Below are positions 1 to 37,660 of a stretch of DNA of 37,660 bases, piece by piece. A program made the position numbers and the translations under genes. Source of the stretch: Lachnospiraceae bacterium (lineage in GTDB: Bacteria; Bacillota; Clostridia; Lachnospirales; Lachnospiraceae); the NCBI GenBank assembly GCA_015057445.1, contig SVEI01000020.1, positions 1 to 37,660 of the forward strand, written 5' to 3'. The notes under the pieces were generated by a model that worked only from the letters and a program-made list of their open reading frames with translations, searched no databases and was not told the origin of the DNA. How positions within the stretch are numbered: the first letter of the stretch is position 1; each line of letters starts with the position of its first letter.

Positions 1-75
1 GCTGACCTTGGTGTTTTATGAGAAATAAACAGTGTTAGTGATGTAAACGAAATCGCAAGAGAGGGGGAAGAGTGC

Positions 76-408
76 ATGAGAAAAATTAATTATTACCAGA
101 AGAAATATGATGCTATGGAAATATTTTATGGATGGGTTGATCAAGGAAGTGAATATGACATTGCTGTTGAGCAAAGCATATATTATAACCAGGGCATGGA
201 AGAGATAGATGAGATAATATTAAATATAACAATAGCAACTAGATTTGCAAGGTGCGGAAAAAGGATATCAGAGCAATTCAAGAAACACTTAGAAAGTATT
301 CTACCTAAAGCTAAAATGTTAAACATAAAAGAATATGACTTGACAGATGATGAAATAAAAGTTTTTAACGAGGAATTAGCAGAAGTAGAGGCTTTGATGA
401 ATTGGTAA
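76..408 (+). CDS. Small helical protein of unknown function, possibly immunity-protein-like
   Basis: This 110-residue protein is not one I recognise with confidence. It has no signal peptide or membrane segment, is acidic (many Glu/Asp) and looks almost entirely alpha-helical. A central segment at about residues 42-60 (EEIDEIILNITIATRFARCG) loosely recalls the pattern of small polymorphic-toxin immunity proteins such as Imm3, but that is only an impression. The start is chosen from the strong GGGGGAAGAG ribosome-binding site just before ATG 76. The same frame is open from position 22 but has no earlier start codon. It ends 15 bases before the nitroreductase start, so the two are probably co-transcribed. 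A gene upstream may end at 19-21 or 26-28, but too little is in the window to say. Confidence 0.7.
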   Translation: MRKINYYQKKYDAMEIFYGWVDQGSEYDIAVEQSIYYNQGMEEIDEIILNITIATRFARCGKRISEQFKKHLESILPKAKMLNIKEYDLTDDEIKVFNEELAEVEALMNW

Positions 409-423
409 TAAGGAGCTATGAAA

Positions 424-960
424 ATGACCAATAAAAGCGTAATAGAAACAATACTAAATCGCCACAGCTATCGTGGCAAATATAAATCCACCTCAGTACC
501 TAGGGAGGATTTAGTTACAATTATGGAGGCAGGTCTTGCGGCACCATCAGGCTGTAACAAACAGACCACTAGCCTTATAGCAGTAGATGACCCACAGGTT
601 TTGAAGAAGCTTCACAGTGTAATACAACCACCGGTGGGTGAAACTGCGCCGGCTATGATATGCGTCCTTACTCAGCGTATAAATGCCTACAGGGATAAGT
701 GTTTTTCAGTGCAAGATTACTCTGCAGCTATACAGAATATGCTCCTTGCTATAACAGCTCTTGGATATGAAAGCTGTTGGTACGAGGGACACATTACAGA
801 TGAGGATAGAATCGGTGACCAGATGGCAAAGATATTAAATGTTCCTGAAGGGTATGAGCTTGTGTGCTTCTTGCCAGTAGGAGTAGCAGAGGGTGAAGTC
901 ACAGTGCCTGTCAAGAAAACATTTGAGGAAAGAGCTTGGTTTAATATAAAGGAGGATTAG
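424..960 (+). CDS. Nitroreductase family protein (FMN-dependent oxidoreductase)
   Basis: A compact nitroreductase-fold protein, predicted cytosolic, that would use FMN and NAD(P)H to reduce nitro, quinone or enone substrates; the substrate cannot be read from sequence. The N-terminal family hallmarks are visible: an ETILNRHSYRGK segment (Arg residues that contact FMN phosphate) and AGLAAPSGCNKQ (the usual APSxxNxQ motif). The helix around AAIQNMLLAITALGYESCWYEG matches the family's conserved A-x-x-N-x-x-L-A-A pattern and the GY-x-S-x-W/C turn. At about 178 residues it is on the short side for the family. The first ATG (418) is only 2 bases from the AAGGAG site, so ATG 424, 8 bases away, is the better start. 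The stop is immediately followed by the next gene's ATG. Confidence 0.9.
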   Translation: MTNKSVIETILNRHSYRGKYKSTSVPREDLVTIMEAGLAAPSGCNKQTTSLIAVDDPQVLKKLHSVIQPPVGETAPAMICVLTQRINAYRDKCFSVQDYSAAIQNMLLAITALGYESCWYEGHITDEDRIGDQMAKILNVPEGYELVCFLPVGVAEGEVTVPVKKTFEERAWFNIKED

Positions 961-961
961 T

Positions 962-1546
962 ATGATTTACGATATATCTCAGGAGGTGTTCTCCTGTACA
1001 GTATTTCCAGGTGATCCATCACCTATAGGAAGAAGAATGGAGACTATAGAAGGCGGTGGCGTATGTAATCTGACAGAGCTTACCATGTGTGCTCACAATG
1101 GAACTCATGTTGATGCGCCATATCATTTTATAGACGAGGGCAAGACCATAGATGAGATGCCACTGGATGCATTTGTAGGAGATTGCTATGTGGTTCATCA
1201 TACAGGTGATGTGACTGGGGAAGATGCGGAAAATATATTAGAGAAGGCTACCGCAAATGGTGCAGGTGAGAGAATACTTATAGGCGGAAAAGCAACTGTA
1301 ACTTCTGATGCGGCAAAAGTATTTGCTAATGGAAAAATTAAGCTTATAGGCAATGAAAGTCAGACCGTTGGGCCTGAAAATGCCCCTAAGGAGGTGCATA
1401 TGATACTGCTTGGTGAGGAGATAGTTTTGCTTGAGGGCATAGTGTTAAAGGATGTGCCTGAAGGAAAATATCTGCTTAACGCAGCGCCACTTAACCTGGG
1501 TGGTTGTGATGGAGCGCCTTGCAGGGCGATACTTATAAAACAGTAG
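962..1546 (+). CDS. Cyclase / kynurenine-formamidase-like metal-dependent hydrolase
   Basis: This 194-residue protein belongs to the putative cyclase family (PF04199), which includes bacterial kynurenine formamidase (KynB), isatin hydrolase and polyketide cyclase-like proteins. The signature metal-binding motif HNGTHVDAPYHF (about residues 41-52, pattern HxGTHxDxPxH) is intact. The N-terminal YDISQEV and FPGDPSP segments also match the family. A C-terminal region around LLEGIVLKDVPEGKYLLNAAPLNLGGCDGAPCRAILI fits the second half of the fold. The true substrate is unknown: no tryptophan-degradation gene is next to it, so kynurenine is only one option. It starts 1 base after the nitroreductase stop with its ribosome-binding site (AAGGAGG) inside that gene, indicating one transcript and probably coupled translation. 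Confidence 0.88.
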   Translation: MIYDISQEVFSCTVFPGDPSPIGRRMETIEGGGVCNLTELTMCAHNGTHVDAPYHFIDEGKTIDEMPLDAFVGDCYVVHHTGDVTGEDAENILEKATANGAGERILIGGKATVTSDAAKVFANGKIKLIGNESQTVGPENAPKEVHMILLGEEIVLLEGIVLKDVPEGKYLLNAAPLNLGGCDGAPCRAILIKQ

Positions 1547-1555
1547 GAGAAGACT

Positions 1556-2245
1556 ATGACAAATCAAGAAATAAGAATACGCCTAGAAGCTATGGCGGAA
1601 GCAAAATACAAGGAATTTTCTCAATCCCTTATCCCTGGCAGTAGACCAATACTTGGAGTGAGAATTCCTGCCCTTAGGAATTTGGCTAAAGAACTTGCAA
1701 AGAGTGACTGGAAGACCTATCTGGATAATGCAGTGGATGACAGCTTTGAGGAGGTGAATCTGCAAGGCTTTGTAATTGGTTACGCTAAAAGTGACTACCA
1801 AACCCTGCTACCATATATTAAGAAATATGTGGCTAAAATAAATGATTGGTCCTTATGTGATGGTTTCTGTGCCACGCTAAAAATCACCAAGAAATACAAA
1901 GCAGAATTCAAGGAGCTACTTAAGGAGTATGCCTGTAAGGACACTGAATTCGACCAGCGTTTTGTGGCTATTATGCTTATGGATTATTATCTTGAGGATG
2001 AGGATATTGACGAGACACTGGCTATGCTAGATGCCATAAAGCACGACAGCTACTATCGTAAAATGGGTGTAGCTTGGGCAGTGGCTACGGCTATGGCAAA
2101 GCAGAGGGAGAAGACCTTGGAGTATATGCAACCAGGTAATAACACCCTGGATGATTGGACCTATAATAAGTCCATTCAGAAGATGATAGAGTCTTACAGA
2201 ATTAGTGATGAAGACAAGGTTATGCTAAGGCAGATGAGGAGGTAA
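1556..2245 (+). CDS. AlkD-like DNA alkylation repair protein
   Basis: A 229-residue protein of the DNA alkylation repair family (PF08713), HEAT-like alpha-helical repeats that hold alkylated DNA and excise N3- and N7-alkylpurines. Length and architecture match AlkD-type enzymes. Recognisable stretches are GSRPILGVRIPALRNLAKEL near residues 28-47, an acidic-aromatic DWSLCDGFCATLK segment near residue 98 (the family's conserved WxxxD around the lesion-binding cleft), and RFVAIMLMDYYL. The later KMGVAWAVATAMAKQ segment is also typical (GMAWALS-like). GGAGAAG 3 bases before ATG 1556 supports the start. It sits 9 bases after the cyclase gene and 4 bases before the next, within a packed operon of otherwise unrelated functions. 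The exact glycosylase specificity cannot be deduced. Confidence 0.9.
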   Translation: MTNQEIRIRLEAMAEAKYKEFSQSLIPGSRPILGVRIPALRNLAKELAKSDWKTYLDNAVDDSFEEVNLQGFVIGYAKSDYQTLLPYIKKYVAKINDWSLCDGFCATLKITKKYKAEFKELLKEYACKDTEFDQRFVAIMLMDYYLEDEDIDETLAMLDAIKHDSYYRKMGVAWAVATAMAKQREKTLEYMQPGNNTLDDWTYNKSIQKMIESYRISDEDKVMLRQMRR

Positions 2246-2249
2246 AACT

Positions 2250-2954
2250 GTGTTTGAAGCTGTGATGTTGTTTTTAATTGGAATAATATTAGTTGCTGTT
2301 GGAGTTGTAGGAATAAAAGCTCCTATGGTAGCGTGGAAGCTATGGATTGCAAGAATACTGCTTGTTAAAAATGGAGAGCCTACAGATTTCTATTATTGGT
2401 TGCAAAAGAAGTTAGGATGGATGTCTGTTGTACTGGGAATTTGTGTTATGATAGCAGGTGGAATTCAGTTAAAGGCTATTATGGAAAGATTAACTATAAC
2501 ACTTGATGGAAAGGAAGTAGCACTTCCCTGCAAGTATGAGGACTTTGAGAAGATAGGATATAAGCTGGTGGATGAAGATGATAAGGATGAAATTAGAGGG
2601 GAAGGGCTTAGGTATTGCGTTCTAAGCGAAGAAAATGGTAAAGAAATAGTGATTAAGGTTGAAAATGATAAAAAACAACCCCGAGATATGGAGGATTGTG
2701 AAATTGTATCTATATCTGTAGATATGGATAATGCACCTGTTGTTGGTGTGGAAGATATGTTTGATACAACTATGAATAAGGATGAAATTATTGATATATG
2801 CGCTGGAATGGCAGATAAAAATTTAAAAGGTGATGTTATTGAAATCGATATGAGTAACGCCTTTGAAGATTATTTTGTAAATATTTATTATGATAAATCT
2901 GGCGAAAATGGTATAATAGAATCCATAATAATAGAATATGGGAATAACAACTAG
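2250..2954 (+). CDS. Two-TM membrane protein of unknown function
   Basis: I do not recognise this 234-residue protein. It starts with GTG 2250, behind a GAGGAGG site that overlaps the end of the alkD-like gene. Two hydrophobic segments (about residues 3-25 and 47-68) suggest a membrane hairpin at the N terminus. The remaining roughly 160 residues are soluble, strongly acidic and rich in beta-prone segments, with two similar-looking stretches (around VALPCKYEDFEKIGYKL and the later VEDMFDTTMNKDEI region). Such a layout is common in Lachnospiraceae membrane proteins without assigned role. Its stop codon overlaps the region just upstream of the amylase ATG 2968, so translation of the two is probably coupled. 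No catalytic motif is visible. Confidence 0.75.
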   Translation: MFEAVMLFLIGIILVAVGVVGIKAPMVAWKLWIARILLVKNGEPTDFYYWLQKKLGWMSVVLGICVMIAGGIQLKAIMERLTITLDGKEVALPCKYEDFEKIGYKLVDEDDKDEIRGEGLRYCVLSEENGKEIVIKVENDKKQPRDMEDCEIVSISVDMDNAPVVGVEDMFDTTMNKDEIIDICAGMADKNLKGDVIEIDMSNAFEDYFVNIYYDKSGENGIIESIIIEYGNNN

Positions 2955-2967
2955 GAGGACTAAAATT

Positions 2968-4776
2968 ATGGCGTGGTATGATAACTCATGTTTTTATCAC
3001 ATTTATCCTTTGGGAATGGCTGGAGCACCAGCGCTTAATGACTACAGTGAGCCGGTAGAGAGACTTAATAAGCTTCTCCCATGGATAGAACACGTTAAGA
3101 ATATAGGATGTAACGCACTTTACATAGGACCACTTTTTGAGTCGGTAGGTCACGGCTACGAGACCACAGATTATAAGAAGCTAGATAGCAGACTTGGAAC
3201 TAATGATACACTTAAGAATTTTGTAAATGAATGTCACAAGGCAGGCATTAAGGTTATATTTGATGGTGTATTTAACCATACAGGAAGAGACTTCTTCGCA
3301 TTTAAGGATATTCAGGCTAATAGAGAAAATTCAGCCTATAAGGATTGGTATTGCAATGTAAACTTCTGGGGCAATAACGAGTACAATGATGGCTTCTCCT
3401 ACGATAACTGGGGTGGCTACAACCTACTTGCGAAGCTTAATCAGAAGAATCCAGCAGTTAAGGATTACATTTGCGATGTAATAAGATTCTGGGTTAAGGA
3501 ATTTGATGTGGATGGAATTCGTCTTGATGCTGCAGATGTTCTTGACTTTGATTTTATGAAGGGCTTAAGAAGAGTGGCAAATGAAGTTAAGCCTGAGTTT
3601 TGGCTTATGGGTGAGGTTATCCACGGCAATTATGCCCGTTGGGTAAATGAAAGCACACTTCACTCTGTAACAAATTACGCTATGCACAAGGCTCTTTATT
3701 CAGGACATAACGACCACAACTACTTTGAGATTGCTCACACTGTAAAGTATCTGTCTGGTATGTGTGGCAACAACTTAAAGCTTTATAATTTCGTTGATAA
3801 TCACGATGTGGAGCGTATTAATTCTAAACTTACTAATAAAGCAAACTACAACCCTGTACATGTGCTGATGTATACTATGCCTGGAGTTCCATCCATTTAC
3901 TATGGTTCAGAGTTTGGTATAGAGGGTGTTAAGGGCTGGGGCACAGATGCGCCACTTCGTCCAGAGCTTAACTTTGAGGAGTATCAGGAGAAGGCCAAGA
4001 CTAATCCTTGCGTAAAGCTTATCTCTGCCCTTGGTAAGATTCGTCAGGAGACAGAGGAGTTAAATTACGGAGAGTACAAGGAGCTTGTTCTTACTAACAA
4101 GCAGTTCTCTTTCGCTAGAAATCATAATGGCAGCAGTGTAATAATCACTGTTAATAATGATGAGGCTGATGCAACTATGACAGTTCAGGCAGGCAATTGC
4201 TCAGAGTATATTGGAGCTATTACAGGAGTTAGGGTTCCTGTTCAAAATGGATGCATAACCGTATCTTTGAAGGCAAATTCAGGAGAAATCTGGAGACCGG
4301 CAGATAAGTATGCAGATGGTGCGCCAAAGGTTGATGTGGCAGAGAAAGTAGATGAACCGGTAGTAGAGGAGGTTGCTGTACCAGTAGTGGAAACTGTGGC
4401 TGAAGAAGCGGTTGCGCCTGTTGCACCTGTAGTAGAATCTGAGGCAGAGAAAATTAAGGAGCCAGAAGTAGCAGTTGAAGAAACTGTAGCTCCTGTAGAA
4501 GAAGTTGTGGTAGAGGAAAATGTAGAAACTGATATAGAGTCAGCTAAAGAGAAAACTAAAGTTGAGGAAGAAATAGTTGAAATTACTAAGGAAGAACCTA
4601 AGAAAACAGTTGTTATCCCAGAAAACAAATCCTACGAGGAAATGACTGTAGAAGAACTTCAGCAGGTGATACTTGGTAAGATGGCTAAGAATGGTCCTGT
4701 GACTGAGTATATGGAGAAGACAGTGTATGACAATACACATCAGGGTTCATTAGTGACTTGGGCGAAGAGTTTTTAA
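2968..4776 (+). CDS. GH13 alpha-amylase-family enzyme with long acidic C-terminal tail
   Basis: An intracellular (no signal peptide) glycoside hydrolase family 13 enzyme of 602 residues, likely acting on maltodextrins or related alpha-glucans. All catalytic regions are intact: DGVFNH (99-104), GIRLDAAD (183-190, nucleophile D187), the acid/base E216 in MGEVIHG, and FVDNHD (275-280, D280). The LLAKLN segment (153-158) sits where GH13 subfamilies carry region V. The barrel plus C-terminal beta domain end near residue 445. Residues about 451-550 are a low-complexity Val/Glu/Pro/Ala linker, followed by about 50 ordered residues (from KSYEEMTVEELQ to the end). ATG 2968 with AGGAGG upstream is preferred over the in-frame ATG 2938, which would overlap the upstream gene. 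A terminator follows. Confidence 0.93.
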   Translation: MAWYDNSCFYHIYPLGMAGAPALNDYSEPVERLNKLLPWIEHVKNIGCNALYIGPLFESVGHGYETTDYKKLDSRLGTNDTLKNFVNECHKAGIKVIFDGVFNHTGRDFFAFKDIQANRENSAYKDWYCNVNFWGNNEYNDGFSYDNWGGYNLLAKLNQKNPAVKDYICDVIRFWVKEFDVDGIRLDAADVLDFDFMKGLRRVANEVKPEFWLMGEVIHGNYARWVNESTLHSVTNYAMHKALYSGHNDHNYFEIAHTVKYLSGMCGNNLKLYNFVDNHDVERINSKLTNKANYNPVHVLMYTMPGVPSIYYGSEFGIEGVKGWGTDAPLRPELNFEEYQEKAKTNPCVKLISALGKIRQETEELNYGEYKELVLTNKQFSFARNHNGSSVIITVNNDEADATMTVQAGNCSEYIGAITGVRVPVQNGCITVSLKANSGEIWRPADKYADGAPKVDVAEKVDEPVVEEVAVPVVETVAEEAVAPVAPVVESEAEKIKEPEVAVEETVAPVEEVVVEENVETDIESAKEKTKVEEEIVEITKEEPKKTVVIPENKSYEEMTVEELQQVILGKMAKNGPVTEYMEKTVYDNTHQGSLVTWAKSF

Positions 4777-4804
4777 AGATAATATATTTTTATGAGAGCT
4801 TATA

Positions 4805-4840
4805 CCTCCTGCAAATCATAGTATTTGCGGGAGGTTTTCT
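4805..4840 (+). terminator. Rho-independent terminator after the GH13 operon
   Basis: A 12-bp stem (4805-4816 with 4823-4834, one G-U pair) and a 6-base loop are followed by TTTTCTT. It lies 28 bases after the GH13 stop and before the next promoter, so it closes the first operon. Confidence 0.9.
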
Positions 4841-4892
4841 TAATTTAGATTGAGATAAAAGGTGGTTGTCAAAATATATTTGAAAAAATGTG

Positions 4893-4921
4893 TTGACATA
4901 TACTGGAGAACGTATTATAGT
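4893..4921 (+). promoter_or_regulatory. Sigma-A-type promoter of the ytrA-like operon
   Basis: TTGACA (4893-4898) and TATAGT (4916-4921) are separated by exactly 17 bases. The inverted repeat just downstream begins within the -10 element, consistent with repression of this promoter by the GntR protein it drives. Confidence 0.8.
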
Positions 4922-4953
4922 ACTATTGTACTAAATGAGTAGTACAATAGTAC
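4920..4953. promoter_or_regulatory. 13-bp inverted repeat, probable GntR/YtrA operator
   Basis: GTACTATTGTACT (4920-4932) is perfectly complementary to AGTACAATAGTAC (4941-4953), with an 8-base spacer. Each arm is itself nearly symmetric. It overlaps the -10 end and start site and lies 43 bases before the regulator gene. YtrA-type GntR regulators commonly bind AGTAC-containing dyads and control their own operon; binding here is inferred. Confidence 0.75.
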
Positions 4954-4995
4954 AAATGGCGCGAAGGAGATTAATATACATAAGGAGGTGGATAC

Positions 4996-5364
4996 ATGCC
5001 GTGGAAATTTGATGCTAATTCTCCGATTTATCTTCAGATAATGGATGAGCTAAAGCTGAAGATAGCTAAAGGAGAACTGAACCCGGGCGATAAGGTTCCG
5101 GCAGTAAGGGAGCTTGCTATTATAGCAGGAGTAAATCCCAATACTATGCAAAAGGCGTTGTCTGAGCTAGAGAGGGAAGGCGTGCTTTATTCCCAGAGAA
5201 CATCGGGGAGATTTGTTGCAGAGCTGGGTAATGGGCAGGCAGATATAAGACAGGGCATTTACAAACAATATATGGACACATTTGTAAGGGGAATGCGGGA
5301 ACTTGGATTTGCAAATGATGACATAATTAAAATATTGGAGAAATATTTTAACGAGGAGGAATAA
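4996..5364 (+). CDS. GntR-family transcriptional regulator, YtrA subfamily
   Basis: A 122-residue DNA-binding regulator. The N-terminal winged helix is typical of GntR proteins: SPIYLQIMDELKLKIAKGEL, then PGDKVPAVRELA and the recognition helix region VNPNTMQKALSELEREGVL, ending with the wing YSQRTSGRFVA. The C-terminal part (about residues 75-122) is a short helical dimerisation segment and there is no large effector domain, which defines the YtrA subfamily. Members of this group usually regulate adjacent ABC transporters, matching the two genes that follow. ATG 4996 is preceded by AAGGAGGTGG. The gene lies 3 bases before the ATPase, and an inverted-repeat operator lies upstream. The inducing signal is unknown; cell-envelope stress is common in relatives. 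Confidence 0.93.
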   Translation: MPWKFDANSPIYLQIMDELKLKIAKGELNPGDKVPAVRELAIIAGVNPNTMQKALSELEREGVLYSQRTSGRFVAELGNGQADIRQGIYKQYMDTFVRGMRELGFANDDIIKILEKYFNEEE

Positions 5365-5367
5365 TTA

Positions 5368-6069
5368 ATGAATTATTTGGTTGATATAACAGGTGTAAGA
5401 AAAGCCTACGGTAAAAATGCTGTTGTATTTGATGGGCTTGGCTTAAAGATAAATGCGGGAAAAATAATAGGCTTACTAGGACCCAACGGAAGTGGCAAGA
5501 CCACTCTTATTAAGCTTTTGGCAGGATTGCTTAAGGAGGATACGGGAACCATTTTAATCGATGGGAAGCAGGTTGGTCCAGAGTCCAAGGCTGTAGTGTC
5601 CTACCTTCCTGAGAGGACATATTTTAATGAAGGACTTAAGGTAAAGCAGCTTATAAATATGTTTAAGGATTTTTATGCTGATTTCGATGAGACAAGAGCC
5701 TACGAGATGATGTCGCTTCTCAATATTGATACTAATACAGTACTTAAGAAACTTTCAAAGGGTAATAAGGAGAAGGTTCAGCTTATTATGGTAATGAGCC
5801 GACGTGCAAAGCTATATCTACTTGATGAGCCGATTGCGGGAGTTGACCCAGCTGCTAGAGATTACATATTACAGACAATACTCACTAACTATGATAAAGA
5901 GGCTTCGATCATTATATCTACGCATCTTATTCAGGATATTGAAAACATTTTGGATGACGTAATATTTATCAAGCAGGGGCAGATTGTGGCATATAACAGC
6001 GCAGATGCTCTAAGACAAGATAAAGGTCAGTCTATAGATGAGATATTCAGGGAGGTGTTCAGATGTTAG
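5368..6069 (+). CDS. ABC transporter ATP-binding protein (YtrB-like)
   Basis: A 233-residue ATPase of the ABC superfamily, the energising subunit of an exporter or sensing complex whose membrane partner is the next gene. Walker A is GPNGSGKT (38-45) and Walker B LYLLDEP (149-155) is followed by the D-loop. The signature motif is divergent, LSKGNKEKVQ (129-138) instead of LSGGQ; the same lysine-containing form is seen in the YtrB group that accompanies YtrA-type regulators. The conserved switch histidine is present in IISTHLIQDIE. The gene begins 3 bases after the regulator stop and its last 7 bases overlap the next gene (ATGTTAG), so the two products are probably made in matched amounts. The transported substrate is unknown. 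Confidence 0.93.
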   Translation: MNYLVDITGVRKAYGKNAVVFDGLGLKINAGKIIGLLGPNGSGKTTLIKLLAGLLKEDTGTILIDGKQVGPESKAVVSYLPERTYFNEGLKVKQLINMFKDFYADFDETRAYEMMSLLNIDTNTVLKKLSKGNKEKVQLIMVMSRRAKLYLLDEPIAGVDPAARDYILQTILTNYDKEASIIISTHLIQDIENILDDVIFIKQGQIVAYNSADALRQDKGQSIDEIFREVFRC

Positions 6070-6824
6070 GAAAGCTTATTAAAAATGAATTTGTACAAAG
6101 ATATAAGACTGTATGTGGTATCTACCTGATGGTACTTGCCGCTAGTATAGTGGAAAATATAGCTCGTTTAGTATACGACAATACAGAAAGTGATGTGATT
6201 GATAATTTATACCGCATAATTACTGTATCATTTATGCTGGTATTCATAGGAAGTGCCGTTATGGTAGTGCTTCTTAGTTTTCTGGATTACAACAAAAGAC
6301 TGTTTAAGGATCAGGGATATCTGACTCATACCTTACCTGTTAAACCATCAACTATGCTTTTTGCTAGAGTTGTATGTGATCTTGCGATTTGTCTTAGTGT
6401 GGTGGTTGTATATCCGTTCTGCTTTTCAATTGCAATAAGAAATTTTGATATGCTAAAGGATGTGTTTGATATATTCAATGAATTGTTCCTGCAACTGTCA
6501 GATTCTGAAATGCTTGAAATTTTTATTTCTGCTATGGTAATGCTGTTCTTCATATTGCTGTTTTCTATATGGTTATATTACTTTGCATATGCAGCTGGAC
6601 ACAGCTTTAAAAAGAACAAGAGGGTTATGTCAGTGGTAATCTATATTGCAATATATGCCATAAGTGAAGTGATACTTTCTCTTGTATCTACATGGGTAGA
6701 GAAGCTTGTAAATGTTCAAGACTTAACCGCTGTCATTATCCATGCCGTGGTATTTGCAATATATACTGTCTTATGTTTTATAGGTACTGCAACCGTATGC
6801 AAGAATCACCTCAACCTAGAGTAA
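6063..6824 (+). CDS. ABC transporter membrane subunit
   Basis: A 253-residue integral membrane protein with about six hydrophobic segments: near residues 15-35, 55-75, 100-122, 153-176, 186-208 and 224-245. It lacks a clear solute-binding motif. Its place directly after a YtrB-like ATPase, with overlapping stop and start codons, indicates it is the permease of that pair. Proteins of this shape in Clostridia are usually annotated as ABC-2-type permeases or unknown membrane proteins. The C terminus ends with CKNHLNLE, predicted cytoplasmic. No further gene follows in the operon; a bidirectional-looking terminator lies about 105 bases downstream. Substrate and direction of transport cannot be inferred, although YtrA-controlled systems often handle antibiotics or envelope stress. 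Confidence 0.85.
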   Translation: MLGKLIKNEFVQRYKTVCGIYLMVLAASIVENIARLVYDNTESDVIDNLYRIITVSFMLVFIGSAVMVVLLSFLDYNKRLFKDQGYLTHTLPVKPSTMLFARVVCDLAICLSVVVVYPFCFSIAIRNFDMLKDVFDIFNELFLQLSDSEMLEIFISAMVMLFFILLFSIWLYYFAYAAGHSFKKNKRVMSVVIYIAIYAISEVILSLVSTWVEKLVNVQDLTAVIIHAVVFAIYTVLCFIGTATVCKNHLNLE

Positions 6825-6834
6825 AACGAATAAA

Positions 6835-6894
6835 TTATATTATAGGATATTCATTTGCAATCTTATAGGAAAGCTTCTTGTAGCAAGTTGTCAT
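6835..6894 (-). pseudogene. Decayed fragment of a glycosyltransferase gene
   Basis: On the minus strand, ATG at 6894-6892 opens 19 codons reading MTTCYKKLSYKIANEYPII before a stop at 6837-6835. This matches the segment MAACYKELSYKVANTDPMM near the C terminus of the neighbouring intact glycosyltransferase. At DNA level 37 of 44 bases agree between 6853-6896 and 7146-7189. No other part of the gene is recognisable nearby. I read it as a relic of a second copy or paralogue, partly erased, not an expressed gene. Confidence 0.65.
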
Positions 6895-6930
6895 ACTAAA
6901 GTAAAAAATCGAAGTTACGTATATAAAAAT

Positions 6931-6987
6931 AACGCTAAATTAATGAAAATTGCCAATGTAATTGTCATTGATTTAGCGTTTTATATT
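6931..6987. terminator. Long hairpin between convergent genes, likely bidirectional terminator
   Basis: A 16-bp stem (6931-6946 with 6965-6980, one G-T pair) encloses an 18-base loop. An AT-rich tail follows on the plus side (TTATATT) and an A-rich run precedes it. It lies between the plus-strand permease and the convergent minus-strand glycosyltransferase, so it may stop transcripts from both sides. Confidence 0.6.
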
Positions 6988-7007
6988 GCAAAAAAGCAAG
7001 GGACAGG

Positions 7008-7040
7008 GTGAATGCAACGGTTCGTTGCCTAAGTGAATGC
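7008..7040. repeat. Small hairpin flanked by direct repeats (REP-like, uncertain)
   Basis: GTGAATGC occurs at 7008-7015 and 7033-7040 and flanks a perfect 6-bp hairpin with a 3-base loop (GCAACG at 7014-7019, CGTTGC at 7023-7028). It sits just past the 3' end of the glycosyltransferase gene. The compact shape recalls a repetitive extragenic element, but only one copy is in the window. Confidence 0.35.
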
Positions 7041-7055
7041 AGAAGTCAGACCATA

Positions 7056-8120
7056 TTACAATTCCTCCGGCATCTCCCACTTCTCAGCCTGCTCCTCCAG
7101 CTTTTCAGCCTCGGCAATATACTGTCTTGCCATCATAGGGTCAGTATTTGCAACCTTGTAGGATAGCTCCTTGTAGCAGGCTGCCATACGAACCAGTGGC
7201 AGGTCTCCTGAACTTCTTACATACACAAAGCTTTCAGTCTCGGTGGCTGCATTCTGGAACCAAATAGCAGCCTCGTCAAAGTCTCCGTGAGCGAAGAAAT
7301 ACTCTCCAAGCTCTATGCAAATCTCAGCGCATGGAGTGGTAGCAATATTCTTAAGACAAACCTTGAAAAATTCATCTGAATCACCGGATAATCTGTAGCA
7401 TCTTGCCAACACGCAACCAGCCTCATCTCTTTCGTCCTGAGAACGCATAGAATCCTTCATGGTTGCTTCAAATACGTGAGTAGCTTTAAGAAAATCAGTA
7501 TCATCTCCGGCTATAAAAAGTTCCTTGGCATACATTCCATGAAGCTTCTTAGAAAATGGCTTTCCTGAATCAAAGGTATCAAGTAGAACCTTCAAATCAC
7601 GTTTTGCATGATTTCCGTGAGCCTTATGCATAATTTCTATGTCGCTGTCATACACTATAGGGTCAAGCTGTACAGTCTCGTGAATAGGATCAACCCATTT
7701 TAAGGTTCGTAATCTTTTGTATAGCTTAGGTCTAAGTTCGATTTTTGAGTTATAAGCGGTGTTGGTATCCATGTAGTTTACATACTTCATAGTAACCACA
7801 TCAATTTCAGGGAGAATAACCTGTTTAAGCTGTATAAATTTAGTCTGATTAGCGGCATCTATAACTTCATCTGCATCTGCAGAATAAATATAATCCCCAC
7901 TAGCCTTAGAAAATGCAAAATTTCTTGCTGCCGCAAAATCATTCTTCCAAGGGTAATCAAATATCTTATCAGTATATTCTGCTGCCACATCCTTTGTATC
8001 ATCTTTAGAACCAGTATCCACAATGATGATTTCGTCGGCGATGCAGGTTAAGGAATCAAGACATGCACCTAGTCTCATTCCTTCGTCCTTTACTATCATG
8101 CAAACAGATATTTTAATCAT
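7056..8120 (-). CDS. Family 2 glycosyltransferase with C-terminal TPR-like helical region
   Basis: A 354-residue cytosolic glycosyltransferase of the GT-A fold. The N terminus is classic GT2: ISVCMIVKDEGMRLGACLDSL, then ADEIIIVDTGSKDDT (nucleotide-sugar binding), a WKNDFAAARNFAFSKASGDYI segment, and the DxD-type metal motif in ADADE (about 81-85). The second half, from about residue 190, is helical, with repeat-like motifs such as DEAGCVLARCYRLSGD and FFAHGDFDEAAIWFQNAA, as in TPR-containing glycosyltransferases of Gram-positive bacteria. These often modify surface glycans or peptides; the acceptor here is unknown. It is the only minus-strand gene in the window and stands alone, with its own promoter and an AAGGAA ribosome-binding site. 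A fragment of a related gene lies beyond its 3' end. Confidence 0.92.
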   Translation of the reverse strand: MIKISVCMIVKDEGMRLGACLDSLTCIADEIIIVDTGSKDDTKDVAAEYTDKIFDYPWKNDFAAARNFAFSKASGDYIYSADADEVIDAANQTKFIQLKQVILPEIDVVTMKYVNYMDTNTAYNSKIELRPKLYKRLRTLKWVDPIHETVQLDPIVYDSDIEIMHKAHGNHAKRDLKVLLDTFDSGKPFSKKLHGMYAKELFIAGDDTDFLKATHVFEATMKDSMRSQDERDEAGCVLARCYRLSGDSDEFFKVCLKNIATTPCAEICIELGEYFFAHGDFDEAAIWFQNAATETESFVYVRSSGDLPLVRMAACYKELSYKVANTDPMMARQYIAEAEKLEEQAEKWEMPEEL

Positions 8121-8198
8121 AGGTAATTCCTTTCTTGTTTCGACATAAATATAATCACTTGTAAGCTATAATACATTCTTAATTTATAAACTAATAGT

Positions 8199-8227
8199 AT
8201 TATATCAAACTCGTAAATGAGGGTAAA
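8199..8227 (-). promoter_or_regulatory. Promoter of the minus-strand glycosyltransferase
   Basis: On the minus strand TTTACC (8227-8222) and TATAAT (8204-8199) are 17 bases apart. The predicted leader is about 70 bases. The rest of the 367-base gap (8121-8487) holds this promoter and the degV promoter, and I see no gene in it. Confidence 0.65.
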
Positions 8228-8335
8228 GATAATTAATTATACCTGATTTGGTTTACTGAAATAAAAATAGTAAATTTACTACATTAAAATAATAGAAAGC
8301 AGTATAATAAAATAAAGTGTAAAAAGGCAAATCTG

Positions 8336-8387
8336 TGACATAAATACACAAAAACCCCTTGACATAAATAGGAAAAACTCGTAACAT
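8336..8387 (+). promoter_or_regulatory. degV promoter with an 11-bp direct repeat
   Basis: TTGACA (8359-8364) and TAACAT (8382-8387) have a 17-base spacer. The sequence TGACATAAATA appears twice, at 8336-8346 and 8360-8370, 24 bases apart. The second copy overlaps the -35 element, so a regulator binding in tandem is possible. The predicted leader to the degV ATG is about 95 bases. Confidence 0.65.
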
Positions 8388-8487
8388 AGTATCGAAAACT
8401 ACGTTATGTAGAAATGGGATGTTTTTATATGGAATAAGCCCTTAAAAATTACAGATAATAATACATACAAGAAATGTGAGGTAAGTT

Positions 8488-9375
8488 ATGGGAGATTATA
8501 TTATCAGTGCCTGCTCAACAGCAGACTTAACTAAGGAGCAGTTTGAAAGGTTTGATATAAAGTATATTTATTTTCATTACTTTTTAGATGATGTACAGTA
8601 TCCAGATGATTTGGGACAGACTATGTCTTTTGATGAATTCTATAAGAAGATGGCTGATGGGTCTGATACTAGAACATCACAGGTGAATGTGGATGAGTTT
8701 ATAGAATTTTTCACACCATATCTAGAGGCAGGTAAGGACGTTCTTCATCTTACACTTTCATCAGGGATTTCTGGTGTATATAATTCAGCTATGATTGCTA
8801 AACAGGAGTTAGAGGAAAAGTTCCCTGACAGAAAGATTATAGTAATTGATTCCCTTTGTGCATCAGCAGGCTATGGTCTTCTTATGGCTGAACTTGCAGA
8901 GAAAAGAGATGCAGGAGCTACTATAGATGAGTTGGAGGCTTGGGCTAATGCTAATTTAATGAAGATGAATCACTGGGTTTTGGTTTCTGACCTTAAGTAT
9001 TTGGTTAAGGGTGGTAGACTATCTAAGACATCAGGTTTCTTTGGTACTATGCTTAATATTTGTCCTATAATTAATGTTAATAACGAGGGTAAGCTTATTG
9101 CCAGAGAGAAAATAAGAACTAAGAAGAAGGCTATTAAGCGTATGGTTGAGATTATGGAGGAACAGGCTGAAGGTGGTCTTGACTATTCAGGAAAGTGTTA
9201 CATTTCACAGTCTGCTTGCATGGAGGATGCCAGAGAGGTTGCAGATTTAATTGAGGCTAAATTCCCTAAACTTAACGGTAAGGTTGTAATTAATAGCATA
9301 GGTACAGTTATTGGTAGTCATACAGGTCCTGGAACAACTGCACTCTTTTTCTGGGGCAAGGAGAGAACAGAGTAA
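8488..9375 (+). CDS. DegV family fatty-acid-binding protein (FakB-like)
   Basis: A 295-residue protein of the DegV family. DegV/FakB proteins bind a single fatty acid and, in Firmicutes with FakA, present it for phosphorylation and entry into phospholipids. Family marks seen are the N-terminal ISACSTADL segment, DTRTSQVN (about 60-67, the conserved TSQ), HLTLSSGISGVYNSA (87-101) and the VIDSLCASAGYGLL segment. The segment KYLVKGGRLSKTSGFFGTMLNICPII matches the conserved RIS-like central part, and GTVIGSHTGPGTTALFFWG the C-terminal GxxHxGPG motif. It is monocistronic, with its own promoter and terminator. Clostridia usually carry several paralogues with different fatty-acid preferences, which cannot be told from sequence here. 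No fakA gene is nearby. Confidence 0.95.
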   Translation: MGDYIISACSTADLTKEQFERFDIKYIYFHYFLDDVQYPDDLGQTMSFDEFYKKMADGSDTRTSQVNVDEFIEFFTPYLEAGKDVLHLTLSSGISGVYNSAMIAKQELEEKFPDRKIIVIDSLCASAGYGLLMAELAEKRDAGATIDELEAWANANLMKMNHWVLVSDLKYLVKGGRLSKTSGFFGTMLNICPIINVNNEGKLIAREKIRTKKKAIKRMVEIMEEQAEGGLDYSGKCYISQSACMEDAREVADLIEAKFPKLNGKVVINSIGTVIGSHTGPGTTALFFWGKERTE

Positions 9376-9380
9376 AGAAG

Positions 9381-9414
9381 AATCCACCGACCTAATGGTT
9401 GGTGGATTTTTTAT
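9381..9414 (+). terminator. Terminator after degV
   Basis: A 12-bp stem (9381-9392 with 9397-9408, one G-U pair), a 4-base loop and a run of T residues lie six bases after the degV stop. Confidence 0.92.
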
Positions 9415-9442
9415 TGATATTATTCAAAAATAGGAATATAAT
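9414..9442 (+). promoter_or_regulatory. Promoter of the paaK-ACT operon
   Basis: TTGATA (9414-9419) and TATAAT (9437-9442) are 17 bases apart, directly after the degV terminator and about 55 bases before the preferred paaK start. Confidence 0.75.
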
Positions 9443-9503
9443 AAACACAGATTGTTTCGGCAACAAAAATATTACTAAAACAAGCAAAAAGGAGAGAAAA
9501 AAC

Positions 9504-10811
9504 ATGGCAAAGAAGTATTATCAGCCGGAGATTGAGACTATGCCTGTTGAACAGCTTAAAGCACTCCAGAGCGAGCGACTTGTAAAGCAGGTAAAGCACG
9601 TTTGGGACAATGTTCCATATTATCGCGCTAAGATGGAGAAAAAAGGCGTTACTCCAGATGACATTAAGGGAATAGAGGATTTACATAAGCTTCCGTTTGT
9701 TACAAAGGATGACTTAAGAGAGGCTTATCCATACGGACTTTTGGCAGCACCACTTAAGGATTGCGTACGTATTCATTCAACTAGTGGTACAACAGGTAAG
9801 AGAGTTGTTGCATTTTATACTCAGAACGATATAGACCTTTGGGATGATTGCTGTGCCAGAGCTCTTACTGCTGTTGGTGCAGGTGATGAGGATGTGGTGC
9901 ATGTATCCTATGGTTATGGACTTTTTACTGGAGGATTAGGACTTCACGGTGGAGCACATAAGGCAGGCTGTATGACCATTCCTGTATCATCAGGTAATAC
10001 AGATAGACAGATTCAGTTTATGACAGACCTTGGTTCTACAATTCTTTGCTGTACACCTTCATATGCAGCATACCTTGCTGAGTCTATAGAGGAGAGAGGC
10101 GTTAAGGATGAGATTAAGCTCAAGGCTGGTATCTTTGGCGCAGAAGCATGGACTGAGGAGATGCGTCGTGATATAGAGGCAAAGCTTGGTATCAAGGCTT
10201 ATGATATTTATGGTTTGACAGAACTTTCAGGTCCTGGTGTATCCTTCGAGTGTGAGGAGCAGACAGGAATGCACATTAACGAGGATCATTTCATCGCAGA
10301 GATAATTAATCCTGAGACCGGAGAGGTTCTTCCAGAGGGTGAGAAGGGCGAGCTTGTATTTACAAGTATCACTAAGGAAGCATTCCCACTTCTTAGATAT
10401 AGAACTAAGGATCTTTGTATACTTTCCAGAAAGCCTTGCTCATGTGGAAGAACTCACATTAAGATGCGTAAGCCTATGGGACGTAGTGATGATATGCTTA
10501 TCATTCGTGGTGTAAATGTATTCCCATCACAGATCGAGACAGTTCTTCTTAATGAGGGTATGACTCCTAACTATCAGATTATTGTTGATAGAAAGAACAA
10601 TACTGATACATTTGATATTAATGTTGAGATGAGTCAGGAGATGTTCTCAGATAACCTTGCTGAGGTTACTGCTAAGGAGAAGCAGCTTGTGGCATCCCTT
10701 AAAGCTATGCTTGGTATTCAGGCTAAGGTTCACCTTGTTGCACCTAAGTCTATAACAAGAAGTGAGGGCAAGGCAGTTAGAGTTATCGATAAGAGAAAGC
10801 TTTACGACTAG
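9504..10811 (+). CDS. paaK: Phenylacetate-CoA ligase (PaaK family)
   Basis: A 435-residue AMP-forming acyl-CoA ligase that would activate phenylacetate or a similar aryl acid with ATP and CoA. The P-loop-like motif TSGTTGK (93-99) is complete. The adenylate-binding motif YGLTELSGPGVSFEC, the RTKDLCIL hinge region and a CSCGRTH segment typical of the PaaK branch follow. The C-terminal domain begins around DDMLIIRGVNVFPSQIE. Length fits the family well. ATG 9504 is chosen over the in-frame start at 9399 because the latter lies inside the degV terminator and upstream of the promoter, and AAAGGAGAG precedes 9504. In anaerobic Firmicutes this gene is usually paired with the ACT protein, as here, and often linked to aromatic amino-acid fermentation; no indolepyruvate oxidoreductase gene is in this window. 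Confidence 0.95.
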   Translation: MAKKYYQPEIETMPVEQLKALQSERLVKQVKHVWDNVPYYRAKMEKKGVTPDDIKGIEDLHKLPFVTKDDLREAYPYGLLAAPLKDCVRIHSTSGTTGKRVVAFYTQNDIDLWDDCCARALTAVGAGDEDVVHVSYGYGLFTGGLGLHGGAHKAGCMTIPVSSGNTDRQIQFMTDLGSTILCCTPSYAAYLAESIEERGVKDEIKLKAGIFGAEAWTEEMRRDIEAKLGIKAYDIYGLTELSGPGVSFECEEQTGMHINEDHFIAEIINPETGEVLPEGEKGELVFTSITKEAFPLLRYRTKDLCILSRKPCSCGRTHIKMRKPMGRSDDMLIIRGVNVFPSQIETVLLNEGMTPNYQIIVDRKNNTDTFDINVEMSQEMFSDNLAEVTAKEKQLVASLKAMLGIQAKVHLVAPKSITRSEGKAVRVIDKRKLYD

Positions 10812-10838
10812 AAGATTACTTATAAGGAGGTTACTAAT

Positions 10839-11270
10839 ATGGCAGTTAAGCAGATTTCCGTATTTGTTGAAAATAAAAGTGGTGGACTTGCTGACATCAC
10901 AAAGGCACTTTCAGATGCAAATGTAAATATCAGAGCACTTTCACTTTCTGAGGCTACAGATTTTGGTGTTCTTAGACTTATAGTAGATGATGTATTCGCT
11001 GCAGGTAATGCTTTAAAGGAGAGCGGACACATTTACAATATTACTGATGTTCTTGCAGTTGCAGGCGAGGATAAGCCAGGAAGTATTACTAAGATTTTCA
11101 CAGTGCTTGCAGAGGCAGGTATGAGTCTTGAGTATGCTTATGCATTCTTCGCAAAAAGTCAGGAAAAGGCTATTATGATTATTAAGGTTGCAGACAGACT
11201 TGCAGCTAAGAAGGTTCTTAAAGAAGCAGGTATTCCTTTAGTTAAGGAAGATGAGATAGCTAAGCTGTAG
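10839..11270 (+). CDS. Tandem ACT-domain amino-acid-binding protein
   Basis: A 143-residue protein made of two ACT domains (about residues 1-68 and 70-143). Each starts with a beta strand and Gly-rich turn: KQISVFVENKSGGLADITKAL, then VLAVAGEDKPGSITKIFTVL. ACT domains bind amino acids and report their level to a partner enzyme. The consistent pairing of this form with phenylacetate-CoA ligase in Clostridia and archaea suggests it senses an aromatic amino acid or regulates that ligase, but this is inferred from gene context. It begins 27 bases after the paaK stop with a strong AAGGAGG site and forms an operon with it. No DNA-binding or catalytic region is present. Confidence 0.92.
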   Translation: MAVKQISVFVENKSGGLADITKALSDANVNIRALSLSEATDFGVLRLIVDDVFAAGNALKESGHIYNITDVLAVAGEDKPGSITKIFTVLAEAGMSLEYAYAFFAKSQEKAIMIIKVADRLAAKKVLKEAGIPLVKEDEIAKL

Positions 11271-11351
11271 AATTGGATTGGCGGTAGGAAGATTTATCTG
11301 AGACAGTATGCAGGACTATATTAGCATCTGGTTTCGTCGGGGGAGGTACGC

Positions 11352-13091
11352 ATGAATAACAAGATGTTTCACGTATTTTATGCTTTGATGATTATTACCC
11401 TTGCTGTAATGGTGGGGTGGATATTGGTAAAATATGATGGAAAATCAATAATTGAAGATAGCTTTGATGAAACTAGAGATTTTTCTACAGGTTGGATATT
11501 GGCTGATGGAAGAGAAATTGATATCTCTAAGATGGGCTCTATGGATGAGCTTCTCGTAGGAGAGGAGTTTTCGGTTTATAATGTGGTTCCTTCTGATTTA
11601 AAAGATGGAGAATATCTTTGTTTTCGAAGTAAGAATATTTTCTTTAGGTTATATGTGGATGGTGAGCTTATTTACGATCCACATGTGCCTGAGAATATTT
11701 TCTATACCAAGAGTTCTGGAACTAAATGGCACTATGTTCAATTATCAGAGGAGCAAATCGGTAAAGAACTTGAGTATAGAATTACTAAAATTTACGACTC
11801 AGGAAAGGCCAGTATTATAGACATAGAAGTTGGAGAACCTGCAAGAGCCATCATGAATACTATAGAAGAAAAAATAGTTGCTTTTGTTACATGCATACTT
11901 ACTATATTTGTAGGTATACTTTTGATAATTGCTGATATACCAATTAATATCAGCGCTAGAAAGAATCACGAGCTTCTATACTTGGGATTGTTTTCCATAA
12001 GTGTTGCTGGGTGGTGTTTGATTGAAACACATTTGATTCAGTTTTATTTGGGTGATAGCAGGATGATGCAGTTGTTGTCATGCTGTGCGCTAATGATGAT
12101 TTCCATACCGATAATATTATATCTTGACGCTGCTTTTGGATTTAGGAAGAAAAAAGTTGTGTCTGTCATGGTTGGCGCATCTTTTGTTAGCTTTGTGTTA
12201 GCAATTATTTTACATATGACAAGGATTGCGGATGTGCATGAAACTCTACATTTTAGTCATGTGATATTGATTATGTCGGCTGTGGTTTTGTTGTACACCA
12301 TAATAAAGAATACTTTTGTAATGGGCAATAAAACTGGCAAAAATGTATTCAGAATAATTAGAGGAATAGGTTTGTGCAGCTTGTCAGTGGCTACGGTGAC
12401 AGATATAGTTCGTTATTACGTATTCCAAAGTAATGATACTGCGATGTTTGTTCGTATCGGATTACTTATATTTATTATATGTTTTGGTGCTTCTAGTTTA
12501 GAAAAAACCGTTAATGCAGTAAGACTTGGAGCTCAAACTGAAATTGTTAGCCAGCTTGCTTATAGGGATGGCTTGACTAGAATTGGGAACAGAACTGCAT
12601 TCAACGAGCAGTTGGTAGAACTTGAGGACGTTAAAGATGATATAGATGCCATTGGTATAATTATGTTTGATGTTAATGATTTAAAGTATATTAATGATAA
12701 CTTTGGACATCATATGGGCGATGATATGCTTGTTGCCTGTGCGCAAATTATTGAAAAGGCATTTATGGACAAAGATGCAAAATGCTATCGTATAGGTGGA
12801 GACGAGTTCGCTGTGATTCTGAGCGGAGATAATGTTAGAACTCGCTATGAAGATGGTATAGAAGAATTTAAATCTTTAGTTGATAGTCACAACAAATTAG
12901 ATGACAAAAAGTTTAGAATTAGTATAGCCTATGGCTTTGCTAAATATGATGAATCAGAGACTGGAAAGCCATTGCTTATGATTTATCAGCAGGCAGATAT
13001 GCTTATGTATGAGAATAAGAAAAAAACCAAGCAAAGCATGGTGCCGGCAGCAACATATTATAGCAATATGGGCAAATTGAAACAGGCATAG
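11352..13091 (+). CDS. Membrane-bound diguanylate cyclase (GGDEF)
   Basis: A 579-residue predicted c-di-GMP synthase. Residues 1-25 form a membrane anchor, and residues about 30-170 are an extracytoplasmic sensor domain with beta-rich segments (GEEFSVYNVVP, GEYLCFRSKN, YVDGELIYD). About seven membrane helices follow (roughly 175-385), the layout of 7TM sensor proteins. The cytoplasmic GGDEF domain starts near residue 400 (AYRDGLTRIGNRTAF) and has an intact GGDEF at 482-486 plus DVNDLKYINDNFGHHMGD, so it should be active. The inhibitory RxxD site, expected nine residues before the motif, is absent (DKDA is there), so product feedback through that site is unlikely. A GGGGGAGG site precedes ATG 11352. 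The ligand sensed is unknown. Confidence 0.93.
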   Translation: MNNKMFHVFYALMIITLAVMVGWILVKYDGKSIIEDSFDETRDFSTGWILADGREIDISKMGSMDELLVGEEFSVYNVVPSDLKDGEYLCFRSKNIFFRLYVDGELIYDPHVPENIFYTKSSGTKWHYVQLSEEQIGKELEYRITKIYDSGKASIIDIEVGEPARAIMNTIEEKIVAFVTCILTIFVGILLIIADIPINISARKNHELLYLGLFSISVAGWCLIETHLIQFYLGDSRMMQLLSCCALMMISIPIILYLDAAFGFRKKKVVSVMVGASFVSFVLAIILHMTRIADVHETLHFSHVILIMSAVVLLYTIIKNTFVMGNKTGKNVFRIIRGIGLCSLSVATVTDIVRYYVFQSNDTAMFVRIGLLIFIICFGASSLEKTVNAVRLGAQTEIVSQLAYRDGLTRIGNRTAFNEQLVELEDVKDDIDAIGIIMFDVNDLKYINDNFGHHMGDDMLVACAQIIEKAFMDKDAKCYRIGGDEFAVILSGDNVRTRYEDGIEEFKSLVDSHNKLDDKKFRISIAYGFAKYDESETGKPLLMIYQQADMLMYENKKKTKQSMVPAATYYSNMGKLKQA

Positions 13092-13100
13092 GTGATGTGT

Positions 13101-13135
13101 AAAAGGGTTGTTACGTTGAGTGATAGCCCTTTTTT
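13101..13135 (+). terminator. Terminator after the diguanylate cyclase gene
   Basis: AAAAGGGTTGT (13101-13111) pairs with ATAGCCCTTTT with two G-U pairs, followed by more T residues. It lies ten bases after the stop codon. Confidence 0.75.
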
Positions 13136-13209
13136 GATATACTTTTTACAATAATAAGTGTATAATGACTTAAATGTGATGATACTACTAGGAAACAAAG
13201 GAGTTTTAT

Positions 13210-14217
13210 ATGCAAAAGCGTAGTGATTATATAGATGTAATGCGTGGAATAGGTATCTTTTCAGTGGTTTTTGTGCATATAGCACGACCAAATAATAACC
13301 CAGAACTGATTTTATGGATACAGTCCTTTTATATGCCATTATTTTTCTTTATATCAGGCATAGTTCACAAGGGAAGCGTGGGATTTGTGGATTTTACAAA
13401 GAAGAAGTTTAAAACTATAATGATACCCTATTTCTTTTGGGCTGTATTATGTTTTCTGTACTGGGTATTGTTGGAGAGAAGGTTTAGGGCTGCTGAGTCA
13501 CAGATAGATATTTTGGATGGTCTCTTAGGTATTGTTGATGGCAGATATGAGCATCTGGTATTCAATGTTGTGTTATGGTTTTTGCCAGTTCTATTTTTGG
13601 TATCAGTATTATTTCATCTTCTGTTACAGATTGATATATCAGATTCTAAGAAGAATTTGGTGGTTTTTGGTTCTCTAATCGGTCTATCTTGCTTAGGGAT
13701 TATATTATTTGAAGAAAGCTGGGTGTGGGGGTTAAATAAAGTATTTAAATATATATTGTTCTATGGTTTAGGATATTATATTAGAGATTATAAGATAGAT
13801 GAAAAAATATTGAAGATGAAAAACTGCAAATTGTTTTCAATGGTGGGAATTGTAGCTTTTGGCTTCATTAGTTTTATTATGAATGAAAAGGGACTTAGAG
13901 ATGCGGTGTGGTTTTATTTAATAGCCATAGTGGGAATAACAATAGTATTTTTTGTCTCTATAATGACTGAAAAGCTAGCTTTATTTAAAGTGATTGGCCA
14001 AAATACTATGGGCATATTAGTTATGCATGGTCCTTTGTATAGGATACTTTGTGTTGCGGTAGCCTATTTGACGAACCTATCTGTGGCTGAATTAAGAGAA
14101 AACTATTGGTTTGCATTAGTGTTAAGTTTTGTTACAATAGGACTTATTTTTATCCCTATAAAAATACTTAGAAAGATTTTGCCATGGTGTTTGGGCGTGA
14201 AGCAGAAAAAAATATAA
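13210..14217 (+). CDS. Acyltransferase family 3 membrane protein
   Basis: A 335-residue integral membrane O-acyltransferase-like protein with about ten membrane helices. The N terminus (RSDYIDVMRGIGIFSVVFVHI) has the family's D-x-x-R-G-I-G-x-x-x-V-x-x-H pattern including the likely catalytic histidine at the end of the first helix. The segment SFYMPLFFFISGIVHKG matches the conserved F-x-M-P-x-F-F-x-I-S-G motif. Such proteins (PF01757) add acetyl or other acyl groups to surface polysaccharides, peptidoglycan or antibiotics. The substrate cannot be told. The gene is single, preceded by CAAAGGAG and a TATAAT at 13161-13166 with no good -35 box. It neighbours a c-di-GMP synthase, which might hint at exopolysaccharide, but no other glycan gene is adjacent on this side. 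Confidence 0.88.
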   Translation: MQKRSDYIDVMRGIGIFSVVFVHIARPNNNPELILWIQSFYMPLFFFISGIVHKGSVGFVDFTKKKFKTIMIPYFFWAVLCFLYWVLLERRFRAAESQIDILDGLLGIVDGRYEHLVFNVVLWFLPVLFLVSVLFHLLLQIDISDSKKNLVVFGSLIGLSCLGIILFEESWVWGLNKVFKYILFYGLGYYIRDYKIDEKILKMKNCKLFSMVGIVAFGFISFIMNEKGLRDAVWFYLIAIVGITIVFFVSIMTEKLALFKVIGQNTMGILVMHGPLYRILCVAVAYLTNLSVAELRENYWFALVLSFVTIGLIFIPIKILRKILPWCLGVKQKKI

Positions 14218-14243
14218 TACATTTTAACTACTTATGTACATAT

Positions 14244-14272
14244 GCATAATTTCTCTTGATTTCCACATAATA
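14244..14272 (+). promoter_or_regulatory. Sigma-G-like promoter of spoVT
   Basis: GCATA (14244-14248) and CATAATA (14266-14272) are 17 bases apart. This agrees with the forespore sigma-G consensus of B. subtilis (GHATR and CATWHTA, about 18-base spacer), where spoVT is a sigma-G gene. It lies 43 bases before the spoVT start. The assignment is by motif match only. Confidence 0.5.
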
Positions 14273-14314
14273 ACTCCATAAGAATGAAAAATATAATTAT
14301 TGGAGGAAACTATA

Positions 14315-14863
14315 TTGAAGGCAACAGGAATTGTGCGTCGTATTGACGACCTTGGGAGAGTGGTTGTACCGAAGGAGATTAGAAGAATATTACGAATTCG
14401 TGAGGGAGATCCGCTGGAAATATTTACTGACAAAGACGGAGAGATTATATTAAAGAAATATTCTCCTATAGGGGAATTAAGTAGCTTTGCGCAGCAGTAT
14501 GTGGAATCTACAGCTCAGATTTTGGGTTGTCCAGTTTGCGTAACTGATAGGGATCAGATAATTGCTGTAGCGGGAATTTCTAAGAAAGAGCTACTAGGGA
14601 AAAGTCTTCATAGAGATTTGGAGGATGCTATTAATGATAGAGAATCCTTCATGGCTCAAAAAGGTGAGAATCGCTATATTAAGATAACTGGTAATGGTGA
14701 AAACGAATATAACGGTCAGATTGTTCAGACTATTATAAGTGAGGGTGATGCCATAGGAGCGGTTATTATTTTAGATAAAGATGGAAGTAGAACTTTAGGC
14801 GAAGCGGAATTGAAGGCAGCTATAATTGCGGCTAATTTTCTTGGTAGACAGATGGAAGGATAG
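14315..14863 (+). CDS. spoVT: Stage V sporulation protein T, AbrB-type regulator
   Basis: A 182-residue transcription factor of late sporulation. The N-terminal swapped-hairpin AbrB DNA-binding domain is nearly identical to known SpoVT: KATGIVRRIDDLGRVVVPKE, then RRILRIREGDPLEIF and the DGEIILKKYSPIGEL linker. The C-terminal part (about residues 55-180) is a GAF-like sensor domain including VCVTDRDQIIAVAG and GAVIILDKDG. The start is a TTG at 14315, placed 8 bases after GGAGG (14302-14306); an in-frame TTG at 14300 overlaps that site and is unlikely. In relatives SpoVT tunes forespore gene expression and spore properties. It opens a conserved sporulation and cell-division block and has a sigma-G-like promoter upstream. 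Confidence 0.95.
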   Translation: MKATGIVRRIDDLGRVVVPKEIRRILRIREGDPLEIFTDKDGEIILKKYSPIGELSSFAQQYVESTAQILGCPVCVTDRDQIIAVAGISKKELLGKSLHRDLEDAINDRESFMAQKGENRYIKITGNGENEYNGQIVQTIISEGDAIGAVIILDKDGSRTLGEAELKAAIIAANFLGRQMEG

Positions 14864-14876
14864 ATTAATAAGGATG

Positions 14877-14922
14877 ATATGTGGATTCTGTTTTGAGATA
14901 AAATATAGTGGGATCCACATAT
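14877..14922. repeat. Inverted repeat after spoVT
   Basis: ATATGTGGAT (14877-14886) is perfectly complementary to ATCCACATAT (14913-14922), with a 26-base loop. It lies 13 bases past the spoVT stop and lacks a clear T-run, so it could be a weak terminator or mRNA stabiliser. The rest of 14923-15010 is AT-rich without other visible features. Confidence 0.5.
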
Positions 14923-15010
14923 TAGACTCCTTTCGTTACGTAAAATATAGAAATATCAACATTTCTGTTACAAAAAAATTAAAAAGTTGTTTATTTTCCT
15001 TGGTTTTTGC

Positions 15011-15039
15011 TTGACAAATTATGGGTAACAATGTATAAA
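15011..15039 (+). promoter_or_regulatory. Strong sigma-A promoter of the HU gene
   Basis: TTGACA (15011-15016) and TATAAA (15034-15039) with a 17-base spacer; near-consensus. The mRNA leader is about 100 bases, ending in an AGGAGGAA site. This fits the high expression expected of HU. Confidence 0.88.
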
Positions 15040-15143
15040 TAAGCGTAGGGCATTTATAAGGGTGCCGTTAATTGGGTATTGATTAGGTTTACTAATTGCT
15101 TAATTAATCGAAAAACGTTTGTATTATAGGAGGAATTTTTCAA

Positions 15144-15416
15144 ATGAACAAGAATGAATTAGTTACTGCTATGGCAGAGAAGACTGGTATGAAGAAGACA
15201 GAGGTAGAGAAGGTACTTAAGGCTTTCGTTGAGACTGTAACAGATGAGTTAAAGAAGGACGAGAAGATTCAGTTAGTAGGATTCGGTACATTCGAGTCAG
15301 TTAAGAAGCCAGCTAGAGAGGGTAGAAACCCAAGAACTGGTGAGACTATGAAGATCGCTGCTTCAGTTGCTCCAAAGTTCAAGCCAGGTAAGGCATTAAA
15401 GGATGCTCTTAACTAA
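15144..15416 (+). CDS. hup: HU-type nucleoid DNA-binding protein
   Basis: A 90-residue histone-like protein of the HU/IHF family that bends and compacts DNA as a dimer. The signature is complete: MNKNELVTAMAEKTGMKKTE at the N terminus, VQLVGFGTFE-like (QLVGFGTFESVKKPAREGRN, about residues 43-62) and the DNA-binding arm GRNPRTGETMKIAAS (58-72, with the conserved Pro), then KFKPGKALKDALN. Length equals the usual 90 residues. It has a near-consensus promoter, strong ribosome-binding site and a terminator, so it forms its own transcript inside the sporulation block. Codon use is biased towards a small set (AAG, GAG, GGT), in line with a very abundant protein. In B. subtilis the HU gene (hbs) lies elsewhere. 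Confidence 0.97.
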   Translation: MNKNELVTAMAEKTGMKKTEVEKVLKAFVETVTDELKKDEKIQLVGFGTFESVKKPAREGRNPRTGETMKIAASVAPKFKPGKALKDALN

Positions 15417-15439
15417 TTAGTCGTATATATAAGACAATG

Positions 15440-15466
15440 AAAGCCATCGCATCAGCGGTGGCTTTT
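15440..15466 (+). terminator. Terminator after the HU gene
   Basis: An 11-bp stem (15440-15450 with 15455-15465, one G-U pair) with a 4-base loop; the T-tail is short (TTTTGTGATTT), so some read-through into rqcP is possible. Confidence 0.8.
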
Positions 15467-15530
15467 GTGATTTGATGGATAGCTTGCTGAGGTTTGTTAT
15501 AAAAAGTTTGGTATTGATTAGGAGAAGGAT

Positions 15531-15770
15531 ATGAGATTAGATAAATATTTAAAAGTGTCACGTCTGATAAAAAGAAGAACAGTAGCCAATGAAGCTTGTG
15601 ATGCAGGAAGAGTACAGGTCAATGGCAAAGTTGTTAAGGCTTCTTATGATGTTAAGGTTGGAGATGTAATCGAGATTGCTTTTGGAAATAAGGCAGTAAA
15701 AGCAGAGGTAATTATGATTGCAGATACAACAAAGAAAGAAGACGCAAAGGAAATGTATAAATACATTTAA
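15531..15770 (+). CDS. rqcP: S4-domain RNA-binding protein RqcP (YabO)
   Basis: A 79-residue S4 RNA-binding protein. The domain covers almost the whole chain: [22 protein letters not shown], then [20 protein letters not shown] and [10 protein letters not shown]. In B. subtilis the orthologue YabO/RqcP works with RqcH in ribosome-associated quality control, helping add C-terminal alanine tails to stalled nascent chains on the 50S subunit. Gene order confirms the identity, because rqcP lies next to yabP, yabQ and divIC here as in B. subtilis. It could be mistaken for the heat-shock protein Hsp15, which is a related S4 protein. It starts at ATG 15531 after AGGAGAAGG and has no clear promoter of its own. 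Confidence 0.93.
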
Positions 15771-15789
15771 TATCTCTGTGAATGAAAAA

Positions 15790-15818
15790 TCATAAATCTG
15801 ATTTGAATTACATATAAT
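15790..15818 (+). promoter_or_regulatory. Possible sigma-E-type promoter of yabPQ
   Basis: TCATAAA (15790-15796) and CATATAAT (15811-15818), 14 bases apart, resemble the mother-cell sigma-E consensus; yabP is a sigma-E gene in B. subtilis. The TATAAT inside it could equally be a sigma-A -10 element, so the call is tentative. Confidence 0.4.
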
Positions 15819-15850
15819 GTTGTAAGGACATTTTAGGTTGGGATTTCGTA

Positions 15851-16135
15851 TTGGATAGTAAATCAATTAGTAAAGAGCATAAGCTTAGTATATTAGACAG
15901 GCAAAGAGCACAGATTACTGGAATAACCAAGGTTATATCCATAGAAGAACAGCAGATAAGTCTTATTACAGAGGCTGGAAAGATTGTTATATCAGGCAAA
16001 AACCTACATGCTGGTAAGTTAGATGTGGTTGCAGGAGTTTTAGAATTTACAGGAATGGTAAATAGTATTTGCTATTCTGATTATAAGACTGCTAGTGAAA
16101 AAGCAACAGGTTTTATAGGACGTTTGTTTAAGTGA
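15851..16135 (+). CDS. yabP: Sporulation protein YabP
   Basis: A 94-residue protein of the YabP/YqfC family found only in spore-formers. The sequence is a run of short beta strands with the typical segments RQRAQITGITKVISIEEQQISLITEAGKIVISGKNLH and KLDVVAGVLEFTGMVNSICYSD. It has no signal peptide or membrane helix. It is made in the mother cell in B. subtilis, but its molecular role is not established. The start is TTG 15851, the only start codon in this frame near a purine-rich stretch (AGGTTGGG). That ribosome-binding site is weak, which may keep the level low. Its stop is 1 base before the yabQ start, so translation is probably coupled. Confidence 0.9.
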   Translation: MDSKSISKEHKLSILDRQRAQITGITKVISIEEQQISLITEAGKIVISGKNLHAGKLDVVAGVLEFTGMVNSICYSDYKTASEKATGFIGRLFK

Positions 16136-16136
16136 T

Positions 16137-16511
16137 ATGACAGAGCTTATTAATATTCAGTTTAATATGTTTGCCATTGCTACTTTCCTTGGTGTCTTGA
16201 TGGGATTTACCTATGATGTGTTAAGGTGCATACGGAGGATTATAGTACATAATCTCCTTTTTATATCCTTGGAGGATTTTATATATTGGTTTGCCTGGAC
16301 TATTATTGTATTGAATTCTGTAGCCGAGTATAATTATGGACAACTAAGGATTTATATATTTGTAACCATGTTGTTAGGGTTTTGCGTTTATAAGACCACC
16401 ATAGGTTGGGTGTTGATGCGATTTTTCAACTATATGTGGTGTTCAATTGAGAAATGTTTACATAATGCAAATAAATTCTTGAAAAAAAACAGAAATAATA
16501 GTAAAATATAG
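16137..16511 (+). CDS. yabQ: Sporulation membrane protein YabQ
   Basis: A 124-residue membrane protein with three hydrophobic segments (about residues 10-28, 40-61 and 70-95). The FAIATFLGVLMGFTYDVLRCIRR segment and the later EDFIYWFAWTIIVL are characteristic of YabQ, which in B. subtilis is required for spore cortex formation and sits in the forespore outer membrane. The C terminus is basic and cytosolic. It is one base downstream of the yabP stop with no separate ribosome-binding site of note, so it should be co-translated with yabP. The 86 bases between it and divIC contain no clear terminator; one weak TATGAT (16574-16579) is seen. Confidence 0.9.
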   Translation: MTELINIQFNMFAIATFLGVLMGFTYDVLRCIRRIIVHNLLFISLEDFIYWFAWTIIVLNSVAEYNYGQLRIYIFVTMLLGFCVYKTTIGWVLMRFFNYMWCSIEKCLHNANKFLKKNRNNSKI

Positions 16512-16597
16512 AATAGCTATAGGGCTGTAATGATATTATAAACTGCTTGTTGGCATATGTGATTATTTACAGTTATGATTTTTGTATGAGGTAGGAT

Positions 16598-16903
16598 ATG
16601 AGTAACAGGAGAAGAAAGACAACTAAAAAGCAGTCTAGTGCTATGACATTTTTTGTATGTGTTGTAGTTCTTGTAGTACTGGGCGTTTCTGCTGTGAAGG
16701 TATCCAATCTTTGTGAGAAGAGCAAGGAGCTTTCAGAGACAGAGTATGCTTTGGAAGTAAAGATACAGAATGCTTATTTGGAAAAGCAGGATTTAATTGC
16801 TCAGGAGCAGTATATGCAGACTAAACAATATATAGAGGATGTTGCAAAGGATAAGCTTGGTCTGGTGTATCCGGATGAGATAGTAATAAAACCTAGTGAG
16901 TAA
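16598..16903 (+). CDS. divIC: Septum formation initiator, DivIC/FtsB family
   Basis: A 101-residue bitopic membrane protein of the cell-division complex. A basic cytosolic start (SNRRRKTTKKQ) is followed by one membrane helix (about residues 18-36, FFVCVVVLVVLGVSAVKV). An extracytoplasmic coiled coil follows (about 38-75, ELSETEYALEVKIQNAYLEK), then the conserved C-terminal motif YIEDVAKDKLGLVYPDEIVI, which is the DivIC/FtsB signature. It would link FtsL and DivIB/FtsQ at the septum. Order next to yabPQ is the same as in B. subtilis, supporting the name DivIC over FtsB-like paralogues. A strong terminator starts at its stop codon, separating it from spoIIE. Confidence 0.93.
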   Translation: MSNRRRKTTKKQSSAMTFFVCVVVLVVLGVSAVKVSNLCEKSKELSETEYALEVKIQNAYLEKQDLIAQEQYMQTKQYIEDVAKDKLGLVYPDEIVIKPSE

Positions 16904-16937
16904 AAGAGCTGTAGTAACAACTACAGCTCTTTTTTTG
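16902..16937 (+). terminator. Terminator after divIC
   Basis: A perfect 14-bp stem (16902-16915 with 16920-16933), loop AACA, followed by TTTG. The stem includes the divIC stop codon; it ends the yabPQ-divIC transcript. Confidence 0.93.
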
Positions 16938-17000
16938 TCAAAAACTATATGATTAAGTGGACATACTTTGACACAAGTTTTTTGATAATTACCATATAAT
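16934..17000 (+). promoter_or_regulatory. Spo0A-type spoIIE promoter with 21-base spacer
   Basis: TTGACA (16968-16973) and TATAAT (16995-17000) are both consensus but 21 bases apart. The B. subtilis spoIIE and spoIIG promoters show the same wide spacing and need Spo0A~P. Two TGTCAAA elements, one base off the 0A-box core TGTCGAA, lie at 16936-16942 (plus) and 16967-16973 (minus, over the -35). Spo0A control is inferred from these features. Confidence 0.65.
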
Positions 17001-17056
17001 TTCAAGGCAAAAATAAGGCTTATTATTAAGATTGTTGTTACCTTGGGAGGTTAAAT

Positions 17057-19051
17057 ATGAGTTGGTCAAAAGTACTAAGTGGGTTGTGGATAGGAGTTAT
17101 TGCATTCTTTGTGGCAAGATGTGGTTTTATGGAAATGAGTCCACTGATTATCGGATTTTTTTTGGCGGTGTGCCTAGTTGGGGAAAATTCATTTTATACA
17201 TATGTAGGTGGAGTGATGGGACTATTAACTGAAGTTCCATTAATAGATGTTGTCAGGTATGGCGTAGTAATGCTTATGATAGGAGGAGCTCTTAATATAA
17301 AACAGCTTCTTGAGACAAAGGGGAAGGAACTAAGTCTATGTTTTCTTTCAGGTGGTTTATTGGCAATTGTATCTGCTACATTTAAGATTTTTGGTTTTAT
17401 AGAAATGGAACTTGGAATTATAATTCTAGAAGGCATATTAGTTTTTTCGGCGTCCATGATTTATATGTTTGCGTTAAAAATTTTAAAATATGACTATGGA
17501 AGGATTGCCACAGAAAATGAAGCTGCCATAAGCTGTATAGTGTTAGGAGCAACTGCGTTATTTGGAGTTCCTGTAGCTTTGCCTGGCGGGATTATGTTGG
17601 CTGAGGCAGTTGCTTTGTTTAGCATGTTGACTATTTTGTATAAGTTTGGATTTGGAATAGGTATTTGCTGGTGCATGGTGGCTGGATTTGTGATTTCCTA
17701 TACAACTGGAATAACTCAGTATTTTGTGGGGTGGATATTAATAGGAGTTTTAGCATTAGGGATATCCTGTGTAATAGGTGGGGGAAGATTTAGCTTTGGA
17801 ATGATTTATGCGGGGGTATATTTGTGCGTAGGAACTTATGTCTATGGTGAAATATTGTCTGAAGATGGGATAAAAGCACTTGCATCAGCTATGTTGGTTT
17901 TTTTGTTAGCACCCAAGAAACTTATGCTTAAAATGGATGAAACAATTAAAGGGGACATGCTTTCAGCTAATTCTCCTGAGTGGGGAAGACTTATAGTTGA
18001 TAGGGTTAATAATCTTTCTAGAGCTTTTAAGCGAATTGACTACACCCTTGTAGGTGATGCTGGAACAGGGATAGGTTTTGAAGATGTGGGAAATATTATT
18101 GAGGGATTTACAAATCAGCTAGAGAGAGCTGTTCCTATGAGAAAAACCATAACATCCGGAATAATAAGTGAATTGTCGTTGCGAGACGTACAGGTTAAGA
18201 ATTTGGTTCTTTTAAAAAACCAGGATGAGAGATATGAGGTTTATATTACATCCAAGGTTAGGAGAGGAAAGCTGGTTCTTGCTAAAACTATTAGAGATAT
18301 AGTGTCCAAGGAAATGGGTATGGAAATGGAATTAAAAGATGAGAGCAGGAATATTGTAAGTAGAAACTTTGAAATGATATGTTTGCGGGAGAAACCTGCT
18401 TTTGATTGTAGTACAGCGGTAAGATGCCTAAGTAGATATGACAATGATGTTTCTGGTGATAATTTTTATGTGGGTGATATAATGGATGGGCAGAAACTGA
18501 TTATGCTGGCTGACGGAATGGGCAATGGTAAAGATGCCGCGGTGGATAGTAGCCTATTAATTGAAACCATAGAGGAGTTACTTACTGCGGGGTTTGATAA
18601 GGAGACTTCAGTAAAAATTGTAAATACTTATTTGTCAGATCGAAATAAAGGTGAGAGATTCTCTACACTAGATATGTTAATCCTTGATATGCACACAGGA
18701 TATGGAAGAATATTTAAGCAAGGGGCATCTACTACATTTGTAAAGCGAGGAGAATGGATAGAATTGATAAAATCCACATCATTGCCTATGGGCGTGATTG
18801 ATGGAGCTGTCTGTGAATCCTGTAAGAAAAAGTTTTATAATAATGATATTATTGTGATGGTAAGTGATGGGGTGTTGGAGAGCATAGTATTTGAAAACAA
18901 GGAAGATTATCTAAAGGAAATATTGTCTAATGTGGATGATGCTGAGCCTGAAGAAATTGCAAAGGATATTGTTGAGGAAATACGTGGTGGCAGTGGCAAC
19001 AGGTTAAAGGATGATGCCAGTGTGATAGTCATAAAGTTAAAGAAGAAATAA
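17057..19051 (+). CDS. spoIIE: Stage II sporulation protein E, membrane PP2C phosphatase
   Basis: A 664-residue membrane phosphatase that in spore-formers dephosphorylates SpoIIAA and so activates sigma-F in the forespore. Residues 1 to about 300 carry roughly ten membrane helices. A short linker/regulatory region (about 310-440) follows, then a PP2C-type catalytic domain. Metal-binding aspartates are present in SGDNF (D468), ADGMGNGKDA (D486), VSDGVLE (D604) and LKDDASV (D652/653). The protein is clearly shorter than the roughly 820 residues of B. subtilis SpoIIE; most of the loss is in the central region. GGGAGG precedes ATG 17057. Position between divIC and tilS is conserved, and the promoter has the expected unusual spacing. 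Confidence 0.95.
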   Translation: MSWSKVLSGLWIGVIAFFVARCGFMEMSPLIIGFFLAVCLVGENSFYTYVGGVMGLLTEVPLIDVVRYGVVMLMIGGALNIKQLLETKGKELSLCFLSGGLLAIVSATFKIFGFIEMELGIIILEGILVFSASMIYMFALKILKYDYGRIATENEAAISCIVLGATALFGVPVALPGGIMLAEAVALFSMLTILYKFGFGIGICWCMVAGFVISYTTGITQYFVGWILIGVLALGISCVIGGGRFSFGMIYAGVYLCVGTYVYGEILSEDGIKALASAMLVFLLAPKKLMLKMDETIKGDMLSANSPEWGRLIVDRVNNLSRAFKRIDYTLVGDAGTGIGFEDVGNIIEGFTNQLERAVPMRKTITSGIISELSLRDVQVKNLVLLKNQDERYEVYITSKVRRGKLVLAKTIRDIVSKEMGMEMELKDESRNIVSRNFEMICLREKPAFDCSTAVRCLSRYDNDVSGDNFYVGDIMDGQKLIMLADGMGNGKDAAVDSSLLIETIEELLTAGFDKETSVKIVNTYLSDRNKGERFSTLDMLILDMHTGYGRIFKQGASTTFVKRGEWIELIKSTSLPMGVIDGAVCESCKKKFYNNDIIVMVSDGVLESIVFENKEDYLKEILSNVDDAEPEEIAKDIVEEIRGGSGNRLKDDASVIVIKLKKK

Positions 19052-19147
19052 AGGGAAAATACTGTTAAAACTTTGTGACTTCTATATACTTAGTGGACAG
19101 TTTGTGGTATATTTTAGAATACGAGATTTTGACGAAGAGAGAAATAT

Positions 19148-20551
19148 ATGAGTAAAATTATTGATAAAGTAAATAATTTTATATTAGATAATCATATGAT
19201 TAGTACAGGCGACAGAATAGTGCTAGGTTTATCGGGAGGTGCAGATTCTGTGTGCCTGTTGATTTTACTTTTAGATATTTGTTCTAGATATGGACTAGGT
19301 AGCAAGGATATATATGCAGTTCACATTAATCATAAGATACGTGGAGAAGAAGCAGATGAAGACATGGAGTTTGCTAGAAAACTATGTCAGGAAAAGCAAG
19401 TGAACTTTATTGCCTTTAGCAAAGACATAGTTGCTTTGGCAAAGGAAGAAGGAATTTCCACAGAGGAAGCTGGAAGAAGGTTTCGATATGAGTGCTTTGA
19501 CAAAGTGGCAGGAGAATATGGTTGTACCAAAATTGCTGTAGCTCATAATAAAAATGATATGGCGGAAACTGTAGTGTTTAATATGCTTAGAGGTACGGGT
19601 TTAAGGGGTATGTCTGGTATTAAGCCTGTGAGAGGTAATATTATCAGACCTTTATTGAATATTACCAGAGAAGAGATAATAGAGTATCTTAGAGAAAAAG
19701 ATCAAATCTACAGGAATGACTCTACTAATGATGGGTTGGACTATGATAGGAATAAAATTAGACATATTATTCTTCCGGCTATGATGGATATAAATAAGGG
19801 CGCCATAAATCATATATGTCAGATGGCTGCAGAGGCAAGCAATAGCTACTCTTATATTAGGGATATGGCTTTAGAAGATTATAATGGCATTAGTCAAGAG
19901 GATGATTTTGGTAAAACTATTATGCTTCCCGTAGATGAATTATACAAGTATAACCCTGTGCTACAGGAACATCTTATCCATGAAGCTATTGGGGATGTTG
20001 CGGGAAATAAACGAGATATAACAAGAAAACATATTATGTCAGTAGTGGGTCTTTTGTATCAGGATACAGGGAAACAGGTAGAATTACCTTATGGTATAAA
20101 AGCAAGAAGAAGCTACGATAATTTGATAATAACCAATAAATCCAATGTAAATGAAGAGTATAGAATAACAATAGAACCAGAAAAAGATTATTCTATACCA
20201 GATAGAGGATGTATTGAATTTAAACTAATTGACTATAATCAAGATACACAGATATCAAAAAAAATCTATACTAAAATGATAGATTATGATAAAATAATTG
20301 ATACGCTTTATTTGAGAACTCCTGAGGATGGAGACTATATTGTCATCGATTCCAAGGGAAGTACAAAAAAGTTATCAAGAGTATTTATTGATAATAAAGT
20401 GGACCGAGAAGCGAGAAATAATTGGCCTATAATAGCATGTGGCAAAAATGTAGTCTGGGCTATAGGATTAAGAATTAGCGAAGCATTCAAGGTTGATGAA
20501 ACTACCAAAAAGATCTTATATATGAATTACAGAGGAAAAGGAGATGAATAA
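19148..20551 (+). CDS. tilS: tRNA(Ile)-lysidine synthetase TilS
   Basis: A 467-residue essential tRNA-modifying enzyme. It adds lysine to C34 of tRNA-Ile(CAU) using ATP, changing its reading from AUG to AUA. The PP-loop SGGADS (29-34) near the N terminus is intact, followed by the conserved HINHKIRGEEADED, EEAGRRFRYECF and AVAHNKNDMAETV segments. The middle part has the RNIIRPLLNITREEI-like stretch and NKIRHIILPAM. The C-terminal domain (about 370-467) includes RTPEDGDYI and KKLSRVFIDNKV, the typical TilS-C region. It starts at ATG 19148 after GAAGAGAG. The frequent use of ATA isoleucine codons throughout this window fits the need for the enzyme. It lies 2 bases before hpt. Confidence 0.96.
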   Translation: MSKIIDKVNNFILDNHMISTGDRIVLGLSGGADSVCLLILLLDICSRYGLGSKDIYAVHINHKIRGEEADEDMEFARKLCQEKQVNFIAFSKDIVALAKEEGISTEEAGRRFRYECFDKVAGEYGCTKIAVAHNKNDMAETVVFNMLRGTGLRGMSGIKPVRGNIIRPLLNITREEIIEYLREKDQIYRNDSTNDGLDYDRNKIRHIILPAMMDINKGAINHICQMAAEASNSYSYIRDMALEDYNGISQEDDFGKTIMLPVDELYKYNPVLQEHLIHEAIGDVAGNKRDITRKHIMSVVGLLYQDTGKQVELPYGIKARRSYDNLIITNKSNVNEEYRITIEPEKDYSIPDRGCIEFKLIDYNQDTQISKKIYTKMIDYDKIIDTLYLRTPEDGDYIVIDSKGSTKKLSRVFIDNKVDREARNNWPIIACGKNVVWAIGLRISEAFKVDETTKKILYMNYRGKGDE

Positions 20552-20553
20552 TT

Positions 20554-21075
20554 ATGGCAGAGAAGATAGGAGTTCTTATTAGCTCAACAGAGGTTGAGGC
20601 AAAGATTCAGGAGATGGCAGATAAGATAAGTAAAGAATATGCAGGGAAAGTGGTTCACATTATTGGCGTGCTTAAGGGAAGTGTATTCTTTATGTGTGAA
20701 TTAGCAAAGAGACTTACAGTACCAGTTACTATGGATTTTATGTCAGTTAGCAGTTATGGTAATGACACAAAGTCATCTGGTGTAGTTAAGCTTATAAAAG
20801 ATTTGGATGAGACTATAGAGGGAAGAGATGTAATTCTTGTTGAAGATATTATGGATTCAGGTAGAACACTTTCATATCTTGTAAAAATTCTTAAGGAGAG
20901 AAGGCCAAATAGCTTCAAGGTCATTACTCTTCTTGATAAGCCGGACAGAAGAGTTGTTGACATTGAACCGGATATGACTTGCTTTGAGATTCCGGATAGA
21001 TTCGTAGTGGGATACGGACTTGATTGCGCTCAGAAGTATCGTAATCTTCCATACATTGGGGTAATAGAGGAGTAA
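20554..21075 (+). CDS. hpt: Hypoxanthine phosphoribosyltransferase
   Basis: A 173-residue purine-salvage enzyme that makes IMP (and usually GMP) from hypoxanthine or guanine and PRPP. The PRPP-binding signature VILVEDIMDSGRT (93-105) is complete, with the two acidic residues and the aspartate base. HIIGVLKGSVFFMCELAK (about 35-52) carries the LKG pyrophosphate loop, and DFMSVSSYG the flexible loop with Ser-Tyr. The C-terminal PDRFVVGYGLDCAQKYRNLPYIG matches the family. ATG 20554 follows AAAGGAGATG and the gene is almost fused to tilS. This tilS-hpt-ftsH order is widely conserved in Firmicutes, and TilS and HPRT form a complex in some of them. Confidence 0.97.
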   Translation: MAEKIGVLISSTEVEAKIQEMADKISKEYAGKVVHIIGVLKGSVFFMCELAKRLTVPVTMDFMSVSSYGNDTKSSGVVKLIKDLDETIEGRDVILVEDIMDSGRTLSYLVKILKERRPNSFKVITLLDKPDRRVVDIEPDMTCFEIPDRFVVGYGLDCAQKYRNLPYIGVIEE

Positions 21076-21113
21076 TTCCCTCAATAAAAATATAACGCAG
21101 AAGGGAGCTTGAG

Positions 21114-23021
21114 ATGAAGAAAGGTACTAGAAGAGGATTTGGATTATATTTAGGCTTGATTATGATTGGCGTATGTTTGGTGGTATTTTTACAAAGTAGA
21201 AATACTAACTTGGATACAAGCTATACCATAGAAGATTTTAGAGCACAGGTGTCAGAGGGATTGATTAGTGAGGTGGCTATTTACCAAAATAGCGATGTGC
21301 CTACAGGTACTGTACAGATTCTTCACAAAAATTCTAATGTAATTATTGAGTTTTATGTTTCTGACGTAAATGTAGTTCAAGAGATTGTAATGGAGTATGG
21401 TGATGGAACTATTGAAATGAGTCTTCAAGATGTTACAGATGACACAACGTTTTTCACTATATTACCTATTATACTAATTGTGTTCTTAACATTATTCTTG
21501 CTTATGATGTTAATCGGCGGTGGCGCTGGTGGCGGTGCTGGCGGTGGCGGCGCTGGAAAGGCTATGAGCTTTGGAAAGAGCCGTGCTAAGAAGACAGAAG
21601 AGGGAGACAATAAGCACACATTTAAGGATGTGGCTGGTCTTGATGAAGAAAAAGAGGATATGGAGGAAATAGTTGATTTCCTAAAAAATCCTAAAAAATA
21701 TAGCGCACTTGGTGCAAGAATACCTAAGGGTGTATTGCTTGAGGGCCCTCCGGGAACTGGTAAAACTCTTCTTGCTAAGGCTGTTGCAGGAGAGGCAGGA
21801 GTTCCATTCTTTACTATATCAGGATCGGATTTCGTAGAGATGTTTGTTGGTGTAGGTGCATCTCGAGTAAGAGATTTATTTGAAGATGCTAAGAAGAATG
21901 CGCCATGTATAGTATTTATAGACGAGATAGATGCAGTTGGACGAAAGAGAGGTTCTGGTCTCGGTGGTGGTCATGATGAGAGAGAGCAGACTCTTAATCA
22001 GCTTCTTGTAGAGATGGATGGATTTGGAACTAATGAGGGAATTATAGTTCTTGCAGCTACTAATAGAGTTGATATTTTAGATCCGGCACTTCTTAGACCA
22101 GGTAGATTTGATAGAAAGGTTTTAGTTGGACGACCTGATGTAAAAGGAAGAGAAGCTATCCTTAAAGTACATGTTAGAAATAAACCATTGGCAGAGGATG
22201 TTGATCTTCATGAAATAGCTAGAACTACTGCAGGATTTGCAGGTGCAGACCTTGAGAATCTTATGAACGAGTCTGCAATAGCGGCAGCTAAGCAGAACCG
22301 ACAGTATATTAAAAAAGAAGATGTAGACAAGAGCTTTGTTAAGATTGGTATTGGCGGAGAAAAGAAAAGTCGTCTCATTCCGCAGAAGACTAGAGAAATT
22401 ACAGCTTACCACGAAGCAGGTCATGCGATATTATTCCACTTACTAAGTGAAGTTGGTCCGGTGCATTTGGTATCTATTATACCTAATGGTCGTGGAGCAG
22501 GTGGATATACTATGCCACTTCCTGAAAATGATAATGTATTCATGACTAAGAAAAAGATGCTCCAGGATATTCAGGTGAGTTTTGGTGGCAGAATTGCCGA
22601 GGAACTTATTTTTGGAGATATTACTACAGGTGCATCTCAGGATATTAAGCAGGCTACACAGATGGCACAGGCAATGGTTGTTAAGTATGGTATGTCCGAT
22701 GAGATAGGGCTTATTAACTATGAGGTTGATAGTGGAGAGGAAGTATTCCTTGGAAGAGATTTAGGACACTCAAGAAGCTACAGTGATGAGGTTGCTGCTC
22801 TTATTGATAAGGAAGTAAGAAAGATTATCAAATACTGCTATGATGAGGCAAAGCGCATTATCGTAGATAATATAGATGTTCTTCATTCTTGCGCTAAGAG
22901 ACTTCTTGAGAAGGAAAGAATTGATAGACCAGAGTTTGAAGCTTTATTTGAGAAAAATATTGCAGAGCCAGAAGGTGCAGACGATAATAAAGTAACAGAA
23001 ACTGAGAATCAAAACTCATAA
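21114..23021 (+). CDS. ftsH: ATP-dependent zinc metalloprotease FtsH
   Basis: A 635-residue membrane AAA+ protease that unfolds and degrades misfolded membrane and regulatory proteins; in B. subtilis it is also needed for sporulation. Domains in order: TM1 (8-26), a small extracytoplasmic domain (about 30-110), TM2 (112-134), a Gly/Ala-rich linker (136-148), the AAA domain and the peptidase domain. The AAA domain has Walker A GPPGTGKT (211-218), Walker B IVFIDEID (266-273) and SRH arginines near 328-334. The zinc site is HEAGH (433-437), with D510 as the third ligand. All key residues are present and the C-terminal tail is acidic. A GAAGGGAG site lies before ATG 21114. It ends the conserved block and has its own terminator. 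Confidence 0.98.
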
Positions 23022-23093
23022 TTATTATATTTTCAATATGGGAAATTGGTAAAGTTTTACACAACAAAGTATTTTCGTTGTGAAAAAATCACA

Positions 23094-23127
23094 AAAAAGG
23101 GTTTAATTAGGCGTTAAACCCTTTTTG
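23094..23127 (+). terminator. Terminator after ftsH
   Basis: A perfect 13-bp stem (23094-23106 with 23114-23126), 7-base loop, with the T-run forming the distal end of the stem. A weaker hairpin (CACAAC at 23060 with GTTGTG at 23077) lies just before it. Both stand in the 413-base gap 23022-23434, which also holds the small-RNA unit. Confidence 0.85.
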
Positions 23128-23188
23128 CTTTGGTGCAAAATGTATAAAAACTTCCAAAAAAAAATTTAATGTTTGGGCAGACTTTTTA

Positions 23189-23216
23189 TTGTTTTTTAAA
23201 TGCAATCTGCTATAAT
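23189..23216 (+). promoter_or_regulatory. Extended -10 promoter of the candidate small RNA
   Basis: TATAAT (23211-23216) is preceded by TGC, giving an extended -10, with TTGTTT (23189-23194) 16 bases upstream. The predicted start of transcription is near 23223. It is about 215 bases ahead of the amylase start and is separated from it by a terminator. Confidence 0.7.
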
Positions 23217-23222
23217 ACCCAT

Positions 23223-23329
23223 TGTAACCCCCCAATACATTATATAGTTTTTTGCTACACCCCATAAGTAACAAAATACCTTCTCCGAAAAGGACAGTCG
23301 AACGGTGGCTGTCCTTTTCTACTTTTTTG
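23223..23329 (+). ncRNA. Candidate small non-coding RNA, about 105 nt
   Basis: A promoter upstream and a terminator at 23288-23329 bound a stretch with no credible ORF or ribosome-binding site. Predicted structure from 5' to 3' is: a short single-stranded leader with six C residues (23228-23233), then a hairpin (23250-23258 with 23268-23276, one mismatch) whose 9-base loop is ACCCCATAA. Then comes a linker and the terminator hairpin. C-rich unpaired loops are typical of Gram-positive sRNAs that pair with Shine-Dalgarno sequences (for example RsaE/RoxS). The family is not one I recognise. It could instead be an attenuated leader of the GH13 gene, but that gene has its own promoter further on. 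Expression needs to be shown. Confidence 0.5.
23288..23329 (+). terminator. Terminator of the candidate small RNA
   Basis: A 12-bp stem (23288-23299 with 23307-23318, one G-U pair), 7-base loop GAACGGT, and T-rich tail ending in TTTTTT. Confidence 0.9.
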
Positions 23330-23363
23330 TAAGCTATTCTGCCACATCGCGAAAATATATTTC

Positions 23364-23392
23364 TTGTTAAATTTTCCATATTGTATTAAAAT
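23364..23392 (+). promoter_or_regulatory. Promoter of the neopullulanase-like gene
   Basis: TTGTTA (23364-23369) and TAAAAT (23387-23392) with a 17-base spacer, about 35 bases before the gene's GGGAGGA ribosome-binding site region. It lies downstream of the small-RNA terminator, so the enzyme gene can be transcribed independently. Confidence 0.55.
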
Positions 23393-23434
23393 ATAGAGTA
23401 ATTACTTTTTTGGTGATAGTGGGAGGAAGTCATA

Positions 23435-25537
23435 ATGTCTATGACGGATAGAATATCAAGGGCAAGGAAAACTTTCGATTATATATTTAATACAAAGTCA
23501 GCACTTAACTTTGTTGCTTTGTTTGCGGATGGTACAGAGTACTATAGAAGTCCTGCAGAGGTTGAAATGGGTGGCAATGTTACTTTGAAATTTAGGACTG
23601 CTGCTGATAATGTAGATAGAGTATATCTTATATGTAACGGGGAGAGATATCTTATGCAGATAGCTGATAAAGATTATCTCTTTGATTACTATTCTTATAC
23701 CATTGAAAATATAGATGATGAGTTAAACTATTATTTTGAGATACAAGCAGGTAATGTGACTTGTTATTATAATAAACTTGGTTCCCAGAGGAATGTTAAT
23801 CCAGATTACAACTTCCAGATATTCCCTGACTTTAAAGTTCCTACTTGGGCTAGAGGTGCAGTTTTTTATCAGATATTTGTGGATAGATTTTGCAATGGTG
23901 ATGAGAGTAATGATGTGCTTGATAACGAGTACTGTTATATAGGTGAAGGAACAAGAAGAGTAACAGATTGGTTTAAGTATCCAGATAATATGGATGTTCG
24001 TTCCTTCTATGGTGGTGACTTACAGGGTGTTATGGATAAGTTAGATTACCTAAAGGATTTAGGTGTAGATGTAATCTATCTAAATCCGATATTTGTATCC
24101 CCATCTAATCATAAGTATGATATTCAGGATTATGATTATATAGACCCACATTTTGGTGTGATTGTGAAGGATGAGGGAGAGTGCTTGCCAGAGTGGTCTA
24201 AGACCAACAAGGATTCCACAAGATATATTAATAGAGTAACCAACAAGGAAAACTTAGAGGCAAGTAATGCATTGTTTGCAAAATTAGTTGAAGAGGTTCA
24301 CAAACGTGGTATGAAGATTATCTTAGATGGAGTATTCAACCACTGTGGTTCCTTTAATAAGTGGCTTGATAGAGAGTGTATATACGAGAATCAGGATGGC
24401 TATGAAAAGGGTGCATTCGTAGATGCAGAGAGTCCTTATAGAAGTTTCTTTAAGTTCCATGACCAATGGCAATGGCCATATAACACCACTTATAATGGAT
24501 GGTGGGGACATGATACACTTCCTAAGCTTAACTATGAAGAGTCTGAGAAACTTTATGAATATATAATGAGAATCGGAGAAAAATGGGTATCGCCACCTTA
24601 TAACTGTGATGGATGGCGACTTGATGTTGCTGCAGACCTTGGATATACAGAAGAGTTTAATCACAAGTTTTGGAGAGACTTCCGAAAGAGAGTTAAGAAG
24701 GCAAATCCGGATGCAATCATACTTGCAGAGCACTATGGTGACGCTAAGAACTGGCTATTAGGAGATCAATGGGATACAGTAATGAACTATGATGCATTCA
24801 TGGAGCCTATAACCTGGTTTTTAACGGGTGTTGAAAAACATAGTGATGAATTTAGAGGAGATTTATTAGGCAATCCAGATGCATTTACAGGTTCGCTGAG
24901 ACATCATATGTCTAGATTTAACCAGAATTCTCTTGAGATAGCAATGAATGAGCTCTCAAACCATGATCATTCAAGATTCTTGACTAGAACTAACAGGCGA
25001 GTTGGCCGTATTCATACTATGGGACCACAGGCGGCTAATGAAAACATTAATAAGGGTGTTTTCAGGGAGGCAGTTGTTTTCCAGATGACATGGCCTGGAG
25101 CTCCTACAATATATTATGGCGATGAAGCAGGGCTTTGCGGTTGGACAGATCCAGATAATAGAAGAACCTACCCTTGGGGAAGAGAGGATATGGAATTAAT
25201 TCAGTTCCACAAGGATATAATTAAGATTCATAAGGAAAATGAAGCTTTGATGAAGGGGTCTGTAATGTTTCTATACGGAGCATACAAGCTGGTAAGCTAT
25301 GGCAGGTTTACGGATAAGCAGGCTGTAATTGTTATAATGAATAATGATTATGAGGATAGGGATCTTAGTATTCACGTAAGTAGACTTGGAATTCCGGATA
25401 AATCAAGACTTACAAGACTTATGATCACTACTGAGGAAGGTTATAAACTAGAAAAGGAAGAATATGTTGTGAAAAATAATACCTTTACAATTAAGGTTCC
25501 AAGAATATCTTCCTTGATATTAAAGTACGATAAGTAG
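23435..25537 (+). CDS. GH13 neopullulanase / cyclomaltodextrinase-like enzyme
   Basis: A 700-residue intracellular alpha-glucan hydrolase (no signal peptide). Residues about 22-125 form an N-terminal beta-sandwich domain like those of GH13_20 enzymes (CBM34 type), followed by the catalytic barrel from about 138. Conserved regions are intact: DGVFNH (298-303), GWRLDVAAD (nucleophile D397), ILAEHYGD (acid/base E432), and LSNHDHSR (D511). LPKLN (362-366) is the region V marker of the oligo-1,6-glucosidase/neopullulanase group (usually MPKLN). An inserted stretch around residues 240-275 lengthens the region before region I. The start is ATG 23435, 8 bases after GGAGG. It probably degrades imported maltodextrins, cyclodextrins or pullulan fragments. 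It is followed after 15 bases by the reductase gene. Confidence 0.94.
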   Translation: MSMTDRISRARKTFDYIFNTKSALNFVALFADGTEYYRSPAEVEMGGNVTLKFRTAADNVDRVYLICNGERYLMQIADKDYLFDYYSYTIENIDDELNYYFEIQAGNVTCYYNKLGSQRNVNPDYNFQIFPDFKVPTWARGAVFYQIFVDRFCNGDESNDVLDNEYCYIGEGTRRVTDWFKYPDNMDVRSFYGGDLQGVMDKLDYLKDLGVDVIYLNPIFVSPSNHKYDIQDYDYIDPHFGVIVKDEGECLPEWSKTNKDSTRYINRVTNKENLEASNALFAKLVEEVHKRGMKIILDGVFNHCGSFNKWLDRECIYENQDGYEKGAFVDAESPYRSFFKFHDQWQWPYNTTYNGWWGHDTLPKLNYEESEKLYEYIMRIGEKWVSPPYNCDGWRLDVAADLGYTEEFNHKFWRDFRKRVKKANPDAIILAEHYGDAKNWLLGDQWDTVMNYDAFMEPITWFLTGVEKHSDEFRGDLLGNPDAFTGSLRHHMSRFNQNSLEIAMNELSNHDHSRFLTRTNRRVGRIHTMGPQAANENINKGVFREAVVFQMTWPGAPTIYYGDEAGLCGWTDPDNRRTYPWGREDMELIQFHKDIIKIHKENEALMKGSVMFLYGAYKLVSYGRFTDKQAVIVIMNNDYEDRDLSIHVSRLGIPDKSRLTRLMITTEEGYKLEKEEYVVKNNTFTIKVPRISSLILKYDK

Positions 25538-25552
25538 AATGGGGGTAAAAAT

Positions 25553-26506
25553 ATGAAGGTATTAATTATTGGTGCAGGTTCAGTTGGTATAGGTTTAGGT
25601 GCATCCCTTAAATGTAGTAATGTGGATGTTGATTTTATAACATCTACATTTGAGAGAAAGCTTGCAATCCAGAAAGGTGGAATTGCAAGAAAGGGTATAT
25701 TTGGTAATGTAAGTATTGCTGCAGGGCAGGTTGGTGTATACGATGAGTATTCAAGACTTCCTAAGGATGCATATGATTATGTAATTATAGCTACAAAGAC
25801 TACTGCTAACTTAGAGGTTGCCACAAAGCTGTCAGAAGCAGAAGAGTGTATGAAGGATAGTGGAGTTATAGTATTTATGCAAAATGGTATGGGTTACGAG
25901 GCGCCATTTTTAGAATATTTCCATGAGAGTAGTCTGTATCACAGTAGAGTTATAACAGGATTTAAGAGAGAAGTACCTAATGAGAGTACAATCACTGCCC
26001 ATCAGGCTCCTATCTTAATCGGCTCAATCTATGGTGGTGATTTAGATATTGTAAGACCCCTTGCAGAGGCTATTAACAAATCGGGACTTCCTGCACAGGT
26101 AGATGATGATATAAGCATTGCGCTGTGGGACAAGTTTATATACAACACTACTCTTAATCCATTAGGAGCAATACTTGATATGTCATATGGTGAACTTGCA
26201 GAGAATGATTATGCGCATTCTATGTTAGATGTTCTCATAGAAGAAACCTTCTCTGTTATCAGGGCAGCAAATTGTAGAACCTATTGGGCAAATGCTGACG
26301 AGTATAGAGATGAGTTGTTTAACAACTTGATTCCTGTTACAGGAGCACATCGTTCATCAACTCTACAGGATATTAAGAGAAATAAAAAGACAGAGATAGA
26401 AACTATGACAGGAAGCTTACTTGCTATTGCATCACAGTGTAATGTGGCAGTGCCTGTACACACTATGGTTTATTCATTGATTAAAGCTATGGAGGAAAGA
26501 TTCTAA
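25553..26506 (+). CDS. Ketopantoate reductase family protein
   Basis: A 317-residue NADPH-dependent oxidoreductase of the PanE/ApbA family. The Rossmann nucleotide-binding motif GAGSVGIGLG (about 7-16) opens the N-terminal domain. YVIIATKTT and VIVFMQNGMGYE match the family's conserved segments. The C-terminal helical domain has the catalytic-lysine region IALWDKFIYNTTLNPLGAI and the SSTLQDI-KRNKKTEIE stretch (the S-x-x-D-x-x-x-x-x-x-E substrate site). PanE makes pantoate for coenzyme A, but many bacteria have paralogues acting on other 2-keto acids. No other pantothenate gene is near, so I leave the symbol blank. It follows the GH13 gene by 15 bases and the pair ends at a strong terminator. 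Confidence 0.92.
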   Translation: MKVLIIGAGSVGIGLGASLKCSNVDVDFITSTFERKLAIQKGGIARKGIFGNVSIAAGQVGVYDEYSRLPKDAYDYVIIATKTTANLEVATKLSEAEECMKDSGVIVFMQNGMGYEAPFLEYFHESSLYHSRVITGFKREVPNESTITAHQAPILIGSIYGGDLDIVRPLAEAINKSGLPAQVDDDISIALWDKFIYNTTLNPLGAILDMSYGELAENDYAHSMLDVLIEETFSVIRAANCRTYWANADEYRDELFNNLIPVTGAHRSSTLQDIKRNKKTEIETMTGSLLAIASQCNVAVPVHTMVYSLIKAMEERF

Positions 26507-26549
26507 AAAAGTTGATTAAGTTCTTTGTGTAGTAAAAGATGGAATGATT

Positions 26550-26584
26550 AAACTCTCTCAGAAAGAGTCTGAGAGAGTTTTTTT
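26550..26584 (+). terminator. Terminator after the reductase gene
   Basis: A perfect 12-bp stem (26550-26561 with 26569-26580), loop AAAGAGT, then a run of seven T residues overlapping the stem end. Confidence 0.95.
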
Positions 26585-26595
26585 ATATAAAAACA

Positions 26596-26607
26596 GAACA
26601 AATGTTC
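26596..26607. promoter_or_regulatory. LexA (SOS) box upstream of uvrB
   Basis: GAACAAATGTTC is a perfect GAAC-N4-GTTC palindrome, the Gram-positive (DinR/LexA) operator. It lies 16 bases before the -35 element and 145 bases before the uvrB start. A weaker imperfect palindrome (26672-26688, arms AGCAAA/TTTGCT) lies between the first promoter and the gene. Confidence 0.85.
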
Positions 26608-26623
26608 ATTTTGCTTCTGTACA

Positions 26624-26651
26624 TTTACAAGTGTTTGTGTTAAGATATAAT
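26624..26651 (+). promoter_or_regulatory. Promoter of uvrB
   Basis: TTTACA (26624-26629) and TATAAT (26646-26651) with a 16-base spacer, just downstream of the SOS box. A second TATAAT at 26705-26710 could give a shorter transcript. Confidence 0.75.
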
Positions 26652-26752
26652 CCATAAATCTGGACAAAACAAGCAAAATATGTTTGCTATGAGCAGTGGT
26701 GGTGTATAATAATAGATAGCAATTGGAATTAATATAAAGGGAGGAAAATGCA

Positions 26753-28753
26753 GTGGACCATTTTGAATTAGTATCAGAATTTCAGCCAACCGGTGATCAA
26801 CCCGAGGCTATAGATGCTTTAGTTAAAGGTTTTGAAACTGGTAAAAAGCAACAGACCTTGCTTGGTGTTACAGGTTCTGGTAAGACTTTTACCATGGCTA
26901 ATGTTATTGCAAAGCTTAATAAGCCAACTATAATTTTAGCTCATAATAAGACTTTGGCTGCACAGCTTTATAGTGAGTTTAAAGCATTTTTTCCTCATAA
27001 TGCAGTGGAGTATTTTGTGTCTTACTACGATTATTATCAGCCAGAGGCTTACGTTCCATCAACGGATACTTATATTGCCAAAGATTCTTCTGTTAATGAT
27101 GAGATAGATAAGATGAGACACAGTGCTACAGCAGCACTTATTGATAGAAAGGATGTTATAGTAGTATCCTCTGTGTCCTGTATATATGGTATAGGTGATC
27201 CTGAGGATTACAAATCTATGATGATGTCTCTTCGCCCTGGTATGATTAAAGATAGGGATGAGGTTATTAGACAGCTTATTGATATACAGTACACTAGGAA
27301 TGATATGGACTTTGCCAGAGGTACATTTCGTGTTAAAGGAGATGTTCTTGATATTATTCCTGTATCTACCTTTGAGGATGCGATTAGAGTAGAATTTTTT
27401 GGAGATGAGATAGATAGAATAATGGAGTTTGATCCACTGACAGGAGAGATTAAGCGAAGCCTTAATTTTGCATGTATATTTCCTGCCTCCCACTATGTTG
27501 TAGCAGAGGATAAGCTTAAGAAGGCAATAGTGGATATTGAGGCAGAGCTTAAGGAGAGAGTGGAGTATTTTAAGTCTAACGATAAGCTTTTAGAGGCTCA
27601 AAGAATTGCTGAGAGAACTCAGTTTGATATGGAGATGCTTAGAGAGACTGGCTTTTGTTCTGGTATAGAGAATTATTCCAGAGTATTGGCAGGGCTAGAA
27701 CCGGGAGCTACCCCTAATACATTGCTTAAGTTTTTCGATGATGACTATCTTTTGATTATAGATGAATCTCATATTACTCTGCCTCAGGTTAGAGGTATGT
27801 ATGCAGGTGATAGAGCAAGAAAACAGACTCTTGTGGATTATGGCTTTAGACTGCCATCTGCCCTTGATAACAGACCACTTAACTTTGAAGAGTTTGAGGA
27901 TAGAGTAGATAAGATACTTTATGTGTCTGCTACGCCTTCGGATTACGAGGCTGAGCATGAGGAGAATCGTGCTGAACAGGTAATTCGTCCTACCGGCTTG
28001 TTGGATCCATTGGTAGAGGTTAGACCAGTGGAAGGTCAGATAGATGACCTTATTGCAGAGGTTAACAAAGAAGTCGCCTTGGACCATAAAATTTTAGTTA
28101 CCACTCTTACCAAGAGAATGGCAGAAGACTTGACAGATTATATGAGACAATTGGATATTAAGGTTAAGTACTTGCACTCAGATATAGACACTTTAGAGCG
28201 TATAGAAATTGTTAGAGATCTACGTATGGGAGTTTTTGATGTTCTTGTGGGTATTAATCTTTTGCGAGAAGGTCTTGATATTCCAGAGATTACATTGGTT
28301 GCAATTTTGGATGCTGATAAGGAAGGCTTCCTTCGTTCAGAGACATCTCTAATACAGACCATAGGACGTGCCGCTAGAAATGTTGAGGGGCATGTCATAA
28401 TGTATGCTGATACCATAACAAAATCTATGGATGTGGCCCTTAAAGAGACTAACAGAAGAAGAACTATTCAGGATGAGTACAATAGGGCTCATGGAATAAC
28501 TCCTGAAAGTATTAAAAAAGAGATTCGAGACATAATAAGCTTAGAGGCAGATGTGGAAGCTTCCAAGGAGGAAAAACGCTTACAGTATGCTAAGGAACCA
28601 GAGTCTATGACTGCTAAGGAACTTAAGGAGGAAATTGCTCGAATTACAAAGCGTATGAACAAGGCTGCAGCAGAGCTTAACTTCGAGGAGGCAGCTAAGC
28701 TTAGAGATGAGCTTAAAGAACTCAAGATTTATCTTCGAGATATGGATGATTAA
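26753..28753 (+). CDS. uvrB: Excinuclease ABC subunit B
   Basis: A 666-residue DNA-damage-verifying helicase-like subunit of nucleotide excision repair, acting with UvrA and UvrC. Walker A GVTGSGKT is at 38-45 and the beta-hairpin that inserts between strands is in [18 protein letters not shown] (about 92-109). Helicase motifs follow ([43 protein letters not shown]), and the C-terminal UVR domain that contacts UvrC is at about 622-657. Length fits the family. The start is GTG 26753 after AGGGAGGA; an out-of-frame ATG at 26748 is blocked by an early stop. The LexA box predicts DNA-damage induction. Downstream lie a small membrane protein and uvrA, on the same strand without a clear terminator between. 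Confidence 0.98.
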
Positions 28754-28861
28754 TTTGTAATATATGGTAGGCTATGTTTGAATAGAATGCAATTGATTCT
28801 ATGGGATATGAAAGTCATAGTCTGCCATAAAGAATATGTTTATTATAAGGAGGAAATTAGT

Positions 28862-29128
28862 ATGGAAAGAGAAGACATGATTGTGGAGATTTCAATGAGG
28901 ACAGATATTCCTATGGAGGATGTGGAGGATGTCCTTGATTATCAGGATATTATAGAAGCAGAGGAACTTATGTGTTGTAAGAAAAAGAAGTGTATATTTA
29001 TGACAATTCTTATAATTATGTTTGTATTAGGTGTTGCTGTGACTCTTTGTATTCTTGATAAGAAAGAGAAAATAGATATTGAGGCCACAGTTAAAAAGTA
29101 TGTAGATAAGTTTGCTAAGGAAAAATAG
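28862..29128 (+). CDS. Small single-TM protein between uvrB and uvrA
   Basis: An 88-residue protein that I do not recognise. The N-terminal 45 residues are acidic and predicted helical (EREDMIVEISMRTDIPMEDVEDV), then CCKKKKC leads into one membrane helix (about 48-69, CIFMTILIIMFVLGVAVTLCIL). The last 20 residues are charged and helical. Positive charge before the helix predicts the N-terminal half inside and the tail outside. ATG 28862 is chosen over an in-frame ATG/TTG further upstream because a strong AAGGAGGAA lies before it. Three cysteines flank the membrane edge. It lies in the gap between uvrB and uvrA, so it may be part of the damage-induced transcript. Its function is unknown. Confidence 0.8.
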   Translation: MEREDMIVEISMRTDIPMEDVEDVLDYQDIIEAEELMCCKKKKCIFMTILIIMFVLGVAVTLCILDKKEKIDIEATVKKYVDKFAKEK

Positions 29129-29200
29129 TTTAGAATAGTCGCAAGCTAGTGCGTAAAGCTTGTGTGATGGGATGAAGAATTAAGAAGATGGAGATTAGTT

Positions 29201-32035
29201 ATGAGTGAGCATAAGTATATTAAGATTCAAGGTGCCAGGGAGCATAATTTAAAAAATATTGATATTAAGATTCCTAGAGATAAATTTGTAGTTCTTACAG
29301 GTTTGTCTGGATCAGGAAAGTCATCCCTAGCCTTTGATACCATATATGCAGAAGGACAGAGAAAATATATGGAGTCATTGTCTTCTTATGCTAGACAGTT
29401 TCTTGGTCTTGCAGATAAGCCAGAGGTAGATAAGATAGAGGGACTGTCTCCATCTATTTCTATAGATCAAAAGTCTACTAATAGGAATCCACGTTCTACG
29501 GTTGGAACAGTTACGGAAATATATGATTATCTTAGATTGTTGTATGCCAGAATAGGTATACCACATTGCCCTAAGTGTGGCAAAGAGATTGCCCGTCAGA
29601 CTGTGGATCAGATGGTGGATGAGCTTATGAAACTTCCAGAGGGAACAAAGTTTCAGCTTCTTGCCCCAATAGTTAGAGGTCGAAAGGGAGAACATGCTAA
29701 GCTTTTATCCCAAGCTAGAAAAAGTGGATTTGTAAGAGCTATTGTGGATGACAGTTTATATGAGCTTAGTGAAGAGATTAAGCTTGATAAGAACAAGAAG
29801 CATAATATAGATATCGTAGTGGACAGACTTGCTGTTCGCGAGGGTATAGAGAGCAGATTAGCAGGTTCTATTGAGACTGTACTTAAGATGGCAGAGGGTA
29901 TACTTAAGGTGGATGTTATAGGTGGAGAGATGCTTAGATTCTCAGACAGCTTTTCATGTCCGGATTGCAATATAAGCATAGATGAGATAGAGCCTAGAAG
30001 CTTTTCCTTCAACAATCCATTCGGTGCATGCCCTTGCTGTACGGGTCTTGGCTTTAAGCAGGAGTTTGACTTGGATCTTATGATACCGGATCAGAAGCTT
30101 TCTTTGAATGAGGGTGCCATAGCAGTGCTTGGTTGGCAGTCCTCTGGAAAGAAGGGAAGCTATACTCATGCTATGCTGGAGGCTCTTGAGAGAGAGTATG
30201 GTCTGCCCTTGGATGTACCATTTAAGGATTTATCTGAAGAACATAAGGAGTTGTTCTTGTATGGAACTGGTGGCAAGAAAATTATGGTTTATTACGAAAG
30301 CTCACGTTATGGTTCTGCTGAGTATTATACAGAGTTTGAGGGCTTGGTTAAGAATATTCAGAGACGTTACAGAGAGTCTGCAGAATCCATAAGGGCAGAG
30401 TATGAGGAATACATGACTAGTGTTCCTTGTGAGGAATGTGGTGGCAAAAGACTTAAGCCTGAGTCGCTGGCGGTAACTGTTGGTGGTAAGAATATATTTG
30501 ATGTTACAGATATGTCTATAGTCAAGCTAAATGAGTTCTTATACAATATGGAACTTAGCGACAGACAGAAGATTATCGGAGAACAGGTGCTTAAGGAGAT
30601 TAAGGCTCGAATAGGTTTTCTTATTAATGTAGGACTCGATTATCTTAATCTATCCCGAGCTACAGGTACACTTTCTGGAGGAGAAGCACAGCGTATAAGA
30701 CTTGCAACACAGATTGGTTCAGGTTTAGTTGGTGTGGCTTATATTCTTGATGAGCCAAGTATAGGCCTGCATCAGAGAGATAATGACAAGCTTATATCTG
30801 CATTAAAGGATCTAAGAGATTTAGGTAATACTCTTTTGGTAGTTGAACATGATGAGGATACTATGTTTGCTGCGGACCATATTATTGATATAGGACCTGG
30901 AGCAGGCTCCTTAGGTGGAGAAGTAGTAGCCCAGGGAACAGCACAGGATATTATGGATTGTGAGGAATCTGTCACAGGAGCATACCTTAGCGGAAAGATG
31001 AAGATACCTGTACCCGAAGAAAGAAAGGAACCTACAGGATATCTTACCATAAAGGGAGCCAGACAGAATAATCTTAAGAATATAGATGTGGACATACCAC
31101 TTGGAGTTATGACCTGTGTTACAGGTGTATCTGGTTCTGGAAAAAGCTCATTGGTTAATGAGATTTTATATAAGAAGTTGGCCAGAAAGCTTAACAGAGC
31201 TAAGATAAAATCTGGTGCTCATGATACCATAGAGGGTATAGAACAACTTGATAAGATTATAAATATAGACCAGTCACCTATAGGAAGGTCACCACGTTCT
31301 AATCCTGCTACATACACAGGGGTATTTGATCTTATAAGAGATTTGTTTGCAGGAACTAAGGATGCAAAGGCTATGGGTTATAATAAGGGAAGGTTTTCTT
31401 TCAATGTATCAGGCGGACGCTGTGAGGCATGTAAAGGTGATGGTATAATTAAGATTGAGATGCATTTTCTGGCAGATGTTTACGTGCCTTGCGAGGTGTG
31501 CCGAGGAAAGAGATATAACAGAGAGACTCTGGAGGTTAAGTATAAGGATAAGAGCATATTTGATGTTCTTGATATGACTGTTGATGAGGCTTGTGAGTTT
31601 TTCAAGAATGTGCCTTCAGTTCTTAGAAAGATTAGTACACTTCAGGATGTAGGTTTGGGATATATTAAGCTTGGTCAGCCATCTACCACACTTTCTGGTG
31701 GTGAGGCGCAGCGTATAAAACTTGCTACAGAGCTAAGCCGTAGAAGCACAGGTAAGACTATATATGTTCTTGATGAGCCAACCACAGGACTTCACTTTGC
31801 AGATGTTCACAAGCTAGTGGATATACTAAGAAAGCTAAGTGATGGTGGTAATACAGTTGTGGTTATTGAGCATAATTTAGATGTTATCAAGGTGGCAGAT
31901 TACATTATTGATATAGGTCCAGAAGGTGGAGAAGGTGGTGGAACTATAGTTGCACATGGAACACCAGAGGAGATTGTAAAGTGTAAGAAGTCATATACTG
32001 GTAAATATCTAAAGAAGTATTTGGATAAGAAGTGA
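29201..32035 (+). CDS. uvrA: Excinuclease ABC subunit A
   Basis: A 944-residue damage-sensing ATPase of nucleotide excision repair, working as a dimer that loads UvrB. There are two ABC-type modules. The first Walker A is GLSGSGKS (34-41), with its signature LSGGEAQR near 493. The second has GVSGSGKS near 645 and LSGGEAQR near 832. The zinc modules are present: the CPKCG region near 125, CPDC...CPCC near 252-277, CEEC near 409, and CEACKGDG...CEVCRGKR near 745-765. Lengths and motifs are all standard and nothing is missing. ATG 29201 follows AGATGGAGA, a modest site. I see no separate SOS box in the 72 bases before it, so it may depend on the uvrB promoter. A strong terminator follows. Confidence 0.98.
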
Positions 32036-32067
32036 TGTAGAAATTTAATATGTTTTAGATTATAATT

Positions 32068-32112
32068 AATCTGCGGAAAAGTGGTGTATTGACTTTTCTG
32101 CAGATTTTTTTT
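32068..32112 (+). terminator. Terminator after uvrA
   Basis: A 15-bp stem (32068-32082 with 32092-32106, one G-U pair), 9-base loop and eight T residues, about 33 bases after the uvrA stop. Confidence 0.95.
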
Positions 32113-32125
32113 GAAATTTTGATTA

Positions 32126-32173
32126 TTACCTAGGGTAAGGTATTGCTTGTGACCCTGCGTAATGTGTTATAAA
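32126..32173 (+). promoter_or_regulatory. MerR-type promoter with 19-base spacer
   Basis: TTGCTT (32143-32148) and TATAAA (32168-32173) are 19 bases apart, the over-long spacing typical of promoters that MerR proteins twist into an active form. TTACC-TAG-GGTAA (32126-32138), a perfect 5-bp dyad, lies just upstream. I see no clear dyad inside the spacer, so the site of binding is uncertain. Confidence 0.5.
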
Positions 32174-32193
32174 CCCAATTAGGAGGTGCAAAA

Positions 32194-32913
32194 ATGTCGT
32201 TATATACTACAGGAGAAGCTGCCAAGCTTTGTGATGTGACCGTAAGAACCATACAGTACTATGATAAGGAAGGTATAGTACATCCAAGTCAGGTTTCTGA
32301 GGGTGGTAGAAGACTCTATTCAGAGAATGATATCAGTAATCTGAAGAAGGTATGTATGATTAAATCATTGGGAGTATCACTGTCTGCCATTAAAGAAATT
32401 ATGAAGGATAAGGATGGTCATAAGGTAATAGAAGCATTTCTTGAGGAACAGGAAAAGGAAATTGCGGAGGAAATTGATGGACTTCAGGAACGTCAAAAAC
32501 GTATTAAGCTGGTGAGAAAAAGCATAGAGGAAAGTGGCTTCTTGGCTGTAAATTCAAATGAAGACATAGATGAAATGATTGAAGAAAAAAAGAAGATGAA
32601 CCAAATGAGGCTTGTGGGAATTTGCATAGGCTTAGTCTTAGAAGTTCTTGAGTGGGTAGGTCTCTGGTACTGGATAGTGCACAAGAATCCCACCTTGTTT
32701 CTGGTGGTGCTTCCGGTACTAATGGGAGTAAGCGTGTTCATTGTGTGGTATGCCTACAATCATACAAAGTTTTTATGCCCACACTGCCATAGTCTTTTTA
32801 GACCCAGATTCATGGAGTGGCTTTGGGCTAGTCATACCTTGAAGCTACGAAAGGTTACATGCCTTGATTGTGGTCACAAGGGTATGTGTATCGAGAAGTA
32901 CAGCAAGGACTAA
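32194..32913 (+). CDS. Membrane-tethered MerR-family regulator with zinc ribbon
   Basis: A 239-residue protein. The first 70 residues are a standard MerR winged helix (YTTGEAAKLCDVTVRTIQYY, then EGGRRLYSENDISNLKKV). A coiled coil follows (about 85-130, with EEQEKEIAEEIDGLQERQ). Unlike typical MerR proteins, it then has two membrane helices (about 145-163 and 168-188) and a C-terminal zinc ribbon with CPHC and CLDC pairs (about 194-197 and 226-229). The DNA-binding domain would therefore act from the membrane. Its place directly before a PLDc_N-like protein and an ABC exporter suggests it controls them. The promoter ahead has the long spacer of MerR-activated genes. The ribbon is reminiscent of anti-sigma or envelope sensors; the signal is unknown. 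AGGAGGTG precedes ATG 32194. Confidence 0.9.
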   Translation: MSLYTTGEAAKLCDVTVRTIQYYDKEGIVHPSQVSEGGRRLYSENDISNLKKVCMIKSLGVSLSAIKEIMKDKDGHKVIEAFLEEQEKEIAEEIDGLQERQKRIKLVRKSIEESGFLAVNSNEDIDEMIEEKKKMNQMRLVGICIGLVLEVLEWVGLWYWIVHKNPTLFLVVLPVLMGVSVFIVWYAYNHTKFLCPHCHSLFRPRFMEWLWASHTLKLRKVTCLDCGHKGMCIEKYSKD

Positions 32914-33006
32914 TTTAGTTATGGATAATCGGTTTTATCGAAGTAGGCATTACATTTATAGAACTGATAGAATGCTGAGAAAACATTTGAAAGAGAGGAA
33001 AACATT

Positions 33007-33222
33007 ATGATGTTAGCAAAAGTAGATGTGCAGGAATATTTGCCATTTTTGATACCGTTAATAATACTACAGTTTATATTACTATTTATAGCCTTAAGGC
33101 ATATTCTTACCCATAACACCTATAAACGTGGGAGTAGAACTATGTGGCTGATAATTACTTTAGTGGGCATGGAATTTATAGGACCAATATTATATTTTGC
33201 ATTGGGAAAAGAGGATGAATAG
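33007..33222 (+). CDS. Small PLDc_N-like membrane protein (YxlE-like)
   Basis: A 71-residue protein with two membrane helices (about 12-30 and 46-65), ending FIGPILYFALGKEDE. This matches the PLD nuclease N-terminal domain family, which includes B. subtilis YxlE; the domain is a membrane hairpin found alone in many Gram-positive small proteins and has no nuclease activity itself. In B. subtilis yxlE lies next to the ABC genes yxlF and yxlG in the sigY operon, and the same order is seen here. Two adjacent ATG codons (33007 and 33010) are possible starts behind GAGAGGAAAA. It ends 2 bases before the ATPase gene, so the three form an operon. The role is probably to modulate the transporter or a regulator, by analogy only. 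Confidence 0.85.
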   Translation: MMLAKVDVQEYLPFLIPLIILQFILLFIALRHILTHNTYKRGSRTMWLIITLVGMEFIGPILYFALGKEDE

Positions 33223-33224
33223 CT

Positions 33225-34055
33225 ATGGATAATATACTAAGCATAAGAGGAATATCCAAAAGTTTCGGCGGTAAAAAGGTGTTGGATGATTTAACCTTTG
33301 AAGTTCCAAGGAATTCTGTATATGGTTTCGTGGGAAAAAATGGAGCAGGTAAGACAACTACCATGAAGCTTATATTAGGTCTTTATCAGCCAGATAAGGG
33401 TGAAATATATGTGAATGGAAAGAAAGTGAGCTTTGGACAGAATGAAACTAACAAATATATAGGTTATCTGCCAGATGTGCCTGAGTTTTATGGATATATG
33501 AAACCAACCGAATACCTCAAGCTGTGTGCTGAAATTACAGATATTCCTAAGAATGAAGTTGATAGTAGAATTAAAGAAATGCTCACTTTAGTTGGTCTAG
33601 ATAAAGACAACAAACGAATAAAAGGGTTCTCCCGTGGTATGAAGCAAAGATTAGGAATAGCACAGGCTCTTCTTTCTAAACCGGAGCTTCTTATCTGCGA
33701 TGAGCCAACTAGTGCCCTAGACCCTATGGGTAGAAAGGAAATACTGGATATACTTAAATCTGCAAGTAAGGAGACTACAGTTATATTTTCAACGCATATA
33801 CTGACAGATGTGGAGAGAATCTGCGATAATGTAGGAATACTTCATGAGGGAAGGCTTGCATGGCAGGGAACTATGGAGCAGGTTGGTGCTATGAGCAGTA
33901 ATAAGAGCTTTCAGGTTGAATTTGATTCTAATGAAGATATGAAAAAAGCTATAGAGGCAATAAAAAGTCAGAATATCAACATTTCAAATCTTGAGATGAA
34001 GGATTCCAATCTGGAAAATTTGTTTATGGAGGTGATAGGTCATGAGACAGCTTAA
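33225..34055 (+). CDS. ABC transporter ATP-binding protein (YxlF-like)
   Basis: A 276-residue ATPase of the ABC-2/drug-export type. Walker A GKNGAGKT (38-45), signature FSRGMKQR (135-142), Walker B LLICDEP (155-161) and the switch His in IFSTHILTD are complete. The C-terminal region (about 225-276) is an extra domain typical of bacitracin/YxlF-type export ATPases. It overlaps the permease gene by 14 bases and starts 2 bases after the PLDc_N-like gene, so the products form a complex of fixed proportion. The system may export a drug or lipid or take part in stress signalling, as with YxlFG; the substrate is unknown. Regulation by the upstream membrane MerR protein is inferred from position. Confidence 0.95.
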   Translation: MDNILSIRGISKSFGGKKVLDDLTFEVPRNSVYGFVGKNGAGKTTTMKLILGLYQPDKGEIYVNGKKVSFGQNETNKYIGYLPDVPEFYGYMKPTEYLKLCAEITDIPKNEVDSRIKEMLTLVGLDKDNKRIKGFSRGMKQRLGIAQALLSKPELLICDEPTSALDPMGRKEILDILKSASKETTVIFSTHILTDVERICDNVGILHEGRLAWQGTMEQVGAMSSNKSFQVEFDSNEDMKKAIEAIKSQNINISNLEMKDSNLENLFMEVIGHETA

Positions 34056-34815
34056 TGCTTTCATAAAGAAGGAATGGATGGAACAGTTTAGAACCAACAA
34101 GCTTTTGATTATTATGATAGTATCTGTGATGATGGGAATTATGGCACCTGCAGTAGCTAAGTTAACACCAGTTTTGTTTGAGACTATGGCGGACACATTG
34201 GCAGAGCAGGGTATAGCTGGTATAGAGGTTGGAGAGGTTACAGCACTAACCTCCTGGCAACAGTTTTATAAGAATATATCTATGCTTGTTATAGTTTTCG
34301 TGATTATGTATTCAGGTTCATATACAATGGAGTATCAGAGGGGGACGTTAATTAATATAGTCACTAAGGGAATGTCTAGGACCAAGATATTAGTATCAAA
34401 GCTTCTTGTACAGCTAGTGGTGTGGACAATGGCTTATGTGGTGAATTTTGCTACAACCTATGTATATACTGAATATTATTGGGATAATTCAGAGGTTAAG
34501 AACTGTATATTTGCAGGGGTAATGGTTTATATATTCGGAATTTGGGTTATTGGGCTTATGACACTAGCTTCTAGTATTGGAGATACTAATATGTCTGTGT
34601 TGCTTATAACAGGAGGAGTGGTGGCTGTTTGTTATATCCTAAGTATAGTGCCTGATGTTGCAGAGTATATGCCAACAAAGCTACTTGGTGCAGTAGAGTT
34701 ATTAAATGGAGCAGCGGATGTGGAAGCTTATGCAAAGGCTATAATTGTAGTTGTAGTGACATATGTAATGACAATTATTGGCTCTGTCCTTTGTTTCAAT
34801 AAGAAGAGGATATAG
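34042..34815 (+). CDS. ABC-2-type transporter permease (YxlG-like)
   Basis: A 257-residue membrane protein, the permease partner of the preceding ATPase, with which it overlaps by 14 bases. About six membrane helices are seen (near 21-40, 77-95, 122-140, 157-180, 187-205 and 233-252), the ABC-2 layout. The conserved stretch around YTMEYQRGTLINIVTKGMSRTKILVSKLL (about 95-122) matches the coupling region found in ABC-2 permeases of the NosY/YxlG type. A long extracytoplasmic loop lies between helices 1 and 2 (about residues 41-75). No terminator is obvious after the stop. The 240 bases to the next gene hold the fba promoter and no other gene. Confidence 0.9.
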   Translation: MRQLNAFIKKEWMEQFRTNKLLIIMIVSVMMGIMAPAVAKLTPVLFETMADTLAEQGIAGIEVGEVTALTSWQQFYKNISMLVIVFVIMYSGSYTMEYQRGTLINIVTKGMSRTKILVSKLLVQLVVWTMAYVVNFATTYVYTEYYWDNSEVKNCIFAGVMVYIFGIWVIGLMTLASSIGDTNMSVLLITGGVVAVCYILSIVPDVAEYMPTKLLGAVELLNGAADVEAYAKAIIVVVVTYVMTIIGSVLCFNKKRI

Positions 34816-34950
34816 GCCATATATTAACTATAAATTGCAATTTGTTAAAGATAGAAATTCTGTTTGGTAAGATATGTACTTAAGGGTTATTTTGCACAAT
34901 GGTACATTCAATATCCTGATAAAAACTATCATTATGTCCTGTCCACAAGT

Positions 34951-34979
34951 CTTGAATTATTAGAAAACCTATTGTATAA
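34951..34979 (+). promoter_or_regulatory. Promoter of the fructose-bisphosphate aldolase gene
   Basis: TTGAAT (34951-34956) and TATAAT (34974-34979), 17 bases apart, with a TG directly before the -10. The leader is about 70 bases and contains a 7-bp hairpin (TGTTGCG at 34991-34997 with CGCAACA at 35020-35026), perhaps an mRNA stabiliser. Confidence 0.8.
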
Positions 34980-35055
34980 TGACTTTAACCGTGTTGCGAT
35001 AAGGGTTTTAATATATAAGGCGCAACAAAATATATGAAATAATGGAGGAATAAAA

Positions 35056-35919
35056 ATGTTAGTTTCAGCAAAAGAGATGTTAACTAAGGCAAAGGCTGGA
35101 AAGTATGCAGTAGGTCAGTTCAACATCAACAATCTTGAGTGGACAAAGTCAATTCTTTTAACAGCACAGGAGCTCAACTCACCTGTTATCTTAGGTGTTT
35201 CTGAGGGCGCTGGTAAGTATATGTGTGGTTATAAGACTATTGTAGGTATGGTTAATGGTATGCTTGAGGAACTTAAGATTACTGTTCCTGTAGCTCTTCA
35301 CCTTGATCACGGTAGCTACGAAGGTGCTTTAGCTTGTATCGAGGCTGGTTTCTCATCAGTTATGTTCGATGGTTCACACTACCCAATCGACGAGAACGTA
35401 GCTAAGACTACTGAGCTTGTTAAGATTTGTAACGAGAAGGGTATCTCAATCGAGGCTGAGGTTGGCTCAATCGGTGGAGAGGAAGACGGAGTTGTAGGTG
35501 CTGGTGAGTGTGCTGATCCAGATGAGTGTAAGATGATCGCTGATCTTGGTGTAACTATGCTTGCAGCAGGTATTGGTAATATCCACGGTAAGTATCCAGA
35601 GAACTGGGCAGGTCTTAGCTTTGAGACTCTTGATGCAGTTCAGCAGAAAACTGGTGATATGCCACTTGTACTTCACGGTGGTACTGGTATCCCAGCTGAT
35701 ATGATTCAGAAGGCTATTTCACTTGGTGTATCAAAGATTAACGTTAACACTGAGTGTCAGCTTGCATTCCAGGAAGCTACTAGAAAGTACATCGAGGCAG
35801 GTAAGGACCTTGAGGGTAAGGGATTTGACCCACGTAAGCTTCTTGCTCCAGGTGCAGAGGCTATCAAGGCAACTGTTAAGGAGAAGATGGAGCTTTTCGG
35901 TTCAGTTGGTAAGGCTTAA
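35056..35919 (+). CDS. fba: Class II fructose-1,6-bisphosphate aldolase
   Basis: A 287-residue zinc-dependent aldolase of glycolysis and gluconeogenesis that splits fructose-1,6-bisphosphate into dihydroxyacetone phosphate and glyceraldehyde 3-phosphate. The zinc ligands are in HLDHG (H85), GNIHGKYP (H177) and LHGGTG (H207). The catalytic aspartate (D84), the EAEVGSIGGEEDGV segment, and the phosphate-binding GGTGIP and KINVNTECQ motifs are all present, so it is expected to be active. Length fits the class IIB group. Strong codon bias (GGT, AAG, CTT) matches abundant expression. A GGAGGAA site and a good promoter precede it, and it ends at a terminator. A tagatose-bisphosphate aldolase is the main alternative reading. 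Confidence 0.96.
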   Translation: MLVSAKEMLTKAKAGKYAVGQFNINNLEWTKSILLTAQELNSPVILGVSEGAGKYMCGYKTIVGMVNGMLEELKITVPVALHLDHGSYEGALACIEAGFSSVMFDGSHYPIDENVAKTTELVKICNEKGISIEAEVGSIGGEEDGVVGAGECADPDECKMIADLGVTMLAAGIGNIHGKYPENWAGLSFETLDAVQQKTGDMPLVLHGGTGIPADMIQKAISLGVSKINVNTECQLAFQEATRKYIEAGKDLEGKGFDPRKLLAPGAEAIKATVKEKMELFGSVGKA

Positions 35920-35937
35920 GAATTTATATTTATACTA

Positions 35938-35967
35938 GGGCTGTTGCATATGCGACAGCCCATTTTT
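35938..35967 (+). terminator. Terminator after fba
   Basis: A 10-bp stem (35938-35947 with 35952-35961, one G-U pair), 4-base loop ATAT and five T residues. The next gene starts only 19 bases later, so it may be read through or use a promoter inside the fba end. Confidence 0.9.
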
Positions 35968-35985
35968 CACAAAGGAGACTAAATT

Positions 35986-37503
35986 ATGTTTTGTATGAAA
36001 TGTGGCAGTGAAATTGAGGAAGGAAGTAGCTTTTGCAGTGAGTGTGGTTACCAGATGTCATCTTCACAGACAGAAAATAATCAGACAACACCACTTTCTT
36101 CGTATGTGGCAGCCCCAGTAAAGCCTACGGCACCCATACCACCTGCATTGCAAGCAAAGGCAAATGAGGTAAACAATAAATCGAAAAAAACATCTCCACT
36201 AGTTTGGATATTGGCTGCTATGGTAGTAGTCTTAGCAATAGTACTTTTTGTTGTTCTAGCTGGTAAGGATGATAAAAAGTCACCTAAGGATGGGGATGGT
36301 ATTGTTGCAGAAAATGATGTGAAGGAAGATAATTCTTCAGAGGAGAAAACATCAGAGGATACAGTGGAAACTACAGAAGCAACTACGGAGAATACTGCTG
36401 AAACAGCTACTGAAGTTACAGAAGCATCTACAGAGTCTGTTGCAGAGGAAACACAGATTAAGATTGAGGACTATACTGCTTCAGATTGTGAGACTTTAGT
36501 TGCAGAACTAAAGAATCAACAGTTTTCAAATTCAGGTGATTATGACAAGTTATTTGAGATAACACAGATTTTTATAAGTGCGAAAATTATTGATTTTGAA
36601 GGTCAAGTTTTATCTAACATGTCAGATGATAAGAAACTTAGTTTAGTGTACAGAATGCTTGATAAAGCTTCATATGATGAAAATTGTATATTTTATAATC
36701 AATTGACATTTATGAATTATACTGAATGTAACTTAGCACAGGCGGAAAGCGTGTTTTATGATGCATATGGTTGTAATGGAATACCTGGAAGTGGCAATGG
36801 GGTAACAGTAAGCGGTGATACTGTGTCATTTATGCCAGCTACAGGAGATGCATGGAATTTTATCAATAATATATCAATACAAGAAAATGATAATTACTAT
36901 CTTGTAACAGCACCATATTTTTATGGTTGTAATGGCCAAAATAGTGAAGAATTCCTTGGATATGCAGACTTATTGTTTGTAAAGAATTCAAATAGTCGCT
37001 ATGGAGTTACAATGATATATGCAAAGGCTCATAATAGAAGTATTTCAATCAGTCAGATAGAGGTTTCTTCGCATTTAGAACCACAGATGGGAAATTATTA
37101 TGATGCAAGCAATTTGTACGATGGAAATTATTCCACTGCTTGGGTTGAAGGTAGAGATGGAGTAGGAATAGGTGAAACAATCACCATTTATCTAAATGAA
37201 CAGACTCCTGTATATGGAACACTTTTGTTTAACGGATACTTGGCTTCAACTGATTTGTATGATAAGAATGGTAAGGTAACCTCTGTGTCTGTTGATTTTG
37301 GAGATGGACAGAAAAAATATTATGATTTGTACGTTGGTGAAATATATGGTTCTCCTAGCCAATTGTCATACAGAGATTTTTATGTAGGTAATACTTATAT
37401 TGATAGACCTATCGTGACTAACAAAATTACAATCACTATAGAGGGCGCAGTTGCCGGATATAAATATGACGATACTTGCATAAGTGAGATAAAAATATAT
37501 TAG
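35986..37503 (+). CDS. Zinc-ribbon membrane protein with C-terminal discoidin-like (NADase-type glycan-binding) domain
   Basis: A 505-residue protein with four parts. Residues 3-24 form a zinc ribbon (CMKCG and CSECG). A Ser/Gln/Thr/Pro-rich stretch leads to one membrane helix (about 72-91, LVWILAAMVVVLAIVLFVVL), followed by a low-complexity Glu/Thr linker (about 100-155) and an extracytoplasmic region. The C-terminal domain (about 365-505) has the pattern YDASNLYDGNYSTAWVEG, GIGETITIYL, LLFNGYLAS and YKYDDTCISEIKIY, matching the discoidin-like glycan-binding domain associated with NADase toxins and many Firmicute zinc-ribbon proteins. The ribbon would be cytosolic and the binding domain outside, suggesting a surface sensor or adhesin. 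The ligand is unknown. AAAGGAG precedes ATG 35986. Confidence 0.85.
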   Translation: MFCMKCGSEIEEGSSFCSECGYQMSSSQTENNQTTPLSSYVAAPVKPTAPIPPALQAKANEVNNKSKKTSPLVWILAAMVVVLAIVLFVVLAGKDDKKSPKDGDGIVAENDVKEDNSSEEKTSEDTVETTEATTENTAETATEVTEASTESVAEETQIKIEDYTASDCETLVAELKNQQFSNSGDYDKLFEITQIFISAKIIDFEGQVLSNMSDDKKLSLVYRMLDKASYDENCIFYNQLTFMNYTECNLAQAESVFYDAYGCNGIPGSGNGVTVSGDTVSFMPATGDAWNFINNISIQENDNYYLVTAPYFYGCNGQNSEEFLGYADLLFVKNSNSRYGVTMIYAKAHNRSISISQIEVSSHLEPQMGNYYDASNLYDGNYSTAWVEGRDGVGIGETITIYLNEQTPVYGTLLFNGYLASTDLYDKNGKVTSVSVDFGDGQKKYYDLYVGEIYGSPSQLSYRDFYVGNTYIDRPIVTNKITITIEGAVAGYKYDDTCISEIKIY

Positions 37504-37540
37504 ATGAATAGTGGAGGAAAAGGACATTTTCATTTTGAAG

Positions 37541-37660
37541 TGCACCCCAAATGTTAGACAAAATATAATCTAACATTTGGAGGTGCATTTTTTATGTCAA
37601 AATATTCTTATGAGGAAAAACTGGAAGCTGTACTTCGGGTGGTTGAAGATGGCATGTCCG
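37541..37660 (+). mobile_element. Left end of an IS3-like insertion sequence (cut by the window edge)
   Basis: The sequence from 37541 (TGCACCCC...) looks like the terminal end of an IS3-family element, with the transposase gene starting 53 bases inside. The right end is beyond the window. It lies 37 bases after the stop of the zinc-ribbon gene, so no gene is interrupted here. An extended hairpin (37541-37558 with 37569-37587, one bulged base) covers the transposase ribosome-binding site. Confidence 0.65.
37594..37660 (+). CDS. IS3-family transposase OrfA, 5' part only
   Basis: Twenty-two codons (MSKYSYEEKLEAVLRVVEDG and two more) are visible before the window ends. The start resembles the helix-turn-helix OrfA of IS3-family elements (IS150-like group), which bind the ends of the element and join with OrfB to form the transposase. 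GGAGG (37579-37583) lies 10 bases before ATG 37594, inside the hairpin. The rest of the gene, including any frameshift to OrfB, is not in the window, so integrity cannot be judged. Confidence 0.7.
   Translation, partial: MSKYSYEEKLEAVLRVVEDGMS

What the first reader, a model, noticed from the sequence alone, without database searches (positions are those of the whole stretch)
23189..23329. Free-standing small-RNA unit between ftsH and an amylase gene
An extended -10 promoter, about 105 nt of non-coding sequence and a strong terminator form a complete transcription unit inside a 413-base gap. It has its own ftsH terminator before it and a separate amylase promoter after it. Two unpaired C-rich stretches (CCCCCC at 23228-23233, and the ACCCCATAA loop of a hairpin at 23259-23267) are suited to pair with G-rich ribosome-binding sites, as in RsaE/RoxS. 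I do not recognise the family. Targets and function are inference; the promoter, hairpins and terminator are seen.
Basis: partly seen in the sequence, partly recalled or inferred. Interest (0 to 1): 0.72.

Follow-up and report, generated by a model that had tools for sequence, protein, structure and literature searches.

The report
Order-wide C-rich small RNA gene
Between two ordinary genes of a gut-type bacterium lies a short RNA gene, missing from the public RNA-family library, that is kept almost unchanged across much of the Lachnospiraceae and is still recognisable in related families; it looks like a regulator that pairs with messenger RNAs, but no transcript and no target has been shown yet.

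Summary
It is far better conserved than chance. DNA searches match 35 of 37 genus genomes (one chance-level, one partial) and 219 of 299 family genomes. A covariance model from 42 relatives matches 211 of 392 genomes of the order (weakest hits unread), but only 3 unconvincing ones outside it. Among 11 distinct genus sequences the RNA body is 95% identical, outer flanks 52-55%. No Rfam family matches.

Three C-rich motifs persist, with a few exceptions, while the scaffold changes. A promoter box lies 15/16 or 26/27 nt before the -10, one helical turn apart, suggesting an activator. Hfq: 0 of 120 family genomes. RsaE: 0 of 116 of the order.

Most likely an activator-driven, Hfq-independent, trans-acting C-rich sRNA, working like RsaE/RoxS but not a member. 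Target prediction gave no clear signal. In some relatives its 3' half is repeated around inserted segments, one with an integrase.

The parts
21114..23021 (+). ftsH, upstream neighbour (Peptidase_M41 + AAA)
   Evidence: Pfam scan; ftsH upstream of the sRNA in 85 of 113 testable distinct loci
23094..23126 (.). terminator-like hairpin closing the ftsH unit
   Evidence: listed on the minus strand; on the plus strand the same stem ends in T5
23141..23150 (+). TGTATAAAAA, version of a TGCACAAAAA element seen about 20-30 nt above the box in many relatives
   Evidence: read by eye from the loci printed; not counted
23171..23184 (+). promoter box GTTTGGGCAGACTT (consensus of the relatives GTTTRTGMACACTT), probable activator site; 26 nt before the -10 here
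   Evidence: 90 loci
23208..23216 (+). extended -10, TGC-TATAAT
   Evidence: TATAAT or a near variant in the loci printed
23224..23328 (+). small RNA, about 105 nt; start inferred from the -10
   Evidence: covariance model match at 23223-23327
23228..23233 (+). C-rich motif 1 (4 to 9 C in the 42 aligned relatives)
23234..23258 (+). near-invariant AATACATTATATAGTTTTTTGCTAC in the family; replaced by strong hairpins in several other lineages
23257..23267 (+). C-rich motif 2, ACACCCCATAA
23278..23286 (+). motif 3, ACCTTCTCC (anti-Shine-Dalgarno-like)
23287..23319 (+). terminator stem-loop
   Evidence: 10 of 12 consensus pairs have sequences with both sides changed and the pair kept
23320..23328 (+). 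terminator tail with T tract
23260..23326 (+). part matching the 65-68 bp direct repeats that flank inserted segments in some relatives (probable attachment site)
23364..23392 (+). promoter-like site of the amylase gene
   Evidence: 9 of 12 matches
23435..25537 (+). alpha-amylase-family gene, downstream neighbour
   Evidence: amylase downstream in 79 of 111 testable distinct loci

Best explanation
This is the gene of a trans-acting, C-rich small regulatory RNA of about 105 nt, a family of its own in the order of the Lachnospiraceae. It is transcribed from an extended -10 promoter that a DNA-binding activator switches on from the GTTTRTGMACACTT box. The RNA keeps three motifs (CCCCC, ACCCCAUAA, ACCUUCUCC) that can pair with G-rich Shine-Dalgarno regions of several mRNAs and block translation or alter mRNA decay, without Hfq. 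Shown: gene anatomy, conservation, terminator covariation, persistence of the motifs, box spacing, no Hfq or RsaE match. Inferred: transcription, the activator, trans action and base pairing with mRNAs. The targets and the signal are unknown.
For: Conservation: 35 of 37 genus genomes at E<=0.1, own genome included (G032 is chance level, G001 partial; the three without a real hit are 64-79% complete); 219 of 299 family genomes, 218 of 298 genera; 211 of 392 order genomes by covariance model. In 55 pairs of 11 distinct genus sequences the RNA body is 95% identical, the promoter region 68%, the outer flanks 52% and 55%. Non-coding: C-run length is 4 to 9 and the body length takes all three values modulo 3 (14, 12 and 16 of 42 rows). 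Terminator: 10 of 12 pairs with compensatory changes. C-runs are predicted 86-87% unpaired against 61% for other C in 117 distinct RNAs. In other lineages strong hairpins replace the middle yet leave CCCC in loops or just after a stem. Box to -10 distance, free to be 12-29 nt, in 90 loci: 15 nt (38), 16 (40), 26 (5), 27 (4), other (3); loci whose box scored under 11 of 14 were dropped, uncounted. The strict box plus -10 pattern hit 45 of 299 genomes, control columns 0 in the rows listed; in all 30 loci read it stands at an sRNA copy, 28 by the ATACCTTCT motif and two by the sRNA 5' part. Hfq 0 of 120, with positive controls. 28 of 113 testable loci lack ftsH upstream and tandem copies exist.
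Against: No transcript was seen; there is no RNA data here. Target prediction on 667 start regions was unclear: mean duplex -15.0 kcal/mol against -15.6 for shuffled RNAs and -14.3 for coding stretches; 49 helices under -14 against 43-108 for ten shuffles; under -12 it had 221, reached by 1 of the ten (126-233). Three picked candidates were tested in the genus: PpaC and Ppk sites of the window's species are not conserved; the Pfp pairing recurs in 16 of 28 but follows its conserved N-terminal codons. CCUUCUC is only 65% unpaired, near the 61% average. Motifs are not strictly constant: L137 has no first C run, L122 no third motif, the second copy in L134 no second motif. The near-invariant AU-rich middle is not explained by anti-SD pairing. 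The activator is not identified; a looser box pattern had 43 hits in the own genome against 26 for the reversed control, so other targets of the regulator are not excluded. The strict pattern misses most sRNA loci too (45 genomes against 219).
Confidence: 0.72

Rival explanations
1. A protein-binding RNA: the C-rich and AU-rich conserved parts bind and titrate or guide an RNA-binding protein, not mRNAs.
For: The middle AAUACAUUAUAUAGUUUUUUGCUAC is conserved beyond need for anti-SD pairing in the family; no clear target signal was found; no Hfq match.
Against: The middle is replaced by unrelated hairpins in other lineages while the C motifs mostly stay, which fits loops or single strands that pair with RNA.
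Confidence: 0.14
2. A cis element: leader or attenuator of the amylase gene, or processed 3' end of the ftsH mRNA.
For: The ftsH-sRNA-amylase order is conserved: ftsH 85 of 113, amylase 79 of 111, both in 70 loci.
Against: Own conserved promoter box and -10, terminator-like hairpins on both sides. 28 of 113 testable loci have no ftsH upstream, and tandem copies occur. Amylase start regions show no special complementarity (67 loci, mean z -0.01; 7.5% below -2 against 3.7% of all start regions). Inserted segments separate sRNA and amylase in some relatives.
Confidence: 0.05
3. A short protein-coding gene on either strand, for example the 90-codon minus-strand frame 23107-23379.
For: A mechanical ORF exists.
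Against: Homopolymer lengths and body length change in all frames; the conserved plus-strand part has no ATG.
Confidence: 0.02

Closest known systems
RsaE / RoxS (Rfam RF01820), Staphylococcus and Bacillus
   Same: Firmicute sRNA with several C-rich regions able to pair with Shine-Dalgarno sequences, extended -10 and a response-regulator site upstream (passages of PMC4409812).
   Different: The RF01820 model matches 0 of 116 genomes of the order and is not in the match tables of the window or nine divergent loci. Different order, context and box sequence; RoxS also has a Rex site just after its start (passages of PMC5419742), which was not sought here.
LhrC (Listeria), FsrA (Bacillus), csRNAs (Streptococcus): recalled; for LhrC only a listing line was seen
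   Same: Gram-positive C-rich anti-SD sRNAs, some multicopy and under a two-component system.
   Different: No Rfam match of any kind at gathering score in the window; no sequence comparison with these was made.
6C RNA (Actinobacteria): recalled
   Same: C-rich hairpin loops.
   Different: No Rfam match; its anatomy was not compared.

Membership tests
RsaE/RoxS (RF01820) | Match to the family's covariance model | tested here: not met
   0 of 116 genomes of the order with Infernal's stricter filters, control B. subtilis positive; not in the cmscan tables of the window and nine divergent loci
RsaE/RoxS (RF01820) | Several C-rich regions | tested here: met
   Three motifs in the alignments, with a few exceptions among divergent loci
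RsaE/RoxS (RF01820) | Activation by ResD/SrrA at an upstream site | not testable with these tools
   A conserved box exists; some relatives have TTTGTGAAT with 27 nt spacing, and the likeness to ResD sites is recalled only
RsaE/RoxS (RF01820) | Translation repression by pairing with Shine-Dalgarno regions | tested here: inconclusive
   No clear excess over shuffled RNAs in 667 start regions
Stand-alone intergenic sRNA gene | Own promoter, non-coding body, intrinsic terminator, conserved as a unit | tested here: met
   by sequence only
Stand-alone intergenic sRNA gene | A transcript of the expected size | not testable with these tools
   No RNA data available
Hfq-dependent sRNAs | Hfq present in the host | tested here: not met
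   PF17209 in 0 of 120 family genomes, own genome included; 5 of 14 control genomes positive; a very divergent Hfq is not excluded
Any Rfam 15 family | Score at or above gathering | tested here: not met
   0 matches in the window; all listed rows are below their gathering scores

The most novel reading that the evidence does not exclude
An order-wide, Hfq-free master sRNA of the Lachnospiraceae and their kin, driven by its own dedicated activator and acting on many mRNAs at once by mimicking the ribosome's anti-Shine-Dalgarno sequence, and so constant that mobile elements use its 3' half as an integration site, as others use tRNA genes.
Probability: 0.2. Interest if true: 0.85.

Novelty: new member of a known kind. 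Interest (0 to 1): 0.6.

Why it matters
Lachnospiraceae are among the main anaerobes of the gut (general knowledge), and no sRNA of this reach was found for them in the searches made. An sRNA detected in 218 of 298 sampled genera of the family, in bacteria without a detectable Hfq, makes Hfq-free riboregulation directly testable in cultured species such as Blautia or Lachnoclostridium. The locus also appears to be an integration site for mobile elements in some relatives.

Tried and rejected
Targets: duplex energies and ungapped helices for 667 start regions from 40 stretches (about 734 kb, about 27% of the window's genome) plus the window gave no clear excess over shuffled sRNA. A hint that several pyrophosphate/polyphosphate enzymes pair with UUAUAUAGUUUUUU was followed into the genus: PpaC mean z -0.8 (19 of 20 loci usable), Pfp -0.8 (28 of 30), Ppk 0.04 (30 of 30). 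The PpaC and Ppk sites of the window's species are lost in the more distant members; in three distant PpaC loci another pairing (CCAUAAGUA) appears. The Pfp site recurs in 16 of 28 but lies in codons for a conserved N-terminus. For some loci the start picked by the script was probably wrong. These gene names are by eye and from the protein sequences, not from a family search.

Cis regulation of the amylase: no special complementarity (67 loci).

Rfam rows are far below gathering scores and were dismissed. Of the three phylum hits outside the order, L124 and L125 look like chance; L123 has C-rich stretches in a similar order but no ACCTTCTCC and no box that I could see, and is left open. In one search, 28 of the 211 matching genomes (my count) belong to one other family of the order (f17) with E between 1.4e-4 and 0.009; their loci were not listed or read.

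Prophage copies: one IMG/VR stretch holds the sRNA after an ftsH-like tail (tail read by eye, no tblastn hit). The 16-base search gave 26 unrelated stretches and the longer one none.

Literature: no description of this RNA in the listings (20 of 76 shown; 20 of 88; 2 of 2; 20 of 79, search for four strings of its sequence; 23 of 24; 15 of 36; 15 of 24); only titles and abstract openings were seen. Passages of PMC5171806 do not mention it; its supplementary data were not read. Chen et al. 2011 (PMC3025663) is not held, so a prior prediction cannot be excluded.

Rows dropped: the loci that repeat the window's own place were left out; 42 of the resulting 58 sequences went into the alignment and model, near-duplicates being left out by hand.

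Full report
What is there. The gap between ftsH and an amylase gene holds a complete small transcription unit at 23224-23328. In order: a 14-base box (23171-23184), an extended -10 (23208-23216), CCCCCC, a 25-base AU-rich stretch, ACACCCCATAA overlapping its end, ACCTTCTCC, a 14-pair terminator stem and a T run. It folds better than 200 of 200 shuffles, mainly because of the terminator. The own genome holds one copy.

More than chance. In the genus, 35 of 37 genomes match at E<=0.1, own genome included. One of these (G032, E 0.046) is chance level, one (G001) is partial, and the three without a real hit are 64-79% complete. In the family, 219 of 299 genomes match at E<=0.01, the weakest of them doubtful. 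A covariance model from 42 sequences finds 211 of 392 genomes of the order, some of them the source of its own training sequences. About 28 of the 211 are weak matches in one family (f17) whose loci I did not read. In the phylum it finds 8 of 398: five in the order, three weak ones outside that I do not count. Record titles of carriers include Blautia, Lacrimispora, Enterocloster, Fusicatenibacter and Lachnoclostridium (120 stretches, scan stopped at its limit). Across 55 pairs of 11 distinct genus sequences the body is 95% identical, the promoter region 68% and the outer flanks 52% and 55%.

Non-coding. The C run is 4 to 9 long, and the body length takes all three values modulo 3 in 42 rows, so the minus-strand frame listed is not kept.

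Structure. The terminator is supported by compensatory changes at 10 of 12 pairs. In divergent lineages (for example L133, L136, L139-L144) a strong hairpin stands directly before the second C motif, and in L136 and the L135/L139 lineage the first C run lies in a hairpin loop. So the motifs mostly persist while the scaffold changes. Exceptions: L137 lacks the first C run, L122 the third motif, the second of three copies in L134 the second motif. Over 117 distinct RNAs the first and last C runs are 86% and 87% unpaired in prediction, other C 61%, the CCUUCUC motif only 65%.

Promoter. Of 90 loci with a recognisable box, 78 have it 15 or 16 nt before the -10 and 9 at 26 or 27; three have other values. 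The window's own species is in the second group. Distances were free between 12 and 29; loci with a poor box were dropped and not counted. One helical turn apart is what a protein acting from one face of the DNA would give. The box covers or adjoins the -35 region and no good -35 is present, so an activator is the simpler reading (inference). The strict pattern hit 45 of 299 family genomes; all 30 loci that were read lie at an sRNA copy, 28 by the 3' motif and two by the 5' part. This suggests few other promoters with the strict box, but the strict pattern also misses most sRNA loci, and a looser pattern in the own genome had 43 hits against 26 for the reversed control, the sRNA's being the only exact one. 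Some relatives show a TTTGTAATATTTGTGAAT-like direct repeat, which recalls OmpR-type response-regulator sites; this is a lead only.

Context. Among 117 distinct sRNA loci, ftsH is upstream in 85 of 113 testable, an amylase downstream in 79 of 111, both in 70. Some genomes may be represented twice, because G handles and titled contigs can overlap. Extra copies occur in tandem (L134, L438, L439) or elsewhere in the same genome, for example two per genome in four genomes of genus g299.

Hosts without Hfq. The Hfq model finds 0 of 120 family genomes, while 5 of 14 control genomes are positive. A divergent Hfq below the cut-off cannot be excluded.

How it probably works. The best account is an activator-driven C-rich sRNA that pairs with G-rich start regions of mRNAs. 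The comparison with RoxS/RsaE rests on passages about its C-rich regions and ResD site and its Rex site and pairing to an mRNA 5' end. Membership fails the covariance-model test. I could not show targets: mean duplex energies and strong helices are within the range of shuffled RNAs, with a slight surplus of medium helices (221 under -12, reached by 1 of 10 shuffles), and three candidates gave no convincing conservation. This is the main gap.

Integration site. In G029, G008 and G026 a 65-68 bp repeat of the sRNA 3' half lies 6.8, 6.3 and 2.6 kb downstream of the full copy (start to start). The amylase gene follows the partial copy directly in G029 and G008, and after a GGDEF gene in G026. In G029 the segment encodes a tyrosine recombinase with a Tn916-type DNA-binding domain and a YhcG-type nuclease. 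In G008 and G026 no integrase was recognised among the proteins scanned. G011 has a partial copy on another contig. The full sRNA stays intact at the ftsH side, as when elements integrate in tRNA genes. In 120 titled loci only one further such partial copy (L235) was seen; its sequence looks the same as G026's, so it may be the same organism. The use as a site is thus shown in few genomes.

Novelty. No Rfam family, and no paper found in the capped listings. An older prediction list for clostridia was not readable. I rate it a new family of a known kind, Gram-positive C-rich sRNAs, with unusual breadth.

Noticed in passing
L441 408-475 and 7246-7313; L442 441-506 and 6782-6847; L443 2045-2109 and 4636-4700: Direct repeats of the sRNA 3' half bracket inserted segments; the L441 segment encodes a tyrosine integrase and a YhcG-type nuclease. 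The sRNA gene seems to be an attachment site.
   Followed up: partly
L265 1-240: A stretch of an IMG/VR viral contig holds an ftsH-like tail (by eye; no tblastn hit) and a complete sRNA; the frames after it were not identified. Possibly a prophage next to the sRNA.
   Followed up: partly
120 genomes of the family: The Hfq model matched 0 of 120 genomes, with 5 of 14 controls positive: the family appears to lack recognisable Hfq.
   Followed up: partly
L134; L438; L439: Tandem copies of the sRNA: three in L134 (genome G346; one of them has lost the second C motif), two each in L438 and L439.
   Followed up: no
L373-L402, start region of a PPi-dependent phosphofructokinase-like gene (name by eye): In 16 of 28 genus loci the best pairing joins the first codons to AUAUAGUUU(UUU) of the sRNA, but those codons encode a conserved N-terminus.
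   Followed up: partly
L433, L434 and L437, just before and in the partial copies: A short AUGGG...CCCAU hairpin would hide the second C motif in these partial copies (read by eye).
   Followed up: no
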